Source: Demequina aestuarii
GTDB taxonomy: Bacteria > Actinomycetota > Actinomycetes > Actinomycetales > Demequinaceae
DNA length: 64,000 bases
Assembly: GCF_000975095.1 (NCBI RefSeq)
Contig: NZ_BBRD01000001.1
Location: forward strand, 1,259,467 to 1,323,466
Reading direction: 5' to 3'
The translations under genes were made by a program, and so were the position numbers. How positions within the stretch are numbered: the first letter of the stretch is position 1; each line of letters opens with the position of its first letter. Under the pieces are notes generated by a model. That model had not been told where the DNA came from, did not search any database, and saw nothing but the letters and a program-made list of their open reading frames with translations. Shown in pieces: positions 1 to 64,000 of this stretch.

Positions 1-1016
1 AGCACGGCTGGGCCCGCCTCGAGGCACCGTCACGTGACGAGGTGCGAGCGGCCGTGCCGGCCGTGGACGTGATGACTGCCGAGCGCCGTGACGCGGAGGG
101 CGGCGCCGGATGGCACTGGATGCCGGGCAGCGTCTGGCGGGCCGTGCGTGCAGCGCTGCCCGAGGGGCCCGTCGCGATCGTCGTGCCGCGGGCCGGATAC
201 GTGAACGCCACCGCCTGCGCACGCTGCGAGCAGTGGGCGGAGTGCCGCGAGTGCTCGTCGCTCCTCGGTCTTGCGAGCCCCGGGGCTGACCCGGTGTGTC
301 TCGACCAGGGACACCTCCAGACGGATTGGCACTGTCCCGAGTGCCAGGGCGCCCAGCTCAAGCACGTGCGCCAAGGGGCGGACCGCATCGCGGAGCAGCT
401 GCAGCGCATGCTCGGCGACGTTCCGCTCACGGTCTCGACCGCATCGGCCGGCGTTGTCGACGACCACACCGTGACCGAGGGGGTGGTGCTGGCGACGCCC
501 GCGGCGCTGCCCGCGGTCGCCGGTGGCTACCGTCACCTCGTGGTGACCGACGCGGGGGTGCCCGCCGGCACCGGGCTCGGCGGCGAGCTCAAGGCGATCC
601 GGTGGTGGCTGGGAGCCGCAGCCCTGGTCCGCAGTCGCCATGAGGGCGGCTCCGTGACGATCGTGGGGGAGGTGCCTCCCGCTGTCCGGCGTGCACTGTC
701 GACGTGGTCGCCGGCGGACGCAGCCCGCGACGAGTACCAGGAGCGGAGCGCGCTGGGGCTGCCTCCGCATCGGCGCTACCTCACCGTGCACGGCGACCGC
801 GCACTCGTGAGAGACGCGCTCGCTCATGCGGGCGTCGTCGACGAGCCGTCCGGGCCGACCACCTGGATCGACCTCCAGGACGGTGTGGGCATCCTGGTGC
901 CACGGTCCCAAGCCCAGGCCATCGTCGACGGTCTGCGGGACGCGCAGCGTGAAGCTTCGAAGGTCAAGCGCGAACTCCGCGTGAGGGTCGACGGACCGCT
1001 CGAGCTGCCGCGTTGA
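1..1016 (+). CDS. priA: Primosomal protein N' (PriA), C-terminal part
   Basis: This is the C-terminal part of a PriA-family replication restart protein. The frame is open to the left edge, so the gene begins outside the window. Cysteine pairs CARC, CREC and CPEC mark the zinc-binding region that in PriA contacts the other primosome proteins. Actinobacterial PriA proteins are generally thought to have lost helicase activity; the motor domain is mostly outside the window, so I cannot test that here. The stop lies 29 bases before the fmt start. The order priA-fmt-rsmB is common in actinobacteria and supports the call. Confidence 0.88.
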   Translation, partial: HGWARLEAPSRDEVRAAVPAVDVMTAERRDAEGGAGWHWMPGSVWRAVRAALPEGPVAIVVPRAGYVNATACARCEQWAECRECSSLLGLASPGADPVCLDQGHLQTDWHCPECQGAQLKHVRQGADRIAEQLQRMLGDVPLTVSTASAGVVDDHTVTEGVVLATPAALPAVAGGYRHLVVTDAGVPAGTGLGGELKAIRWWLGAAALVRSRHEGGSVTIVGEVPPAVRRALSTWSPADAARDEYQERSALGLPPHRRYLTVHGDRALVRDALAHAGVVDEPSGPTTWIDLQDGVGILVPRSQAQAIVDGLRDAQREASKVKRELRVRVDGPLELPR

Positions 1017-1033
1017 CGGCGTTCTCGCCGCCC

Positions 1034-1039
1034 TACGAT
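1034..1039 (+). promoter_or_regulatory. -10 box TACGAT, leaderless fmt start
   Basis: TACGAT is followed by exactly six bases and then the fmt ATG. No Shine-Dalgarno sequence fits between them, so transcription probably starts at or next to the start codon. No clear -35 is visible. Confidence 0.5.
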
Positions 1040-1045
1040 GGACGC

Positions 1046-1978
1046 ATGCGTCTGATCTTCGCCGGTACCCCCCACATCGCCGTGCCGAGCCTCGAGGCTC
1101 TCGCGGACCGACACGAGATCGTCGCCGTGATCACCCAGCCCGACGCTCGGGGCAAGCGCGGTCGCGACCTGCACCCGTCGCCGGTCAAGGCATACGCGCA
1201 GGAGCGGGGATGGCCGGTGCTGACTCCTCCTCGAGCCTCCGATCCCGACTTCATGGCGCAGATCGCCGCGTTGGACGCCGATATCGCGGCAGTCGTCGCG
1301 TACGGGCAGATTCTGCGCAAGGACCTGCTCGGCGCCACTCGGCTGGGGTGGGTCAACCTGCACTTCTCCCTGCTTCCGGCTTGGCGGGGAGCGGCGCCGG
1401 TGCAGCGATCGCTCATGGCAGGCGACGAGATCACCGGAGTCAGCGCCTTCGTGCTCGACGAGGGCATGGACACAGGCCCGGTGATCGGCTCGATGTCGGA
1501 GCGCGTGCGCCGCGATGACACGGCCGGAATACTGCTCGCGCGTCTCGCTGAGGCGGGTGCCCCGCTGCTGGTCCAAGCCATCGATGCCTTCGGCACCGGC
1601 CAGGCGACGCCGATTCCCCAGGTCGAGGACGGCGTGAGTCACGCACCCAAGCTCACGCGCGACGACGCCTCCGTGCGGTGGGACCGACCAGCGCACGTGG
1701 TGGACCGCCAGATCCGCGGCTGCACTCCGGCGCCGGGAGCGTGGACCACGCTGCCGGACGGCACCGCGATGAAGCTCGGCCCTGTCCGCGAGCGCGCCGA
1801 CCTCCCACCGACCGTCCCCGGTCAGGTGGCGGAGCACGATGGCGCCGTGATCGTCGGTACAGGCGGTGACCCCGTCCAGCTCGGGTGGGTGCAGCCGGCG
1901 GGCAAGGGTCAGGTCGAGGCCGACGCGTGGTGGCGCGGAGCGCGCCTCGGCGACGCCGCTGTCCTGGGCGACGCATGA
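1046..1978 (+). CDS. fmt: Methionyl-tRNA formyltransferase
   Basis: Formylates the amino group of methionyl-tRNA(fMet) with 10-formyl-tetrahydrofolate to make the initiator tRNA. The 310-residue protein starts MRLIFAGTP, the usual N-terminus. The catalytic triad is present: N104 and H106 in VNLHFS, followed by the LLPAWRGAAP loop, and D142 in DEGMDTG. The C-terminal OB-like tRNA-binding domain follows. The ATG at 1046 is preferred over an in-frame TTG at 1013 because conserved sequence begins there and a -10 box lies six bases upstream. The stop overlaps the rsmB start (ATGA), so the two genes are translationally coupled. Confidence 0.96.
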   Translation: MRLIFAGTPHIAVPSLEALADRHEIVAVITQPDARGKRGRDLHPSPVKAYAQERGWPVLTPPRASDPDFMAQIAALDADIAAVVAYGQILRKDLLGATRLGWVNLHFSLLPAWRGAAPVQRSLMAGDEITGVSAFVLDEGMDTGPVIGSMSERVRRDDTAGILLARLAEAGAPLLVQAIDAFGTGQATPIPQVEDGVSHAPKLTRDDASVRWDRPAHVVDRQIRGCTPAPGAWTTLPDGTAMKLGPVRERADLPPTVPGQVAEHDGAVIVGTGGDPVQLGWVQPAGKGQVEADAWWRGARLGDAAVLGDA

Positions 1979-3318
1979 GCGCCGCGCGCGATGTCGCCTA
2001 TCGCTGCGTGATGGCAGTCGGTGACGACGACGCCTACGCGAACCTGGTGATGCCCGGACTGATCGATCAGGCCCGGCTCGATGGTCGCGACGCGGCCTTC
2101 GCCACGGAGCTGGCCTATGGGGCGCTACGCATGCGGGGCCAGTACGACGCCATCATCGCCAAGGCGGCACGGCGCGACCCCGCGTCGCTCGACCCTGAGG
2201 TGCGGGCCGCGCTGTGGGTCGGCGCCCACCAGGTGCTGGCCATGCGAGTGCCCTCCCATGCCGCGGTATCCGAGACCGTCGACCTGGTGCGTCGCGAGCG
2301 CGGCCAGGGGGCGGCGAAGTTCGCGAATGCCGTGATGCGGCGGGTCACGGAGAAGACCGCCGATGCGTGGCTCACCGTGATCGCGCCCGGCACGTCGCGC
2401 GCGGCGAAGGCCGTGCGGTTCTCTCATCCCGAGTGGGTGGTCGCGGAGTTCGAGCGTGCTCTCGCCGCCGACGGCCGTGCGGGCGAGATCGACGCGCTGC
2501 TGGAGGCCGACAACGCTGCCGCTCGGGTCACCCTCGCGGCGCGACCTGGACTGGCTGAGCGGGATGACGTGCTCGCGGAGTCGGGCGGTGAGGCCGGCCA
2601 CTGGTCGCCTTGGGCGGTCACCCTCGCCTCCGGCCGTCCCGGAGATCTCGGGTCCGTCGCGGAGGGCCGGGCCGCCGTCCAGGACGAGGGCAGCCAGGTC
2701 GCCGCGGGTGCACTGGCGTCGGCGAGACCCATGGCGCCAGAGGAGCGCTGGCTGGACATGTGCGCCGGGCCCGGCGGCAAGGCTGCCCTTCTGGGAGCGA
2801 TCGCCGCTCAGCAGGGGGTCAGGCTGGATGCGCTCGAGCTGCACCCGCACCGGGCCGAGCTGGTGCGCTCCTCGGTCCGTGCCGTGCCCGAGGGCACCGT
2901 AGCGGTGCACGTGGGGGATGCCCGCGAGTGGGGTGACGAGGGTGCCTACCAGCGCATCGTGCTCGATGCCCCGTGCTCCGGCCTGGGTGCGCTGCGACGG
3001 CGGCCTGAGTCGCGCTGGCGCCGCGGCCTCGACGACCTTGGCGAGCTGGTCGCGCTTCAGCGATCGCTGCTGGCGCGCGCCGCACGGCTGTTGGCGCCGG
3101 GCGGGATCCTCGCGTACATCACCTGCTCGCCCGTGGTGGCCGAGACCCGCGACGTCGTGGCGGGGTCCGCCTTGCGACAGCTCGACGCCCGCGAGGCCGT
3201 GGCGGCGCTGACCGGCACCACGGCATCGGACTGGGGTGCAGGCCCGCACGTGCAGCTCTGGCCGCACGCGCACGGCACGGATGCGATGTTCCTGGCGCTG
3301 CTGGAGCGACCCGACTGA
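1975..3318 (+). CDS. rsmB: 16S rRNA (cytosine-5) methyltransferase RsmB
   Basis: Methylates C967 (E. coli numbering) of 16S rRNA from S-adenosylmethionine. The first ~140 residues form a NusB-like RNA-binding domain. The Rossmann methyltransferase domain follows, with the SAM loop LDMCAGPGGKAALL and the two catalytic cysteines C334 (DAPCSG) and C384 (TCSPVVAE), as in the RsmB/NOP2 family. At 447 residues it is normal length. The ATG at 1975 overlaps the fmt stop and is chosen over upstream in-frame starts inside fmt. The pairing fmt-rsmB is conserved in many bacteria. Confidence 0.94.
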   Translation: MSAARDVAYRCVMAVGDDDAYANLVMPGLIDQARLDGRDAAFATELAYGALRMRGQYDAIIAKAARRDPASLDPEVRAALWVGAHQVLAMRVPSHAAVSETVDLVRRERGQGAAKFANAVMRRVTEKTADAWLTVIAPGTSRAAKAVRFSHPEWVVAEFERALAADGRAGEIDALLEADNAAARVTLAARPGLAERDDVLAESGGEAGHWSPWAVTLASGRPGDLGSVAEGRAAVQDEGSQVAAGALASARPMAPEERWLDMCAGPGGKAALLGAIAAQQGVRLDALELHPHRAELVRSSVRAVPEGTVAVHVGDAREWGDEGAYQRIVLDAPCSGLGALRRRPESRWRRGLDDLGELVALQRSLLARAARLLAPGGILAYITCSPVVAETRDVVAGSALRQLDAREAVAALTGTTASDWGAGPHVQLWPHAHGTDAMFLALLERPD

Positions 3319-3480
3319 TCCGTCAGGGACAGTGTGCCGGCGGGCAGCGGCGCGAACGGGGGCCGCGGCAACGATGCGGGTGGAGTGCGCGGCGGCCGTG
3401 GGTGCGCGGCCCATCGGGCCGAGTCGGCATGCTGGCGCCTCCCGCGGAGAGCGCGCGCTGAGCCGGTGCCGCAGCGGCGC

Positions 3481-3486
3481 TAGGCT
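3481..3486 (+). promoter_or_regulatory. -10 box TAGGCT, leaderless rpe start
   Basis: TAGGCT plus six bases places transcription initiation at the ATG of rpe. This promoter would drive the rpe-rib operon. The 174 bases between rsmB and rpe hold no other gene, no clear hairpin and no riboswitch. Confidence 0.5.
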
Positions 3487-3492
3487 CGACGC

Positions 3493-4158
3493 ATGGGCAT
3501 GCAGATCTCTCCGTCGATCCTGGCCGCCGACTTCGCGAACCTCGAGCGAGACATCGCCGCGGTCGCCAGCGCGGACTGGCTCCACGTCGACGTGATGGAT
3601 GCGCACTTCGTGCCCAACCTCACGCTCGGGCTGCCGGTGCTGGAGCGCATCGCCGAGGTGTCTCCCATGCCGATCGATGCGCACCTGATGATCGATGACC
3701 CCGACCACTGGGCGCCGCGGTACGCCGAAGCGGGCGCGACGTCGGTGACGTTCCACTACGAGGCCGCCGCTGACCCCGTGGCGATCGCCAGGGACCTCCG
3801 TGCCCTGGGCGCGCGTGCGTCGGTCGCACTCAAGCCGGGCACCGACGTCGACGTCGTGCTCGAGCACCTCAAGGAGTTCGACATGGTGCTCGTCATGACC
3901 GTGGAGCCCGGCTTCGGGGGCCAGTCGTTCATGCCGGAGATGCTCCCCAAGTTCGAAGCGCTGCGGGCCGCCGCGACAGCCGCGGGCCACCCGCTGTGGC
4001 TGCAGTCCGATGGTGGCGTGTCCCGAGACACCATCGAGGACATCGCTGCGGCCGGCTGCGACGTCTTCGTCGCCGGATCCGCAGTGTTCGGAGCGGATGA
4101 CCCGGCCGCCGAGGTCACCGCCCTGCGCGAACTCGCTACTCACGCACGGCCCGCATGA
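3493..4158 (+). CDS. rpe: Ribulose-phosphate 3-epimerase
   Basis: Interconverts ribulose 5-phosphate and xylulose 5-phosphate in the pentose phosphate pathway, in the cytoplasm. The 221-residue TIM barrel starts with [13 protein letters not shown]. The metal and catalytic motifs are visible: [21 protein letters not shown], and the phosphate-binding end [26 protein letters not shown] and FVAGSAVFG. Ribulose 5-phosphate is also a precursor of riboflavin, so its place at the head of the rib genes makes metabolic sense. The gene ends in an ATGA overlap with ribD. Confidence 0.96.
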
Positions 4159-5183
4159 CCGCCGCCCGTGCGCCGCTGTCCGTCGCCGGCGCGATGGACC
4201 GCGCGGTCGCGCTGGCCGCGAACGGTCCCGCATACGGGCCGAACCCCAGAGTCGGATGCGTCCTCCTCGACAGCGCCGGAGCCGTGCTGGGCGAGGGCTG
4301 GCACCGCGGCGCGGGGACCGCGCACGCGGAGGTGGCGGCCATCGCCGATGCGCGCACCCGAGGCGCCGACGTCCGCGGAGGCACGGCCGTCGTCACCCTG
4401 GAGCCCTGCGCCCATACGGGGCGCACCGGCCCGTGCGTCGACGCCTTGACCGAGGCCGGCATCGCGGCAGTGACGTACGCCGTCGCCGATCCGGGCGATT
4501 CCTCCAGCGGCGGTGCTGCGGTGCTCGCGACGCGCGGAATCCCCGCGATGCTCACCGCACACGCGGGCGCATCGGCGCTCACCCATCGATGGCTCACCGC
4601 GATGCGACGGGGCCGGCCCTACGTGATCGCCAAGTGGGCCGCGACTCTGGACGGCCGGATGGCGGCCGCGGATGGGACGTCGGTGTGGATCACCGGTCCG
4701 GAGGCTCGCGACCATGCTCACGGCATCCGCGCGGAGGTCGACGCCATCGCCGTCGGCACCGGCACCGTGCTGGTCGACGATCCCCGGCTGTCCGCGCGTC
4801 CCGGGGGAGAGGACGGCCCGCATCAGCCCTTGCGGGTGGTGATCGGGCATCGGGACACATCCGGCAGGCGCGTGTGGCGGGACTCTCACGCCGTGTCCGT
4901 TCCCTCCCACGATCCCCGCGACGTTCTCGCCGCACTCTGGGAGCGAGAGGTGCGGTCGCTCGTGGTCGAAGGCGGTCCCACGGTGCTGTCAGCGTTCCTG
5001 CGCGAAGGGCTCGTCGACGAGGTGCACGCGTACATCGCTCCGGTGCTCCTGGGAGCAGGCCCGAGCGTGGTCGACGACCTGGGAATCGGAACGATGGCAG
5101 ACGCGTTGAGGGGACAGCACGTGAACCTTCAACCATTGGGCGCGGATACACTGATAGTCGCTCATCTCTCGAGAGGAATCTGA
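4155..5183 (+). CDS. ribD: Bifunctional riboflavin deaminase/reductase RibD
   Basis: Carries out the second and third steps of riboflavin synthesis: deamination of the pyrimidine intermediate, then NADPH-dependent reduction of its ribosyl side chain. The N-terminal deaminase domain has the zinc ligands H57 (with E59 in HAE), C85 and C94 ([11 protein letters not shown]). The C-terminal reductase domain starts near [15 protein letters not shown] and contains the [26 protein letters not shown] region and a VVEGGPTVL motif. The protein has 342 residues. The ATG overlaps the rpe stop and the last base of the stop is the first base of the ribE start. Confidence 0.95.
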
Positions 5184-5794
5184 TGTTCACCGGCATTGTG
5201 GAGGCGGTCGGCACCGTGGTGAACGTCGACGACGACGGCGCTCGCTCACGCGTGACCATCCAGTCAGACGGGTTCGGCACCGATCTTGCGCATGGCGAGT
5301 CGATCGCGGTCGACGGCGTGTGCCTGACCGTCGCGGGTCAGCCGGAGGCCGACGGGCGGCTCACCGGTCTGTGGGATGCCGACGTCATGCGGGTCACCCG
5401 CGAGACCACCACGCTGGGTGACATCGCGCCCGGCCGAAGGGTCAACCTCGAGCGTGCGCTGCGTGCCGACGGCCGGCTCGGCGGTCACATCATGCAGGGC
5501 CACGTCGATGGCTCCGCGCAGTTGGTCGCGCGGGACTCGCAGGAGGACTGGGACGACTTCACCTTCGCTCTCCCCGCTGACTTGGTGCGCTACGTCGTGC
5601 CCAAGGGATCGATCGCGCTCAACGGCGTGTCGCTCACGGTCGCGGCACTGGACGGCGACCGTGCCACGGTGTCGCTGATCCCCACCACGCTCGCCGACAC
5701 GACGCTCGGCGGACTGTCCATGGGCGACTCCGTGAACGTCGAAGTCGATGTGATGGGCAAGTACGTCGAGTCGATGCTGGCGGCCCGCGCATGA
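5183..5794 (+). CDS. ribE: Riboflavin synthase, alpha subunit
   Basis: Dismutates two molecules of 6,7-dimethyl-8-ribityllumazine to riboflavin, the last step of the pathway. The 203-residue protein begins with the invariant MFTGIVE and has two lumazine-binding repeats. The first contains DGVCLTV; the second contains GGHIMQGHVDG and ALNGVSLTV. RBS-like GAGAGGAA lies seven bases before the ATG, inside the ribD end. The frame stays open far upstream of this ATG, but only the MFTGIVE start makes sense. It is the third of five tightly overlapped genes. Confidence 0.95.
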   Translation: MFTGIVEAVGTVVNVDDDGARSRVTIQSDGFGTDLAHGESIAVDGVCLTVAGQPEADGRLTGLWDADVMRVTRETTTLGDIAPGRRVNLERALRADGRLGGHIMQGHVDGSAQLVARDSQEDWDDFTFALPADLVRYVVPKGSIALNGVSLTVAALDGDRATVSLIPTTLADTTLGGLSMGDSVNVEVDVMGKYVESMLAARA

Positions 5795-7032
5795 GCCACG
5801 ACGTCGTCACCCTGGTCGAGCGGGCCCTCGCAGACCTGCGCGCCGGCAAGCCCGTCCTGGTCGCGGACTCCCGCCATCGCGAGAACGAGGCGGACTTCAT
5901 CATGTCCGCACAGACCACCACGGTCGAGTGGGTCGCCTGGGGCATCCGCCACTCGAGCGGCTACCTGTGCGCGCCCATGCCTGGACCACGCGCCGATGCG
6001 CTGAACCTGCCGCTCATGGTGCCCAACAGCCAGGACCCGCGCCGCACGGCGTACACGGTGTCCGTCGACGCCGCCGAAGGCGTGACCACGGGCATCTCGG
6101 CGGCAGACCGCCACCGCACCCTGCAGGTCCTGGCAGCGCCGGCGACGTGCACCGACGACATCATCCGTCCCGGCCACGTGCTCCCGCTGCGGGCGGTCGC
6201 CGGGGGAGTGCTGCACCGCCCCGGCCACACCGAGGCCGCCGTCGACTTGTGCCGCCTGGCCGGTCTGGAGCCGGTGGGGGTCATCGCCGAGCTCGTCAAC
6301 GACGACGGCACCATGATGCGCACGGGCGACGCGATGGGCGTGGCCGAGCGCGAGGACCTCGTGTTCATGACCATCGCGGACCTCATCGAGTACCGCCGGC
6401 AGGTGGACGACCAGCCGCCGCCCGTCGAGCCCGCGCCCCACCGCGTCACCGGATCGGGCGAGGCCCGCCTGCCCACCAGGCACGGCGAGGTCACTATCAA
6501 GGCCTACCGCGACGCGCGCACCGGGGACGAGCACGTCGCGCTGACGGCTCCCGTGCCTCCCGGATCGCTGCCGTTCGTGCGCGTGCACTCCGAGTGCCTC
6601 ACGGGTGACGCGTTCGGCTCCCAGCGCTGCGACTGCGGTCCCCAATTGGACGCCGCGATCGAGCGCGTGGCGAACGAGGGCGGCGCCGTCGTCTACCTGC
6701 GTGGACACGAGGGCCGCGGCATCGGCATCCTGGGAAAGATCCAGGCGTACGCGCTGCAGGACCAGGGCCGCGACACCGTCGACGCGAACACCGACCTGGG
6801 CTTCCCGGTGGACCGGCGCGAGTACGGCGCCGCCGCAGCGATCCTCCAGGACCTGGGTCTCGACGAGGTGCGGCTGATGACGAACAACCCCGCGAAGGTC
6901 GAGGCCATGCGAGCCTCGGGCATCAACGTCGCGGAGCGGATCCCGCACCACTTCGGCGAGCACCCGGAGAACGCGGAGTACCTCCGCACCAAGATCGATC
7001 GCATGGGACACCTGTTGGGAGACAACGCATGA
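5791..7032 (+). CDS. ribBA: DHBP synthase / GTP cyclohydrolase II fusion RibBA
   Basis: Supplies both precursors of riboflavin. The N-terminal half converts ribulose 5-phosphate to 3,4-dihydroxy-2-butanone 4-phosphate, with the acidic motif [11 protein letters not shown] and the later [10 protein letters not shown] and GHTEAAVDL. The C-terminal half opens GTP to the pyrimidine intermediate. Its zinc cysteines are C269, C280 and C282, followed by RGHEGRGIG and [12 protein letters not shown]. At 413 residues it matches the actinobacterial fusion. It overlaps ribE and ribH by four bases each. Both active sites look intact. Confidence 0.95.
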
Positions 7033-7496
7033 GCGGCGACGGCGCACCGAAGATCGACATCGACGCGAGCGGCCTCACGGTCGAGATCGTCGCGAGCCAG
7101 TGGCACACCGACGTCATGGACGGACTGGTGGCCGGCGCCATCAGGGCGGCGGAGAGCAGCGGCGCCGCGTATCGCGTCACTCGCGTGGCCGGCGCCTTCG
7201 AGCTCACCGTCGTGGCAGAGCACCTCGCCCGCCAGGGTGCTGACGCGATCGTGGCCCTTGGCGTGGTCGTCAAGGGCGAGACTCCGCACTTCGAGTACGT
7301 GTGCGAGTCCGTGACGATGGGGCTCACCAGCGTCTCTCAGTCTCATCCTGTGCCCGTCGGCTTCGGGGTCCTCACCGTCGACGACGTGCAGCAGGCGCTG
7401 GACCGTGCGGGCCTCGAGGGTTCCAAGGAGGACAAGGGCGCCGAGTCCGTCGAGGCCGCGCTGTCGACGGCGCTGATCCTCCGCGACCTCTCCTGA
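7029..7496 (+). CDS. ribH: 6,7-dimethyl-8-ribityllumazine synthase
   Basis: Condenses the RibD product with 3,4-dihydroxy-2-butanone 4-phosphate to give the lumazine substrate of RibE. The 155-residue protein shows the family motifs: GAFEL near residue 56, [16 protein letters not shown], and [12 protein letters not shown]. The family forms 60-subunit shells or pentamers. It is the last gene of the rib operon, and a separate promoter for hisE follows within 74 bases. Confidence 0.95.
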
Positions 7497-7558
7497 CCGC
7501 GCATGCCCACAGGGCAGCGCCCGCATCGGCCGATGGCGGCGGCGGCGCCCGTCTGCCC

Positions 7559-7564
7559 TAGGCT
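7559..7564 (+). promoter_or_regulatory. -10 box TAGGCT, leaderless hisE start
   Basis: TAGGCT with a six-base spacer precedes the GTG of hisE; no Shine-Dalgarno sequence is present. It would start the hisE-hisG-pafB-pafC transcript. Confidence 0.5.
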
Positions 7565-7570
7565 GGTCAC

Positions 7571-7834
7571 GTGAAGACGTTCGACGAACTCTATGAGGAA
7601 CTGTCCGCGCGCGCCGAGGAGCGTCCCGAGGGCTCCGGCACGGTGGCGCTGCTCGACAAGGGTGTCCATGCCATCGGCAAGAAGCTCGTCGAGGAGGCCG
7701 CCGAGTCGTGGATGGCCGCGGAGTTCCAGTCCGACGAGGAGACCGCCGAGGAGATCTCTCAGCTGCTGTACCACGCGCAGGTGATGATGATCGCGAAGGG
7801 CCTGACGCCCGCCGACGTCTACCGCTACCTGTAA
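7571..7834 (+). CDS. hisE: Phosphoribosyl-ATP pyrophosphatase
   Basis: Hydrolyses phosphoribosyl-ATP to phosphoribosyl-AMP, the second step of histidine synthesis. The 87-residue all-alpha MazG-like protein has the characteristic [14 protein letters not shown] and [13 protein letters not shown] helices that bind magnesium. It starts at a GTG placed six bases after a -10 box. hisG follows after 25 bases with its own strong ribosome binding site. The hisE-hisG pairing away from the main his operon is usual in actinobacteria. Confidence 0.94.
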
Positions 7835-7859
7835 CGACCACCACCACCCAAGGAGAGTC

Positions 7860-8702
7860 GTGCTCCGCATCGCCGTCCCCAACAAGGGCTCATTGTCTGA
7901 GGCCGCCTCGCAGCTCCTGCGAGAGGCGGGCTACAAGCAGCGCCGCGATCCCCGCGAGCTGGTGCTCGTCGACGCCCGCAATGAGGTCGAGTTCTTCTTC
8001 CTGCGCCCTCGTGACGTCGCCGTCTATGTGGGCTCCGGGACCGTGCATGCGGGCATCACCGGCCGTGACCTGCTGCTCGACTCGGGCACCCCGGCCACGG
8101 AGCACCTCGAGCTGGGCTTCGGCGGTTCGACGTTCCGCTACGCGGCTCCGGCGGACTCGGTGTCGAGCGTCGAGGGCATCGCGGGCAAGCGCGTGGCCAC
8201 GAGCTATCCCCGCCTGGTCAAGCATCACCTGAAGTCGTTCGGCGTCGAGGCCAGCGTGGTGCGCCTCGACGGCGCGGTCGAGTCGTCGGTGCGCCTGGGC
8301 GTGGCCGATGTCGTGGCCGACGTGGTCTCCACGGGCACCACGCTCAAGGCGGCCGGCCTGGAGATCTTCGGCGAGCCGATCCTGAAGTCCGAGGCGATCC
8401 TCATCAAGGGCCCTGACGTGTCTGACTCCGAGATCGCCGTGCTCACCGGGCGCCTGCGCGGCGTGCTGATGGCGCGCCAGTTCGTGCTGGTCGACTACGA
8501 CGTGCCGGACGACCGGCTCGACGAGGCAGTCGCGGTGACCCCCGGCTTCGAAGCGCCCACCGTGACGCCGCTGCACGGCAAGAACTGGCACGCGGTCCGC
8601 GTGATGGTGCCCCGCTCAGAGATGAACCAGATCATGGACCGGCTGTATGCGGCGGGAGCCAGGGCGATCCTCACCACGGAACTGCTGGCGGTGCGGGTGT
8701 AG
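7860..8702 (+). CDS. hisG: ATP phosphoribosyltransferase (long form)
   Basis: Catalyses the committed first step of histidine synthesis from ATP and PRPP. The 280-residue protein is the long form: a catalytic pair of periplasmic-binding-like domains (IAVPNKGSLSE, then DVVADVVSTGTTLKAAGLE, the PRPP loop) and a C-terminal ACT-like regulatory domain (from about residue 205) through which histidine inhibits the family. The GTG start is fixed by the ribosome binding site AAGGAGAG. The stop abuts the pafB ATG. Confidence 0.95.
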   Translation: MLRIAVPNKGSLSEAASQLLREAGYKQRRDPRELVLVDARNEVEFFFLRPRDVAVYVGSGTVHAGITGRDLLLDSGTPATEHLELGFGGSTFRYAAPADSVSSVEGIAGKRVATSYPRLVKHHLKSFGVEASVVRLDGAVESSVRLGVADVVADVVSTGTTLKAAGLEIFGEPILKSEAILIKGPDVSDSEIAVLTGRLRGVLMARQFVLVDYDVPDDRLDEAVAVTPGFEAPTVTPLHGKNWHAVRVMVPRSEMNQIMDRLYAAGARAILTTELLAVRV

Positions 8703-9710
8703 ATGTCAGGCATCTCCGCAGAGCAGCGCCGGCTCAATCTGATGCTCGCGCTGAGCGCGACGCGCCGACGGCTGACGCGTGAAGAGATTCGCGCCCGCGT
8801 GGACGGCTACGACGCCGTCCCGTCGGGGGCCACCCCCGCGGAACGCGACCGCGCCGACGTCTCGTTCCAGCGCATGTTCGAACGCGACAAGGACGAGCTG
8901 CGCCGCATGGGACTGCCGCTGCGCACCGTCACCGATCCGCTGCACCAGGACGATCTGGGCTACCGCATCGACGGTGACGCCGCGCTCCCGGATCTCGACC
9001 TCACGGTGCACGACGCGGCGATCCTCGCTCTCGCCGTCGAGTACTGGCAGGGGGCGTCGCTGGCGGAGGATGCCCGCATGGGCTTCGCCAAGGTGGTGTC
9101 CGCCATCGAGCATGGCGACTCGGATTCGCTGCCGTATGGAGGCATGGCGACGTCGGCCGGCCACGACGCGACGGCGGCGCTCGCCGAGGCGATCGTGGAC
9201 CGCCAGGCAGTGCGGTTCGAGTACGCCTCTGCCAGCTCGGAGACGGCGCGGCGCACTGTGCAGCCGTGGGGCATCGTGATGCGTTCCGGCGTCGAGTACC
9301 TCATTGGATGGGACGTGGACCGCCGCGCCCCGCGCACCTACCGGCTCGGTCGCATCTCCGGCCGGGTGAGGCCTACGGGTGACATCGAGGCGTTCGAGCG
9401 CCCCGACACGTTGCCGCTGGGCGACCTCGACGACCACTCCGCCACCATGACCGCTGTGATCGCCCTCCGTCCGGAGGCCGGTCATGCGCTGCGCCTGCGG
9501 GGCGAGTCCGTCGGCGTGGAGTCGGAGGACGTGGAGCCGTCCACAGCCGGGGCCGGCTGGGAGCTGGTGCGGGTGCCCTACCGCCACGAGGATCTGCTCC
9601 GCGCCGAGGTCCTGGCGCTGCGAGGCGCCGCGCGCGTGGTCGCGCCCGAGTCCCTCAAGCAATCCGTCCGCGCGTACGCGCGCGCCGCGATGGAGGTGGC
9701 CCATGGCTGA
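8703..9710 (+). CDS. pafB: WYL-domain transcriptional regulator PafB
   Basis: The N-terminal ~100 residues include a predicted winged helix and the WYL domain lies at about 160-240, with GVEYLIGWDVDRRAPRTYRLGRIS. In mycobacteria PafB and PafC form a heterodimer that activates LexA-independent DNA damage genes. The 335-residue protein starts directly after the hisG stop and overlaps pafC. In other actinobacteria these genes follow pafA, the Pup ligase; here hisG takes that place, so a link with pupylation is not supported by this window. The regulatory role is inferred from the family. Confidence 0.88.
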   Translation: MSGISAEQRRLNLMLALSATRRRLTREEIRARVDGYDAVPSGATPAERDRADVSFQRMFERDKDELRRMGLPLRTVTDPLHQDDLGYRIDGDAALPDLDLTVHDAAILALAVEYWQGASLAEDARMGFAKVVSAIEHGDSDSLPYGGMATSAGHDATAALAEAIVDRQAVRFEYASASSETARRTVQPWGIVMRSGVEYLIGWDVDRRAPRTYRLGRISGRVRPTGDIEAFERPDTLPLGDLDDHSATMTAVIALRPEAGHALRLRGESVGVESEDVEPSTAGAGWELVRVPYRHEDLLRAEVLALRGAARVVAPESLKQSVRAYARAAMEVAHG

Positions 9711-10626
9711 CACCTCGCGTGATCGGCTCGTGCGACTGCTCGGCATGATCGCCTACCTCGAGGCGCACGGCTCCACGCCCTTCGCGGTGCTCGCCGAGCA
9801 CTTCGGGGTGACCGAGCAGCGGGTCGAGCGCGACCTGTGGGCGCTCACCACCAGCGGCATCCCGCCGTACCTCCCCGACGAGTGCATCGAGTTCGACTTC
9901 GACCACCTGGACTCCGGAGTCGCGACGCTCGTCGCGTCGCAAGGAGCATCACAGGTGCGCCTGTCGGGCCGCGAGGCGGTGGCGCTCATCGGCGCCTTGG
10001 CGACGCTGATCGCCGCAGGCACTGCTCCGGCCGGAGCGCAGGACGTGCTTTCGCGCCTCCGGGAGGCCTACGGCGGCGGGGAGCCAGTACGCGTTCTCGA
10101 CAGTGCCTCGGAGGCCGATGCAGCGGTGACCTCGACGGTCGAGCGCGGCATCGCCGAGGGTCGTGCAGTCAGTCTCGACTACATCGACGCTCAGGACCGG
10201 CGCTCTGTCCGCGTGATCGAGCCGCACCGGCTGGTCGCGATCGATGGCGTGGGGTACGTCGAGTGCTTCTGCCTCAAGGCCGATGACTACCGCACACTGC
10301 GGCTGGGACGCATCGCGTCCGCCACTGCCAGCGACGTGATGATCACTCATCCCCCCAGCGAGGAACGGGGATTCTCGCTGGCCCCGCAGTTCGAGGCGAC
10401 TGTGGTGGTCCGACGCGGGGCCCGCTGGGCCTTCGAGGACCTGGCCGGCGTGGAGATCGAGGACGATGGCGAGACCGCGACCGCGCGGTTCGGCGTGGCC
10501 GATGTGGACTGGGCCGCCGGGCGGCTGCTCGCGGTGGCGCCGGACATCGTGAGCATCGCACCGGAGCAGCTGCGCGACGCCGTGAGCTCGCACGCCGATG
10601 CGGTCGCGGCGGCGCACTCCGTCTAG
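9703..10626 (+). CDS. pafC: WYL-domain transcriptional regulator PafC
   Basis: Partner of PafB. The 307-residue protein has an N-terminal helix-turn-helix (MIAYLEAHGSTPFAVLAEHFGVTEQRVERDL, read in two parts) and a WYL domain around RRSVRVIEPHRLVAIDGVGYVEC. The ATG at 9703 overlaps the pafB stop by eight bases, which favours coupled translation of a fixed 1:1 pair. An upstream in-frame start inside pafB exists but would add residues from the shadow of pafB. The promoter of tatA overlaps the stop codon. Confidence 0.87.
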   Translation: MADTSRDRLVRLLGMIAYLEAHGSTPFAVLAEHFGVTEQRVERDLWALTTSGIPPYLPDECIEFDFDHLDSGVATLVASQGASQVRLSGREAVALIGALATLIAAGTAPAGAQDVLSRLREAYGGGEPVRVLDSASEADAAVTSTVERGIAEGRAVSLDYIDAQDRRSVRVIEPHRLVAIDGVGYVECFCLKADDYRTLRLGRIASATASDVMITHPPSEERGFSLAPQFEATVVVRRGARWAFEDLAGVEIEDDGETATARFGVADVDWAAGRLLAVAPDIVSIAPEQLRDAVSSHADAVAAAHSV

Positions 10627-10629
10627 ACT
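10624..10629 (+). promoter_or_regulatory. -10 box TAGACT for tatA
   Basis: TAGACT includes the pafC stop codon TAG. Transcription from it would give a leader of about 40 bases before tatA, which has a proper ribosome binding site (AGGAGG). Confidence 0.4.
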
Positions 10630-10677
10630 GAACCATCTGAACCACCGTGGTGTCCGCACCCGACACAGGAGGCATTC

Positions 10678-10959
10678 ATGGGTCCCCGCGAGATCATCAT
10701 CATTGCGCTGATCGTCGTGCTGCTGTTCGGCGCCCCCAAGCTCCCCGAGCTGGCGCGCAGCATCGGCAAGTCGATGAGGATCCTCAAGGACGAGACGAAG
10801 GCGCTCACGGACGACGACAAGCCTGACAGTTCGGGCACCGCGCCCTCGACAGACGCCGCGCCCAAGTCAGATGCGGAGCAGACGCAGCAGCGTGGCGAGG
10901 CTCCCGTGCCCGACAGCACCGTCGAACTCCCCGACAACGACGGGCGTGGCACGCGCTAG
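10678..10959 (+). CDS. tatA: Twin-arginine translocase subunit TatA
   Basis: Pore-forming subunit of the Tat system, which exports folded proteins across the membrane. The 93-residue protein has one N-terminal membrane helix (IIIIALIVVLLFG), the hinge motif FGAPKLPELARSIGKSM and an amphipathic helix, then an acidic, low-complexity tail. Start is set by AGGAGG eight bases upstream. It overlaps the proposed tatC start. No tatB is seen here; actinobacterial tatB usually lies elsewhere. Confidence 0.93.
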   Translation: MGPREIIIIALIVVLLFGAPKLPELARSIGKSMRILKDETKALTDDDKPDSSGTAPSTDAAPKSDAEQTQQRGEAPVPDSTVELPDNDGRGTR

Positions 10960-11731
10960 GGCGCGCAGGCGGGATGCCCGTGCGCGCATGCCGCTGAGCG
11001 CGCACCTGAGAGAATTCCGCAATCGCCTGATCCTCGCCGTGATCGGCGTCACCGTGGGCGCGGTGGCGGGCTGGTTCTTCTACACCCCCGTCTTCGAGGC
11101 GCTGCAAGAGCCGGTTCTCGCCGTCGCGGTGCGTGACGATGCAATGGTGGCGGTGAACTTCTCCGGCATTGCGACCGCCCTCGACATTCGCATCAAGGTG
11201 TCGCTGTTCCTGGGCGTCATCGTGTCCGCGCCATGGTGGCTGTACCAGTTGTGGGCGTTTGTGGCGCCCGGCCTCAAGGCAGGGGAGAAGCGGTACACCT
11301 TCGGATTCCTCGGCGCTGCGATTCCGTTGTTCTTCGCCGGCGTGGCGCTGGCGTGGTGGGTCTACCCGCGGGCGGTGGAGATCCTGATCGGGTTCACTCC
11401 CGACAGCGCCGCGAACTGGCTCGAGGCCCAGATGTTCGTCTCCTTCGCGACGCGGCTGATCCTCGTCTTCGGAGTTGCGTTCGTCTTCCCGGTCGTGATG
11501 GTCGCCCTCACGTGGGCACGCGTGGTGAGGGCCCGCACCTGGCTGAAGGGCTGGCGGTGGGCCGTGCTGCTGATCTTCGTCGCGGCCGCCGTGCTGACCC
11601 CCACGCCCGACGTGGTGACGATGCTGTTCATGGCGGTGCCTATGTGCGCGCTGTATTTCGCCGCCGTCGGCATCGGGATGTGGCGCGAGCGAGTGCGCGC
11701 CAAGAAGGACGCGCGCGCTCTCGCACCATGA
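10946..11731 (+). CDS. tatC: Twin-arginine translocase subunit TatC
   Basis: Receptor for twin-arginine signal peptides; a six-helix membrane protein. The MPLSAHLREFRNRL motif is the conserved cytoplasmic N-terminus, and helices follow through SAPWWLYQLWAFVAPGL and a final RVVRARTWLKGWRWAVLL region. I chose the GTG at 10946, inside the tatA end, because actinobacterial TatC proteins carry an arginine-rich stretch before MPL. The ATG at 10988 is the alternative and would remove 14 residues. The stop overlaps the next gene. Confidence 0.92.
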   Translation: MARARARRRDARARMPLSAHLREFRNRLILAVIGVTVGAVAGWFFYTPVFEALQEPVLAVAVRDDAMVAVNFSGIATALDIRIKVSLFLGVIVSAPWWLYQLWAFVAPGLKAGEKRYTFGFLGAAIPLFFAGVALAWWVYPRAVEILIGFTPDSAANWLEAQMFVSFATRLILVFGVAFVFPVVMVALTWARVVRARTWLKGWRWAVLLIFVAAAVLTPTPDVVTMLFMAVPMCALYFAAVGIGMWRERVRAKKDARALAP

Positions 11732-12675
11732 GCACCATCGGCGTGATCACCAATCCGGCGGCGGGGTCGGGCAGGGGAGCCACGTCGTCCGCCGAGACGC
11801 TCGCGCTCCTCGCCGCACGTGGCCACCGGGTGAGGGACCTGTCGAGGGGCACGTGGTCCGCGTCGCTCGACCACGCGCGTGAACGCCATCGTGACCTGGA
11901 CGCGCTGGTGGTCGTGGGCGGGGACGGCATGGCGCATCTGGGCATCCAGGCATGCGCCGAGACGCGCCTGCCGCTGGGGATCGTCGCTGCCGGCTCGGGC
12001 AACGATGCCGCGATGTCTCTGGGGCTTCCGGTGCACGACGTCCCCGCGGCTGTGACGGCCATTGAGCGAGGGATCGAGGGCGACGTGATCCGCGTGGACC
12101 TGGGCCGCATCGACGGCCAGGGCGTCGCCGACCGCAAGCGCAGGCGCTACTTCGCCGCCGTGCTGTCCGCCGGCATCGACGCGGCCATCGCCGCCTATGC
12201 CAACCGCCTGGCGTTCCCGCGCGGCCCTCTCAAGTACAAGATCGCGACGCTGCGAGAGCTCCCACGCTTCACTCCCTATGGCGTGAGCGTCGAGGTGGAC
12301 GGCGAGCGCTGGGAGCAGCGCTGCACGCTCGTCGCCGTTGCGAACGGTCCGGTCTTCGGCGGCGGACTCATGATCTCGCCCGAGTCCTCTCACGTGGATG
12401 GGCTGCTCGAGTTGGTGCTGGCCGAGCCGATGCGCCCACTCGAGATCGCGCGCGTGTTCCCCCGGTTGAACGATGGCTCGCACCTGGGCGACCCTCGGGT
12501 GCGCGTCGTGCAGGCGAAGCGCGTGCGCATCGGCCCCGCCTCGAGCGGGACGGGCGCGCCGCTGCCGCCGGCCTTCGCGGACGGCGAGCTCATCGGGCCC
12601 GCGCCTCTCGACGTTCGCGTGGTGCCCGGGGCGTTGCGAGTGCTGGGCGGCAAGGCAGATAGCCTGAAGGCATGA
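11728..12675 (+). CDS. Diacylglycerol kinase family lipid kinase
   Basis: Probably phosphorylates diacylglycerol or a related lipid (DagK/YegS family). The 315-residue protein begins with the nucleotide-binding strand IGVITNPAAGSGRG, then VVGGDGMAHLG near residue 64 (the GGDG motif) and the GSGNDAA loop, followed by the C-terminal beta-sandwich domain. It overlaps tatC and helY by four bases each, so it is a true member of the operon. The lipid substrate is not readable from the sequence. Confidence 0.88.
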   Translation: MSTIGVITNPAAGSGRGATSSAETLALLAARGHRVRDLSRGTWSASLDHARERHRDLDALVVVGGDGMAHLGIQACAETRLPLGIVAAGSGNDAAMSLGLPVHDVPAAVTAIERGIEGDVIRVDLGRIDGQGVADRKRRRYFAAVLSAGIDAAIAAYANRLAFPRGPLKYKIATLRELPRFTPYGVSVEVDGERWEQRCTLVAVANGPVFGGGLMISPESSHVDGLLELVLAEPMRPLEIARVFPRLNDGSHLGDPRVRVVQAKRVRIGPASSGTGAPLPPAFADGELIGPAPLDVRVVPGALRVLGGKADSLKA

Positions 12676-15419
12676 GCTCTCCTGCGGAGCGCTTCGCTGC
12701 CGCGAAGGCTCGGTCCCGCCACCGCGACCTGACTGACTTCGAGGCGAGCCTCGACTTCCCCCTCGACGACTTCCAGCGTGACGCCTGCCAGGCGGTGGCC
12801 GAGGGCCATTCGGTACTCGTCGCGGCTCCTACCGGTGCGGGCAAGACCATCGTGGGCGAGTTCGCGGTGAGGCACGCCTACGAGCGCGGCGAGAAGTCGT
12901 TCTACACCACCCCCATCAAAGCCCTGAGCAACCAGAAGTTCCTCGAGCTGCGGAAGGTGTACGGCGACGCGAACGTGGGCCTCCTCACCGGTGACACCTC
13001 GATCAACTCCGAGGCGCAGGTGGTCGTGATGACGACCGAGGTGCTCCGGAACATGATCTACGCGGACTCGCGCACCCTGGACACGCTCGGCGTCGTCGTG
13101 CTCGACGAGGTGCACTACCTGGCCGATCGCTACCGCGGCTCCGTCTGGGAAGAGGTGATCGTCCACCTGGCTGCGCGCACCGCCATCGTGTCGCTGTCCG
13201 CCACGGTGTCCAACGCCGAGGAATTCGGTGCGTGGCTCACGGAGGTGCGAGGGGACACGCGCGTGATCGTCTCTGAGCGCCGGCCGGTGCCGCTGTGGCC
13301 GCACGTGCTGATGCGAGAAGGCATCTTCGATCTGTATGCCCCCGGCGTCGATCCGCTCGCCCCCGGGCCGAACCCCCGCCTGAATCCCGAGCTCGAGGCG
13401 ATCTCCAAACGCATGCGCCACGAGGAGCAGGGCTTCCGCAGCGGCCGCGGCCCGCGGCGACCCACGCGAGGCGGCAAGCGCCCTCAGGGACGTCGCGCCC
13501 CTCCGCGGTTCGCGGTGGTGGACGTCATGGACCGCAACGGGCTGCTGCCCGCGATCGTGTTCGTGTTCTCGAGGGCCGGCTGCCAGGACGCGGTGGACCA
13601 GGTGAGGTCTGCCGGCATCGCGCTCACCACGGACGAGGAGCGCGCCACGATCGCGCGCATCGTCGACGAGCGCTGCGAGGGCCTTCCCGCAGAGGACCTG
13701 GGCGCCCTCAACTACCTGCACTGGCGCGATCATCTCGAGGCGGGGGTCGCGGCCCACCACGCCGGCATGATCCCGCTGTTCAAGGAGGTGGTCGAGGAGC
13801 TGTTCGCCGCGGGCCTCATCAAGGTCGTCTATGCCACGGAGACCCTTGCGCTCGGCGTCAACATGCCCGCACGGTCCGTCGTGCTGGAGAAGCTCACCAA
13901 GTGGAACGGCGAGAGTCATCAGGACCTCACGGCGGGGGAGTACACGCAGCTCACCGGTCGTGCCGGCAGGCGCGGCATCGACATCGAGGGCCACGCCGTG
14001 GTGGTTGAGCACCCGGGCTTCGACGCCGCTCAGCTGGGGAGGCTCGCGTCCAAGCGGACGTACCCACTGATCAGCTCGTTCCAGCCGAGCTACAACATGA
14101 CGATCAACCTCGTCGGGCAGTCGGGAGTGCATCAGGCTCGCGAGCTTCTCGAGCTGTCGTTCGCCCAGTACCAGGCAGATCAGTCCGTGGTGGGCAAGGC
14201 CCGCAAGGCGCGCGAGCTGGATCAGGCGATCGAGGGCCTTCGCGAGGCAACCGAGTGCGACAAGGGCGACTTCATGGAGTACGCAGCGCTGCGCGAACGC
14301 CTCAACCGCCTCCAGAAGGGCGCCTCGAAGGCCGTGGGGCGGCAGCGCCGCGAGGCCACCGCAGAGATGCTCGCCGGACTGCAGCGTGGCGACGTGGTGC
14401 GCATCGGCGGCGGCAAGCGCGTGGGACTCGTGGCCGTGGTCCGCCCCGACGACGACCCTGCCGGTCCACGCCCCACCGTGGTCTCCACGCTGGGCCGGTC
14501 CTTCCGCCTCGCGGTCGCCGACCTGCATCACGGGATCGAGCCGGTGGGACGCATCCGCGTGCCCGCCAAGCACGATGAGCGCGACCCCCGTCAGCGCAAG
14601 GAGCTCGCCCAGGTGATCGAGGCCGCCAAGCACACGTTCGAGGTGCCGTCCAAGCGGCGCTTGCGCCCGCCGTCAGGCGAGGAGGCCCAGATCGTCCAGC
14701 TCCGCAAGGAGCTGCAGTCGCACCCGTGCCACGGGTGCCCGGACCGCGAGCAGCACGCCCGGTGGGCCGAGCGGCACTTCCGCGCCAAGCGGGACCGGGA
14801 CCGGGTGGTGGGCGAGATCTCTCGGGCCACCGGGTCGATCGCGCGCGTCTTCGACAAGCGCTGCGACGTGCTGCGAGAACTCGGCTATCTCACGGGAGAG
14901 GGCGAAGAGACCACGGTGACGCCCGCCGGCACCAGCCTACGCACCCTGTACTCCGAGAACGATCTGGTCATGGCGGAGTGCTTGCGGACGGGCGCGTGGA
15001 ACGAGCTGCACCCTGCCGCTCTCGCCGCCACCGTCTCCTCGCTGCTGTACCGGGGACGCCGGGAGGACGAGTCGCGCACCCCCCGCGTGCCCGGCGGCTC
15101 CCGCGGAGTCCTGGGGCACGTGCTTGCCGACACCCAGCGCATCTGGACGATGATCGACTCGCTTCAGACCGACCGCGGGCTTCCCGAGCTGCCCCCGCCT
15201 CACTGGGGAATCGCGGGACCGATCCACGGCTGGGCTCAGGGCAAGGGCCTGGATCAGGTGCTCCAGGACACCGACATCGCCCCGGGAGACATGGTGCGGT
15301 GGTGCAAGCAGGTGATCGACGTGCTCGATCAGGTGGCGCAGTCGGCACCCACGGATGTGCTCCGTGGCCGTGCCCGCACGGCCATCGATGCCATGCGTCG
15401 GGGAGTCGTCGCGTACTGA
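12672..15419 (+). CDS. helY: DEAD/DEAH-box RNA helicase, HelY/Ski2-like
   Basis: ATP-dependent helicase of the Ski2/Mtr4 superfamily, likely acting on RNA. Walker A is APTGAGKT with lysine near residue 58, motif II is DEVH near residue 145, motif III is SATVSN, and the C-terminal helicase motif is QLTGRAGRRGID. After residue ~500 comes the long HelY-type extension with a KOW/SH3-like segment (RGDVVRIGGGKRVG) and a cysteine pair CHGCPD. Length 915 is typical. Position directly downstream of tatA-tatC matches mycobacteria (Rv2092c). The cellular substrate is not established by the sequence. Confidence 0.93.
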   Translation: MSSPAERFAAAKARSRHRDLTDFEASLDFPLDDFQRDACQAVAEGHSVLVAAPTGAGKTIVGEFAVRHAYERGEKSFYTTPIKALSNQKFLELRKVYGDANVGLLTGDTSINSEAQVVVMTTEVLRNMIYADSRTLDTLGVVVLDEVHYLADRYRGSVWEEVIVHLAARTAIVSLSATVSNAEEFGAWLTEVRGDTRVIVSERRPVPLWPHVLMREGIFDLYAPGVDPLAPGPNPRLNPELEAISKRMRHEEQGFRSGRGPRRPTRGGKRPQGRRAPPRFAVVDVMDRNGLLPAIVFVFSRAGCQDAVDQVRSAGIALTTDEERATIARIVDERCEGLPAEDLGALNYLHWRDHLEAGVAAHHAGMIPLFKEVVEELFAAGLIKVVYATETLALGVNMPARSVVLEKLTKWNGESHQDLTAGEYTQLTGRAGRRGIDIEGHAVVVEHPGFDAAQLGRLASKRTYPLISSFQPSYNMTINLVGQSGVHQARELLELSFAQYQADQSVVGKARKARELDQAIEGLREATECDKGDFMEYAALRERLNRLQKGASKAVGRQRREATAEMLAGLQRGDVVRIGGGKRVGLVAVVRPDDDPAGPRPTVVSTLGRSFRLAVADLHHGIEPVGRIRVPAKHDERDPRQRKELAQVIEAAKHTFEVPSKRRLRPPSGEEAQIVQLRKELQSHPCHGCPDREQHARWAERHFRAKRDRDRVVGEISRATGSIARVFDKRCDVLRELGYLTGEGEETTVTPAGTSLRTLYSENDLVMAECLRTGAWNELHPAALAATVSSLLYRGRREDESRTPRVPGGSRGVLGHVLADTQRIWTMIDSLQTDRGLPELPPPHWGIAGPIHGWAQGKGLDQVLQDTDIAPGDMVRWCKQVIDVLDQVAQSAPTDVLRGRARTAIDAMRRGVVAY

Positions 15420-15484
15420 CGCCGTCGCGTCGCCATGGCTCGGCCCCCGGAGCGCCGATGCGCGGGCGGGGCTCCCCGCGAGCC

Positions 15485-15490
15485 TAGGCT
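15485..15490 (+). promoter_or_regulatory. -10 box TAGGCT, leaderless lnt start
   Basis: TAGGCT, six bases, then the GTG of lnt. A short GGGG-CT-CCCC inverted repeat lies just upstream in the helY-lnt gap. Confidence 0.5.
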
Positions 15491-15496
15491 GGGTGC

Positions 15497-17029
15497 GTGC
15501 ATGGAATCGTCCTCCGCCTTGGTCTCGCGACGCTGGGCGCTCTCGCTCTCGCCGCCTCCTTTCCCGACCTGGGGTGGTGGCCGCTGGCCTACGTCGCTCT
15601 GGGCGGTCTGTGGCTGAGCCTCGCGCGTGCGAACGCGTGGGGTGGCTTCTTCTATGGCTGGATCTTCGGCACCGTATTCATGCTTCCGCACGTGTGGTGG
15701 GCGCACGAGGCTGTAGGGCCCATTCCGTGGGTGGCGCTGTCGATCGCCTCGGGACTGTTCTATGGGCTGTTCGGCGCCGGTTGGGTGCACGTGCACCGGT
15801 CGGGAGTCACGCGCGGCAATGCGTGGCTGGGCGCGCTGGCCTTCGCCCTGCTGTGGACGGGCATGGAGGCGCTGCGGTCCATGGTGCCGTTCGGGGGGTT
15901 CCCGTGGGGGCGCGTCGCGTTCTCTCAGCTGGATTCCACGGTGGCGAGCTTCGCGTGGATCGGCGGTGCGCCCCTGACGACCTTCGCCGCCGCCCTGGTG
16001 GGCGCGCTGCTGGGCGTCGCCGTGGAGTCGCTGCTGAAGCGCCGCCTGATCGTCGCCATCGCCGCGCCGCTGGCCGGCATCGCCGTGGTGGTGAGCGGGC
16101 TGTTCGTGCCGCTCGACGGTCAGGCGACCACCGGCACGCTGCGCGTGGGCGTGGTGCAGGGCAACGTTCCCAACGAGGGGCTCGATGCCTTCGCTCAGGC
16201 GCGCGAGGTGACTCGCAACCACCGCGACGGCACGCTCGCGCTCATGAAGGACGATCCCGGCACGCTGGACCTGCTGCTCTGGCCCGAGAACTCGTCCGAT
16301 TACGACCCGCGCACCGACGAGGAGTCGCGCGCTCTCGTCACCGAGGCGGCCCAGGCCGCTGGCGCACCGCTGCTGCTGGGCACCAACGACTACTCCCCGC
16401 CGGAGGGTCGCTACAACTCGATGCTGCTGTGGTCGCCCGACGGCGCCGTGATGGACTCCTACTCGAAGCAGCGCCCGGCGCCGTTCGCGGAGTACATTCC
16501 CATCCGTGACATCGCCCGGCGCTTCTCGCCCGAGGTCGACCGCGTCCAGACCGATGTGCTCGCGGGGGAGGGGCAGGCCACCATCGCGCTGCCAGTGACC
16601 GATCTGGGCCGCACGGTCACTCTCGGCACGGTGATCTGCTTCGAGGTCGCGTACGACCGCATCGTCGCGGACGCGGTCGCCGCCGGGGCCGAGATCGTGC
16701 TGGTGCCCACGAACAATGCGTCCTTCGGCGAGACCGCCGAGTCCACTCAGCAGCTGGCGATGTCGCGCCTGCGGGCGATCGAGACTGGTCGTGCGACTGT
16801 GCAGGCCTCGACCGTCGGCGTGAGCGCGATGATCGACCCGAGGGGGCGTGTGCTCCGCGAGACGGACCTGTTCACGGCCGAACAGATGCATGCGACCCTG
16901 CCCCTGCGTGACGGCATCACGCCCGCAGTGCGGTTCCGCTTGGTGTGGGAGTGGGCCCCGCTGCTGGGAGCCCTCGCGTTGGTGGGCACGGCCATCACGC
17001 GCCGGCTGGGCCAGCGCTACGAGTGGTGA
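15497..17029 (+). CDS. lnt: Apolipoprotein N-acyltransferase
   Basis: Transfers a fatty acid from phospholipid to the N-terminal cysteine of lipoproteins at the outer face of the membrane. About six membrane helices fill residues 1-200, then the nitrilase-like domain carries the catalytic triad E264 (WPENSSD), K324 (YSKQRPAPF) and C381 (VICFEVAYD). A last membrane helix ends the 510-residue protein. In mycobacteria the enzyme can be fused to or paired with dolichol-phosphate mannose synthase; here it stands alone. The GTG start is the leaderless one. A strong hairpin follows the stop. Confidence 0.92.
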   Translation: MHGIVLRLGLATLGALALAASFPDLGWWPLAYVALGGLWLSLARANAWGGFFYGWIFGTVFMLPHVWWAHEAVGPIPWVALSIASGLFYGLFGAGWVHVHRSGVTRGNAWLGALAFALLWTGMEALRSMVPFGGFPWGRVAFSQLDSTVASFAWIGGAPLTTFAAALVGALLGVAVESLLKRRLIVAIAAPLAGIAVVVSGLFVPLDGQATTGTLRVGVVQGNVPNEGLDAFAQAREVTRNHRDGTLALMKDDPGTLDLLLWPENSSDYDPRTDEESRALVTEAAQAAGAPLLLGTNDYSPPEGRYNSMLLWSPDGAVMDSYSKQRPAPFAEYIPIRDIARRFSPEVDRVQTDVLAGEGQATIALPVTDLGRTVTLGTVICFEVAYDRIVADAVAAGAEIVLVPTNNASFGETAESTQQLAMSRLRAIETGRATVQASTVGVSAMIDPRGRVLRETDLFTAEQMHATLPLRDGITPAVRFRLVWEWAPLLGALALVGTAITRRLGQRYEW

Positions 17030-17044
17030 TCACCGCTGGAGACG

Positions 17045-17080
17045 CAGGAACGCGCGGCGCCGATGCGCCGCGCGTTCCTG
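17045..17080. terminator. Perfect 16-bp hairpin between lnt and rbpA
   Basis: The arm CAGGAACGCGCGGCGC at 17045-17060 is followed by a CGAT loop and an exact reverse complement at 17065-17080. It lies between two convergent genes, so it can end transcripts from both sides. There is no run of T after it, as is common in high-GC actinobacteria. Confidence 0.75.
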
Positions 17081-17098
17081 TCAGGTCGTCGAAGCCGG

Positions 17099-17434
17099 TC
17101 AGCCGATCCGGCCCGCACGCAGCAGTTCGAGTCGTTCGTCGAGGAGCTCCTCGAGCTCGGGAATCGACCGGCGCTCGAGCAGCATGTCCCAGTGGCTGCG
17201 CTGGACCTTCTGGTCCTTGATCTCCGAGCGGTCGCCGTCGCGCAGCAGCGCGAGCGCACCGCAGCTGCACTCCCACGACAGCGGGACGTCAGCCTCGGTG
17301 GAGAAGGGAAATGTCAGGACGTGCCCGTTGGGGCAGTCGTAGTGGACGTCCTTCCGGTCCGCGAGTTCCGCGTTCGCCGGTGTCTCCATGCTCTGGGTTC
17401 CCAGACGCATTCCACGCAATGCTCGATCAGCCAT
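17099..17434 (-). CDS. rbpA: RNA polymerase-binding protein RbpA
   Basis: Actinobacterial transcription factor that binds the principal sigma factor and RNA polymerase and stabilises the open complex. The 111-residue protein has the conserved start MADRALRGMRLG, a central barrel with cysteines in CPNGH and CSCG that could bind zinc, and the sigma-interaction end HWDMLLERRSIPELEELLDERL. The start codon has AGGGAG upstream. The gene ends 18 bases before the shared hairpin. A weaker repeat, GCAGGC/GCCTGC at 17452-17473, lies in its leader and could end transcription from the aquaporin gene. Confidence 0.94.
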   Translation of the reverse strand: MADRALRGMRLGTQSMETPANAELADRKDVHYDCPNGHVLTFPFSTEADVPLSWECSCGALALLRDGDRSEIKDQKVQRSHWDMLLERRSIPELEELLDERLELLRAGRIG

Positions 17435-17498
17435 GTCAGCTCCCTCTCCTCGCAGGCGGGGGGTGGTGCCTGCGTGGGAAGAACGTCCCTGCAAGCGG

Positions 17499-18203
17499 CT
17501 ATGTTCCCTGCGTGACTTTCCCGGTTGTGGGAAGGGCTGATGCCGGCGCCAGCAGACGCACGGAGACGACGCCGATGGCGGCCCCGACGAGCTGCGCCGC
17601 GACGAACGGGAGCACCGATGCGGGGGCGATCCCGGCGAACGTGTCGGACAGCATGCGGCCCACGGTGATGGCGGGGTTGGCGAAGCTCGTGGAGCTCGTG
17701 AAGTAGTACGCCGCACCGATGTAGGCGCCCACCGCCGGAGCGACGAGGGCGGTGCGTCCCGCTCGCACGAGCATGAAGATCACGCCCACGAGGCCGGCCG
17801 TCGCGACCACCTCGGCGAGCAGTCGCGCCGCGTCGAGGCGGTCGGTGGTCGCCAGCGCCACGGGGGAGAGGTCGAACATGAGGTTGGCGAGGATGGCGCC
17901 TGCCGAGCAGCCCGCGATCTGGACCGCGATGTAGAGGCCCGTCTCGCGCATCGGCCGTGCGGCCGGGTCGAGCACTCGCTCAGCGAGGGAGACCACCGGG
18001 TTGAAGTGCGCGCCGCTGACCGGCCCCAGGACGGCGATCAGGACCGCCAGCGCGAGTGCTGTGGCGTACGAGTTCTGAAGCAGCTGAAGGCCGACGTCGT
18101 TCGGGCTCAGGGTGGCGGCCATGATGCCGGATCCGATCACCGCGGCCGCGAGGCCCGCGGAGCCGACGAACTCTCCCAGCAGCTTCCGGGAGCGTTCGTT
18201 CAC
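17499..18203 (-). CDS. Aquaporin/aquaglyceroporin (MIP family), arsenic-linked
   Basis: A 234-residue, six-helix channel of the major intrinsic protein family. The two half-helices carry NPV (SGAHFNPVVSLAE) and NPA (SFANPAITVGR) in place of the usual two NPA boxes. The GTG start overlaps the arsC stop, so it is co-translated with arsenate reductase. In Sinorhizobium an aquaglyceroporin (AqpS) paired with arsC releases arsenite from the cell; the same role is inferred here because no ArsB or Acr3 pump is next to it. Direct transport of other small solutes cannot be excluded. Confidence 0.85.
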   Translation of the reverse strand: MNERSRKLLGEFVGSAGLAAAVIGSGIMAATLSPNDVGLQLLQNSYATALALAVLIAVLGPVSGAHFNPVVSLAERVLDPAARPMRETGLYIAVQIAGCSAGAILANLMFDLSPVALATTDRLDAARLLAEVVATAGLVGVIFMLVRAGRTALVAPAVGAYIGAAYYFTSSTSFANPAITVGRMLSDTFAGIAPASVLPFVAAQLVGAAIGVVSVRLLAPASALPTTGKVTQGT

Positions 18204-18604
18204 GCGAGCAGGTCCGCGAGCAGCGCCTCGACGCGGCCGCGGATGTCGTCCCGGATGGGACGCACCGCCTCGACGCCCTGGCCGGCGGGGTCCTCGAGCT
18301 TCCAGTCCTCGTAGCGCTTGCCGGGGTAGTACGGGCAGGCGTCGCCGCATCCCATGGTGATGACCGCATCGGACGCCTGCACGGCCTCCGGCGTCAGCAC
18401 CTTGGGCTGCTCCTTGCGGATGTCGATGCCTTCTTCGAGCATCGCCTCGACGGCCGCAGGGTTGATCTGGTCGGCGGGCATGGACCCGGCGGACCGCACC
18501 TCCACTCGGCCTTGGCTCAGGTGCGTCATGTATCCGGCTGCCATCTGGGACCGGCCAGCGTTGTGGACGCATACGAAGATCACGGAAGGCTTGGTGTCAC
18601 TCAT
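18200..18604 (-). CDS. arsC: Arsenate reductase, low-molecular-weight phosphatase type
   Basis: Reduces arsenate to arsenite. The 134-residue protein has the phosphatase loop C12-x5-R18 (CVHNAGRS) and the later cysteines C86 and C90 in GCGDAC, followed by PYYPGKRYEDWKLEDPAG, which is usual for this branch. It may use thioredoxin or mycothiol; the sequence does not decide. It is divergent from arsR, with a palindromic operator between, and is followed directly by the aquaporin gene. Its start is preceded by a TTGACT -35-like element next to the operator. Confidence 0.92.
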   Translation of the reverse strand: MSDTKPSVIFVCVHNAGRSQMAAGYMTHLSQGRVEVRSAGSMPADQINPAAVEAMLEEGIDIRKEQPKVLTPEAVQASDAVITMGCGDACPYYPGKRYEDWKLEDPAGQGVEAVRPIRDDIRGRVEALLADLLA

Positions 18605-18640
18605 GGGATCAGGTTGTCGTACGCATCGATGGAAGTCAAT

Positions 18641-18656
18641 ATCGACAGATGTCGAT
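18641..18656. promoter_or_regulatory. ArsR operator ATCGACA-GA-TGTCGAT
   Basis: A perfect 7-bp inverted repeat with a two-base centre. It overlaps TCGACA, a likely -35 element for arsR whose -10 TATCGT lies at 18666-18671, and sits beside the arsC -35. ArsR bound here would block both promoters until arsenite is present. Confidence 0.75.
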
Positions 18657-18665
18657 GTGGTGAAC

Positions 18666-18671
18666 TATCGT
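18666..18671 (+). promoter_or_regulatory. -10 box TATCGT, arsR
   Basis: TATCGT is followed by seven bases and the arsR ATG. TCGACA, 18 bases upstream, matches five of six bases of the -35 consensus and is part of the operator. Confidence 0.55.
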
Positions 18672-18678
18672 CGGGGGC

Positions 18679-19026
18679 ATGACAGTGGGGGAGAACCTGC
18701 TCGCCGACGGCGTGTGCATGCCCGGTGCCGAGCTCACGGTGCCGGCCGAGGACCTGGCGCCGCTCGCGGCGCGAGTCAAAGTCCTCGGCGACCCCACACG
18801 CATGCGCATCGTGCAGATTCTCGCCGCCAACGGGTCAGTGTGCGCGTGTGACCTCGAGGAGCCGTTGGGGCTCAGCCAGCCCACCGTGTCGCACCACCTG
18901 CGGCAGCTCACGGAGGCCGGGCTCGTCGTGCGCGACAAGCGCGGCACGTGGGCGTTCTTTCGGGTGGCGGACGCCGAGGTCGCGGACCTCGCCTCGGCTG
19001 TCCGCGGTCTCGCGGCGCGTTCCTAG
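18679..19026 (+). CDS. arsR: ArsR-family arsenite-responsive repressor
   Basis: A 115-residue winged-helix repressor. The recognition helix is in LSQPTVSHHLRQL. The arsenite-sensing pair is C-A-C in NGSVCACDLEEP, the same place as the CVC motif of classic ArsR proteins, and a further cysteine lies at C13. It is divergent from arsC and its operator lies between them, so it very likely controls both itself and the arsC-aquaporin pair. Its stop overlaps the end of the convergent hydrolase gene by four bases. Confidence 0.9.
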   Translation: MTVGENLLADGVCMPGAELTVPAEDLAPLAARVKVLGDPTRMRIVQILAANGSVCACDLEEPLGLSQPTVSHHLRQLTEAGLVVRDKRGTWAFFRVADAEVADLASAVRGLAARS

Positions 19027-19862
19027 CCCGGGACCTGGTCCCGCAGCCACCGCAGCGCGTCGGGCAGTGCTTGCACGGGCGCGACGTGCCCGTCGCCCTC
19101 ACGCTCCCACCACTCAGCGCCGATGCGATCGGCAACCCAGCGCCCGTGGCTGACCGGGACGATGCCGTCGGCGGTTCCATGGATCAGCAGGGTGGGTGCG
19201 GCGATGGCGTCCAGGTCCACGTTCCACTCCCGCACATACGCGAGGTCGTCGTCGATCGCGCCGTCGAGGTCGTCCGGCGTGAAGGCCCCGGCGATGTCGC
19301 CGAGCCAGCTCCACTCGCCATCCAAGGCGTCGAGGTCACGCTCGTTGAACTCCGGGTCGTAGTCGTCCTGTTCGGCTGCGCGCCGCTCCTGTTCGCCGCG
19401 CTCGGCGGCGGTGAGGACGTGACGTCCGGACGCGATCATGCCGTCGTACCAGTCCAGGCCGTCCGCATCGCGGGGCGCGAGCCCGGAGCCCACGATCACG
19501 GCCTCCACGCGCGGGTCCGCGGCGGCGCATGCGAGCGCGTGGGGGCCGCCTCCCGAGTACCCGAGTACGGCGTAGCGGGTGATGCCGAGCGCATCCGCGA
19601 TGTCCGCGACGTCTGTTGCGGCATGCCCGATGCGACGGCCGCGGTGACGGTCAGAAAGGCCGTATCCGGGCCGGTCATGGCCGATCAGTCGCAGTCCCAG
19701 CTCATCGGCGAGCGCGAGCAGGGGCCGCGGCGGCAGGCCGAGCCCCGGTGTGCCGTGGTGCCAGAACACCGCGAGCGGGGCGTCCGAGCCGCGGCTGCCC
19801 GCGTCGCGCACCCCCAGGCGCCGGCCGTCCGAGGCCGTGATGATGCGTGTGTCGTCCCCCAT
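19023..19862 (-). CDS. Alpha/beta hydrolase
   Basis: A 279-residue alpha/beta-hydrolase-fold enzyme of unknown substrate. The oxyanion loop is HHGTPG, the nucleophile elbow is GYSGGG with serine, and a conserved DRPGYGLSD precedes it. A C-terminal histidine in GDGHVAPV completes the likely triad. The start is supported by a -10 box (TAGGCT) six bases upstream. The first 161 bases overlap, in another frame, the 3' end of the EamA gene on the same strand, which is much longer than a coupling overlap. Confidence 0.82.
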   Translation of the reverse strand: MGDDTRIITASDGRRLGVRDAGSRGSDAPLAVFWHHGTPGLGLPPRPLLALADELGLRLIGHDRPGYGLSDRHRGRRIGHAATDVADIADALGITRYAVLGYSGGGPHALACAAADPRVEAVIVGSGLAPRDADGLDWYDGMIASGRHVLTAAERGEQERRAAEQDDYDPEFNERDLDALDGEWSWLGDIAGAFTPDDLDGAIDDDLAYVREWNVDLDAIAAPTLLIHGTADGIVPVSHGRWVADRIGAEWWEREGDGHVAPVQALPDALRWLRDQVPG

Positions 19863-20745
19863 GATCGGAGCCTAGCGACGCCGTGCCGTCGGTGCGCGCT
19901 GGCCTGCTCGTCGACTGGCCGAGCACGACCGAGCCGAGGATGACTGCCGCACCGAGACCCTGGAGCCCCGTCAATGTCTGGCTCAGGACGGCCCATCCCA
20001 GTCCCGTGGCCATGAGCGGCGCGAGGAAGGCGAGCACGCTGACCTGGGCGGCGGGAAGGGCGAGAACGCCCCGGAACCACAGCAGGTAGGCGACGATCGC
20101 GCCCGGGCCGACCAGCCACGCGAAGCCCAGCAGGTTCGACCCGGTCACGCTGTCGGGAAGGCCCTCCAGCACCAGCATCGGCGGGACGAGCGCGAGCCCG
20201 CCCCAGACGAGCTGCCACCCCGTGAAGCTGACGAGGCCGACGGGCCGGCCCCATCGCTTGGTGAGGATGACGCCGAGTGCCGACGAGGTGCCGCCCAGCA
20301 AGCCTGCAGCGACGCCCACGCCGTCGAGAGCGGCTCCGGGGGTGAGCACGAGCATGCCGACGCCCATGAGCCCGAGCGCGGCCGCGATCCACGTGCGGGG
20401 CCGATGCGGCTCGCGCAGCACGGCGACCGCCAGCACCGCCACGATGAGCGGGTGAATGGCCCCGAGCGTCGCGGACACACCGCCGGGAAGGCGATAGGCG
20501 GAGACGAAGAGCAGAGCGAAGAAGGCGCCGATATTGAGCAGCCCCAGCACAGCCGACTTCCACCACCACGCGCCGCGGGGGAGTGTGCGCGTGAGGGCGA
20601 TCATCGCGAGCCCGGCCGGGAGGGCGCGTACTGCTGAGGCGAGCAGGGGGCGGTCGGGAGGCAGCAGTTCAGTGGTGGTGAGGTAGGTGGTGCCCCAGAG
20701 CACGGGGGCGAGGGCGGTGGTGGCGATCATGCGGGTGCGGTTCAT
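19702..20745 (-). CDS. EamA/DMT-family transporter
   Basis: A drug/metabolite exporter of the EamA type with ten predicted membrane helices in two homologous halves (first EamA repeat about residues 10-135, second 145-285). The family exports amino acids, metabolites or drugs; the substrate is unknown. After GSVVLGQ at about residue 286 the protein continues as an arginine- and histidine-rich tail of about 60 residues, most of it encoded over the 5' end of the hydrolase gene. It is divergent from marR and an 18-bp palindrome sits 13 bases before its start, so it is the likely target of that regulator. Confidence 0.85.
   Translation of the reverse strand: MNRTRMIATTALAPVLWGTTYLTTTELLPPDRPLLASAVRALPAGLAMIALTRTLPRGAWWWKSAVLGLLNIGAFFALLFVSAYRLPGGVSATLGAIHPLIVAVLAVAVLREPHRPRTWIAAALGLMGVGMLVLTPGAALDGVGVAAGLLGGTSSALGVILTKRWGRPVGLVSFTGWQLVWGGLALVPPMLVLEGLPDSVTGSNLLGFAWLVGPGAIVAYLLWFRGVLALPAAQVSVLAFLAPLMATGLGWAVLSQTLTGLQGLGAAVILGSVVLGQSTSRPARTDGTASLGSDHGGRHTHHHGLGRPAPGGARRGQPRLGRPARGVLAPRHTGARPAAAAPARARR
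19869..19874 (-). promoter_or_regulatory. -10 box TAGGCT, leaderless hydrolase start
   Basis: Read on the minus strand, TAGGCT plus six bases reaches the ATG of the hydrolase. The box lies inside the EamA reading frame, so the hydrolase can be expressed alone. Confidence 0.5.
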
Positions 20746-20757
20746 GGCGGACTCCTG

Positions 20758-20775
20758 TATCTTGATATCAAGATA
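20758..20775. promoter_or_regulatory. MarR operator, perfect palindrome TATCTTGATATCAAGATA
   Basis: An 18-bp perfect palindrome in the eamA-marR gap. A second, weaker copy with core TTGATGTCAA lies at 20788-20797. The spacing puts one site over the eamA start region and one before marR, which fits repression of both. The AT-rich composition stands out from the surroundings. Confidence 0.8.
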
Positions 20776-20815
20776 TACAACTACATCTTGATGTCAAACT
20801 ATTCCGGGGGTGCCC

Positions 20816-21325
20816 ATGGATGCCGTCGCGTCCTTCATGGACCAGTGGTCGCAGGAGCGGCCGGATCTCGATGTGACGCCGATGGCGACCATCGGCAGGC
20901 TGTCACGCATGGCCGCGCTGATCCAGCAGCGCATCGACGGCGTCTTCGCGCAGCACGACCTGCAGTCGTGGGAGTTCGATGTGCTCGCATCGCTGCGTCG
21001 ATCAGGCAAGCCGTACTCGCTGACGGCCGGCGAACTGGATCGCACCATGATGATCACGTCGGGCACGACGACGCACCGCATCACGCGACTCGAGGCGCGT
21101 GGCTTCGTGGAGCGAGTCCGTGACGAGGACGACCGGCGCGTGGTGCACGTGAGGCTCACCGACGATGGCCGCCGCGCATGCGACGCAGTCCACGGCGTTC
21201 ACCTGGACAATGAGCGCGCGATCCTGGCGCTGATGGGCGACGAGGACCGCGTGAAGCTCACCGACGGGCTGGTCGCGCTGGCCCAGGCGCTTGGGGACGT
21301 CCCGCCAGCGGCTCCACGGCGCTGA
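20816..21325 (+). CDS. MarR-family transcriptional regulator
   Basis: A 169-residue winged-helix regulator. The DNA-binding part is SLTAGELDRTMMITSGTTTHRITRLEARGFVERVRDEDDRR in outline, with the wing arginines in DEDDRR, and dimerisation helices at both ends. The ATG at 20816 is preferred over the GTG at 20810 because CCGGGGG lies at a proper distance. The strong palindrome upstream is probably its own operator. The ligand is unknown but is likely a substrate of the divergent EamA exporter. Confidence 0.9.
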   Translation: MDAVASFMDQWSQERPDLDVTPMATIGRLSRMAALIQQRIDGVFAQHDLQSWEFDVLASLRRSGKPYSLTAGELDRTMMITSGTTTHRITRLEARGFVERVRDEDDRRVVHVRLTDDGRRACDAVHGVHLDNERAILALMGDEDRVKLTDGLVALAQALGDVPPAAPRR

Positions 21326-21368
21326 GGTCGCGATAGAGCCGTAGCGCCGATAATGCACATTATGTCAA

Positions 21369-21893
21369 TTAAACGTGTCCTGACGGTGCCCGAGACGCTG
21401 ACAGCCCTTCCCTGACGTCCCGCACCAGCTGTGGAGTACGCCGATCGCCGACACCGCGCCACCACCGTCCCGGTCGGTACGCGAGGCGTGTCACGAAGTA
21501 ATTCACGTACTCAGCAACGCCGAAGAGCCAGATGGCGATCGCCACGATGCCGCCCAGGACGGTGCCGGGCCACGTCGCGACGATCCCGGCCAGCGAGACC
21601 ACCAGGAGGCCGACGTTCAGCGCACGCAGCGCCAGGAACAGCCACGCAATGCCCCCTGGCATGGAGCCCCGGCCCACCCAGCGCCGTGCCATCAGCCAGT
21701 AGGCCCCTGCCTGCAGCAGCACCGCAAGCAACGGCATGAGCGCCCACCAGACGGCTCCCCGCGCGCCCAGTGCGTCCCAGACGCCGTCAAGGCTGAAGGC
21801 CGCGACGAACGCGAACACGCAGGCGGCCAGCCATTCGCCCCACCCGAGGCTCGAGTAGCGTCGTCGCAGGTAGTCGCGACGCTCTGGCTCCAT
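21369..21893 (-). CDS. Conserved membrane protein of unknown function
   Basis: A 174-residue protein with four predicted membrane helices (around 20-38, 48-68, 80-102 and 108-128). The N-terminal MEPERRDYLRRRYSSLGWGEW and the C-terminal VNYFVTRLAYRPGRWW segment are soluble and basic. I do not recognise a catalytic motif. The start is supported by a TAGGCT box six bases upstream. It stands alone, convergent with marR on one side and downstream of the esterase on the same strand. Confidence 0.7.
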   Translation of the reverse strand: MEPERRDYLRRRYSSLGWGEWLAACVFAFVAAFSLDGVWDALGARGAVWWALMPLLAVLLQAGAYWLMARRWVGRGSMPGGIAWLFLALRALNVGLLVVSLAGIVATWPGTVLGGIVAIAIWLFGVAEYVNYFVTRLAYRPGRWWRGVGDRRTPQLVRDVREGLSASRAPSGHV

Positions 21894-21899
21894 GGTGTG

Positions 21900-21905
21900 A
21901 GCCTA
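21900..21905 (-). promoter_or_regulatory. -10 box TAGGCT, leaderless start
   Basis: Minus-strand TAGGCT, six bases, then the ATG of the small membrane protein. Confidence 0.5.
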
Positions 21906-21965
21906 ACGCTGGGACGTCATTGACCCGGGGAGGCACGGCGCACCTCCTCGGCTCGCCCCGTCGGC

Positions 21966-23462
21966 CTACACTCCCCTGCGGACCGCTCCGATCGCCGCGC
22001 CCGCGAGTGCCACTCCCAAGACCAGTACGGCGATCCATCCCCACTGTCTCTCGGGCACCGGTGCGGGATCGCCGAAGGCGGCGCCGCGGACGTAGTCGTC
22101 CAGCTGCTGACGCCACACGTCCCACGTGTGACCGCCGTCCACATCGTGCGTCGTCACTGGCAGACCGAGGTCCGCATACAGCGCCGCGCGCTCCTGAGAC
22201 CGCTGCCCGATCCCCTGCAGCGCGTCGTGGACGCCGGTGCCCAGATGGATCGCGCGAGCCCTGGACATGCGTGTGAGCTGCTCGTCCGACGGAGCGGCCA
22301 CGGAGTCCGCACCCATATCTGCGGCGGCCGACCACAGGCCGTAGCTCGCGAACAGGTCGGGATGTTCGGCGAGCAGATTCAGACCGAGCGCGCCGCCCAT
22401 CGACAACCCGCCGAAAGACCGCTCCTCCCGAAGGGCGCCGGCGTGGAACTCTCGCTCGACGAACGGGAGCACGCTGTCCCGGAGCTCGTCAGCGTAGGCC
22501 GAGAAGAACGCGGGTTCGCCCATCTGCGCAGGCGTGAGGTCCTCGAACAGGGTGGTGATGACCACGGCGGGCGGCATCGCTCCGTCGGCGATCGCGTGAT
22601 CGAGGATCGCCGACGCCGCACCTTGAGAGAACCACGACGTCTCGTTGTCGTACGCGCCGTGGGACAGCACCAACAGCGGATACGGCGCGCCCCGCTCAGG
22701 ATCCCACCCGGGCGGGAGGTACACGCCGAGCGGGTGCTCGCCGCCCGGCAACGAGGACTGAGCGGAGGGGTACGTCACGTGACGCACCTCCCCCGTCGGC
22801 TCCCCGTCTCGGGGCGGGGCCACGTGTGAGGGGTCGTACGTGGAGAATTCGGGATGCTCCGGCACGTACACCTGGCTGAGCGTTTGGGCGGACGCCTGTG
22901 GCTCATCGGCGAAGACGGGCGGATTGGCAGGGTCGAAGGCGGCCCCGCAGAGCAGTGCGGCCTCGCACTCCCCCGTGATGAATCCATAGCTGTGAACCCC
23001 CGCAGGCAGCGCCATGGTGATCTCCCACACGCCATCCGCGCCTTGCTCGAGAGACGCGGGCTGCTGCGTCACCAGCGCATGGGGGACGTCGCCCGCCCGC
23101 CACTCGTGCCCGGTGCGGGCATCGTGAGACATGTCAGGGCCGATGCGGGACGGATCGGTGAAGTACAGGTCGCCCACGAGCGCCACCGCGGTCGCACCAG
23201 GCGCGTCGTAGCGGAACGTCACCTCGTATCCGGACGGCCCCTCTCCCGTCTCGCGGAGGGTCGGACCGAGAGCGGTCGCGCGCGGCGGCTCGACACCGGC
23301 GGCACCAGGGCTGACGGAGGTAGGGATGACGGCCGATGCGCAGGCGAGCACCGCGATCGCGGCCACGGCGACAGCCACCACCCGGGTACGCCCACGACGG
23401 AGACGCACCATGGGCGCCAGGTCGCGTACCGCATCACGGTCGCGGGGTGGGCGTCGTGACAC
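21966..23462 (-). CDS. Membrane-anchored secreted esterase
   Basis: A 498-residue extracytoplasmic enzyme of the Esterase D / feruloyl esterase-like group. It has a signal segment (RVVAVAVAAIAVLACASA, about residues 26-43), an N-terminal beta-sandwich of the type found before glycan-active esterases (about 75-180), the esterase domain with nucleophile GGLSMGG and catalytic histidine in DGGHTW, and a C-terminal membrane helix (WIAVLVLGVALAGAAIG). The helix followed by RRGV would hold it at the cell surface. The GTG start has GGGAG upstream; an ATG 17 codons in is the alternative. Substrate unknown. Confidence 0.8.
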   Translation of the reverse strand: MSRRPPRDRDAVRDLAPMVRLRRGRTRVVAVAVAAIAVLACASAVIPTSVSPGAAGVEPPRATALGPTLRETGEGPSGYEVTFRYDAPGATAVALVGDLYFTDPSRIGPDMSHDARTGHEWRAGDVPHALVTQQPASLEQGADGVWEITMALPAGVHSYGFITGECEAALLCGAAFDPANPPVFADEPQASAQTLSQVYVPEHPEFSTYDPSHVAPPRDGEPTGEVRHVTYPSAQSSLPGGEHPLGVYLPPGWDPERGAPYPLLVLSHGAYDNETSWFSQGAASAILDHAIADGAMPPAVVITTLFEDLTPAQMGEPAFFSAYADELRDSVLPFVEREFHAGALREERSFGGLSMGGALGLNLLAEHPDLFASYGLWSAAADMGADSVAAPSDEQLTRMSRARAIHLGTGVHDALQGIGQRSQERAALYADLGLPVTTHDVDGGHTWDVWRQQLDDYVRGAAFGDPAPVPERQWGWIAVLVLGVALAGAAIGAVRRGV

Positions 23463-23632
23463 GATCGGGCTCCCTCGTCCTCAGCCGACCGCCTGCCGGT
23501 CGGAGGACGATTCAACCAAATCGACGGGGTGCGTCGGACACGCATCGCACGACTTGTCGCGTGTGGTGCACGAATCGTTTCGCACGGGGTGGAGTCGCCT
23601 CGCGTGACGCGGTGTCGGCGAGCCGAGAAGGC

Positions 23633-24130
23633 TCAGACCGCGGCGACTGTCCGAAGTTCGGCGCCGACGCGCTGCGCCCAGTCGCGGATCTCCTCGAAGT
23701 CGCGGAAATCGCCCTTGGGCGGGTTGAGGGCGCGGATGATGGCCTTCTCCCCCACGTTCAGGCGGTCCCACTGCAGGCAGCCGGGGAACCTGACGTGCTG
23801 CCTCGCCGCGACGTCGCGCGCGAGCGCCTCCGCCTCGTCGAGCGGCTGCCCCGGGCGCACGATGGGCTCCATGCCCACGGAGAACATGTAGACCTCGCGC
23901 TCGTGCAGGTCGATCACGTGGTCGCGGATCAGCTCTGCGGCGTCACGACGCCACAGACCGCCGTACACGGCGCTGCCGACCACGATCGCGTCGTAGAAGT
24001 GCACGCCCAGCACGTCGCAGGCGTCCTGGAAGTCCACCTCGAAACCGAGCGCGATGAGTTCATCGGCGATGGCACGGCCCACCTCGCGGGTGGACCCGTA
24101 CTTGGAACCGGTGGTGACGAGAACCTTCAT
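23633..24130 (-). CDS. Flavodoxin-domain protein (HemG-like)
   Basis: A 165-residue FMN-binding flavodoxin-like protein. The phosphate loop is TTGSKYGSTREVG at the N-terminus and the second flavin loop is VVGSAVYGGLWRRDAAE. It resembles menaquinone-dependent protoporphyrinogen oxidase HemG and uncharacterised actinobacterial flavodoxins; sequence alone does not separate them. The start is set by GGAGG. A DosR-like palindrome at 24185-24198 suggests induction under low oxygen or nitric oxide. Confidence 0.82.
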   Translation of the reverse strand: MKVLVTTGSKYGSTREVGRAIADELIALGFEVDFQDACDVLGVHFYDAIVVGSAVYGGLWRRDAAELIRDHVIDLHEREVYMFSVGMEPIVRPGQPLDEAEALARDVAARQHVRFPGCLQWDRLNVGEKAIIRALNPPKGDFRDFEEIRDWAQRVGAELRTVAAV

Positions 24131-24184
24131 GACGACCTCCTGACTGGGTGCTACCAGTCTGAGCCCGCGCATCGGCCCTCGATA

Positions 24185-24198
24185 GGGACCTATGTCCC
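24185..24198. promoter_or_regulatory. DosR/DevR-like palindrome GGGAC-CTAT-GTCCC
   Basis: A perfect GGGAC/GTCCC inverted repeat with a four-base centre, the geometry of the mycobacterial DosR box. It lies about 55 bases before the flavodoxin gene and just downstream of the pyc stop. It could also form a small hairpin that helps to end the pyc transcript. Confidence 0.5.
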
Positions 24199-24228
24199 CA
24201 GGCACCACCGCCGGGGCGGCCCGCGAGG

Positions 24229-27200
24229 CTACTCCACGACGAGGATGAGGTCTCCGCCGCTGAGGGTCTCGTTGCCGTCGAGCACGATGCGCTTCACGGT
24301 GCCGGCCACCGGCGTGGTGATCGCGGACTCCATCTTCATCGCCTCGATCAGCGCGACCGTCTGACCGGCCGACACCTGATCGCCCTCGTCCACCGTGACC
24401 GCGACGGCGCCCGAGAACGGCGAACCGATCTCGCCGGGCTTCGACACGTCTGCCTTCTCGCGCTGGACCACGTCGACGGACGCGGCCTCGTCACGCACCT
24501 GCACGGGACGGATCGACCCGTTGTAGTTGAAGATCGCGGTGCGCTCGCCGTGGTCGTCCGGCTCACCGATGGCCTCGAGAGAGACGATCATGCGGACGCC
24601 CTTGTCGAGCTCCACATTGACCTCCTCGCCACTGCCGACGGTGAGTCCGTACAGATAGTGGAAGGTGTCGATCACCGAGATGTCGCCGTACTTGTCGACG
24701 GCGACATCGAAGTCGTCGGCGGGCCCGGGGAACAGCAGGTGGTTGAGCTTGCGTCGTCGCACCTGACCCGACTGTGCGAGCGCCTCGCGGTCCTCGTCGG
24801 ACAGCGGAGCCAGCTCGCGCGAGCTGGAGCGGCCTTCGAGCGCCTTGGTGCGGAACGGCTCCGGCCACCCGCCCGGCGGGTCGCCCAGCTCACCCTGCAG
24901 GAAGCCGATGACGGAGTCCGGCAGGTCGTACTTATCGGGGTTCTGCTCGAAGTCGGCAGGATCGGCGCCCTTGGCCACCAGGTGAAGGGCGAGGTCGCCC
25001 ACGACCTTCGACGTGGGCGTCACCTTCACCAGTCGGCCCAGAATGCGGTCCGCCGCGGCGTAGGTGTCCTCGATCTGCTCGAAGCGGTCGGCGAGGCCCA
25101 GCGAGATCGCCTGCTGGCGCAGGTTCGACAGCTGACCGCCGGGGATCTCGTGACGGTACACGCGGCCCGTCGGCCCCGGCAGTCCGGACTCGAACGGCGC
25201 GTACAGCTTGCGCACGGCCTCCCAGTACGGCTCGAGGTCCTGCGCGGCGGCGAGCGAGATGCCCGTGTCCCGCGAGGTGTGCTCGAGAGCGGCGACCAGG
25301 GCGCTCATGGGTGGCTGAGACGTGGTGCCTGCCATGGCGGCGCTGGCGACGTCGACGGCGTCCACGCCTGCCTCGGCGGCTGCCAGCAGCGTGCCGATCT
25401 GTCCGCCCGCGGTGTCGTGGGTGTGCAGGTGCACGGGCAGGTCGAACCGCTCGCGCAGGGCGGACACCAGCGTGTAGGCCGCGGCAGGACGCAGCAGACC
25501 AGCCATGTCCTTCAGGGCGAGGACGTGTGCGCCGGCCTCGACGAGCTGGTCGGCCAGCTTCAGGTAGTAGTCGAGCGTGTACAGATCCTCGTCAGGAGAG
25601 ATCATGTTGCCCGTGTAGCAGAGCGTGGCCTCGGCGACAGACGCACCGGTGGCGCGGACCGCCTCGATCGCCGGCCGCATCTGCTCGACGTCGTTGAGCG
25701 CGTCGAAGATGCGGAAGATGTCGATGCCGGTCTCCGTGGCCTCCTCGACGAAGGCCTGAGCGACCTCGTCGGGATACGGGGTGTACCCGACGGTGTTGCG
25801 TCCGCGCAGCAGCATCTGCAGCGCGACGTTCGGCACCTCTTCGCGGAGGTTCGCCAGCCGCAGCCACGGGTCCTCCGACAGGAACCGCATCGCCACGTCG
25901 TACGTGGCGCCACCCCAGCACTCGATCGAGAGCAGCTCGGGCGTCATGCGCGACACGTGGCCGGCCGACTTCAGCAGGTCGTACGTGCGGACGCGGGTCG
26001 CCAGCAGCGACTGATGGGCATCGCGCATGGTGGTGTCGGTCAGCTTGAGCTGCTTGGCGTCGCGGAGCGCACGGGCGAAGTCCTCCGGCCCGAGCTCCAG
26101 CAGCTGCTGGCGCGTGCCAGCAGGCGGCTCGGCGTCCAGGTCGATGGTGGGCAGCTTCACGGCCGGGTGCAACGCCGTGTCTGCGGGCTCGCCGTTCGGA
26201 CGATTGACGGTCTGGTAGCCCAGGAAGCTGAGCAGCTTGGTCGAGCGCTCCTGGCTCTCGGGCACCTCGAGCAGCTGAGGGCGTTCGTCGATGAATGAGG
26301 TGGTCACTCCCCCGGCGCGGAAGTCCGGGTCGTCGATGACCGCGCGCAGGAACCGGATGTTCGAGGTCACACCGCGAATGCGGAACTCGGCGAGTGCACG
26401 AGACGCTCGGCGCGTGGCCGTCTCGAAGTCGTGGCCGCGGCACGTGAGCTTCACGAGCATCGAGTCGAAGTGACCCGTGACGGTGTTGCCTGCCATGCCG
26501 GTCGCACCGTCAAGACGCACGCCAGCGCCGCCCGGCGAGCGATAGGCCACGATGCGGCCGGTGTCGGGCAGGAAGCCGTTGGTGGGGTCCTCGGTGGTGA
26601 TGCGCGTCTGCACGGCGAAGCCGTTGGTGCGCACGTTCTCCTGGCGGATCCCGATCTGCTCCAGGGACTCCCCGGCCGCAATGCGCATCTGTGCGCTCAC
26701 GATGTCGAGGTCGGTGACCTCTTCTGTCACCGTGTGCTCGACCTGGATGCGCGGGTTCATCTCGATGAACACGTGCTGACCGGCGCGCTCGCCCTCGGTC
26801 TCGAGCAGGAACTCGACGGTGCCGGCGTTGACGTAGCCCAGCGACTCCGCGAACTTCACCGCATCGGCGCACAGCGCTTCACGGACCTGGGGATCGAGGT
26901 TGGGGGCCGGGGCGATCTCCACGACCTTCTGGTGCCGGCGCTGCACGGAGCAGTCACGCTCGTACAGGTGAACGATGTTGCCCTCGTTGTCTGCGAGGAT
27001 CTGCACCTCGATGTGACGGGGGCCCAGCACCGCCTGCTCGAGGAACACCGTGGGGTCGCCGAAGGCGTTGTCGGCCTCGCGCATCGCGGCCGCCAGCGCG
27101 TCGGGCAGCCCCTCGCGCTTGTCGACGCGACGCATGCCGCGACCTCCACCGCCCGCGACGGCCTTGACGAAGATCGGGAAGCCGATCTCATCTGCGGCCG

Positions 27201-27636
27201 CGATCAGCTCGTCCTTGTCCTTCGAGGGCTCGGAGGAGTTGAGCACAGGAACGCCAGCGGCCTTGGCGGCCTTGAGCGCCGCGACCTTGTCTCCCGCCTG
27301 CGCGAGCACCTCTGGCGGCGGGCCGATGAAGGTCACGCCCTCCTGCTCGCAGCGGCGTGCCAGCTCGACGTTCTCGGACAGGAAGCCGTAGCCCGGGTAG
27401 ATCGCGTCAGCACCCGAGTGCTTCGCGACCTTGATCATCTCGTCGATGTCCAGGTACGCCTTGACCGGGTGTCCCTCGTCACCGATCTCGTACGATTCGT
27501 CCGCTTTGACGCGGTGCTCGGACATCCGGTCTTCGTGCGGGAACACCGCGACGGTCTTAGCGCCCAGTTCATAGGCGGCGCGGAAGGCGCGGACAGCGAT
27601 CTCTGCCCGGTTGGCGACGAGGACCTTGGAAAACAT
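24229..27636 (-). CDS. pyc: Pyruvate carboxylase
   Basis: Carboxylates pyruvate to oxaloacetate, the main anaplerotic step, using ATP, bicarbonate and biotin. The 1135-residue single chain has the biotin carboxylase domain (about 1-450, starting FSKVLVANRAEIAVR, with FVKAVAGGGGRGMR and EMNPRIQVEHTVTEE), the carboxyltransferase domain (about 520-800, with TTMRDAHQSLLATR and the metal-binding HLHTHDT), the tetramerisation region and the biotinyl domain with K1101 in EAMKMES. All parts are intact. The ATG is preceded by GAAGGGA. No regulator is fused; the MerR gene upstream runs in the same direction. Confidence 0.96.
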   Translation of the reverse strand: MFSKVLVANRAEIAVRAFRAAYELGAKTVAVFPHEDRMSEHRVKADESYEIGDEGHPVKAYLDIDEMIKVAKHSGADAIYPGYGFLSENVELARRCEQEGVTFIGPPPEVLAQAGDKVAALKAAKAAGVPVLNSSEPSKDKDELIAAADEIGFPIFVKAVAGGGGRGMRRVDKREGLPDALAAAMREADNAFGDPTVFLEQAVLGPRHIEVQILADNEGNIVHLYERDCSVQRRHQKVVEIAPAPNLDPQVREALCADAVKFAESLGYVNAGTVEFLLETEGERAGQHVFIEMNPRIQVEHTVTEEVTDLDIVSAQMRIAAGESLEQIGIRQENVRTNGFAVQTRITTEDPTNGFLPDTGRIVAYRSPGGAGVRLDGATGMAGNTVTGHFDSMLVKLTCRGHDFETATRRASRALAEFRIRGVTSNIRFLRAVIDDPDFRAGGVTTSFIDERPQLLEVPESQERSTKLLSFLGYQTVNRPNGEPADTALHPAVKLPTIDLDAEPPAGTRQQLLELGPEDFARALRDAKQLKLTDTTMRDAHQSLLATRVRTYDLLKSAGHVSRMTPELLSIECWGGATYDVAMRFLSEDPWLRLANLREEVPNVALQMLLRGRNTVGYTPYPDEVAQAFVEEATETGIDIFRIFDALNDVEQMRPAIEAVRATGASVAEATLCYTGNMISPDEDLYTLDYYLKLADQLVEAGAHVLALKDMAGLLRPAAAYTLVSALRERFDLPVHLHTHDTAGGQIGTLLAAAEAGVDAVDVASAAMAGTTSQPPMSALVAALEHTSRDTGISLAAAQDLEPYWEAVRKLYAPFESGLPGPTGRVYRHEIPGGQLSNLRQQAISLGLADRFEQIEDTYAAADRILGRLVKVTPTSKVVGDLALHLVAKGADPADFEQNPDKYDLPDSVIGFLQGELGDPPGGWPEPFRTKALEGRSSSRELAPLSDEDREALAQSGQVRRRKLNHLLFPGPADDFDVAVDKYGDISVIDTFHYLYGLTVGSGEEVNVELDKGVRMIVSLEAIGEPDDHGERTAIFNYNGSIRPVQVRDEAASVDVVQREKADVSKPGEIGSPFSGAVAVTVDEGDQVSAGQTVALIEAMKMESAITTPVAGTVKRIVLDGNETLSGGDLILVVE

Positions 27637-27693
27637 TGACTTCCCTTCGACGGTGGCTTTATCTTGCCAGGTTTGCGGGTGCGCGTCAGCAAG

Positions 27694-27707
27694 GCCGCTG
27701 GAGCGGC
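27694..27707 (-). terminator. Short GC hairpin after the MerR gene
   Basis: GCCGCT-GG-AGCGGC lies 15 bases past the stop of the MerR gene and before pyc. The stem is short, has no T run, and may be a weak terminator only. Confidence 0.3.
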
Positions 27708-27722
27708 AGGAGGCGCGGCTGG

Positions 27723-28298
27723 TCAGCTCGCTGTCGAGCGCTTCGCGCGGCGGTCGGCGAGATCGTCGACCTGGGTGGTGGCCGATGCGGGAGCGTCGCC
27801 CCGGTCCGCGGGAAGAGACGAGAGTGATCCTTCGAGCTCGCGCCAGACCTTGCCCAGGGCGATGCCGAAGACTCCCTGGCCACCCTGGACGAGGTCGATG
27901 ACCTCGTCGTCGGACGTGCATTCGTACACTGAGGCGCCGTCGGACATCAACGTGATGCGGGACAGATCCTCGACGCCCCGCTCGCGGAGAGTGCCCACCG
28001 CAGAACGGATCTGCTGGAGAGAGACTCCCGAGTCGAGCAGGCGCTTGACCACGCGGAGCACCAGGATGTCCCGGAATCCGTAGAGGCGTTGAGTGCCGGA
28101 ACCCGTGGCGGCCTTCACGCTGGGCTCGACGAGCCCCGTGCGGGCCCAGTAGTCCAGCTGCCGGTAGGTGATGCCTGCGGCCTTGCAGGCCGTGGGGCCG
28201 CGATAGCCGGTGTTCTCGTCGAGGTGCGCGAGGCCGTCGTCAAACAGGATGCCCTGGTCGGACACTGAGGTCAGCCCTGGACCATCCTGCTCTGACAT
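27723..28298 (-). CDS. MerR-family transcriptional regulator (Rv1830-like)
   Basis: A 191-residue MerR-type protein. The winged helix spans about residues 28-100 (YRGPTACKAAGITYRQLDYWARTGL in outline, then YGFRDILVLRVVKRLLDSGVSLQQIR). The C-terminal part is short and lacks an obvious metal or drug site. This is the second MerR protein of the conserved garA-ftsR-merR cluster of actinobacteria. AAGGAGAA precedes the ATG. Its targets are unknown; placement directly before pyc is a lead but not evidence. Confidence 0.85.
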   Translation of the reverse strand: MSEQDGPGLTSVSDQGILFDDGLAHLDENTGYRGPTACKAAGITYRQLDYWARTGLVEPSVKAATGSGTQRLYGFRDILVLRVVKRLLDSGVSLQQIRSAVGTLRERGVEDLSRITLMSDGASVYECTSDDEVIDLVQGGQGVFGIALGKVWRELEGSLSSLPADRGDAPASATTQVDDLADRRAKRSTAS

Positions 28299-28401
28299 CG
28301 CTTCTCCTTGTGTGTGAACCCTCGCCACCACGGTAGAGCGGCGGCCCTCGCCGGTCAACGACATCGCCGTCGCGCCGGTGGCGTGTCGCCCCTGTCCTGG
28401 T

Positions 28402-29163
28402 CTATCGGTCGATCTGCTCGTGCACACAAGCGCTGAACACCGCGACCGCGGCGTCGGCACGGGCGCTGACGAGCGCATCGGCCGTGGCATCGTCTCCTCT
28501 GCCGCGCGCCGGCGCCGACGCGGACGCCACGAGCTCCGCCTCCCGGCCGGCGGCACGCACGAGGGCCTTGAGCGATCGGGCATCCCCGCCGGCGGCGAGA
28601 TATGCGCCGCCCGCGACCACCAGCGGCACGCACGCGCGTTCGAACCGGCCAGGAACGCGCCGCTCCACCACATCCTCGGCCTCGAGCACGGCGATGACGG
28701 ACTCCGGGACGCCGGCGGCCTGCGCCAGTTCTCCCGGAGTGAGGTAATGGGCCGTGTCCTCGACGGCGTGCGGCATGACAGCAAGATGCATGCGACCGGA
28801 GTCGAGCGCCGCGAGGCTGTCCGCGATCACGCTGAGCGGACGGAAGTGGTCGCGCTGCTCGCGAAGGACGAACCTCAAGCGTTCGATGTCCGCCGGAGAG
28901 TACTGGCGGTACCCGGAGGCCGTCCGGTGCGGGGACACGAGACCGTTGCTGTCGAGGAAGCGCAGCTTGGACGGCGTCAGGGCGGGGAATTCGTTCCCGA
29001 GCTGCTGGAGCACGTCACTCACGCGGAGCATGGGCTCCCTGGAGAGAGCGTGCGGCCAGTGCCCGCCCACGAGGCGGGGTGCCGACTCGTCAGTCTGCTG
29101 AGCGCGATCGGCAAGGTGCGCTGAGCCGCTGGACGCGGCGTCCACGGCCCTGAGCGCGGTCAT
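28402..29163 (-). CDS. ftsR: MerR-family regulator FtsR
   Basis: A 253-residue MerR-type regulator matching FtsR, which in Corynebacterium activates ftsZ expression. The DNA-binding domain is about residues 45-115 (MLRVSDVLQQLGNEFPALTPSKLRFLDS in outline, then YRQYSPADIERLRFVL). The C-terminal alanine-rich half from about 130 shows a second helix-turn-helix-like segment (LTPGELAQAAGVPES). It follows garA by five bases and is probably co-transcribed with it. The role in cell division is inferred from the orthologue. Confidence 0.85.
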   Translation of the reverse strand: MTALRAVDAASSGSAHLADRAQQTDESAPRLVGGHWPHALSREPMLRVSDVLQQLGNEFPALTPSKLRFLDSNGLVSPHRTASGYRQYSPADIERLRFVLREQRDHFRPLSVIADSLAALDSGRMHLAVMPHAVEDTAHYLTPGELAQAAGVPESVIAVLEAEDVVERRVPGRFERACVPLVVAGGAYLAAGGDARSLKALVRAAGREAELVASASAPARGRGDDATADALVSARADAAVAVFSACVHEQIDR

Positions 29164-29168
29164 TGGTG

Positions 29169-29591
29169 TCAGCTGGCCGTTCCGGGGTAGAAGCTCATGC
29201 GGTACTTGCCGATCTGGACCTCGTCGCCGTCGTGCAGCTCGACCTCGGTCACCGGCTCACGGTTCACGTACGTGCCGTTGAGCGAGCCGGAATCCTTCAC
29301 GAAGAACTTCTTGCCGTCGCGGATGAACTGCACGTGCTCACGGCTCACCGTGACGTCGTCGAGGAAGATGTCCCCGGAGACCGAGCGCCCTGCAGTCGTG
29401 ACGTCCACGTCCAGGAGGAAGCGAGCTCCCTGGTTGGGGCCGTGGTGCACGATCAGGAGCGCGCAGTCCTCATCAAGCGCATCCACCGCGGTCTGGTCCT
29501 GCGGCGAGAGGCGGTGAGGAGCGTGCTCATCCACCGGCATCTGAGCGTCGAGCGACATCGTGCGCTCGACGGGGCTTTCGTCGTACGTCAT
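29169..29591 (-). CDS. garA: FHA-domain regulator, GarA/OdhI-like
   Basis: In mycobacteria and corynebacteria this protein inhibits 2-oxoglutarate dehydrogenase and tunes glutamate metabolism. The FHA domain fills about residues 45-135 of 140, with phosphothreonine-binding GRSVSGDIFLDDVTVSREHV and GSLNGTYVNREPV. The N-terminal tail, which in the known proteins carries the kinase target ETTSVFR, has no such motif here. AAGGTGG precedes the ATG. It leads the garA-ftsR pair. Fold and ancestry are clear; the switch mechanism may differ. Confidence 0.88.
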   Translation of the reverse strand: MTYDESPVERTMSLDAQMPVDEHAPHRLSPQDQTAVDALDEDCALLIVHHGPNQGARFLLDVDVTTAGRSVSGDIFLDDVTVSREHVQFIRDGKKFFVKDSGSLNGTYVNREPVTEVELHDGDEVQIGKYRMSFYPGTAS

Positions 29592-29622
29592 GACGCCACC
29601 TTTCTCACGTTGACCGTCCCCA

Positions 29623-30279
29623 TCATCCTAGGTGCTCTTGGCCGGTGCGGGCGGACGCGCCGATCTCACCGGCGCGTGATCGTTGCGCCACGTCCCGGAC
29701 GTAGGCGATCCCCGATATCCAGTAGAGGCCTGCCGCGGCGCACGCGCCGGTGATCGCGGCGACATGCACGCCGTCCCACCGGTCGTGCGCAAGGAACGCG
29801 AGCGGCAGGAACACGTAGAGCGCTGCGGTCGCCGCCTTGCCGGTGAACGTCACCTGAGGAGTGGACACGTGGTGAGTGCGCCCCACCAGGATGACCGTCG
29901 CCACCATCGCGTCACGGGCGAGCAGCACCGCCACGAGCCACCACGGCACCGCACCGCGCAGGGCGAGCGCGATGACCACGACGATGGTCAGCAGCCTGTC
30001 GGCCGCGGGATCGAGAAGTCGACCCAGCACTGTGACCTGCTGCCATCGGCGCGCGAGAAATCCGTCGAGGAAGTCACTGACGCCCGCGGCGACGAGCGCA
30101 CCCACAGCCCACAGGTCGTAGCCCACCACCAGGAGCCATCCAAAAACTCCGATGAGTCCGATGCGCACCATCGAGATGACGTTCGGCACCGTCCACACCG
30201 CGCTGCTCACTCTGACGGGGAGGTCTCGCGCGGTCGCCTCCGTCGGCGTCATGCTTTCGAGATCGCGCGGCTCCTCCAC
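29623..30279 (-). CDS. CDP-alcohol phosphatidyltransferase
   Basis: Membrane enzyme that transfers a phosphatidyl group from CDP-diacylglycerol to an alcohol. The signature D-x2-D-G-x2-A-R-x8-G-x3-D-x3-D is complete, from DFLDG to DPAAD. About six membrane helices are visible in 218 residues. It could be phosphatidylglycerophosphate synthase-like or cardiolipin synthase-like; the family does not decide. The GTG at 30279 has a TAGACT box seven bases upstream and no ribosome binding site; the ATG at 30252 is the alternative. Confidence 0.85.
   Translation of the reverse strand: MEEPRDLESMTPTEATARDLPVRVSSAVWTVPNVISMVRIGLIGVFGWLLVVGYDLWAVGALVAAGVSDFLDGFLARRWQQVTVLGRLLDPAADRLLTIVVVIALALRGAVPWWLVAVLLARDAMVATVILVGRTHHVSTPQVTFTGKAATAALYVFLPLAFLAHDRWDGVHVAAITGACAAAGLYWISGIAYVRDVAQRSRAGEIGASARTGQEHLG
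29625..29630 (-). promoter_or_regulatory. -10 box TAGGAT for garA
   Basis: Minus-strand TAGGAT lies over the last codons of the phosphatidyltransferase gene and would give a leader of about 27 bases with a ribosome binding site before garA. Confidence 0.4.
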
Positions 30280-30286
30280 GCCCGGG

Positions 30287-30292
30287 AGTCTA
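30287..30292 (-). promoter_or_regulatory. -10 box TAGACT, leaderless phosphatidyltransferase start
   Basis: Minus-strand TAGACT plus seven bases reaches the GTG. The first bases of the box are the stop codon of the small upstream gene. Confidence 0.45.
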
Positions 30293-30442
30293 CTTGGACT
30301 CGTCCTCCGCCGCGATGACCTTGTCGACCGTCTCGGTCGCGATGCGTGTCGCCTCATCGTCAGAGGCACCTCGCGCGAGCTCGCGAGCACGGATCTGTTC
30401 GAACCGGTAGTGACGGGTCTCCGTGGACTTCTGATCCGACAT
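30290..30442 (-). CDS. Small acidic helical protein, 50 residues
   Basis: A 50-residue protein beginning MSDQKSTETRHYRFEQ with a strong ribosome binding site (AAAGGAGA, seven bases before ATG). It is predicted helical and charged, with no membrane segment. The segment GASDDEATRIATETVDK matches the segment GKSTDEAEEIAARTVNK of the next gene upstream, so the two share a motif of about 17 residues. I do not know its function. A role in DNA or RNA binding is only a guess from the neighbour. Confidence 0.72.
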   Translation of the reverse strand: MSDQKSTETRHYRFEQIRARELARGASDDEATRIATETVDKVIAAEDESK

Positions 30443-30514
30443 GTGCGTCTCCTTTCAGGACGGCAGGTAGGGCCTGCACCTCCAGCCTAGGACGCGGGAC
30501 TCGCCTCTGCGAGG

Positions 30515-30841
30515 TCAGCGTTCGAGCGCTTGCTCGAGTTCAGCCTTGGTCATGCTCGAGCGGCCCTTCACGCCCTTGCGCTTGGCCTCCGCGTACAACT
30601 GATCGCGGGTGCGGCCCCGCTCACCGGAATGCGAACGAAGGCCGCCCCGCCTCCCGCTCGAGATGTCGTCGGTCGAAGTGGTCGACGACTGCTCAGACTC
30701 CCCCGCACGTGCCCGCTCCTTGTTCACGGTTCGCGCGGCGATTTCCTCGGCCTCATCCGTGGACTTGCCTGAGTCGATCTGGGACTCCTTGATCTTGACG
30801 TACTGACGTTCGCGCTTGTCGCTCCACGCTCGGGGGGTCAT
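30515..30841 (-). CDS. Small basic protein with SAP/Rho-N-like C-terminus
   Basis: A 108-residue protein of a family often labelled plasmid stabilisation protein in actinobacteria, a label without functional proof. The N-terminal WSDKRERQYVKIKESQID and the TDEAEEIAARTVNKERA motif are followed by a glycine/serine/arginine linker (SSGRRGGLRSHSG) and a C-terminal SAP-like helix pair (TRDQLYAEAKRKGVKGRSSM then TKAELEQALER). Such domains bind nucleic acid. GAGGAGG precedes the ATG. No toxin partner is adjacent. A short CTCGC/GCGAG repeat follows the stop. Confidence 0.75.
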   Translation of the reverse strand: MTPRAWSDKRERQYVKIKESQIDSGKSTDEAEEIAARTVNKERARAGESEQSSTTSTDDISSGRRGGLRSHSGERGRTRDQLYAEAKRKGVKGRSSMTKAELEQALER

Positions 30842-30962
30842 GGCGCTGCCTCCTCGTGATCGGTGCCGACCGTCGTTGTCCGGACGTGTGCGTCAACCGA
30901 GATGCCGATGGCGATGTTCCGTGGATGCGTCGACGTTCTCCCGCAAGAGCAGGCGCGCGAGG

Positions 30963-32387
30963 TCAGATCGTGGCGAACTGCGGCGGCAGGGGTGGCTCGG
31001 CCCTCACCAGGCGCACCGGCTGCAGCGCCCCAGGCCGGACGTCGCCCTCGCATCGGGCGACCACCGGCGGGTCGACGAGCTGGACGGTCCTGTCGTCGAG
31101 CCCCACACCCTCGAACTCGTCACCCACCCGGTTGCGCAGCACCGCCGACTCGACGGCGTCGATGCACCGCCGTTCCACGTCGCCCGCGCGCCTGCTGCCG
31201 GCGGCCGTGTCGTCCGCCGCAGCTGCCAGGCCTGCCCGCGCCCATGCCGGCACCGCGCGTCCGCGTGCCGATGCGAGGGCGGCCTCGGCGGCGTACCGGT
31301 CCACGAGCCTGCGCAGGGGCGCGGTCACGTGGGAATACGGGGCTCCCAGCGCGCCATGCTGGAGCGGATCCGGCAGCGCGGCGCCGTCCGCTGCAAGGTC
31401 GAACGGCATCCAGCTCGCTCCCCTGAAGAGTGCCGTGGCCGCGTCGAGGAAGGCCGCAGTCGCAGGCGCGTCGTAGTCGAGCGACTCCAGCACGTCGGCG
31501 TAGGTCTGATCGGCGGTCCACGCGACGCCCAGGGCCCGAGCCTGAGCGCGGAGGCGGGTGATCGCGCCGTCATCGGCCACCGGCATGGTGCGAAGAACTC
31601 CCGCCCCACCCGCGATCATGAGTGACGCGCCCGCCATTCCAGTCGCGAGGGAGATCTGCGCGTTGTCATCCTCGAGGGGACGACCGGCCTCGAGCCGCAG
31701 CACGAAGCGGTCGCCGAGTGCCTCCACTTCCTGAGAAGGCTTGGGGAGGGTGACGCCGCCTTGGGAGCGCACCATGCCTCGGCGCGCCCGCCCCACCTCA
31801 GCGAAGTGCTCGACCAGGGCGCGTGACTCGTCGTCCGTGGGGCGCACGAGGTCGCGGTATGCGTACTGCCGCTGTGATCGCACCCAGGCACGCTCGAGCG
31901 AGACGCGGTCGATTGAGCCATCCGCCAGGACGTCGAAGGTCCAGACGACGGCCTTGGTGCGTTGACCGGGCAGCAGCGAGGCGTGCGCCTCCGACATCTC
32001 ACGGGGGTGCAGGCCCACGCGGGCGTCGGGACAGTAGACCGTGACGCCGCGCGCGTGCGCCAACCGATCGAGGGCTCCCCCTGGAATCACATGTGCACCG
32101 ACATCCGCGATCGCGTATCGCACGCGATGCCCCGCGCGAAGCCTCTCGAGGTGCACCGCCTGATCGAGGTCTCGCGCACCGGAGGGATCGACCGTGACGA
32201 AGGGCACCTCCGTGGCATCGGCCCGCCCGTCCGCCACGTGGGGTGGGTCGGCCTCCGCCGCGCTGTCGAGGGCCTCTCGCCGCGCCTCCTCCGGCGTGGC
32301 GGCATCGACCCCGGCCTCCGCGCGGATCGCATCGAACAAGGGAATGAGTCGCGCGGCGCCAACGCCGAGCCTCGTGACGGTCCGCAT
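30963..32387 (-). CDS. RNB-domain exoribonuclease (RNase II/R type)
   Basis: A 474-residue 3'-5' exoribonuclease. The RNB catalytic domain begins near residue 60 with TVDPSGARDLDQAVHLE, which carries the metal-binding aspartates, and continues through YCPDARVGLHPREMSE and the late APLRRLVDRYAAE motif. It is shorter than RNase R (about 800): the cold-shock domains at the N-terminus are missing and the S1 domain at the C-terminus is at most vestigial. Similar short forms are common in actinobacteria. The start has a TAGGGT box six bases upstream. Confidence 0.88.
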   Translation of the reverse strand: MRTVTRLGVGAARLIPLFDAIRAEAGVDAATPEEARREALDSAAEADPPHVADGRADATEVPFVTVDPSGARDLDQAVHLERLRAGHRVRYAIADVGAHVIPGGALDRLAHARGVTVYCPDARVGLHPREMSEAHASLLPGQRTKAVVWTFDVLADGSIDRVSLERAWVRSQRQYAYRDLVRPTDDESRALVEHFAEVGRARRGMVRSQGGVTLPKPSQEVEALGDRFVLRLEAGRPLEDDNAQISLATGMAGASLMIAGGAGVLRTMPVADDGAITRLRAQARALGVAWTADQTYADVLESLDYDAPATAAFLDAATALFRGASWMPFDLAADGAALPDPLQHGALGAPYSHVTAPLRRLVDRYAAEAALASARGRAVPAWARAGLAAAADDTAAGSRRAGDVERRCIDAVESAVLRNRVGDEFEGVGLDDRTVQLVDPPVVARCEGDVRPGALQPVRLVRAEPPLPPQFATI

Positions 32388-32393
32388 GGGACC

Positions 32394-32399
32394 ACCCTA
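32394..32399 (-). promoter_or_regulatory. -10 box TAGGGT, leaderless RNase start
   Basis: Minus-strand TAGGGT, six bases, then the ATG of the RNB gene, in the 23-base gap after putA. Confidence 0.5.
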
Positions 32400-32410
32400 C
32401 GGACGCATCG

Positions 32411-35400
32411 TCACGCGTCCCTGGTCCGAACGCCCCGCCGAAGGTCGTGGGCGATCCGCTCCGCTGGCGTGAACGGCGTGCCATAGCGGTGGGTGGTGAG
32501 CGACACCGCCTGCTCACGCAGGAAGGGCACGAGCTCGAGCGCGGGCGCGCCGGTCACGGCGCCGTCGAACACCGCGATGTCCGCGTGGCCGTGCCACGCC
32601 GCATCGACCGCGCCCACCATGCGCACGCGCGCCGCACCGCCGTGCCGCAGGCCCGCGATGGCGGTCGCGCTCGACTCATGGCGCACTGGCACGGCCGCGG
32701 CGTCGAGCGCCTCGGCCAGCTGTCGGGGCAGCGGTTCCGCCGTGCTGACGACGCCGTGCCCTCCAGCCCGGATCATCGCGGCGCAGACCCGGACGAGGTC
32801 GTCGACAGACTCGCCGTCCCACCGCACCACCGCGGAGGTCGGTACGTATCGGAGCACGTTCGCCTCGCACGCGAGGCCCGTCGGATCATGGCCAACGCCG
32901 TACTCCAGCATCCATGCGCGCTCGTCTGCGAGGGCGGCCGCCCGCACCCACGCGTGCTCGGCGGCTCGGATGACCGCCTCGACGCGAGGCTCAAGGTCTC
33001 CCCCAGCTCCGTCGTGAAGGGCTCCGTCGTCAGCCGGAAGGTCGGCGCGGGCCCATCCGGTGAGCGTGCCCACGTAGTGGGGACCGCCCGCCTTCACGGT
33101 GGGGCCCACCACCGAGCGCTTCCAGCCGCCGAAGGGCTGACGCTGAACGATCGCGCCGGTGGTGCCCTTGTTGACGTAGAGGTTGCCCGCCTCGACGCTG
33201 TCGACCCACTGCCGAATCTCGTCCTCGTCGAGAGTGTGGATCCCCGACGTAAGCCCGTAGTCAACCGCGTTCACCAGAGCGATCGCGTGGTCGAGGTCGC
33301 GCGCGCGCATGATCCCCAGCACCGGGCCGAAGCACTCGATGCGGTGGAGGAAGGCCCCCGGCTCCACCCAGCCTCGTACCGCGGGCGTCCACAGCCCGTC
33401 GGCCAGCCGGCGGGGTTCGACCCACCACGTCTCGTCGCCGTCGAGGCGCGTCAGTCCCCTCTCGAGCTTGCCGGTGGGCTCGGCGATCACGGGCCCCATC
33501 TGGGTTCCGGGGTCCGTGGCGTCGCCGACGCGCAGCGACGTGACCGCGTCGCGGAGCTGCCGGTGGAACCGTGGGGACTCGGCGACCGATCCCACGAGCA
33601 CCGCGATGGAGGCCGCGGAGCACTTCTGGCCGGCGTGTCCGAACGCCGATGCCACGAGGTCGCGGACCGCGAGGTCCATATCCGCGCTGGGGGTGATGAT
33701 CATCGCGTTCTTCCCTGACGTCTCCGCATGGAGGTGGAGATCGGGCCGCGCGTCGAGGAACCCTTGCGCCGTGTCGAAGGCGCCCGTGAGGATGACCTGA
33801 TCCACCCGTGGGTCGCCGATCAGGGCGTGTCCCAGTCGTCGAGGATCGATGTCGACGAGGCGGACGAGGTCTGACGGGACTCCCGCCCCGCGCAGCACGT
33901 CGACGAGCACGGCGCTGCATCGGCGCGCCTCCTCGGCGGGCTTCAGGATGACCGCTGAACCCGCCGCGAGGGCCGCCAGAGTCGAGCCCGCAGGGATCGC
34001 GACAGGGAAGTTCCATGGCGGCGTCACGACGGTCAGCGCCCGGGGCATCGGGACGGCGCCGTCCACATTGTGGAGCCCGCGAGCACTCTGCGCGTAGTAG
34101 CGGGCGAAGTCGATGGCCTCCGACACCTCGGGGTCGGCCTGGTCGAGGGTCTTGCCAGCCTCCGAAGCCATCACCTCCACGAGCTCATCGCGTCCGCGTT
34201 CGAGCGCGTCGGCGATGTGGTCGAGAAGGCGCCCGCGGTCGGCGCCGGAGGTGCGTCCCCACCGCTCTCCGCCCGCGTGGACCTCGCCGATGACGGTGGC
34301 GAGCGCATCGCCGTCATCGATGCGAGCGGCGGCGATCGCCTCGACCCCCGCCGAGCTCGAGGCGGCCCGCTCCAGGGTCGTGGTCCCCTGGCGACGGACT
34401 GCCTCGACCGCGGGATCGGCGTCGGGCGCGTTGTGGAAGCCGACCTGGCGTGCGGGAACGGGCCCACCCGCGCGATGCGATGGCGACGGCGCGGTCTGAG
34501 CCGCGAGCTCGCAGGCCGCGCGGAAGGCGCGTTCCTCACGGTCGAAGTCGGCCGGGGACGATGCAAGCGTGGGAAGCCGAGACAGGAAGTTCTGCGGGTT
34601 GGCGACCTCCTCGAGCCGCCGCACCAGGTAGGCCAGCGCCACATCGAAGTCTGCGGGATCGACCACGGGCGTATAGAGCCGCAGGCGCCCCACGTCGCGA
34701 GCGACGGCGGTGGCGACCGGTTCGCCCATGCCGAGCAGCATCTCGAACTGCACGGCGTCGGCGACGCCGCGCTGGGTGGCCTTGTCCCACGCGTGGGCCA
34801 CATCGAAGAGGTTGTGACCGGCGACGCCCACGAGCAGGCTGCTGGTCGACTCCGGGGTGAGGGCGGCGTCGATCATCCGCTTGTAGTGGGCGTCGCTCTC
34901 GACCTTGCTCGACCACGGCGCCAGCGGCCATCCGCGCACCTCGGACTCCACCCGCTCCATCGAGAGGTTCGCGCCCTTGACGATGCGGACTCGCAGCACT
35001 GCTCCCCCAGCCGTGACCCGCTCTTGCGCCAGTCGCTGGACGCGCTCCAGTGCGGCAGTCGACTCTGGCAGATATGCCTGCAGCACGATGCCGGCGGACA
35101 GATCACGCAGGCGGTCGTCCCGCATGAGCCGCTCGAACACGGCGAGAGTGACCTCGAGGTCGCGATACTCCTCCATGTCCAGGTTCACGAAGGTGCCGCC
35201 TGCGTCGCGAGCCGCCTCGTACAGCGGGAACAGCGCCCCGGTGATCTCCTCCACGGCGCCGTCCACGTCCCACGGCGAGTGCGGAGCGGTCGCAGCCGAG
35301 ACCTTGATCGAGACGTAGTCCACATCGGGGTGCTCGATGAGCGCGCGTGTGCGGTCGATGCGACGCTCGGCCTCGCCGCGCCCCAGCACCGCCTCTCCCA

Positions 35401-35842
35401 ACAGGTTGACGTTCAGCTCCGCTCCCCCGGCGCGCAGAGCACGCAGCGCGGTGGAGAGTCGGCGGGGGCGCGAGTCGACCACGAGGTGCGCCACGAGGGC
35501 CCGGACGAAGCGCCGGGCGACCCTCACCGTGGTCCGCGGTGCCACCCGAGACGCGGCCGCTCCGGCCCGCGACAGCCACACCAAGGGTGCCGGGAGGTGC
35601 CCGGGCGCGTCGGCAGAGGCGCGCCGCAGGGCTGCGGCGGCGACGCGGGGGTCCTCCGGCCGCACGAGGCCGTCGACCACCTCGGTCAGGTACCGCAACC
35701 CGCCGTCCGATCTCAGGGCGTGGCCCATGATGCGTGCGCCGAGCGTGGGCCGAGTCGACGTGGACGCGGCCAGCCACTGCTGCACCTGGTGGACGGCACG
35801 ATCGGCGTCGTGGTGGACGGAGGTAGCGGCGGGGACGGCCAT
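32411..35842 (-). CDS. putA: Bifunctional proline dehydrogenase / P5C dehydrogenase PutA
   Basis: Oxidises proline to glutamate in two steps, FAD-dependent then NAD-dependent. The proline dehydrogenase barrel covers about residues 100-400 (YVSIKVSA, FVNLDMEEYRDLEVT, RIVKGAN). The aldehyde dehydrogenase part covers about 500-980, with PPWNFPVAIPAG, ILKPAEEA and catalytic C741 in GHAGQKCSAAS. A C-terminal ~150-residue extension follows. The N-terminal ribbon-helix-helix DNA-binding domain of Gram-negative PutA is absent, so control must come from elsewhere, most likely the divergent LysR gene. Length is 1143, close to the corynebacterial form. Confidence 0.94.
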   Translation of the reverse strand: MAVPAATSVHHDADRAVHQVQQWLAASTSTRPTLGARIMGHALRSDGGLRYLTEVVDGLVRPEDPRVAAAALRRASADAPGHLPAPLVWLSRAGAAASRVAPRTTVRVARRFVRALVAHLVVDSRPRRLSTALRALRAGGAELNVNLLGEAVLGRGEAERRIDRTRALIEHPDVDYVSIKVSAATAPHSPWDVDGAVEEITGALFPLYEAARDAGGTFVNLDMEEYRDLEVTLAVFERLMRDDRLRDLSAGIVLQAYLPESTAALERVQRLAQERVTAGGAVLRVRIVKGANLSMERVESEVRGWPLAPWSSKVESDAHYKRMIDAALTPESTSSLLVGVAGHNLFDVAHAWDKATQRGVADAVQFEMLLGMGEPVATAVARDVGRLRLYTPVVDPADFDVALAYLVRRLEEVANPQNFLSRLPTLASSPADFDREERAFRAACELAAQTAPSPSHRAGGPVPARQVGFHNAPDADPAVEAVRRQGTTTLERAASSSAGVEAIAAARIDDGDALATVIGEVHAGGERWGRTSGADRGRLLDHIADALERGRDELVEVMASEAGKTLDQADPEVSEAIDFARYYAQSARGLHNVDGAVPMPRALTVVTPPWNFPVAIPAGSTLAALAAGSAVILKPAEEARRCSAVLVDVLRGAGVPSDLVRLVDIDPRRLGHALIGDPRVDQVILTGAFDTAQGFLDARPDLHLHAETSGKNAMIITPSADMDLAVRDLVASAFGHAGQKCSAASIAVLVGSVAESPRFHRQLRDAVTSLRVGDATDPGTQMGPVIAEPTGKLERGLTRLDGDETWWVEPRRLADGLWTPAVRGWVEPGAFLHRIECFGPVLGIMRARDLDHAIALVNAVDYGLTSGIHTLDEDEIRQWVDSVEAGNLYVNKGTTGAIVQRQPFGGWKRSVVGPTVKAGGPHYVGTLTGWARADLPADDGALHDGAGGDLEPRVEAVIRAAEHAWVRAAALADERAWMLEYGVGHDPTGLACEANVLRYVPTSAVVRWDGESVDDLVRVCAAMIRAGGHGVVSTAEPLPRQLAEALDAAAVPVRHESSATAIAGLRHGGAARVRMVGAVDAAWHGHADIAVFDGAVTGAPALELVPFLREQAVSLTTHRYGTPFTPAERIAHDLRRGVRTRDA

Positions 35843-35880
35843 GGCCTCAGTGTGCGGCCCCTCAACACTTGAGGTCTATC

Positions 35881-35901
35881 CAATGTCTCTGGAGAACATT
35901 G
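35881..35901. promoter_or_regulatory. Inverted repeat CAATGT-N9-ACATTG, likely LysR site
   Basis: A 6-bp inverted repeat with a nine-base centre lies midway between divergent putA and lysR. The size and place fit a LysR-type recognition site that acts on both genes. Confidence 0.55.
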
Positions 35902-35924
35902 TGAAGGTGTGCTGAACTATAGCC

Positions 35925-36812
35925 ATGCTCAACATCCACCGGCTTCGCACGCTTCGCGAGTTCGCCATTCGTGGGACGGTCGCGGGTGCCGCTGACAGTC
36001 TCGGCTACACCGCATCGGCCGTGTCGCAGCAGCTCTCGGCGCTCGAGGCGGAGACCGGGGTGCGGCTGCTGCGCAAGTCAGGACGCCGGCTCGTCCTCAC
36101 GACCGCGGGCGAACGGCTGGTCGCGGCAGCCGACACGGTGCTGGACGCGGTCGAGGCCGCAGAGTCGGACCTGCGCGCCACCCATGATGAGCCGGCAGGC
36201 GTGGTGAGGCTGGCACTCTTCCAGTCGGCGGCGCTGTCGCTCTTGCCGAGCGCCCTGTCGCTCCTGCGCCGCTCAGCTCCGCGCGTGCGTCTCCAAGTCA
36301 CGCAGAGCGAGCCTGCCCAGGCCCTCGAGGACACGTGGGCACGCGACTACGACGTGGTCGTCGCAGAGGAGTACCCGCACCATTCCGCGCCCCACTACCC
36401 CGGCCTGCGAAGGGAGACGCTGGTCGAGGACGAGATCTCGGTGGCGTCGCGGACCCCCACGGTGACCTTGACCGACCACCAGCACAGCGCCTGGGTCATG
36501 GAGCCGCGCGGAACCGCGTCGCGACACTACGCGGAGCAGACGTGCCGTCGCGCCGGGTTCGAGCCCGACGTGCGCTACGAGACTGCGGACCTCCAGGCGC
36601 ATATTGCGTTGGTCGCCGCGGGCGAGGCGGTCTCGTTGCTCCCCGGACTGATGTGGATGACGGCCCCGACGGATCTCCCCCGCAGTCCGCTGCCGGGTCA
36701 GCCGCTGCGGACCGTCTTTGCGGCGCTCCGCGCGACCACGTCCGTGGACCCCGCAGTCACCGCCGTGCTCACGGCTCTTCGACGCTCTGCCGCACCGTTG
36801 GGTCGGGTGTAG
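35925..36812 (+). CDS. LysR-family transcriptional regulator
   Basis: A 295-residue LysR-type regulator. The N-terminal winged helix is MLNIHRLRTLREFAIRGTV in part, then GYTASAVSQQLSALEAETGVRLLRKSGRRLVLTTAGERL in outline. The C-terminal periplasmic-binding-like domain (about 90-285) binds the effector. It is divergent from putA with a symmetric site between, so it is the probable regulator of proline catabolism, with proline or a derivative as effector (inference). The 3' end overlaps the convergent EI24 gene by 44 bases. Confidence 0.88.
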   Translation: MLNIHRLRTLREFAIRGTVAGAADSLGYTASAVSQQLSALEAETGVRLLRKSGRRLVLTTAGERLVAAADTVLDAVEAAESDLRATHDEPAGVVRLALFQSAALSLLPSALSLLRRSAPRVRLQVTQSEPAQALEDTWARDYDVVVAEEYPHHSAPHYPGLRRETLVEDEISVASRTPTVTLTDHQHSAWVMEPRGTASRHYAEQTCRRAGFEPDVRYETADLQAHIALVAAGEAVSLLPGLMWMTAPTDLPRSPLPGQPLRTVFAALRATTSVDPAVTAVLTALRRSAAPLGRV

Positions 36813-37608
36813 CCCCGGCGGTCGCTGGCCGGGACGGACCGCTGGCGTCGTTGACGAGCAGAGTCGCACCGGCCACTGCGGCAGGCATGAAGAGCGCCGC
36901 GCCCAGGGGAACGAGGAACAGCACGAAGACGGCGGCTCCGAAGCCGCCGACGCGCGCACGATGACGCCTCAGCACCGACCGTCGCTGGGCCAGCGAGACA
37001 TGGCCCCGCCGAGCAAGCGGATACGCCGTGAGCTCGAGCGCAAGGAACCAGCCGCCGATCGTCGCGCCGGCGATGAACGCCACCGGCCCACCGACCACCG
37101 GCACGAGCCCGATCAGGAACAGCCCCACGGCGAAGGGAAGGGTGAGGAGAGCGAGCCTCACGCCTTCGCTCACGCTGCGCAGCAGAGCCCTCGCCCACTG
37201 CTCGTCCGGCTCGGCCCCGGTGAAGCCCTGCTGTGCATCGACCGCGCGGCCGATCCTCTCGAAGAACGGCTGTCCGATGGTCAGGGTGACGGCCGTGAAC
37301 GCGTACACCGCGACCAGGACTGTCGCAGCCACCACGGCGAGGCCCGCGATGATCTGCACGGCCGACTGCGCCCACCCGTCCTCCGAGACCACGAGGCCGG
37401 CGATCGCCCGTGACCAGTCCGCGACGCGGGTGGCGACCACGAAGACTGATGCACCGAAGATCACCGTCGTGATCGCCCCAGGCAGCAGCCCCCATGCCAT
37501 GAGAGCGGGGGACGTGCCCCACGTCCGGAGACCTCGCCAGGCGGTGGTGGCGCCGAGCATGGCTTCACGCGCGGAGCGGATGGCTCCGGAAGGTGGTCGC
37601 GTGGCCAT
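36769..37608 (-). CDS. EI24/CysZ-like membrane protein
   Basis: A 279-residue polytopic protein of the EI24 domain family, which includes the sulfate permease CysZ. Hydrophobic segments lie at about 38-65, 85-120, 150-185 and 215-245, with the conserved QPFFERIGRAVD after the second. The family function in actinobacteria is not established; sulfate transport is possible but not shown. The start has a TACCAT box six bases upstream. Its 3' end overlaps lysR. Confidence 0.78.
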   Translation of the reverse strand: MATRPPSGAIRSAREAMLGATTAWRGLRTWGTSPALMAWGLLPGAITTVIFGASVFVVATRVADWSRAIAGLVVSEDGWAQSAVQIIAGLAVVAATVLVAVYAFTAVTLTIGQPFFERIGRAVDAQQGFTGAEPDEQWARALLRSVSEGVRLALLTLPFAVGLFLIGLVPVVGGPVAFIAGATIGGWFLALELTAYPLARRGHVSLAQRRSVLRRHRARVGGFGAAVFVLFLVPLGAALFMPAAVAGATLLVNDASGPSRPATAGATPDPTVRQSVEEP

Positions 37609-37614
37609 GTGGCG

Positions 37615-37620
37615 ATGGTA
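37615..37620 (-). promoter_or_regulatory. -10 box TACCAT, leaderless EI24 start
   Basis: Minus-strand TACCAT, six bases, then ATG. Confidence 0.45.
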
Positions 37621-37636
37621 GTCGTCTCGCCGTGGC

Positions 37637-37642
37637 TATCCT
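37637..37642 (+). promoter_or_regulatory. -10 box TATCCT for the amidohydrolase
   Basis: TATCCT on the plus strand would start a transcript with a leader of about 40 bases before the amidohydrolase. It lies back to back with the EI24 promoter. Confidence 0.35.
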
Positions 37643-37687
37643 GGCCCCGTCCCCGAGCCCTCCGACGCCTCTTGGCGGTGCCCCCTC

Positions 37688-39148
37688 ATGACCGACCTTC
37701 TCCTGCGCAATGCACGCCTGCTCGGGGGCGATGCTCCCGTCGACATTGCCGTTCACGATGGCCGGGTGGCCAGGATCGCTCCGGCGACCGGCGCCGGACC
37801 GGCTGGTCCCGCTGCCGAGGTCCTCGACCTCGAGGGCCGGTGGGTCACACCCGGTCTGTGGGATCACCATGTGCACTTCACGCAGTGGGCCATTGTGCGG
37901 CGCAGGCTCGATCTCTCGGGCGCGCGCAGCGCGGCCGCCGCCGGGCAGATCATCGCCGCACGCATGGTCGCCGAGATCGAGATGCACGAGCCGATCATCG
38001 GCTACGGGTACCGCGACGCGATGTGGGAGGACGAGGCGACGGCCGAGGTGCTCGACGAGGTCGCTCCACACCGGCCGGTGGTGGTGCTGTCGGGAGATAT
38101 GCACGCGTGTTGGGTGAACACCGCGGCGCGGGACCGCTACGGACTTCCCGACGCCGGGGTGCTGCGCGAGGACGATGCGTTCGCCTTGCAGATGCGACTC
38201 GAGAAGGCGGCCCCTGGCGACGAGGACCTCGCGATCTCGGAGGCGGCCGTCGCGGCCGCATCTCGTGGCGTCGTCGGGATCGTCGACCTCGAGATGGCGC
38301 ACAACCTTGCGGGATGGACTGAGCGCATGACCCGTGGCCTGCACGCGTTGCGCGTGCACTCAGGCTTCTACCCCGCCGAGTTGGATGAGCGCCTCGAGGC
38401 CGGATGGCGCACCGGAGATGAGGTCCCCGGCACCGCAGGCCTGCTGACCATCGGGCCGCTCAAGATCATCACCGACGGATCCCTCAACACGCGCACCGCC
38501 TACTGCCACGAGCCCTACCCGGGGCGCGACACCCGCGGCGTCCTCACGGTCTCTCCCGAGGAGTCGGAGGCGTTGCTGACCCGGACCGTCGCACACGGGT
38601 ACACCGCGGCCGTCCACGCGATCGGGGATGCCGCCGTGACCCATGCGCTCGACGCTTTCGAGCGCACCGGCGCACAGGGGACCATCGAGCACGCTCAGCT
38701 GGTGCGCACCGAGGATCTCTCCCGGTTCGGCGCCCTGGGGATCGCCGCGTCGGTGCAGCCCGAACACCTTTGGGACGATCGCGACCCCACGGAGCGCATC
38801 TGGCCCGACCGCGCCGACCGCGCGTTCCCGCTCGGGGCGCTCCGAGACGCAGGCGCTCGGCTTCTTCTCGGTTCGGATGCTCCCGTCTCGCCCCTCGACC
38901 CGTGGCGCGCGATCGCCGCTGCGGTGCACCGCAGTGCTGACGAGCGTGCGCCGTGGCACCCCGAGCACTCCCTCACGCGTGAGCAGGCGCTGATCGCTTC
39001 GGCGGGCACCTTGCACGTCGAGGAGGGCGGCCCCGCCGACATGGTGGTGCTCGAGGCGGACCCGCTTCATTGCGTCAACTCCGCGCTGGTGCGCATGCCC
39101 GTCGCCGCGACGCTCGTGGCAGGTCGATTCACGCATCGCACGCTCTGA
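37688..39148 (+). CDS. Amidohydrolase family 3 (YtcJ/NfdA-like)
   Basis: A 486-residue metal-dependent hydrolase. The beta-sandwich N-terminus (LLLRNARLLGG) leads into the barrel with the metal motif DHHVHF near residue 60, then IGYGYRDAMWED, KIITDGSLNTRTA, the histidine HAIGDAAV, the IEHAQL histidine and the final aspartate in LLLGSDAPVSPLDPW. All expected metal ligands are present. The family acts on exocyclic amide bonds such as those of N-substituted formamides; the substrate is unknown. It ends ten bases before the convergent osmC gene. Confidence 0.86.
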   Translation: MTDLLLRNARLLGGDAPVDIAVHDGRVARIAPATGAGPAGPAAEVLDLEGRWVTPGLWDHHVHFTQWAIVRRRLDLSGARSAAAAGQIIAARMVAEIEMHEPIIGYGYRDAMWEDEATAEVLDEVAPHRPVVVLSGDMHACWVNTAARDRYGLPDAGVLREDDAFALQMRLEKAAPGDEDLAISEAAVAAASRGVVGIVDLEMAHNLAGWTERMTRGLHALRVHSGFYPAELDERLEAGWRTGDEVPGTAGLLTIGPLKIITDGSLNTRTAYCHEPYPGRDTRGVLTVSPEESEALLTRTVAHGYTAAVHAIGDAAVTHALDAFERTGAQGTIEHAQLVRTEDLSRFGALGIAASVQPEHLWDDRDPTERIWPDRADRAFPLGALRDAGARLLLGSDAPVSPLDPWRAIAAAVHRSADERAPWHPEHSLTREQALIASAGTLHVEEGGPADMVVLEADPLHCVNSALVRMPVAATLVAGRFTHRTL

Positions 39149-39158
39149 CGCGCAGGCG

Positions 39159-39584
39159 CTAGAGCAGCGTCGCGCTCTCCAGGGCGACGTGAGTCCCGGC
39201 CAATGCCTGAGACACGGGGCAGTTCTCCTTGGCGTCCTCCGCGAACTCGCTGAACCGCATCTGGTCGATGCCGGGCACCGTCGCGGTCACGGTGAGGACC
39301 GATGACGTGATGCCTTCACCGGGGACGAACGTCACCTCGGCGCTGGTCTCGATCTGCTCCGGCGGCGTGCCTGCCTCACTGAGCGCGTGCGACAGCGCCA
39401 TCGAGTAGCACGAGGCGTGGGCCGCGGCGATCAGCTCCTCGGGGGTGGTGGTCGATTCAGAGCCTTCCGCGCGGGCCTTCCAGTCGACCGCGAGAGACGC
39501 GACCCCCGTGGCGAGAGTCGTGGTTCCTGCGCCCTCTGCGAGGGATCCATGCCAAACCGTCGAAGCCTTGCTGTGCACTGCCAT
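39159..39584 (-). CDS. osmC: OsmC-family peroxiredoxin
   Basis: A 141-residue thiol peroxidase of the OsmC type, which detoxifies organic hydroperoxides. The two redox cysteines lie in AAHASCYSMALSHAL and AKENCPVSQAL, as in OsmC. The N-terminus has the family's KASTVWHGSL pattern. The ATG has AAGGGC upstream. A much longer open frame continues upstream but contains no conserved sequence. Confidence 0.92.
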   Translation of the reverse strand: MAVHSKASTVWHGSLAEGAGTTTLATGVASLAVDWKARAEGSESTTTPEELIAAAHASCYSMALSHALSEAGTPPEQIETSAEVTFVPGEGITSSVLTVTATVPGIDQMRFSEFAEDAKENCPVSQALAGTHVALESATLL

Positions 39585-39679
39585 GTCGCTGCCCTTCGTG
39601 TGGTGACGGACGCGGTCCGCGCCCGCACAGTCAGTCAAGCACGGCCCACCGCGACACGCCCGACAGGTGCCGTGCGGGT

Positions 39680-40951
39680 CTACCGCGACGCTGACGAGGA
39701 GAAGGCCGTCTCCTGCGCATCGGGCACGTCGCGCCCGTCTGCCGAGGAGGCGCCACCGTCGCCGCGGGTCGCGGCCCATCCCAGCGCAGCGCACACGACG
39801 CCGGGGACGCACAGCACGAGGCCCAGCCAGGTGGGCGCGAGGTAGCCCCACCCGGCCGCGATGACGATCCCGCCCAGGAATGCGCCGAGCGCATTGCCGA
39901 TGTTGAGCGCGGAGTGGTTGAGCGCCGCGGCCATGGTCTGGCTGTCCCCGGCCACGTCCATGAGCCGGGTCTGAATGGCAGGCGACAGTGCCGCAGCCGC
40001 TCCGCCCACGAGGAACAGGCCGATCAGCAGGCCGGGGACCGAGCCTGCCCCCGCGATGAGCACCACCAGCGCGACGACAAACACACCGAAGAGCTGGAAG
40101 ACCGCGCGGAGGGCGCCCCGATCCGCCAGTCGGCCGCCGACGAAGTTGCCTGCGGTCATGCCCAGTCCGAGCACCACCAGGGCGACCGGCACCAGAGACT
40201 CGGTGGCTCCCGTGACCTCGGTCGCGAGCGGCGACACATAGCTGTAGACCGCGAAGAAGCCTCCGAAGCCGAGAGCCCCGGTCAGCAGCGCGAACCACAC
40301 CGCGGGGCGCCCGAAAGCCCGGAGCTCGCGGCCCATCGTGGCGCCAGGGTCCCCGGGAGCGCGTGGGACGAATGCGAGGATGGCGGCGGTGCTGAGTGCG
40401 AACAGGCCCGCGACGGTCATGTATGCGATGCGCCACCCCGCCTGCTGCCCCAGGAAGGTGATCGCGGGCACGCCGACCACATTGGCGATCGTCAGCCCCG
40501 CCAGGACGAACGCGACCGCCTGGCCTCGCCTGCCCGGCCCCATGAGGCGTGCCGCGACGAGCGCCGCGATGCCGAAGTACGCGCCGTGGGGAAGGCCCGC
40601 CAGGAACCGCGCGGCCACGACCGTCTCGAACGTGGGGGCGAGGGCTGACGCGACCGTGCCCAGGGTGAAGGCCGCCGCAAGCACTGTCAGCACGGTCTTG
40701 CGCGGGTAGCGGGCCGCGATTGCCGCGATCGTGGGTGCACCAGCGACCACGCCGGCGGCGTAGGCGGTGACGATCCAGCCGGCACGCGCGATCGCCTCTT
40801 CCGGGCTCGCCTCCCACAACGCCGGCACCAGGTCGCGCGCCATGTCCGGCAACAGCCCCATGGCGACGAACTCCGTCGTGCCGATGCCGAAGCCGCCGAG
40901 GGCGAGCGCGAAGAGGGCGAGCCGCGTGCGGGCAGGCGTCAGGGAGGTCAT
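39680..40951 (-). CDS. MFS transporter, DHA1 family (AraJ/YdhP-like)
   Basis: A 423-residue, 12-helix exporter of the major facilitator superfamily. The N-terminal GTTEFVAMGLLPDMA and the loop RYPRKTVL with later RLMGPGRRGQA are typical of the arabinose-efflux/YdhP group of drug and metabolite exporters. Substrate unknown. I chose the ATG at 40951, where conserved sequence starts; an in-frame ATG at 41002 would add 17 residues. The -10 box TAGGCT at 41007-41012 lies just upstream of both starts. Confidence 0.86.
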   Translation of the reverse strand: MTSLTPARTRLALFALALGGFGIGTTEFVAMGLLPDMARDLVPALWEASPEEAIARAGWIVTAYAAGVVAGAPTIAAIAARYPRKTVLTVLAAAFTLGTVASALAPTFETVVAARFLAGLPHGAYFGIAALVAARLMGPGRRGQAVAFVLAGLTIANVVGVPAITFLGQQAGWRIAYMTVAGLFALSTAAILAFVPRAPGDPGATMGRELRAFGRPAVWFALLTGALGFGGFFAVYSYVSPLATEVTGATESLVPVALVVLGLGMTAGNFVGGRLADRGALRAVFQLFGVFVVALVVLIAGAGSVPGLLIGLFLVGGAAAALSPAIQTRLMDVAGDSQTMAAALNHSALNIGNALGAFLGGIVIAAGWGYLAPTWLGLVLCVPGVVCAALGWAATRGDGGASSADGRDVPDAQETAFSSSASR

Positions 40952-41006
40952 GTCGGTGGCCGATCGGTGGCGGGTCAAGGGGGCGCGCTCACCTGTGAGC
41001 ATGCCC

Positions 41007-41012
41007 AGCCTA
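41007..41012 (-). promoter_or_regulatory. -10 box TAGGCT for the MFS gene
   Basis: Minus-strand TAGGCT. Transcription six to seven bases downstream would begin at about 41000. Confidence 0.4.
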
Positions 41013-41045
41013 GGTCCGCAGGCGCCCGGCGCAGAACCCGGCCGG

Positions 41046-41051
41046 GATACT
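41046..41051 (+). promoter_or_regulatory. -10-like GATACT, leaderless esterase start
   Basis: GATACT with a six-base spacer precedes the ATG. The spacer GGGGGC could instead serve as a poor ribosome binding site. Confidence 0.35.
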
Positions 41052-41057
41052 GGGGGC

Positions 41058-41711
41058 ATGGACATCACTGCCTTCACCCGCTCCCCCGACTGGGACGATG
41101 CGCGCCCGCCCACCGGCCCCGTCGTGGTGCTGCTGCATGGCTATGGCTCGCACGAGGGCGACCTGGCTGGTCTGGCACCGTGGCTCCCGGCCGGCATGCC
41201 GTGGATCTCGCTTCGTGCGCCGATTCCCATGCCGGGTGCCGGCTTTGCGTGGTTTCCCCTCACCCTCCCCGACACCCCTCCCCCGGCGCCGATCGCGGCG
41301 GCGACCGCCGCGCTCTGGGAGTGGATCGACACCCACCTGGGCGCCGAGACCGCGCTCATTCCGATGGGCTTCTCTCAAGGCGGGCTGATGGCGCTGCAGC
41401 TGCTGCGCACGCGCCCCGAGCGCATCGCGGCGACCGTGGTCCTGGCCGGATTCGTCACGGACGCGCCGCAGCCGCCCGATGCGCTCCTCAGCGAGCAGCG
41501 TCCACGCGTGTTCTGGGGTCGGGGCGGCGCCGACCCGGTGATCCCGAGTGACGCGGTGACGCACACCGCTGAGTTCCTGCCCCGCCACAGCACGTTGACG
41601 GAGCGGGTCTATTCCGGGCTCGGCCACGCGGTGGACCATCGCGTGCTCGACGACGTGCGGAGCTTCCTCGATGCTTCGACGGCATCGCGCGGTGCTGGCC
41701 AGGCGGGATAG
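41058..41711 (+). CDS. Phospholipase/carboxylesterase family hydrolase
   Basis: A 217-residue alpha/beta hydrolase of the carboxylesterase/lysophospholipase group. The oxyanion motif is LLHGYGSHEGDL, the nucleophile elbow is GFSQGG, the acid is in GGADPVIP and the histidine is in GLGHAVD. It is a soluble single-domain enzyme of normal length. Substrate unknown. It is divergent from the MFS gene with a shared 106-base promoter region. Confidence 0.86.
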   Translation: MDITAFTRSPDWDDARPPTGPVVVLLHGYGSHEGDLAGLAPWLPAGMPWISLRAPIPMPGAGFAWFPLTLPDTPPPAPIAAATAALWEWIDTHLGAETALIPMGFSQGGLMALQLLRTRPERIAATVVLAGFVTDAPQPPDALLSEQRPRVFWGRGGADPVIPSDAVTHTAEFLPRHSTLTERVYSGLGHAVDHRVLDDVRSFLDASTASRGAGQAG

Positions 41712-41724
41712 CGGCATCGCTGGC

Positions 41725-41730
41725 TAGAGT
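41725..41730 (+). promoter_or_regulatory. -10 box TAGAGT for the PAP2-like gene
   Basis: TAGAGT would give a leader of about 33 bases with the ribosome binding site AGGGAG before the ATG at 41770. Confidence 0.35.
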
Positions 41731-41769
41731 GACCACAGGCCGTCGGTCACGGCCACCTCAGGGAGCGTC

Positions 41770-42564
41770 ATGGACAGCACGGTGCGCACGACGGTGCAGG
41801 AGCGGATCGCCGTCTCCGCGGTCAGCGCGGCCGTGTTCATCGCCGTCTACACGTGGGCAGTGACGACGGCCGCCGGTCAGGAGTTCGACGGCTCGACCCT
41901 GGCGCTGGGCGCCGAGCTGCGCGAACGGTGGAGCGAGCCGACCCTGGCCCGCGCCGCCGACCTCGCCCCGTGGGCCATCGTGGTGCCGACGGGTCTCCTG
42001 CTCGCGGTGCACGCCCTGCGTGGACGCTGGAAGCAGGCCATGATCGCAGGCGCGCTCCCCGTGATCGCGTACGTGATCGCGACGGCGCTGCATGACGCCC
42101 TGCTGCCGCGCCCGTACCTCGGGGACTTCGGCTATGACATCAACACCCTCCCCAGCGAACGGCTTGCGGTCGCGGTCGCCTGCTGCTGCGTGCTGGTGTG
42201 GCTCTCGCCTCGACTCGTGCCCCGCGCCGTGCTGGTGCCGGTGCTGGCGGTCGCTGCCGGTGCGGTGGGCGCCCTCGAGGTCGCGGCCTTCTCGTCACGG
42301 TTCGCCGATGTGGTCGCCTGTGCTCCCCTGGTCGGGATATTGGCGGCGTGGTGGCTTCCTTTCGGCGCGCCACGGTCACGGTCCCTGGTCGCGATCGGAG
42401 CTAGCGTCGCCGCCATCATGGGTGCCGTCGGTGTGGTGTTGATGATCGGTTGGGCAGGCGCGGGATACCACCCAGGCGCCATGACCCCGGGGCTCATCGG
42501 CACCGGCCTGTGCGTCGCGGCGGGCGTCACCGCCCTCAGTCTCGCGCTGAGGCGCCAGGTCTGA
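41770..42564 (+). CDS. PAP2-fold membrane protein with lost active site
   Basis: A 264-residue polytopic protein whose layout follows the phosphatidic acid phosphatase type 2 fold. The places of the three PAP2 motifs can be found, but only fragments remain: RP in LLPRPYL for motif 1, PSER in place of PSGH, and SRFADVVACAP in place of SR-x5-H-x3-D, so both catalytic histidines are gone. It is therefore unlikely to be a phosphatase. It could bind lipid-phosphate or act as a structural subunit. The 3' end overlaps the convergent glycosyltransferase gene by 29 bases. Confidence 0.62.
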   Translation: MDSTVRTTVQERIAVSAVSAAVFIAVYTWAVTTAAGQEFDGSTLALGAELRERWSEPTLARAADLAPWAIVVPTGLLLAVHALRGRWKQAMIAGALPVIAYVIATALHDALLPRPYLGDFGYDINTLPSERLAVAVACCCVLVWLSPRLVPRAVLVPVLAVAAGAVGALEVAAFSSRFADVVACAPLVGILAAWWLPFGAPRSRSLVAIGASVAAIMGAVGVVLMIGWAGAGYHPGAMTPGLIGTGLCVAAGVTALSLALRRQV

Positions 42565-43435
42565 ACCGTCTCGCAACCGCATCGGCCGGTGCGGCGGGCG
42601 CGAATGACGCGGCCCACGCCACCTCCCGTGCGGCTCTCCACGGGTGTCCTCCTCGCAGCGCCGCCCGTGCGACGCGCCCGGCGCTCCACCACGCGAACCT
42701 GTCGTTGGCGCGCAGGCTCACGGCGTAGTCATCCGCGCGGTGCGGGTCGTCGTCGCGACGCGCCGTGACCACCTGGCGGATCGCCACCGCAAGCGCGCGG
42801 TGACGCCGCGTCACGTTGGCGTCGTGCGTGCGGTAGTCGCTGATGGCCCCTGGCGCATACGCGAGGGGGCCGATGCGCGTGAGCTTCAGCACCAGGTCGA
42901 GGTCCTCGGCGAGCGTCAGCTGCTCGTCGAACCCGCCCACGGCCTCGAACGCCTCGCGTCGGACCACCAGGTTGGGAAGCATCACGGTCACGCGCCGCGC
43001 CACGATGTCCGCAGGCGTGGCCCGGTACTGGTCGGGCTCGCCCATCACGCGGCCGGCGGCGTCGATCGTCCGCAGGTCGCCGTAACTCGCGGGTGCGTGC
43101 TCGTCACGCGCCAACGCGTCGACCTGGAGCGCGATCCGGTGGGGATCCCAGCGATCGTCGTCATCGAGGAATGCCAGGATGTCGCCGCGCGCACGCCGGA
43201 CGCCAGCATTGCGCGCTGACGCCGCCCCGGAGGACGGCACCCGCACGACCGTCACGTCGGGATGCGCGGAGGTGACGCGCGCGAGAGCGGCCGGGTCGGG
43301 GGAACCGTCGTCGACCACCAGGATCTCGATGAGAGGGTGAGTCTGCGACTCCACGGAGCGCAGCGCCTCGTCGAGGAAGGGGCTCGCGCGGTTGGTCGCG
43401 ACGATGCACGACACCAAGGGCGCAGCATCAGCCAT
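42536..43435 (-). CDS. Family 2 glycosyltransferase
   Basis: A 299-residue inverting glycosyltransferase of the GT-A fold. It starts with VSCIVATNRASPFLDEALRSV; the nucleotide-binding VVDDGSPD and the metal-binding run LDDDDRWD are intact, and the acceptor region EAFEAVGGFDEQLTLAEDLDL follows. The last ~80 residues are basic and arginine-rich. No membrane helix. It is at the edge of the envelope-glycan locus. The start has a TACGGT box six bases upstream. Confidence 0.86.
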   Translation of the reverse strand: MADAAPLVSCIVATNRASPFLDEALRSVESQTHPLIEILVVDDGSPDPAALARVTSAHPDVTVVRVPSSGAASARNAGVRRARGDILAFLDDDDRWDPHRIALQVDALARDEHAPASYGDLRTIDAAGRVMGEPDQYRATPADIVARRVTVMLPNLVVRREAFEAVGGFDEQLTLAEDLDLVLKLTRIGPLAYAPGAISDYRTHDANVTRRHRALAVAIRQVVTARRDDDPHRADDYAVSLRANDRFAWWSAGRVARAALRGGHPWRAAREVAWAASFAPAAPADAVARRFRPGASARD

Positions 43436-43441
43436 AGGCAC

Positions 43442-43447
43442 ACCGTA
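43442..43447 (-). promoter_or_regulatory. -10 box TACGGT, leaderless start
   Basis: Minus-strand TACGGT, six bases, then the ATG of the glycosyltransferase. Confidence 0.45.
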
Positions 43448-43468
43448 GTGCGGGGGTGGGGCCAGCGG

Positions 43469-43474
43469 TAGCAT
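43469..43474 (+). promoter_or_regulatory. -10 box TAGCAT
   Basis: Plus-strand TAGCAT would start a short leader (about 19 bases) with the ribosome binding site GAGGTGAGGG before the ATG at 43500. Confidence 0.4.
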
Positions 43475-43499
43475 CACGCCAGGAAGATGAGGTGAGGGC

Positions 43500-44390
43500 A
43501 TGGATCCACGCGAATCCCCAGTGCCGCTGTCCATCGTCATCCCCTGCTTCAACAGTGCGCACACGCTCCCTCGCCAGCTCGGCGCGCTCGCGGCACAGGA
43601 GTGGGACGGTGCGTGGGAGGTCGTCGTCGCGGACAATGGCTCCACCGACGCCACCGCTGCCGTCGCGGCCTCCTGGAGCGATCGCCTGCCGCGGGTCACC
43701 GTCGTGGATGCCTCGGCGAGGCGTGGTGCGGCTCACGCCCGCAACATCGGCGCACGTCACGCCAGCTTCTCTCATGTGGTGTGGATCGACGCGGACGATG
43801 CGGTGGAGTCGGGGTTCCTCGAGGCGATGGCCCGCGCGCTCGCGCAGGCCGACTTCTGTTGCGGCACCTGGGACGCCCCACACGACGGCGCGCGGCTCGA
43901 GGCACTGCCGGACTCCTCAGAGAAGGGATGGCGCGCCGTCGTCGCCGACCGCGGCTTCATGGACGCCGTGGGCGCGTGCAACGGGATCGGGGTCAGCATC
44001 AGCGCTCTCGAGGCAGCGGGAGGCTTTCCCGAGGATATGACCTGGGGCTCGGAGGACACCGTGTTCTGCTGGTCGATGCAGCTCGCGGGATATCCACTGG
44101 TGCGCGTCGCCAGCGCGCGGGTCGCCGTGCACCCGCGGGACAGCGCCTCCGAGGTGTGGCGTCAGCAGGTCAACTGGGGCATCGGGGCCGTCGACGCCTA
44201 CCGGCGCTTCCGGGCGCACGGCGCGCCACGCTCCAGCACCATCGGCGCGCTCGTCCGCTGGTGCGTGCTGATCGCCGTCGTTCCGGTCGTGGCACTGGTG
44301 CCGCGATGGCGATACGGGTGGTGGGGCACTGTCGCACGCCGATGGGGACGGATGCGGGGTTCGCTCCGGTTCCGCACCCTCTACCTGTGA
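43500..44390 (+). CDS. Family 2 glycosyltransferase, paralogue 1
   Basis: A 296-residue GT-A enzyme: LSIVIPCFNSAHTLPRQLGAL, VVADNGSTDAT, the DASARRGAAHARNIGAR stretch and the metal site WIDADDAVESG. The acceptor part has GGFPEDMTWGSED. The C-terminal part has one membrane-like segment (WCVLIAVVPVVALVP) that the other paralogues lack, so this one is likely membrane-bound. It is one of four enzymes here (43500, 44455, 46349, 52274) that share the same segments and probably arose by local duplication. Sugar and acceptor unknown. Confidence 0.86.
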   Translation: MDPRESPVPLSIVIPCFNSAHTLPRQLGALAAQEWDGAWEVVVADNGSTDATAAVAASWSDRLPRVTVVDASARRGAAHARNIGARHASFSHVVWIDADDAVESGFLEAMARALAQADFCCGTWDAPHDGARLEALPDSSEKGWRAVVADRGFMDAVGACNGIGVSISALEAAGGFPEDMTWGSEDTVFCWSMQLAGYPLVRVASARVAVHPRDSASEVWRQQVNWGIGAVDAYRRFRAHGAPRSSTIGALVRWCVLIAVVPVVALVPRWRYGWWGTVARRWGRMRGSLRFRTLYL

Positions 44391-44405
44391 GGGGAGGTGC
44401 ACCAC

Positions 44406-44411
44406 TACTGT
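44406..44411 (+). promoter_or_regulatory. -10 box TACTGT
   Basis: TACTGT lies 43 bases before the ATG of paralogue 2, which has the ribosome binding site GAGGGG. Confidence 0.35.
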
Positions 44412-44454
44412 CGTGCCTAGTGGGGTGTGGCACGCCACGAGCGAGGGGACCGCG

Positions 44455-45399
44455 ATGATCGCAGGCGCACGCATCAGCGTGATCATCCCTGCCTACAATG
44501 CCGAGACGACGCTCGATGCCCAGCTCTCCGCTCTCGCACCGCAGTGTCGCGACGTCGACGCCGAGGTGCTCATCGCCGACAACGGATCCACCGACGGGAC
44601 CGCGGTGCTTGCACGCTCCTGGGAGCCCCGACTCCCCCGGCTGCGCGTCATCGATGCCTCGGCGAGGCGGGGTCCGGCGGCTGCACGCAACATCGGCGCC
44701 GCCCTCGCGACGGGGCGTTCGCTCGCGTTCTGCGACGCTGACGACGTCGTCGGCGCCGGGTGGTTGTCGGCGCTGGCCGACGCGCTCGACAGCCACGATG
44801 TGGTGGCGGGCGCGCTCGACTTCGCCGCACTCAATCACCGGTCCGGTGGGATGGGGGCCGCCGCCGGCTTCCCTCTCAGCTACCTTCCTGGCATGCGCGG
44901 AGCCGGATCAGGAAACCTGGCCGTCACCGCGGCTGCGTTCGAGGAGGTGCGCGGATTCGACGAGGAACTGCGGGTCGGTGAGGACATCGACCTGTGCTGT
45001 CGTCTCCAGCTCGCCGGGTATGCGCTGCACCCGTGCGATGACGCGGTGGTCCACGTGAGGCTGCGAGGTGGCGTGGTGTCCGCATACCGTCACGCCTTCG
45101 CCTTCGGTGCCGCAGACAGGCAGCTCCGCCACCGGTACGCGCCCATCGCGTCGGCGATCGACGCAGGTGAGTGGCGTCCACCCGCGTCCGCCCCCGTCGA
45201 CAGGAGCCGCGAGACGTCGGGAGACGGGAACTTCGACCCCGCCTCTCAGGCCAGCACACCAGCGGGTCATCGGTGGACGCGCGTGCTCATGCCCCGCCGC
45301 GTGGACCCCACCGCGTTCGCCCGGCGCATGGGCAGGCGCGCCGGCACGCGCATCGGCAGGATCGACCGCACGCTGCCGCAGGTGGCGCCTCCCCCGTGA
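44455..45399 (+). CDS. Family 2 glycosyltransferase, paralogue 2
   Basis: A 314-residue GT-A enzyme: ISVIIPAYNAETTLDAQLSAL, IADNGSTDGTAV, DASARRGPAAARNIGAA and the metal site FCDADDVVGAGWL. The acceptor motif is RGFDEELRVGEDIDLCCRL. The C-terminal ~70 residues are basic with no membrane helix. The ATG at 44455 with GAGGGG upstream is preferred over an earlier in-frame GTG. It is close to the 46349 and 52274 genes. Confidence 0.86.
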   Translation: MIAGARISVIIPAYNAETTLDAQLSALAPQCRDVDAEVLIADNGSTDGTAVLARSWEPRLPRLRVIDASARRGPAAARNIGAALATGRSLAFCDADDVVGAGWLSALADALDSHDVVAGALDFAALNHRSGGMGAAAGFPLSYLPGMRGAGSGNLAVTAAAFEEVRGFDEELRVGEDIDLCCRLQLAGYALHPCDDAVVHVRLRGGVVSAYRHAFAFGAADRQLRHRYAPIASAIDAGEWRPPASAPVDRSRETSGDGNFDPASQASTPAGHRWTRVLMPRRVDPTAFARRMGRRAGTRIGRIDRTLPQVAPPP

Positions 45400-45447
45400 G
45401 ACCGGGCCTCTCGGCTCACCGCCCTTCCACGACTGGAAGGAGCGCGC

Positions 45448-45453
45448 TACAGT
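45448..45453 (+). promoter_or_regulatory. -10 box TACAGT
   Basis: TACAGT lies about 75 bases before the deacetylase. The 128 bases between paralogue 2 and the deacetylase contain no other feature. Confidence 0.3.
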
Positions 45454-45527
45454 CGGCTCACACGCGCGTGCGCCCGCGCCGCGCTCCTGCGCGTGAGACT
45501 CATGATCCGCTCGCACCTGGGGGAATG

Positions 45528-46352
45528 ATGGTCGGTCGACCACGCTCGTTGATCGTCAGGCGCCGGGACATCGAGTCCGACCCGCGCCCCCAGGGAGGCT
45601 CCTTCTCCAGCGTGCGATGGGTGCCGTTCACCGTGCCGGATGCGGTCGGCGGCGCGCTGGGCGTGTTCTGCGTGGACACCACGGATCCGGTGATGGGCCT
45701 CACCTACGACGACGGTCCTCACCCGGACCACACTCCTCGAATCCTCGACGTGCTCGCAGCGCACGACGCACGCGCGACGTTCTTTGTGCTCGCCCGCCAG
45801 GCACGCTCCCACCCCGACCTCATGCGGCGCATCGCCCGCGAGGGTCACGAGGTCGCGCTTCACGGCGATGATCACCGCTCGATCCTGACGATGTCGACCC
45901 ACGACGCAGTCGCCATGATCCGGGCGTGTGCGCGCGAGGTCGAAGGCCTCTCAGGCGCGCCGGTCACTCTCTACCGTCCGCCCTATGGCGCTCACACGCC
46001 TCGCCAGGCGCTGGCGATCCGCCGGCTTGGGCTCGAGGTCGTGCTGTGGTCCGGCGACGGACTGGACTGGCTTGACGACGAGGAGGACGCGATCGCGGAA
46101 CGCGCCCTCACCTCGACCTTCCGCGGCGGCATCCTGCTGATGCACGATGACCGCGGGGATCCCGAGACGATCGCTGCCGATGAGGTCGCGCCGGCGTTCG
46201 ACAGGGGGCGGGTGACGGAGCTGATCCTCACCGGCCTCGCAGCGCGAGGTCTCACGGCGACGTCCGTCAGTGCACTGCTCGCGAACCGCGTGCCGGTGCG
46301 GAGCCTCGCGAAGGACCGCGCGATGCAGACTCGCACCGGAGCGCGTCCGTGA
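45528..46352 (+). CDS. Polysaccharide deacetylase, cytoplasmic
   Basis: A 274-residue NodB-type carbohydrate de-N-acetylase. The metal and catalytic motifs are intact: TYDDGPHPDHT (catalytic and metal-binding aspartates), HGDDHRS (H-x3-H), and YRPPYGAHTP. The C-terminal LMHDDRGD carries the late histidine. There is no signal peptide or membrane helix, unlike most cell-wall deacetylases, so it should act on a nucleotide- or lipid-linked sugar inside the cell. Two ATGs adjoin; the second has better spacing to GGGGGA. The stop overlaps paralogue 3. Confidence 0.88.
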   Translation: MVGRPRSLIVRRRDIESDPRPQGGSFSSVRWVPFTVPDAVGGALGVFCVDTTDPVMGLTYDDGPHPDHTPRILDVLAAHDARATFFVLARQARSHPDLMRRIAREGHEVALHGDDHRSILTMSTHDAVAMIRACAREVEGLSGAPVTLYRPPYGAHTPRQALAIRRLGLEVVLWSGDGLDWLDDEEDAIAERALTSTFRGGILLMHDDRGDPETIAADEVAPAFDRGRVTELILTGLAARGLTATSVSALLANRVPVRSLAKDRAMQTRTGARP

Positions 46353-47335
46353 CAGTGCGCGACCCCGGGCCGGAGGTGCGGTTGAGCGTCGTCATCGCCG
46401 CCTACAACGCAGCTGAGACGCTCGGGGCAGAGCTCGAGGCGCTGGCCCTCCAGCAGGCACCCTTCGCGTGGGAGGTCATCGTCAGCGACAACGGGTCGAC
46501 CGATGCCACCACCGAGGTCGCGCATGCGTTCGCGGGCCGAGTGCCGCGGCTGGTGATCGTCGACTCGTCCCAGCAGCGGGGCCCCGGTGCGGCCCGCAAC
46601 CGGGGCGCCGCCGCCGCGACCGGAGAACAGCTGGCGTTCTGCGACGCGGATGACGTCGTGTCACCCGGCTGGGTGGCCGCCATGGGCCAGGCGCTCTCCT
46701 CACACGCGATCGTGACGGGCACGTCGCGGCGGCGGCAGCTCAATGCCCGTCCGGATGAGGACCAGTTCCACGAGTGGTCGCGCTACGTCATGCCCTTCTT
46801 CCCTCAGCTCCCCGTCGCAGGCGCGGGAAACTTGGGGCTCAGGGCTGAACTCTTCACACAGCTCGGCGGCTTCGATTCCCGGATGCGCACCGGTGAGGAC
46901 CTCGATCTGTGCTGGCGAGCCCAGCTCCTCGGCCATCATCTGGGCCACGCCGCTGACGCCCGGGTGGATGTCACCAACCGGGACGGGCTGCGCGCCACCT
47001 ATCGGCAGTTCAGGTCGTACGGCCAGGGGAACCGGGTGCTCATCGACAAGTTCGCCGAGGTGATCGCCGCGTACGCAGATCTCCCTGCGTGGGAACCGGA
47101 CCAGGTCGCTCGCTGCGAGGATCCTCCTGCCCCCACTCCAGCCCGGCATGGTCGGGTCATCGCCGTTCGGTCACTCGCGTCTCGTGCGCTGCGAAAGATC
47201 GGGCGCACCCGCCGGCTCAGCGATCTCACTCACCTCTCGAGTCGGCTGGGCTACGCCGTGGGGAGTCGGTGGGGGCGGACCGAGATCCAGGTCGAGCGGG
47301 TCCCGGTGCCTCAGGACGGACCCCGGGTGCCCTGA
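46349..47335 (+). CDS. Family 2 glycosyltransferase, paralogue 3
   Basis: A 328-residue GT-A enzyme: LSVVIAAYNAAETLGAELEAL, VSDNGSTDATTE, the QQRGPGAARNRGAA stretch and the metal site FCDADDVVSPGWV. The acceptor motif is GGFDSRMRTGEDLDLCWRA. The C-terminus is basic. It is coupled to the deacetylase by a GTGA overlap, so the two probably handle the same sugar unit. It ends in a convergent gap before the GNAT pair, with a small GGCAC/GTGCC repeat at 47394-47406 that may be a weak terminator. Confidence 0.86.
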   Translation: MTVRDPGPEVRLSVVIAAYNAAETLGAELEALALQQAPFAWEVIVSDNGSTDATTEVAHAFAGRVPRLVIVDSSQQRGPGAARNRGAAAATGEQLAFCDADDVVSPGWVAAMGQALSSHAIVTGTSRRRQLNARPDEDQFHEWSRYVMPFFPQLPVAGAGNLGLRAELFTQLGGFDSRMRTGEDLDLCWRAQLLGHHLGHAADARVDVTNRDGLRATYRQFRSYGQGNRVLIDKFAEVIAAYADLPAWEPDQVARCEDPPAPTPARHGRVIAVRSLASRALRKIGRTRRLSDLTHLSSRLGYAVGSRWGRTEIQVERVPVPQDGPRVP

Positions 47336-47458
47336 GCCCTCGTGCCCGGCCCACCCCTGTGAGCCGGCATCGCGCAGCCGGATCGTCGCGCGAGGCACAG
47401 CGTGCCCCGGCGCACCAGCGCTCTCGACGACGATCCACCATGAGGCGAGGCGTCCGAA

Positions 47459-48601
47459 TCAGGTCCCCGGTGCCTGACGATCGCGCCAGCGTTCGGCCGC
47501 CGAGATGAGGGATTGCGCAGCGGCGGCCCGCCACCCGTGCGCGTACTCGAGATCCCACACCGGAGCCCGGCCGTTGAACATGCCGCCCTTGTCACTCGGC
47601 GCCACAGCGAGACCAGTGTCGTACATGTGACGGCCGTCCCGCGTGAGCAGCATGACGGACGTGAGTCGCAGCACCTTCCCGGGTGACTGCTGGCGCAGGG
47701 TGTCGTCATAGGCGTCGACGAATCCACACCACACGTTCGATGTCCGAAGAGAGATGTTCATCGCGAGCGTGCGATCGCCGGCGACCAGCGCCCACACCGA
47801 CAGGTCCCCGTCGTCGGCGTAGCGTCCGATCACTTCTCGCGCCCAGGTCGCATGGCGTTCATCCAAGGCGAAGCCCGCCCCGCCTCGCTCAGCGTTGCCC
47901 TTCCAGCCGAGCGACTGGAAGTCGATGAACGCATCTGCGATCCCCGCCTCTGCGCTGCGGTCGATGACGTTCACCGGTGCGCCGAGGAGGTCCTTCTCGA
48001 GCTCGCTGATGTTGATCAGCAAGCTGCGTCGAGTGCGTTTGGAGAGGTGCGTGGCGCGATGGACGATGTCCGCCGGCGGGAGTCCGTGCAAGTCGACTGC
48101 GTTCTCCGCAGCACGCATCGTGACGAGCGCCCGGGTCTGGGCATGCCTGACCGTCTGTCGGCGGCCCCGCGCGGGCTCGCCTGCCGCGGTCATCCACGCG
48201 GACTCCCGGGGCACCTCGCCGATGCGCACCGTTCCAGCCGAGCCCAGGCCGGCCGCAGCCTCGACGAGCAATGGCAGCACGCCTCCCACCATGCCGGCGC
48301 GAATCAGTGGGTGCCGACGGTCCGCGTGCCACGTCATGAAACGGCCATGGGAGCTCGCGGTCGTGAGGGGGATTCTCCTCAGGGGTCGGGTCACCTCGAT
48401 CGGGAGCAAGCCGTGCCAACCCCGCTCGTCTTCCACCACGACGATCCGCAGACCGGCGACCATCTCGCGCCACCGCACCGCAGGCACCACGAAACGCGGG
48501 TCGAGCCAGGCGTTGACGGTCTCCGCGCCTTCGCTCAGGTCACGCCACCGCTGCTCGTCCTCGCTGGTGACGGCGGCGAGGTCAATGATCCGGGCTCTCA
48601 T
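47459..48601 (-). CDS. GNAT-fold acyltransferase, BcsL/CelD-like, copy 1
   Basis: A 380-residue protein of the FemAB/BcsL group of acyltransferases found in polysaccharide loci. The acyl-CoA-binding half is centred on about residues 190-310 (FIDFQSLGWKGNAERGG, then SVWALVAGDRTLAMNISL and CGFVDAYDDTLRQQSPGKVLR). It should acylate or aminoacylate a sugar or lipid. It overlaps the second copy by four bases and shares its general layout; the two are paralogues. Substrate unknown. Confidence 0.75.
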   Translation of the reverse strand: MRARIIDLAAVTSEDEQRWRDLSEGAETVNAWLDPRFVVPAVRWREMVAGLRIVVVEDERGWHGLLPIEVTRPLRRIPLTTASSHGRFMTWHADRRHPLIRAGMVGGVLPLLVEAAAGLGSAGTVRIGEVPRESAWMTAAGEPARGRRQTVRHAQTRALVTMRAAENAVDLHGLPPADIVHRATHLSKRTRRSLLINISELEKDLLGAPVNVIDRSAEAGIADAFIDFQSLGWKGNAERGGAGFALDERHATWAREVIGRYADDGDLSVWALVAGDRTLAMNISLRTSNVWCGFVDAYDDTLRQQSPGKVLRLTSVMLLTRDGRHMYDTGLAVAPSDKGGMFNGRAPVWDLEYAHGWRAAAAQSLISAAERWRDRQAPGT

Positions 48602-49863
48602 GGGGTGACGCTGTCGTCGGCGGGCGTGTCGCGGACCATCCCGGGTGTCTCTGCGCGGGTCGACTCTGGATGCGGTGAGGCGCTGTGGCGCCGCAGCCGG
48701 CGTCGCCAGGCCATGAGTGTGAGAAGAGCGCGTGCGCGCGCACCCGAACGGACGACCAGGATCTGGAGTGTCGGCTCGATACGGATCTCTCCATCCGCCG
48801 AGGCCGCGGCCGCGGCGCTCATCGGCAGCAGCGGATCGACGCTCTCCCCGGCCTCACCCTGCCTCAGCGTGCGGAGCACTGCGTGACGGCCGATCGTTCC
48901 GGGTGACAGCCTGCGGTGCTTCTCGCTGTACGCGTCGTAGAAGCCGAACCACCCGCCCGCGGCCGCGCCGAGGTTGACGCTCATGTAGAGCACCTCGTCG
49001 CCACCGCACACCGCCATCACCCGCAGACGGCCACGCGACGCGAAGTCGGCCAGAATACTGCGGAACGCGGCCAGCCGTTCGGGGTGGAGCACCAACCCGT
49101 CTCCACCGCGCGCGGCATCCGCCTTCCAGCCCTGCGCCTGGAAGTCGGCGAACACATCGGCGACGTCAGGTCGGCTTGACCAGTCTTCGACGCGCAGCTC
49201 GCCTCCCGCCGTCTCCGCCAGTGCGGCCGCACGCTTCCGGTGGCCCCTGCGGTGGCCCGATGACAGGCCGGCCGGCGGATCAAAGACGTCCAGGGAGCGC
49301 TCGCCGGGGTCAGCGGGGTACCTCCAGCGTGACTCCCCTTCGAGATCGGATGTCGAGATGCCGGCGTCGCGTGCGACAGCGAGGATTGCCGCCCCGACGG
49401 TCGACTCGGGCAGGGCGGAGAGCGCGAGCGCCCCAGGGGTCTGCCCTGTGCCCAGCGCATGCAGCACGGCGCCGATGTGTCGTGCTGGGTCATCCTTCCG
49501 CACCAGCGGATAGCAGCGCCCCACGTAACGCGTGAGGTAGTCGGGGTGCGAGGACGCGGTGATGAAGCGCAGCCCTCGCAGCTCGTAGGGCGCCCGAATG
49601 TAGGGAAGGAGCATGCCGAAGCGGCCATCGTCGTCACTGGCAACGAGCAGTCGCAACGCGGATCCACCCGGCCACGCCTTCGCCGCGTGCCGCTGGAAGT
49701 CGGGCTCAGCGAACGGGGTCGGCTCGAGTGCGTTCTCGGCAAGCTCGTGCCACCGTGCGACGAACTGATCGTCGATGTCATGAATGCTCACGTCCTGAAC
49801 GTGGCTCACAGAACTGCCCCCATCGTGACCACGCGCCCCATCGCGTTCATGTGCACGGCCCAT
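48598..49863 (-). CDS. GNAT-fold acyltransferase, BcsL/CelD-like, copy 2
   Basis: A ~421-residue paralogue of the next gene, with the same marks: VFADFQAQGWKADAARGGDG, RVMAVCGGDEVLYMSVNL and FGFYDAYSEKHRRLSPGTIGRH. The C-terminal ~60 residues are arginine-rich. The start is uncertain: ATG 49863 has GGGGA and follows a TACCCT box; GTG 49809 has GGGGGC; GTG 49917 lies upstream of the likely transcription start. It begins a two-gene operon. Confidence 0.75.
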   Translation of the reverse strand: MGRAHERDGARGHDGGSSVSHVQDVSIHDIDDQFVARWHELAENALEPTPFAEPDFQRHAAKAWPGGSALRLLVASDDDGRFGMLLPYIRAPYELRGLRFITASSHPDYLTRYVGRCYPLVRKDDPARHIGAVLHALGTGQTPGALALSALPESTVGAAILAVARDAGISTSDLEGESRWRYPADPGERSLDVFDPPAGLSSGHRRGHRKRAAALAETAGGELRVEDWSSRPDVADVFADFQAQGWKADAARGGDGLVLHPERLAAFRSILADFASRGRLRVMAVCGGDEVLYMSVNLGAAAGGWFGFYDAYSEKHRRLSPGTIGRHAVLRTLRQGEAGESVDPLLPMSAAAAASADGEIRIEPTLQILVVRSGARARALLTLMAWRRRLRRHSASPHPESTRAETPGMVRDTPADDSVTP

Positions 49864-49900
49864 CAATCCCCGTAGAACGCCGTTGCCACTGCTCGCGTCC

Positions 49901-49906
49901 AGGGTA
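49901..49906 (-). promoter_or_regulatory. -10 box TACCCT for the GNAT pair
   Basis: Minus-strand TACCCT; transcription would begin near 49894, downstream of the GTG at 49917, which argues against that start. Confidence 0.4.
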
Positions 49907-50008
49907 GTGACCGCCACTCCGTGAGCACAAGGATGCGCGGGCGACCTGTTGCCCTCGCACCACGCGTCGCAGCGCCCGGTGCGTCGAATGCGATCGGACC
50001 ATCTCGCA

Positions 50009-51070
50009 CTACCGCCGCGCCCCGGTGCGGTACAGATGCTCGTAGAGCGCGACCACGCTCGTGAGGTCGAACTCCCGCGCCCTGGCGAGGCCCGCCGTCG
50101 CGAGGCGTTCGCGCTCGTCGGCGTCGGTCAACAGCCTGAGCAGCGCCTGCCCGAGCCCGTCAAGTTCGACGAGTGCCCCCGCTGCGCCCTCGTCGGTGAC
50201 GTAGCGAGCGCCCACGTTGGGCGTCGCGACGACCGGGAGGCCGCTCGCCATGGCTTCCGCGTACGGGATCCCGAAGCCCTCGTAGGCGGACGGCAGGCAG
50301 AACACCCACGCCCGTCGATAGGCGTCTGCCAACTCGGCATCGGTCAGGGTGCCGAGCACATGGACCCCCGGCCCAGGGTCGGCTGGTGCGTCGCGGCACA
50401 CCATCTCGAGTCTCGCCTCTGGCAGCACGGGCAGTACGTGCTCCTGAAAGGACTCGGCGAGGAGCCGGCCGCGCTTGCGATTCTCCCACGTCCCCACGAA
50501 CAGCACCGTGGGAACCGCGGCGCGCGCGCCCGCATCGGGGGCGAAGCGCCCTGCGTCGACTCCGTTGGGGATCACGGTCTTCACCCACGGCAGCCATCGC
50601 CGGGTGCGGGGCGAGACCACCACGGTCCGGTCTGCCACGACGCTGGCGAGCACCTCGCTGAAACCGAGGAGCACCATCCGCAGCCTCTCCTTCACCCCGC
50701 CGATGCGCAGCGCCTCTTCGAAGCACGAGCCGTGCACCGTGCGCACGTGCACCGGGACCCGGCGGCGCCACAGCCAGTAGTCGTCTCCGTGGGCGTGCAG
50801 CACGTCGTAAGAGGTGAGGTCGAGGCGGCGCATGCGCTGGGCGAAGCGGAAGGTGCGCAACCGTCCGGGGCTCGACAGATCGATGTGCCCGTAGCGGGCC
50901 CCCTCCACGGGTGGGCAGTCGCTGATGACGTCGACGTGATGTCCGCGCGCCACGAGAGCGGTGGCGAGTTCGTGCACCTGATAGCCGACGCCGATCTTGC
51001 TTCCGCTCGGAAGATAGTAGGAGATCATCGCGATGCGCAGCGGTGCCACGGCAGCTGAGTCGGCGCTCAT
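50009..51070 (-). CDS. Family 4 glycosyltransferase
   Basis: A 353-residue retaining glycosyltransferase of the GT-B fold. The glycine-rich N-terminal loop is SYYLPSGSKIGVGYQVHELA, the hinge has VIPNGVDAGRF, and the donor site has LPSAYEGFGIPYAEAMASGLPVVAT with the catalytic EGFGIPYAE. It is coupled to the WbsX-type gene by a four-base overlap (ATGA), in one operon read on the minus strand. It adds one sugar to the growing glycan; the sugar is not predictable. Confidence 0.87.
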   Translation of the reverse strand: MSADSAAVAPLRIAMISYYLPSGSKIGVGYQVHELATALVARGHHVDVISDCPPVEGARYGHIDLSSPGRLRTFRFAQRMRRLDLTSYDVLHAHGDDYWLWRRRVPVHVRTVHGSCFEEALRIGGVKERLRMVLLGFSEVLASVVADRTVVVSPRTRRWLPWVKTVIPNGVDAGRFAPDAGARAAVPTVLFVGTWENRKRGRLLAESFQEHVLPVLPEARLEMVCRDAPADPGPGVHVLGTLTDAELADAYRRAWVFCLPSAYEGFGIPYAEAMASGLPVVATPNVGARYVTDEGAAGALVELDGLGQALLRLLTDADERERLATAGLARAREFDLTSVVALYEHLYRTGARR

Positions 51071-52140
51071 CGCCGCAGCCTGGTGCTCAGCGCCGTCAAC
51101 CATGCGCGGCCGTGCTCGAGATCCGGCTCGAGGTAATTGCCCTCTGCCCACTCGTTCCACGACTTGATCCACAGGAGTCGCTCGTCAGCCGGGCGATCCG
51201 CGAGGCTCTCCACCGCGTGATCCACGTTCTCGGCGAAGCGCTCCGGCGACGAACCCGTGAGCACGGTGCCGCGGCTGCCGGAGCGCGGGGTGTTGTCCCA
51301 GTTCGGGTACACGCTGGGCTGCAGCGTCGCGTCGTCGCGCACCGCGTCCCAGAGACCGCGGTCCGTCGAGTAGGGGTACACCTCTGGCCCGCCGAGCTTG
51401 CGACGCACCTTCATGCGCAGCATCGCGGCGGTGTCCCGCTCAGCGGGAAGGCGCACGTACACGCCCGCGTCGAAGCCGTCGTCCGCCGTTCGCGTGTAGC
51501 GCATGCCCTGACCCAATAGGTCGCTCACCTCGGCGACGAGGTACATCCCGCCCAGTCCCGCGTCGCGCGCCATCTGCTGCCACCGATCCACGAAGGCGCG
51601 CGCATCTGGCAACTCCTCTGGGCGGAACACATAGAACACCGGCCGGCCATCGACTCGTAGATAGCGATCGTCTCGGAGAGCAGGAAGAATGCTCTCAAAG
51701 TGCGCGCGGTCGTCCTCCGGGCCAGGGTAGGTCTGCTCGCGCAGCACTCGGTTGGGTGCACCGTGCCAGATGCCCGTCCACGTCTGATTGGCCCAGCCGA
51801 GGCAGAACTTCACCGCCGGGCTGCCGGCAGCGAGGACCTCCGCGAAGGGACGCTCGAGAATTCTCGACCCCGCACCGAACCAGTAGTGCCAGTAGCAGAA
51901 CGCCTCGACCCCGTGCGCGAGTGCCAGGTCGCTCTGCGCCTGGCGCGCATCGGGCATGCGAAGGTCGTAGAAGCCGAGATCGGCCGGGAGATGGGGCTGC
52001 ACGTGACCGCGAAACAGCGAACGCGCGCGGGCGGCATTCGTCCACTCCGTGAAGCCGGGTCCCCACCACTCGTCGTTCTCAGGGATGGGGTGGAACTGTG
52101 GCAGGTAGAACGCGATCGCACGAGCCCGAACCTCAGTCAT
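51067..52140 (-). CDS. WbsX-type glycan protein (GH99-like fold)
   Basis: A 357-residue protein of the WbsX/glycosyltransferase-associated family, found in O-antigen and capsule clusters. The family's marks are present: FYLPQFHPIPENDEWWGPGFTEWTN in outline, the CYWHYWFGAGSRILERPF segment, and the C-terminal IKSWNEWAEGNYLEPD. It is related by fold to endo-mannanase GH99, but the biochemical role of WbsX is not settled. No signal peptide. The start has a TAGCCT box six bases upstream. Confidence 0.85.
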   Translation of the reverse strand: MTEVRARAIAFYLPQFHPIPENDEWWGPGFTEWTNAARARSLFRGHVQPHLPADLGFYDLRMPDARQAQSDLALAHGVEAFCYWHYWFGAGSRILERPFAEVLAAGSPAVKFCLGWANQTWTGIWHGAPNRVLREQTYPGPEDDRAHFESILPALRDDRYLRVDGRPVFYVFRPEELPDARAFVDRWQQMARDAGLGGMYLVAEVSDLLGQGMRYTRTADDGFDAGVYVRLPAERDTAAMLRMKVRRKLGGPEVYPYSTDRGLWDAVRDDATLQPSVYPNWDNTPRSGSRGTVLTGSSPERFAENVDHAVESLADRPADERLLWIKSWNEWAEGNYLEPDLEHGRAWLTALSTRLRR

Positions 52141-52146
52141 TGCCCC

Positions 52147-52152
52147 AGGCTA
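52147..52152 (-). promoter_or_regulatory. -10 box TAGCCT, leaderless WbsX start
   Basis: Minus-strand TAGCCT, six bases, then the ATG of the WbsX-type gene. Confidence 0.5.
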
Positions 52153-52219
52153 GTGGCGCGGACGCCGCCCGCACAGGCCCCATCTGACGCAATCTGCCGT
52201 GCGGCCGCGTGCGCACCGC

Positions 52220-52225
52220 TAGTGT
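52220..52225 (+). promoter_or_regulatory. -10 box TAGTGT
   Basis: Plus-strand TAGTGT, about 49 bases before the ATG of paralogue 4. It faces away from the WbsX promoter. Confidence 0.4.
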
Positions 52226-52273
52226 CCTGTGCTGAGGGCGCCCTCCGGTGCGCCCCAGGACGGCGGAGACACC

Positions 52274-53218
52274 ATGACGGGCCCCCAGGTGAGCGTGATC
52301 ATTCCCGCCTACAACGCCGCCGCGACGCTTGCGGGCCAGCTCGCCGCCCTCGCCGCCCAGCAGAGCGCGCCGTCGTTCGAGGTGATCGTGAGCGACAACG
52401 GCTCGGACGACCTCACCGCGGCCGTGGCACACGACCACGGCGCGAGGTTGCCTGACCTCACCGTGATCGACAGCACCGCGCGGCGTGGGCCGTCGGCGGC
52501 GCGCAACTCGGGCGCAGCGCACGCGCGCGGTGCCGTGCTCGCCTTCTGCGATGCGGATGACGTGGTGTCACCCGGGTGGCTCGCATCGCTCGTTCGGGCC
52601 CTCGACACGGCCGATGCGGTCGCGGGAGCGTTCGAGCACCGTCGTCTCAACCCTCCCCGGGCGATCGCAGTCTCGTGGAACACGGACATCCCGATCCGCC
52701 TCGCGTCCTGGCCAGACTTGCCCGCGGGCGCGAGCTCGAACCTCGCGATCACGACAGAGGCGTTCCGCGCGTTGGGGGGATTCGACGAGGACCTGGCCAC
52801 GTGCGAGGACATCGACCTGTGTTGGCGCGCGCAGCTCGCGGGCTACCGCCTCGCGTTCGCGCACGACGCCGTGGTGCACGAGCGCAAGCGAAGCGGGCTC
52901 CGGGCGACATACCGGCAGTCCGTGGCGTATGCCAGGGGCACTCATGCTCTCGAGCTCAAGCACCGTGAGCTCCTGGGCTCCACGCCTCCAGGCATGGTGT
53001 CCACCGCAGTCGACCATGGAGCAGCGAGCAGGACCACCGCTGACGTCGACTCGCGCGCCATGCCGCAGTCACACGTCCACAGTTCCGTGGACCTCAGCCG
53101 GCGGCTGCGCGCGCTCGGCAGCCGGGTGAGGAGACCCGACCGCGCGAGCCTGCTCGCCGATCTGGTGTGGCGCATCGGACAGCGGCATGGACTCGAGGCC
53201 GAGAGGTCCAGACCGTAG
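52274..53218 (+). CDS. Family 2 glycosyltransferase, paralogue 4
   Basis: A 314-residue GT-A enzyme: VSVIIPAYNAAATLAGQLAAL, VSDNGSDDLTAAV, the STARRGPSAARNSGAAHARG stretch and the metal site FCDADDVVSPGWL. The acceptor motif is GGFDEDLATCEDIDLCWRAQL. The C-terminus is basic. The ATG has GGCGGAG upstream. It is most similar to the 44455 and 46349 genes. It stands alone, with a 303-base gap after it. Confidence 0.86.
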   Translation: MTGPQVSVIIPAYNAAATLAGQLAALAAQQSAPSFEVIVSDNGSDDLTAAVAHDHGARLPDLTVIDSTARRGPSAARNSGAAHARGAVLAFCDADDVVSPGWLASLVRALDTADAVAGAFEHRRLNPPRAIAVSWNTDIPIRLASWPDLPAGASSNLAITTEAFRALGGFDEDLATCEDIDLCWRAQLAGYRLAFAHDAVVHERKRSGLRATYRQSVAYARGTHALELKHRELLGSTPPGMVSTAVDHGAASRTTADVDSRAMPQSHVHSSVDLSRRLRALGSRVRRPDRASLLADLVWRIGQRHGLEAERSRP

Positions 53219-53521
53219 GCCCAGACGGTCGCGGTCGTGGCGCATCAGCACGTCTCGCGGAGCGGAGCTCTCGCGAGCCTCGCGCTCCACACCCGTGCAG
53301 CTCCTCGGTTGCCGCGACCACGGCTCGGCGCAGAGGGCCTCTGACGCGCACTTCGCAGGACCGCGGCTGCGTGACTGCGCTCAGCGCCTCACATAGGTCG
53401 CCGGGCCCCGTCCGCCAGACGCGTGGTGGTGTGAGGGCTGTTCCCTCGCGGCGGTCTCACCGCTACTCTCCTCAGCAAGGGGCCAGCACCCGGCTCAGGC
53501 CGTGCCAGCGAGGGGAACGAG
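53219..53521 (+). other. 303-base gap before the HAD-UbiA gene
   Basis: No gene or RNA could be supported. The part near 53270 has a CTCGCGAG palindrome, and GAGGG/CCCTC at 53433-53447 could form a small hairpin. The right end carries a -10 box (TACTCT, 53464-53469) and the ribosome binding site AGGGGAA of the next gene. Confidence 0.5.
53464..53469 (+). promoter_or_regulatory. -10 box TACTCT for the HAD-UbiA operon
   Basis: TACTCT is followed by a leader of about 45 bases and AGGGGAA before the TTG start at 53522. Confidence 0.35.
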
Positions 53522-54952
53522 TTGAGCGAGCACTCGCCGCCCACGGGCGGGATCACCGCAGTCGATCTCGACGGCACGCTGCTGAGGTCCGACCTGCTCT
53601 GGGAGGCGGCAGCCCGCTACTCCACGACGCGTCCGTCCGCCCCGTTCCACGTCATGCGGTGGGCTGCCCGGGGCCGGGCGCGTCTCAAGTCTGAGCTGGC
53701 ATCGCGCGTCTCCGTGGATGCCACAGCAATCCCGTACCGCACCGAGGTCGTCGAGGAGCTCCGCGCCGTCGCCGCCGATGGCGGACGGGTCGTCATTGCG
53801 ACAGCCGCCGCACGCTCGCACGCCGAACCGGTGGCCGCGCATCTCGGCTTCGTCGAAGCCGTGCTCGCCACCGACGCTGACGGAGTGAACCTGCGTGGCC
53901 CTGCGAAGGCGGATGCCCTCGACGACTACGCTCACGGCACTCCGTGGACCTACTACGGGGACTCGTTGGTCGACGTTCCGGTCTGGAAGCGAAGCGGTGG
54001 CGCCGTCGTCGTCGACCCCAGCAAGCGGGTGCAGCGCGCGGTCGCGGGCCTCGACATCCCCGTGCGGACCCTCGTCTGCGAAGCGCCGTCGACGGCCAGA
54101 GCGTGGCGCTCGGGTCTCCGTGTCCACCAGTGGGCGAAGAACGCACTCGTGCTCGTCCCGCTGCTGACGGGCCATCTGCTCGTCGAACCGGATGCCGTGG
54201 TGCGCGCCCTGGCTGCCGCCATCGCGTTCTCGATGATGGCCTCGTCGATCTATCTCCTCAATGACCTCGTGGACCTCCCGTCCGACAGGGCGCACGCGAC
54301 CAAGCACAATCGTGCGCTGGCCGCGGGCTGGATCAGCGTGCGGGCCGCATTGATCGTGTCGATGCTGCTCGCCGTCGGGTCGCTTGCCGTGGCGGTTGCC
54401 ATCAGCTGGCTCTTCACTGGCGTGATCCTCGTCTACGCGGTAGCCACCACGCTCTATTCGCTGTGGATCAAGCGAAAGATCGTCGCCGACATCGTGGGGC
54501 TCGCGATGCTCTACACCTGGCGCATCATCGCCGGGTGTGCAGCGATCGCGGTCGTGCCCTCGATCTGGATCCTTGCCTTCAGCATCTTCATCTTCTTCAG
54601 CCTCGCCACCATGAAGAGATACGCCGAGATCGTGAACCATGAGCAGTCGGCGTCGGGACGCGACTACCACCTCGTCGATGCGCCGCTGCTCCTCGCCATC
54701 GGCACCTCCTCTGGCGTCGCCGCGGTCTTGGTATCGGTGCTGTACCTCGACTCTGCGCAGGTGCACGAGCTGTACGCCTTCCCTCAGGCGCTCTGGGCCG
54801 TCATCCCCTTGCTCGTCTATTGGATCGTGCGGTTCTGGATGGTCGCGGTGCGCGGAGGCGTCGATGATGATCCACTGGTGTTCGCGCTCACCGATCGGAC
54901 GAGCCTGATCGTGTTCGCACTGATCGGCGTGGCGGGGCTGGTGGCATTGTGA
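53522..54952 (+). CDS. HAD phosphatase-UbiA prenyltransferase fusion
   Basis: A 476-residue fusion. Residues ~10-195 are a HAD-type phosphatase: DLDGTLLRSD (motif I), ATAAARS (motif II) and YGDSLVDVPVW (motif IV). Residues ~200-476 are a UbiA-type membrane prenyltransferase with NDLVDLPSDRAHATKHNR and, after YSLWIKRKIVAD, IVGLAMLYTWRIIAG. The prenyltransferase half resembles decaprenyl-phosphate phosphoribosyltransferase (Rv3806c), whose product is then dephosphorylated, so the fusion could do both steps (inference). The TTG start has AGGGGAA upstream. Its stop overlaps the next gene. Confidence 0.82.
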   Translation: MSEHSPPTGGITAVDLDGTLLRSDLLWEAAARYSTTRPSAPFHVMRWAARGRARLKSELASRVSVDATAIPYRTEVVEELRAVAADGGRVVIATAAARSHAEPVAAHLGFVEAVLATDADGVNLRGPAKADALDDYAHGTPWTYYGDSLVDVPVWKRSGGAVVVDPSKRVQRAVAGLDIPVRTLVCEAPSTARAWRSGLRVHQWAKNALVLVPLLTGHLLVEPDAVVRALAAAIAFSMMASSIYLLNDLVDLPSDRAHATKHNRALAAGWISVRAALIVSMLLAVGSLAVAVAISWLFTGVILVYAVATTLYSLWIKRKIVADIVGLAMLYTWRIIAGCAAIAVVPSIWILAFSIFIFFSLATMKRYAEIVNHEQSASGRDYHLVDAPLLLAIGTSSGVAAVLVSVLYLDSAQVHELYAFPQALWAVIPLLVYWIVRFWMVAVRGGVDDDPLVFALTDRTSLIVFALIGVAGLVAL

Positions 54953-56535
54953 CTGCGGCGCGTCTGTCTCGCCTTCACGCCTGGGCTTGGGGCGTGATCG
55001 GCACCGCGTTCATGGCGTTGGCGATGGCGCCGATCGCGATCGTGCCGCTGTTCGGTGATGACTTCGAGATCGCGGCGCTTCACGACCTCGAGTATCACGG
55101 ATCGCTGCTCAACGTGATGGCGCAGGGGTGGTGGGGCGACCTCCAGTCCAACCGGTTCAACCCGGTCGGGCGCGAGTTCTCTCTGGGCTACCACGTGTTC
55201 GCCCGCGAGGCGGGAGCGATCACCGGTGCCGATCCCCAGACCTTCTACCGCCTCGGCACGTGGGCTCTTGGATGCGCGTCTGCTCTCGCCGCGGCCTTCA
55301 CGCTCGTGCACGCGGCGCGGTTCGTGAGTGCCCGCAACGCTCTGGCTCTGGCTCCCACCTACGCCGCGATCTGCGCCGCAGTGGCCGTGACACTTCACCT
55401 GCACTTCCTCTCTCACGATCCCACGCTCACGATCGCGGAGATCGGCTACGGGGTCGTGGTGCTGTCGCTCTGGCTCATCGGTCTCGGCTTCCGAGCGCTG
55501 CGGCCCAACGTGCCGCTCGGCCGCGCGGTGTGGCCATTCGCGGTGCTGTCCATGGCGGGCACCCTGTTCTACGAGACCTTCGTGACGGCGGTCGCCGCGA
55601 TGGCGTTGGTGTTCGTCGTGGTCCTCGGCCGCGAGCGGCGTTGGCGGCTCCTCGGCTGGTTGCTGGGTGCCGGCGCGCTGCTGCCTGCCGCGGTGTTCCT
55701 CGCGGGGCGCTGGTGGGTCAATACGTACGCGACCGACGTCGCGCAGTACTCGGGCACCGAGCTCCAGCTCTCGGCAGGCGCAGCGCGCACGTTCGCTCTC
55801 TACACAGCGGGCACGGTGCCAGGCGCCTCATGGCGTCACGCCGCTGCCGTCACCGGAGGACCGATGTTCGTCGCTCCCGCGATGATCACAGCGACGCTGA
55901 CGGCGGCGCTGCTCATTGCCACACTGGTGCTGCTGCGGCGCTGGCGCTCGCTCCCGCGTCTCGTCCCGTCGCGACGACTGTGGCTGGTGCTTGCCGTTCT
56001 CGCCATTCATGTGGCTGGCACCTATGGCGCGCAATCGGCCTCGCCGAAGTACATCACCACCATCTATCACCTCGGCGTCGTCTACCTCGGCTACGCCACC
56101 GGCGTTCTCGTGGCCGCCATGCTCGCCGTCGGGGCGCTGCTGTTCCTGCCTCGAAGGATCGCTCGCGTCACGGCCGTCGTCCTCGTCGTCATCGCGATCC
56201 CCTTCACGTATGTGCAGCACGCGCTCAACTGGGCGGTGGCGACTGAGATCGCTGGGCTGGTCACGCCCAACGACAGGATCACCACCGAGTTGTCACGTGG
56301 AGCCCTTGCGGAGCCGGAGCGTTGTGAGCTGCTCCACCAGTGGGTGGGGCGCGACTCGTACTTCGGCACCGCGCCAGACCTCATGGCCACGATCTTCGAA
56401 TCACTCGATGCGCGATACGAGACGCACCACGGCGAGCCCTTCTGCGCCAGCGATGCCCCCGAGATCCCGCTCGAGGAGCGGCCCTCCGTGACCTCACCTG
56501 CGGCCGGACCAGCGCCCGAGGCGCCGCAGCCATGA
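54949..56535 (+). CDS. Polytopic GT-C-like glycosyltransferase
   Basis: A 528-residue membrane protein with about ten helices. The first outside loop has GDDFEIAALHD, a DD pair where GT-C lipid-linked-sugar transferases carry their catalytic acid, followed by FNPVGREFSLGYHVFAREAG. The C-terminal ~90 residues are soluble and end in a proline-rich tail. The likely role is to use a polyprenyl-phosphate sugar on the outer face of the membrane; this is inferred from the fold and the UbiA neighbour. It overlaps both neighbours by four bases. The exact family is not recognised. Confidence 0.65.
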   Translation: MTAARLSRLHAWAWGVIGTAFMALAMAPIAIVPLFGDDFEIAALHDLEYHGSLLNVMAQGWWGDLQSNRFNPVGREFSLGYHVFAREAGAITGADPQTFYRLGTWALGCASALAAAFTLVHAARFVSARNALALAPTYAAICAAVAVTLHLHFLSHDPTLTIAEIGYGVVVLSLWLIGLGFRALRPNVPLGRAVWPFAVLSMAGTLFYETFVTAVAAMALVFVVVLGRERRWRLLGWLLGAGALLPAAVFLAGRWWVNTYATDVAQYSGTELQLSAGAARTFALYTAGTVPGASWRHAAAVTGGPMFVAPAMITATLTAALLIATLVLLRRWRSLPRLVPSRRLWLVLAVLAIHVAGTYGAQSASPKYITTIYHLGVVYLGYATGVLVAAMLAVGALLFLPRRIARVTAVVLVVIAIPFTYVQHALNWAVATEIAGLVTPNDRITTELSRGALAEPERCELLHQWVGRDSYFGTAPDLMATIFESLDARYETHHGEPFCASDAPEIPLEERPSVTSPAAGPAPEAPQP

Positions 56536-57992
56536 CGAGTCTGGTGGTCGCGATCACCATCGTCACCGTCACCGCCACGGTGATGGTGCTCGAGTGGCGA
56601 CCGCCGCGCGTCCTCGTTCCCTTGTTCGGCAACGACGCTCACGTCGGTCCCGCCGTCCGGGCAGCGACGACGATGATCGGTGCAGGGGTCATTCTCGCCG
56701 CCCTCTCAGTGCTGGCGACCAGCGCAGTTCAGAGCAGCACGTTCGCCTACGCCGTCGACGCGCTGCTGCCGGGGGGCGCTGGTGGAGACTCGTGGGTCCC
56801 GATGCTCACCGCGGCGCAGAACCTTCAGCACGACCCGCAGTCCCCGGTCTATGAGGTGATCTTCTTCGATGGCGGCATGAAGTTCCAGTATCCGGTGATG
56901 TCCGTCGTGATCGTGGGTCCCGTCATCGCGGCGCTCGGATGGACGGACACTCAGGTCTACGACGTCGCCAACGCGGCGAGCTGGTTGAGCTTCATCGCAC
57001 TGGGTGTGACCGTGGGCGCGGTCTTCCTTCGCGCGCTGGCCCATGCGACATCGCGGGTATCACCCTACTCATGGCCCGTGCGGGTCTCCGCTGCCGTCTG
57101 TGGACTGGGGGCGACCTTCGTGTTCTACCCCGTCACGCGGGGACTCGAACTCGGCCAGATCCAGACCGCCATGACGCTCGCCGTGGCGTTGGCGCTGCTC
57201 GCGTGGCAGCACCATCGCCCGTGGGCCGCAGGTGCGCTGATCGGCCTCTGCTGCGTCGTCAAGCCTCACTGGGGGCTGCTGGTGATGTGGGCGCTGTTCC
57301 GTGGCCGCTGGCAGTTCGCCGCCGGGGCGGCCCTGGTGGCGGGCCCCTTGACGGTGCTCAGCATCGCTCTGTACGGATTCGACAACGTCATCGGATACGT
57401 GGATGTGGCGCGAGCGTTGAGTGCCAGCGGCGAGTCCTACTTTGCCAACCAGTCGTTCAACGGCCTCACGAACCGTCTGCTCGGCAACGGCCCCAACCTC
57501 ACCTTCGACCCCGCCGGGTTCCCGCCCGAGCATGCGGTCGTGCGCACCGTCACGCTCGTGACCGCCATCGCCATCATCGGCGCGGCGGTGACATGGCGCA
57601 TGCAGAGGCCACCCACGGCGGTCGAGTTCTCCATCGTGGTGGTGAGCATCACCGTGGCCGCCCCCGTCGCGTGGGAGCATCACTACGGAGTGCTGCTGCC
57701 GGTCTTCGCCGCCGCCACTCCCGCCGCGATCGCGTGGCGACCGTGGGGTCGAGGGACCCTCGCGTGGCTGGTGGTCGCATACTCACTGACGAGCGTCTCG
57801 CTGTTCCCGCTCGTCAACCGCGCTGCAGACACGCCTGCGAACGTGCTGCAGTCCTTCATGCTCGTGGGAGGACTCGTGCTCCTCATCACCTTGTACCGGG
57901 TGTCGCAGCTCGAGCGGCAGGCCGTGTCCCGAACGACTCAGGTCCCGGATGCGGTGCCCGGGCCGCCCGCCGCCCCCTCGCGAGATGGCTGA
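56532..57992 (+). CDS. GT87-like (DUF2029) polytopic glycosyltransferase
   Basis: A 486-residue, roughly ten-helix membrane protein of the DUF2029/GT87 group, which includes polyprenyl-phosphomannose-dependent mannosyltransferases of actinobacteria. The first outside loop has VYEVIFFDGGMKFQYPV, and a later segment has KPHWGLLVMWALF, both typical of the group. It overlaps the 54949 gene by four bases, so the three genes from 53522 form one operon. The last 55 bases overlap the convergent family 4 glycosyltransferase gene. Confidence 0.8.
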   Translation: MTSLVVAITIVTVTATVMVLEWRPPRVLVPLFGNDAHVGPAVRAATTMIGAGVILAALSVLATSAVQSSTFAYAVDALLPGGAGGDSWVPMLTAAQNLQHDPQSPVYEVIFFDGGMKFQYPVMSVVIVGPVIAALGWTDTQVYDVANAASWLSFIALGVTVGAVFLRALAHATSRVSPYSWPVRVSAAVCGLGATFVFYPVTRGLELGQIQTAMTLAVALALLAWQHHRPWAAGALIGLCCVVKPHWGLLVMWALFRGRWQFAAGAALVAGPLTVLSIALYGFDNVIGYVDVARALSASGESYFANQSFNGLTNRLLGNGPNLTFDPAGFPPEHAVVRTVTLVTAIAIIGAAVTWRMQRPPTAVEFSIVVVSITVAAPVAWEHHYGVLLPVFAAATPAAIAWRPWGRGTLAWLVVAYSLTSVSLFPLVNRAADTPANVLQSFMLVGGLVLLITLYRVSQLERQAVSRTTQVPDAVPGPPAAPSRDG

Positions 57993-59173
57993 CGCACGCA
58001 CGCGTTCCACGCCTTCGCCACAGTCCCCGCAGTGCGGCCTATCGAGAGTTCCTCTCGCGCGCGTGCACGAGCACCGCGTGCGCGCTCGCGTGCGCTGTCC
58101 ACGTCTGCCACCACCGTGACGATGCCTGCCGACAGCGCCGCCGCGTCGCCCGGCCGGACAAGCACCCCCCACGGGGTCGTCCACACTCCGTCGGCGACCT
58201 GCGTGCGTTGGCCGTGAGGATCCAGCAGCTCGGGAACGCCGCCCGCATCCGTCGCGACCACCGGGACGCCGAGAGCCATCGCCTCGGCGACCACCTGGCC
58301 GAATGGCTCGGGCACCGGTGAGGCGTGCACCACCACGGTGAACGTCGACATCTGCGCAGGCACATCGTCGGTCCACCCGCTGATGACCAGGGCGTCGTCG
58401 AGGCCAGCAGCACTGACAGCCTGGCCGAGGAGCCGCGCGTAGTCCGCATCACCGAACTTCGCTTCACCGACGATCCTGAACGTCGCCTCGGGACGGACCT
58501 GACGCACGATGCGGGCTGCGGCGACGAACTCGCGCTGACCCTTCGTCTCGCTGAGCCGTCCCACGATGCCGACCACGCTCCCCCGCGGCTCTCGACGGGG
58601 CATGTCGAGCAGCGACGAGTGCACCCCCGGGTAGGCCACGACAGACCTGTCTCGTGCCCGAGCCGGCAGGGTGTCGACCGTTGCGTGCGAGTTGGCGACG
58701 ATCAGCCGGGGCCCGTGTGCCGCCAGCACACCCATCGCCCGCGCCACGGGTGTCGGAAGGTAGTCAGGCGCGAGGCGATCGTGCAAGTGCCACACCCAGG
58801 GTTGCCGCGTGAGACGCGACACCATCCCCACGAGCACCGCGGCCTTCAACGAGTTGGCGACCACGAGTTCCGGATCGAGCTCCCGCAGCACGCGGCGCAG
58901 CCTCGTGGCGACGCTCACCGTCGCGGGGAGTGCGCGCACGGCCGCCATCCGTCCGGCGTCGCCGCGCGCCACCGTCGCGACGCCACCGCCATCGATGACG
59001 GTGACGGGCACTCCTTGCGCCTCGAGCCTGTCCACGAGCGCTCCCCGACCCCACGTCACTGCGTGCATCTCGAAAGCCCCCGGCGGTAGAGCCTCCAGCA
59101 GCCGCAGCAGCGCGAGCTCGGCACCGCCGAGCTCGGCGGTATGCGTCACGACGACGACTCTGAGGGCCGGCAC
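57938..59173 (-). CDS. Family 4 glycosyltransferase
   Basis: A 411-residue GT-B enzyme. It begins LRVVVVTHTAELGGAELALLRLLEAL, the acceptor-side loop, and the donor site has GIVGRLSETKGQREFV and SPVPEPFGQVVAEAMALGVPVVAT with the catalytic EPFGQVVAE. The C-terminus is a short acidic-to-basic tail. The GTG at 59173 has a TACACT box six bases upstream and CCGACA 17 bases before that, a complete leaderless promoter. Longer in-frame starts exist but carry no conserved sequence. Confidence 0.86.
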   Translation of the reverse strand: MPALRVVVVTHTAELGGAELALLRLLEALPPGAFEMHAVTWGRGALVDRLEAQGVPVTVIDGGGVATVARGDAGRMAAVRALPATVSVATRLRRVLRELDPELVVANSLKAAVLVGMVSRLTRQPWVWHLHDRLAPDYLPTPVARAMGVLAAHGPRLIVANSHATVDTLPARARDRSVVAYPGVHSSLLDMPRREPRGSVVGIVGRLSETKGQREFVAAARIVRQVRPEATFRIVGEAKFGDADYARLLGQAVSAAGLDDALVISGWTDDVPAQMSTFTVVVHASPVPEPFGQVVAEAMALGVPVVATDAGGVPELLDPHGQRTQVADGVWTTPWGVLVRPGDAAALSAGIVTVVADVDSARERARGARARAREELSIGRTAGTVAKAWNACVRQPSREGAAGGPGTASGT

Positions 59174-59179
59174 GCTCCG

Positions 59180-59185
59180 AGTGTA
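59180..59185 (-). promoter_or_regulatory. -10 box TACACT with CCGACA -35, leaderless start
   Basis: Minus-strand TACACT, six bases before the GTG; the -35-like CCGACA is separated by 17 bases. Confidence 0.55.
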
Positions 59186-59236
59186 GTGCGGCGCGGCTCC
59201 GCTGTCGGGGCCCTTCCGGGCCCCCCTCGCGCGCAC

Positions 59237-59242
59237 TAGCAT
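59237..59242 (+). promoter_or_regulatory. -10 box TAGCAT
   Basis: Plus-strand TAGCAT plus six bases reaches an ATG at 59249 that opens a 33-codon frame, not the glycosyltransferase frame. Confidence 0.4.
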
Positions 59243-59248
59243 GGCGGC

Positions 59249-59350
59249 ATGTGCCCCTTCGCGCCTGGCAGAGATGTCCACGACTGGCGCACGCCAACGG
59301 GGCCGATGCGGGCATCGGTGCTCGAGCCGCGGCGGTGCATCCGTGGCTGA
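59249..59350 (+). CDS. Possible 33-residue leader peptide
   Basis: A short open frame starts MCPFAPGRDVHDW at the end of a leaderless promoter and stops at 59350, eight bases into the glycosyltransferase gene whose GTG lies at 59343. The arrangement would let a ribosome that ends the leader restart on that GTG, which has no good ribosome binding site. It has one cysteine-arginine cluster near the end (RRCIRG) and no recognised motif. It may be chance; the coupling is the only support. Confidence 0.35.
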   Translation: MCPFAPGRDVHDWRTPTGPMRASVLEPRRCIRG

Positions 59351-60203
59351 GCGCACGCTGGGGGCATATGTGCTCCCCGGGGACCCTGTGTGGCTTGCAC
59401 GCACGCTGCCCCAGTACTACTCGATGCTCACGGCGCTGTCGGTGCCGGTGCCGGCGGACGGCCTCAGCTGGACCGGACGACCGCTTCCGGTCGACGAGAC
59501 CCTGGCGATCATCGACGCGTGCGACACCCGGGGCCTCGCCGACCGCTTCGAGGGCCGGTGGACCAACGTGGACCGCCCTCGAGACGCGGGTACCGCCCAG
59601 CGTCAAGCCGCGCTGAATCGCGTGGGCGATGGCGTGGACTGGGTGCTCCAGATCGACAACGACGAGCTGCTGCCTCATCCCGAGGTCCTGGGGTCGGTTC
59701 TCGACGAGGCCGACCGGGTGGGCGCCATCGCGGTGGAGTGGCCCATGCGGGTGCTGTATCGACGGACCCGGCGCACTGTCCTCGAGGTGGTCGCCTCGAA
59801 CGGCGCACCCGTGTACGACTATCCGGGCCCCATCGCTGTACGTCCGGGAGCCACGTTGACCGAGGCGCGTCGCGCCGCAGGACCGCTCCTGCGAGTCGCG
59901 GTCCACGGCGACGATCAGTCGCTGCAGATCACCCGTCCGGCTGAGCCGCAGGAGTTCCGTGCCACCCTCCTGCAGCCCGAGCACGCGATCCTGCACAACT
60001 CGTGGGCTCGCCATCCGCGCGACGTGTGGCGCAAGGTGACGTCATCGGGTCATTCTCGCGACTTCGGCCTGGCCCGCTACTACGTGACGCGGTGGCTGAG
60101 CTCACCGCTCACGTGGCGCGCGCAGCGGGACGTCCACCCGTTCTCGAGCGGACTGTGGCCCGCACTCGCGCCGCGGGAGAACGCCGGCGTCTATGCGGAT
60201 TGA
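59343..60203 (+). CDS. Glycosyltransferase family 2-like protein
   Basis: A 286-residue divergent nucleotide-sugar-type transferase (from the GTG). It starts LGAYVLPGDPVWLARTLPQYYSML and has LQIDNDELLPHPEVLGSVL, a metal-binding D-N-D site typical of the glycosyltransferase family 2/92 group. The C-terminal HAILHNSWARHPRDVWRKVTSSGHS segment is conserved in that group. No membrane helix. In-frame ATGs at 59241 and 59274 would add 34 or 23 residues without conserved sequence. It is divergent from the GT4 gene with a 170-base shared control region. Confidence 0.72.
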   Translation: MAERTLGAYVLPGDPVWLARTLPQYYSMLTALSVPVPADGLSWTGRPLPVDETLAIIDACDTRGLADRFEGRWTNVDRPRDAGTAQRQAALNRVGDGVDWVLQIDNDELLPHPEVLGSVLDEADRVGAIAVEWPMRVLYRRTRRTVLEVVASNGAPVYDYPGPIAVRPGATLTEARRAAGPLLRVAVHGDDQSLQITRPAEPQEFRATLLQPEHAILHNSWARHPRDVWRKVTSSGHSRDFGLARYYVTRWLSSPLTWRAQRDVHPFSSGLWPALAPRENAGVYAD

Positions 60204-60244
60204 GAGGCAGCGCCGAGTGAGAGGCGTCTGATCACGCTCGCGAG

Positions 60245-61072
60245 CTAGATCACGTCCGCGAAGCCGCGTTCCATCTTCTGGAACACCATCGTGCCCGCGA
60301 CGAGCACCAGCAGACCGACGCCCACGACGCCGAACATCTGCCACACGGGCGGCGCGTACAGGTCGAGGATCGACCACCGGAAGCACTCCATGAGCCACGT
60401 CAAGGGGTTGATCTGAAAGAGCCACTCGAGATCTGCGGGCACGGCCTCGAGCGAGTACGCCACTGGCGTGGCGAAGAACAGCACCTGGGTGAACCACGGC
60501 AGCACGTAGCCGACGTCGCGATACTTGACCATCATCGCCGATGCGGCAAGCCCCACGCCGAGCGCGAACATCACCGCGGCGAGAAGCCACACCGGCAGCA
60601 GCAGCAATCCCCATCCGGGCGCGACGCCGAACACGATCAGCAGGACTGCAAGGAGCCCGCATGCCACGGCGAAGTCGAGCAGCACGGACAGCACCGTCGA
60701 CAGCGGCACCAGCATCCGCGGGAAGAACACCTTGGACACCAGGGACTGATTCGCCACCAGCGACGCTGACGAACGCGAGATCACGCCCTCGAAGAGGTTC
60801 CAGGCCAGAACGCCGGCGAAGCTGAACACCAGGTAGGGCACGCCCTGGCTCGGCAGATCGGCGACCTGTCCGAAGACGATCGAGAACAATCCCGCCGCCA
60901 CCAGCGGCTGGATGATGACCCAGGCGATGCCCACCACCGTCTGCCGGTACCTCAGCACGATGTCGCGGGTGCCGAATCGCCAGAACACTTCACGGGCGCC
61001 CCACAACTCGCGGAACGGCGGCATGCCGATCCCGGCGGGCGGCGTGATGATGGTGCGCTTCGCGGTGGTCAT
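60245..61072 (-). CDS. ABC-2 polysaccharide exporter permease (Wzm-like)
   Basis: The membrane part of an ABC-2 type exporter for lipid-linked polysaccharide. The 275-residue protein has six predicted helices and the family mark RYRQTVVGIAWVIIQPLV near the N-terminus, followed by FSFAGVLAWNLFEGVISRSSASL and, near the end, NPLTWLMECFRW. Together with the next gene it forms the exporter. The ATG overlaps the Wzt stop by four bases, so the two are coupled. Confidence 0.9.
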   Translation of the reverse strand: MTTAKRTIITPPAGIGMPPFRELWGAREVFWRFGTRDIVLRYRQTVVGIAWVIIQPLVAAGLFSIVFGQVADLPSQGVPYLVFSFAGVLAWNLFEGVISRSSASLVANQSLVSKVFFPRMLVPLSTVLSVLLDFAVACGLLAVLLIVFGVAPGWGLLLLPVWLLAAVMFALGVGLAASAMMVKYRDVGYVLPWFTQVLFFATPVAYSLEAVPADLEWLFQINPLTWLMECFRWSILDLYAPPVWQMFGVVGVGLLVLVAGTMVFQKMERGFADVI

Positions 61073-62280
61073 GAGGAGGCCTCGTAGGTGAAATCCGCCA
61101 GCACGATGCCGGCCTTGAGCGCCTCTTCCGAGGTGAGCTCGGGATACGGGTAGTGCGGGAGCACTTCGAACGTGTCGGCGCCCTCCCAGGTGTCGAGAAT
61201 GCCAGCCTGGCACACCGACACCTTGATGCTGTACTGCCCGGGCTTGAGCCAGAGATTCTTGATCCGCAGCACCGGGCGGTGAGCCTGCGCGGGGGTGAAC
61301 CACTGCCCCACTGCGCGCGAGTCGCACTGCACGATCGAGGTGCCGTTGATGTCGTCGACGTGGCACGACACGAAGTAGTCGCCCACCATGTCGGGCGCCG
61401 GGGGAAGGCTGAGCTCCACCACGACGTCGTCGTCCGGGTTCTGCTGCTGGTTCTCCACCCGCACGCCGTCGAGTCGGATCTGACCCGTTCCCGGACGACG
61501 ATACGCCTCCACCTGTTCGGTCCGCAGTCGCGAGAAGCTGCTGCGGTACTCGTGCATCGCACCGTCGACGCTGCCGGAATACAGCAGCCTGCCCTTGTCG
61601 AGGTAGATGGCAGAGGTGCACAGGTTCACGACGGTCTGCGGCTGGTGGCTGACGTAGAGGACCGTGCGCCCGTCCCGTGCGACGTCCTTCATCTTCTGCA
61701 ATGACTTGCGCTGGAACTCGGCGTCCCCGACCGCGAGCACCTCATCGATCGCCAGGATCTCGGTCTCGAGGTGGGCGGCGACCGAGAACGCGAGGCGGAC
61801 GTACATGCCGGAGGAGTACCGCTTGACCGGGGTGTCCAGGAATCGCTCGACACCCGAGAAGTCGACGATCTCGTCGAAGCGGCGCTTGATCTCTTTGCGC
61901 GTCATTCCCAGGAGTGCGCCGTTGAGGTAGATGTTCTCGCGGCCGGTGAGCTCGGGATGAAAACCGGTGCCGACTTCGAGGAGGCTTCCCACCCGGCCGC
62001 CCAAGTCGATCAGGCCTGTCGTGGGCGCGGTGATGCGAGTGAGCAGCTTCAGCAGCGTCGACTTGCCTGCGCCGTTGCGGCCGACGATGCCCAGCGCCTC
62101 ACCCCATGGAATGTCCAGCGAGATGTCGTTCAGCGCGTGAAACTCGTCGTACTCGGGACGGCGGGTGGGATTGCGGAGCACATCCACGATGGCGTCGGTG
62201 ATGCGATCGATGTGGGCGGTGCGCCGGTTGATGCGATAGACCTTCGTCAGATGCTCGACTGAGATGGCTGTATCGCGCAT
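61069..62280 (-). CDS. ABC-2 polysaccharide exporter ATPase (Wzt-like)
   Basis: ATPase of the Wzm/Wzt type. The nucleotide-binding domain (about 1-245) has Walker A GRNGAGKST, signature YSSGMYVRL and Walker B ILAIDEVLAVGD. The C-terminal domain (about 255-403) is the kind that in Wzt proteins recognises the finished non-reducing end of the glycan before export; its sequence looks complete. The ATG at 62280 is preferred over an in-frame upstream start because conserved sequence begins at AISVEHLTKVYR. It starts the exporter operon. Confidence 0.92.
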   Translation of the reverse strand: MRDTAISVEHLTKVYRINRRTAHIDRITDAIVDVLRNPTRRPEYDEFHALNDISLDIPWGEALGIVGRNGAGKSTLLKLLTRITAPTTGLIDLGGRVGSLLEVGTGFHPELTGRENIYLNGALLGMTRKEIKRRFDEIVDFSGVERFLDTPVKRYSSGMYVRLAFSVAAHLETEILAIDEVLAVGDAEFQRKSLQKMKDVARDGRTVLYVSHQPQTVVNLCTSAIYLDKGRLLYSGSVDGAMHEYRSSFSRLRTEQVEAYRRPGTGQIRLDGVRVENQQQNPDDDVVVELSLPPAPDMVGDYFVSCHVDDINGTSIVQCDSRAVGQWFTPAQAHRPVLRIKNLWLKPGQYSIKVSVCQAGILDTWEGADTFEVLPHYPYPELTSEEALKAGIVLADFTYEASS

Positions 62281-62371
62281 ATAAACCCGATCTACCTCAA
62301 GGAATACCACCGCGGAGAGTGACCTCGGCCGAGGTCTGAGCACACGCTACCACGCTCGATTCCGGCTCCTC

Positions 62372-62377
62372 TAGGAT
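62372..62377 (+). promoter_or_regulatory. -10 box TAGGAT
   Basis: TAGGAT would start a leader of about 29 bases with GGAGGGAGG before the GTG at 62413. Confidence 0.4.
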
Positions 62378-62412
62378 GATTCCAGTTGTCGCATCGGCCG
62401 GAGGGAGGCCCT

Positions 62413-63387
62413 GTGCCGGACCCCGCAGAGCCGCTCGACGACCGTTCGCGCCACGTCGTGGTCGTGCTCAATTGGAACGGCCGCGCCGACACCCTCGTGT
62501 GCGTGGAGTCGATCCTCGCCGACCCCGATGCCCCCCAGGTGCTGGTAGTCGACAACGGTTCGACGGACGGGACGCTGGACGAGGTCACGCGTCGATGGCC
62601 GGGTCTGCCTACGGTGCAGACTGGCGAGAACTTGGGCTTCGCCGGGGGCATGAACCGCGGAATCGCGTGGGCGCGTGCCCGGGGCGCCGCAGTGATCACG
62701 GTGCTCAACAACGACACGGTGGTCCCCGTGGGGACGATGGGCGTGCTGCGATCCGCCGCCCGCGAGGGCGCGTGTGCCGTGAGCCCGGAGGTGCGCTATC
62801 GAGACGAGCCCGATCGGGTGTGGTTCGCCGGCGGCACGCTGTCGCCACCCGACTGGTTTCCCCATCACACGCCTGCGGCGCGGCTGGCGCAGGCAGAGGG
62901 CGACACCCGGACCGTCGACGTTCTGTCCGGATGCTGCGTGACCGCGTCCACCGAGGTATGGGGGGCCGTCGGAGGCTTCAATGAACGCTACTTCCTCAAC
63001 TTCGAGGACTCGGAATGGAGCGTCCGCGCGGCTCGCGCCGGCGTCAGCCTCCGTGTTCGCACGGATGCGGTCATCCTCCACGCCGTCTCGGCGTCATTCA
63101 CCGGCGCGGCTGCCAGCCTCGGGACGTACTACTACGTGCGCAACGGACTCGACTTCAACCGTGCCGCAGGCGGCGACTCCCGGGCCCGTCGACGGTTCGT
63201 GACCCGGGTCGCAAGAGACGCGGTCGCGCGCAGGCGCCGGGAGCGTGCGTGGCGTGCCGGAGCGCGGGAACTGCGCATGATCGCCCATGGGTGGGCGGAC
63301 TACTCGCGGGGCCGCATGGGCCCCGCGCCGGCGCGCCTGGCCCGTACCACCGCCCGCTGGGCGAGCGCCGGGGCCGGCTCGCCCTAG
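62413..63387 (+). CDS. Family 2 glycosyltransferase (rhamnosyltransferase-like)
   Basis: A 324-residue GT-A enzyme of the WcaA/GlfT-like group: VVVVLNWNGRADTLVCVESIL, VVDNGSTDGTLDEV, GENLGFAGGMNRGIAWA and the metal site VLNNDTVV. The later SGCCVTASTEVWGAVGGFNERYF and NFEDSEWSVRA segments are typical of rhamnosyl- and related transferases. The GTG is fixed by GGAGGGAGG. It is not close to the four paralogues above; the donor may be a different sugar. Confidence 0.87.
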   Translation: MPDPAEPLDDRSRHVVVVLNWNGRADTLVCVESILADPDAPQVLVVDNGSTDGTLDEVTRRWPGLPTVQTGENLGFAGGMNRGIAWARARGAAVITVLNNDTVVPVGTMGVLRSAAREGACAVSPEVRYRDEPDRVWFAGGTLSPPDWFPHHTPAARLAQAEGDTRTVDVLSGCCVTASTEVWGAVGGFNERYFLNFEDSEWSVRAARAGVSLRVRTDAVILHAVSASFTGAAASLGTYYYVRNGLDFNRAAGGDSRARRRFVTRVARDAVARRRRERAWRAGARELRMIAHGWADYSRGRMGPAPARLARTTARWASAGAGSP

Positions 63388-63407
63388 TCGTGCTGGCACG
63401 GCGTCCC

Positions 63408-63413
63408 TAGGAT
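63408..63413 (+). promoter_or_regulatory. -10 box TAGGAT, leaderless start
   Basis: TAGGAT, six bases, then the ATG of the last gene. Confidence 0.5.
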
Positions 63414-63419
63414 GAGCGC

Positions 63420-64000
63420 ATGTCCCGCTTCCAGGCGCCTCTGAGGTCGCGTGCGTGGGCGCCTGCAGTGGTGCTCTCCCTCGTGGCGCTCGCGGTCGGC
63501 AGCACCATGGCGGTGCTGAGCGTCGGGTACGACGGGTTCGCCATCCCGGTGGCGATCGCGCTGCTGGTGCTGGGCGTCGCCTCGGTCGACATGACCTTGG
63601 TGCCCATCGTCGCGGTGCCCGCGACCTTGGCGCTGATGCGAGTGGGGGGCGAGATCGCGGTGGCGGACGTCGCGCTGGCCGCCGGCACGATGGTCGCGCT
63701 GTTCCTGCTGCGCGGGTCGGGTGCGCTGGCGATGCAGCCGCTGCTCGTCGCGGGATCGCTCTACCTGGTGCTCGCCGTGCCCACCCTCATCATCAACCCC
63801 TACACCGCCAACCTGGTCGAGTGGGTCCACGAGCTGTTCCTGGTGCTCGGCAGCATGGTGGTGGGCTTCGCGATCGGCCGGGGCGGGCGTGCCCGGCTCG
63901 CGCTCTCCGTCTACGTGATGGTCTGTGCGGCGCTCGGCGTCGTCGCCGTCTTCCTCGCTCTCCAGTCCGCGCTGTCGAGCGGACAGTTCCTCCCGGTGTA
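63420..64000 (+). CDS. Polytopic membrane protein, possible O-antigen polymerase/ligase, partial
   Basis: Open from the ATG at 63420 to the right edge, 193 codons visible. The sequence is almost all hydrophobic: helices at about 13-32, 36-55, 57-72, 75-92, 98-118, 130-150 and 155-180, with short loops (YDGFA, NPYTANLVEWVHE). This layout and the glycan context suggest a Wzy/WaaL-type polymerase or ligase, but the diagnostic C-terminal loop is outside the window. The start has a TAGGAT box six bases upstream. Confidence 0.6.
   Translation, partial: MSRFQAPLRSRAWAPAVVLSLVALAVGSTMAVLSVGYDGFAIPVAIALLVLGVASVDMTLVPIVAVPATLALMRVGGEIAVADVALAAGTMVALFLLRGSGALAMQPLLVAGSLYLVLAVPTLIINPYTANLVEWVHELFLVLGSMVVGFAIGRGGRARLALSVYVMVCAALGVVAVFLALQSALSSGQFLPV

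Follow-up and report, generated by a model that had tools for sequence, protein, structure and literature searches.

A HAD-UbiA fusion gene of Demequina aestuarii and the gene that overlaps its end are likely to belong to a three-component system that adds unepimerised ribofuranose to a surface glycan, in which polyprenyl-phosphate-ribofuranose would be made by the fusion protein and transferred by a GT-C-like protein. Both genes lie in a 64,000-nucleotide stretch of the genome, here called the window, whose first letter is position 1 of the window coordinates used below. The domains, catalytic and ligand residues, folds, gene overlap and recurrent linkage were computed, and from these we infer the substrates, the product, the lipid, the flippase, the acceptor and the order of steps. 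The model extends the Citrobacter-type one-chain lipid-ribose synthase to an actinomycete, where its gene is linked to one for a GT-C-like protein that no Pfam family covers, and it predicts ribofuranose in the cell-surface glycan of an organism where the mycobacterial arabinose steps were not found. The fusion protein very probably both joins ribose to a carrier lipid and removes the phosphate. It is a member of an already named protein family and its enzyme type is characterised; the mechanism as such is not new.

The fusion gene (53522..54952, forward strand) encodes 476 amino acids from a TTG start, ahead of which GAGGGG at 53510..53515 (+) reads as a Shine-Dalgarno-like sequence. The GC fraction of the ORF is 0.85 at codon position 3 and 0.48 at position 2, a bias typical of a real gene; an antisense ORF of 423 aa at 53495-54766 (-) was not picked by the codon-position filter. 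A GC content of 70%, like the gene content, fits an actinomycete. The HAD phosphatase half spans about residues 11-188 (53552..54085, +) and the UbiA-fold, predicted phosphoribosyltransferase half residues 191-476 (54092..54949, +). Pfam HAD (PF12710) matches residues 14-154 with 58.2 bits (cut-off 27) and Pfam UbiA (PF01040) residues 211-442 with 71.1 bits (cut-off 34.2). The protein also belongs to the NCBIfam equivalog NF006088/PRK08238 (UbiA family prenyltransferase), which covers residues 13-475, the full length, with 525.9 bits against a cut-off of 351; the next best NCBIfam models, for decaprenyl-phosphate phosphoribosyltransferase, score 96-122 bits, below their own cut-offs. The only PDB sequences matched at E <= 1 are the Mycobacterium tuberculosis DPPR synthase entries 8j8j and 8j8k. 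An AlphaFold model (pLDDT 89.2, 17-sequence input) agrees: residues 191-476 superpose on 8j8j with Z 28.1 (281 residues aligned at rmsd 2.9), the highest Z among other UbiA proteins is 20.7, for 4tq4, and the HAD half matches 3fvv with Z 18.7 and phosphoserine phosphatases with about 15-16. Together, these results bear out the initial annotation, which had described a HAD phosphatase fused to a DPPR-synthase-like UbiA enzyme.

The catalytic and ligand residues are largely kept in both halves. We mapped onto the fusion 15 positions of M. tuberculosis Rv3806c, namely 12 residues that hold PRPP and decaprenyl phosphate, as named in the accessible part of PMC10994848, and D74, D77 and D81 of the Asp motif. 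Thirteen of the 15 are identical, as are 10 of the 12 published ligand residues; the two changes are Q135 to T309 and K208 to R380. At 14 ligand columns, four stand-alone actinobacterial enzymes have 11 to 13 residues in common with the fusion, and the other UbiA proteins of its own genome have 7 (L001, heme O synthase), 5 (L002) and 9 (L003), a control that is less clean than hoped, since UbiA proteins share the Asp motif. What separates the last three from the fusion is a pair of lysines, at 206 and 365, that they lack. All 76 fusions carry N247, D248, D251, K261, K317, K365 and R366, and D255 and E369 are each found in 75; in the window, N247-D255 are encoded at 54260-54286 and K365-E369 at 54614-54628. 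The HAD catalytic residues D15 and D17 (53564-53572), T94, K129 and D147/D151 are all present; none of the 76 fusions lacks D15 or D151, and D17 and K129 are each kept in 75. Judged from this conservation, the donor of the fusion is probably PRPP and the HAD half is probably active.

An enzyme with this architecture has been characterised. Kelly et al. (2024, PMC11127046, as excerpted) describe ORF15 of Citrobacter youngae O1, a fusion of a HAD (PRP) domain and a PPPRS domain that forms farnesyl-P-ribofuranose from PRPP, within a three-component route of donor synthase, flippase and GT-C transferase, with epimerases optional. The two domains have the same order in ORF15 and in the window fusion, and a GT-C gene accompanies both. 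By the published numbers only, the tested ORF15 residues N247, D248, D251, D255, R366 and E369 have the same letters and numbers in the window fusion, and D18 of ORF15 corresponds to D15. In the described experiments, the ORF15 nucleophile mutant D18A shifts the main product to the 5-phosphate form in vitro while some dephosphorylated product persists (PMC11127046), so loss of the HAD active site may look leaky in vivo. Since the same excerpts already describe the architecture and the route, the earlier proposal appears correct in substance and its mechanism is not new; the part of it that put both steps in one chain gains support from residue conservation, from the predicted fold and from the published activity of ORF15. 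Our literature search found no paper on a HAD-UbiA fusion in actinomycetes, although the main text of PMC11127046, as excerpted, mentions Gram-positive candidates as listed in its supplement. The C. youngae O1 system serves the O antigen of a Gram-negative bacterium and uses a MATE flippase and a GT136 enzyme, whereas the window operon has no flippase and its GT-C-like protein has no assigned family.

Two further systems share part of this logic. Rv3806c resembles the UbiA half in sequence, in fold and at the mapped residues, but it has no HAD domain; there, a separate phosphatase of another family (Rv3807c) acts, followed by DprE1/E2 (PMC11127046, as excerpted). The noeCHOP and noeCNHOP arabinosylation genes of rhizobia, which we liken to the window by their description in the accessible part of PMC5080398, follow a polyprenyl-phosphate-pentose logic with a proposed dedicated 5'-phosphatase, NoeN; unlike the window, they are separate genes with an arabinose product.

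The fusion gene shares four bases, GTGA, with a gene at 54949..56535 (+) that encodes a polytopic GT-C-like protein of 528 aa, the predicted transferase for the lipid-linked pentose. The protein has no Pfam or NCBIfam match, and a profile built from five rows matches nothing in the PDB at E <= 10. In a Foldseek search with its model (pLDDT 71.7, pTM 0.78), ArnT, ALG12 and AftA came out on top, none at E <= 0.001. After realignment, GT-C glycosyltransferases or complexes containing one fill the first 45 rows, with Z running from 16.4 down to 8.1, and the next row has Z 5.9; the single exception, in row 33, is a GPI-transamidase subunit, which we take to be a GT-C-type relative. Helical proteins can reach Z about 14 without kinship, yet a real GT-C fold is favoured because Z drops sharply and the matches are of a single kind. 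D37 and D38, right after the first helix, are invariant in five aligned homologues, and a catalytic Asp after the first transmembrane helix has been proposed in several GT-C structures according to the excerpted text of PMC11127046. The D31/E34/Y35 spacing reported there for C. youngae ORF12 (CAZy GT136) is not kept in the five homologues, as compared by the reported spacing. The 54949-56535 protein probably transfers lipid-linked ribose to a surface sugar.

Linkage of this gene to the fusion recurs in other genomes. Among 347 genomes of the order, 5 have the GT-C-like gene, the window's own (G000) included; a profile search of 394 genomes of the class picked it up in 2. Four genomes were seen with both genes: they adjoin in G000, G051 and G287 and lie two genes apart in G319, a member of the same order. 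The window thus has one element of a three-component system, a GT-C-like gene linked to the predicted donor synthase gene. The G287 unit comprises three genes, ArnF-like, fusion and GT-C-like, and is flanked on one side by PNPase; the G319 unit comprises the fusion, an ArnF-like gene, an SDR epimerase gene and the GT-C-like gene. The ArnF matches are below the model's cut-off in both genomes. The two units hold the kinds of gene known from the published three-component system. In these small units of three and four genes, donor synthesis, flipping, epimerisation and transfer could be separated gene by gene. ORFs around the relatives were called with a home-made GC-position filter, which missed the ArnF-like gene of G287; this gene was recovered by a separate search. 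Neither the window's genome nor G051 has a relative of the ArnF-like gene at E <= 0.01, which leaves the flippase step without a candidate in the window operon; three GtrA-type proteins are encoded elsewhere in the window's genome. The G051 cluster largely matches that of the window (WbsX 94%, ABC ATPase 95% and fusion 79% identical), but its GT-C-like gene is only 40% identical, as would be expected if the acceptor differs. A strict tie between the two genes was considered and rejected, as relatives of the GT-C-like gene occur without an adjoining fusion in G222 and G796, and G256 has a fusion and no such gene.

The initial annotation had noted that no DprE1 or DprE2 lies in the window and had left open that the sugar stays ribose. 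We searched the whole genome for both genes of the mycobacterial DPA pathway, and at the thresholds used neither was found, which extends the statement beyond the window. The four FAD_binding_4 proteins of the genome are, by best match, MurB, YdiJ-like, lactone-oxidase-like and weakly GlcD-like. Against the DprE1 model they reach at most 58.8 bits, on part of its length (49.7 in a six-frame search), compared with 382.9 (L044) and 369.4 bits (G256) at full length for DprE1-like proteins beside other fusions; since these also stay below the curated cut-off of 500, the argument lies in the contrast and not in the cut-off. A search for DprE2 in G000, G051, G287 and G319 found nothing at E <= 1e-20. 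Among related fusions, a DprE1-like gene follows within three called genes on the same strand in 44 of 72, with a DprE2-like gene as well in 37; 2 have the DprE2-like gene alone and 26 have neither. These counts cover 72 of 80 fusion loci, those in which a fusion ORF was called at E <= 1e-30 (the other 8 were not counted), with neighbours classed by BLAST to one representative each and the representatives scanned with profiles. The window fusion has no DprE1-like gene downstream and shows nothing that sets it outside the range of NF006088/PRK08238. Another genome of the genus, G256, encodes a fusion of 42% identity, and downstream of it lie DprE1-like and DprE2-like genes and then two proteins of 420 aa that match no Pfam family. 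One genus thus seems to hold both product types, and the window's sugar most likely remains ribose, since no DprE1/DprE2 pair was found in its genome.

We then propose the following model. At the cytoplasmic side of the membrane, the fusion protein would take PRPP and polyprenyl phosphate; its UbiA-fold half would move phosphoribose onto the lipid phosphate, and its HAD half would strip the 5'-phosphate to give polyprenyl-phosphate-ribofuranose. The sugar would most likely stay ribose, without epimerisation, and a flippase would turn the lipid-linked sugar over. Outside the membrane, the GT-C-like enzyme would pass the ribofuranose to a surface polysaccharide, probably the product of the surrounding glycosyltransferase and ABC-exporter cluster. 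It is tempting to go further, although we hold this tentatively and would not yet bet on it, and suggest that the 54949-56535 protein is the first member of a GT-C family which the current Pfam set lacks and which decorates a Gram-positive surface glycan from polyprenyl-phosphate-ribofuranose, and that one genus holds two fusion lineages, one for ribose (window, G051, G287) and one for arabinose epimerised by DprE1/E2 (G256). If true, the genus would offer a natural pair for studying a switch of surface pentofuranose identity.

Two alternatives keep the lipid-linked ribose and change what follows. The one that we would take up before any other, though it is unlikely, is that the fusion makes polyprenyl-phosphate-ribose while the 54949-56535 protein uses another donor, the ribose being transferred by the downstream GT87 enzyme or by a further one. 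The relatives of the GT-C-like gene in G222 and G796 bear on this, because without an adjoining fusion their donor need not be ribose, and in G796 the distant relative lies near a GtrA protein and a GT2. The GT87 gene (PimE-type GT-C; 56532..57992, +; Pfam GT87 74.4 bits, cut-off 25) appears translationally coupled: the listed ORF starts at GTG 56340, but ATG 56532, in an ATGA overlap with the 54949-56535 gene, reads as the more likely start. Against this stand the G287 unit, in which fusion and GT-C-like gene occur with the ArnF-like gene and PNPase lies on one side, and the GT87 family itself, to which PimE belongs and whose members we take to work with polyprenyl-phosphate-mannose. No GT87 homologue turned up at E <= 1e-5 in the called ORFs that surround the relatives' copies (L142-L145). 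Where the initial annotation had suggested that the two following polytopic genes could use the product, the suggestion holds up for the 54949-56535 gene, given its GT-C-like fold and recurrent linkage, and is no more than possible for the GT87 gene. Next in order, and again improbable, is epimerisation of the lipid-linked ribose by an enzyme encoded elsewhere, a one-step SDR epimerase or unrecognised DprE-like proteins, with transfer of xylofuranose or arabinofuranose. The SDR epimerase gene between the flippase and GT-C genes of G319, the DprE1-like genes downstream of many related fusions and the DprE1/E2-like pair of G256 all point this way; the partial DprE1 match in the window's genome, the DprE2 searches of the four genomes, and a three-gene operon and scanned window ORFs in which no epimerase was found point to ribose.

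The other two alternatives concern the fusion protein itself. Phosphoribosyl transfer could be real while another enzyme, and not mainly the HAD half, removes the 5'-phosphate. The residual dephosphorylated product of D18A would fit, as would the noeN deletion in Rhizobium sp. IRBG74, which lowers arabinosylation and does not abolish it (PMC5080398, as excerpted); but D18A did alter the main product in vitro, and at most one of the 76 fusions lacks any given catalytic HAD residue, so that we consider this very improbable. That the UbiA half is an ordinary prenyltransferase of quinone, heme or lipid synthesis, with the HAD half acting on an unrelated phosphate, can hardly be correct. Pfam names the domain only as UbiA and NCBIfam the protein only as a UbiA family prenyltransferase, but the nearest PDB sequences and fold are those of DPPR synthase, L001, L002 and L003 depart from the fusion at the ligand columns and lack the two lysines, and DprE1-like genes adjoin many family members. 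A quinone or heme role was also rejected on other grounds, as the genome has its own heme O synthase (L001) and a MenA-like protein (L002, presumably so assigned, beside what we take to be a MenE-like gene). We retain synthesis of polyprenyl-phosphate-ribofuranose by the fusion and its transfer by the GT-C-like protein as the preferred reading.

The fusion is sparsely distributed. It is not unique to the window's genome, as first considered: within the genus, 4 of 44 genomes have it above the cut-off, and G319 of the order has it too. In a first sample of relatives and in a phylum sample, it was above the cut-off in 1 of 39 and 1 of 396 genomes, respectively. Some match at E <= 1e-40 occurs in 104 of the 396, and among the matches listed nearly all cover the UbiA part only. 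A tree of UbiA domains sets 76 fusions apart, at 100/100, from 12 stand-alone enzymes of the phylum; the 12 are those with more than 200 aligned columns among 27 loci with a tblastn match. The four actinobacterial fusions that lack DprE cluster together (100/100). When the tree was quickly rebuilt, leaving out 8 long rows and including G256, this group had an SH-aLRT of 98, and the G256 fusion joined it at only 84. A direct proteobacterial origin of the window's copy is not shown by the tree, where long branches meet. The distribution is consistent with a surface-glycan unit that has been gained and lost in a patchy way.

Domain scans place the operon in a glycan cluster with a GT2 glycosyltransferase (52229..53218, +), two GT4-type glycosyltransferases (50009-51172, -; 57938..59404, -) and a WbsX-type glycosyltransferase (51067-52140, -). 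An ABC-2 membrane protein (ORF 60245-61621, -, which overlaps the ATPase ORF and so probably starts further in) and an ABC ATPase (61069-62343, -; Wzt_C match below cut-off) are likely to form a polysaccharide exporter (60245..62343). A 320-aa protein without a Pfam match (59241-60203, +) has an 87% identical copy in the corresponding cluster of G051, and two adjacent proteins with Acetyltransf_6 (GNAT) domains (47459-49917, -) have relatives at the corresponding G051 place. About 14 kb past the window end, L012 14227-15387 (-) encodes a GT2 fused to a GtrA domain, likely a polyprenyl-phosphate-sugar synthase with its own flippase part and a possible donor source for the GT87 enzyme.

Other genomes hold further gene sets of this kind. 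On one small contig of G796 (L149 964-6153), a GtrA protein, a GT2, a DegT-type aminotransferase and the distant relative of the GT-C-like protein may form an amino-sugar three-component system. In G256, the two 420-aa proteins (L163 13199-14461 and 14664-15926) are tandem, hydrophobic, share the motif WAINYExGFVRRGL and are possible transferases of the DprE1/E2 system. Upstream of the same fusion, five consecutive ORFs of 157-352 aa (L163 4197-7885) have in common the N-terminal SRRR..GxAWxTPA..IATxSPPAAAS and resemble a tandem family of exported proteins.
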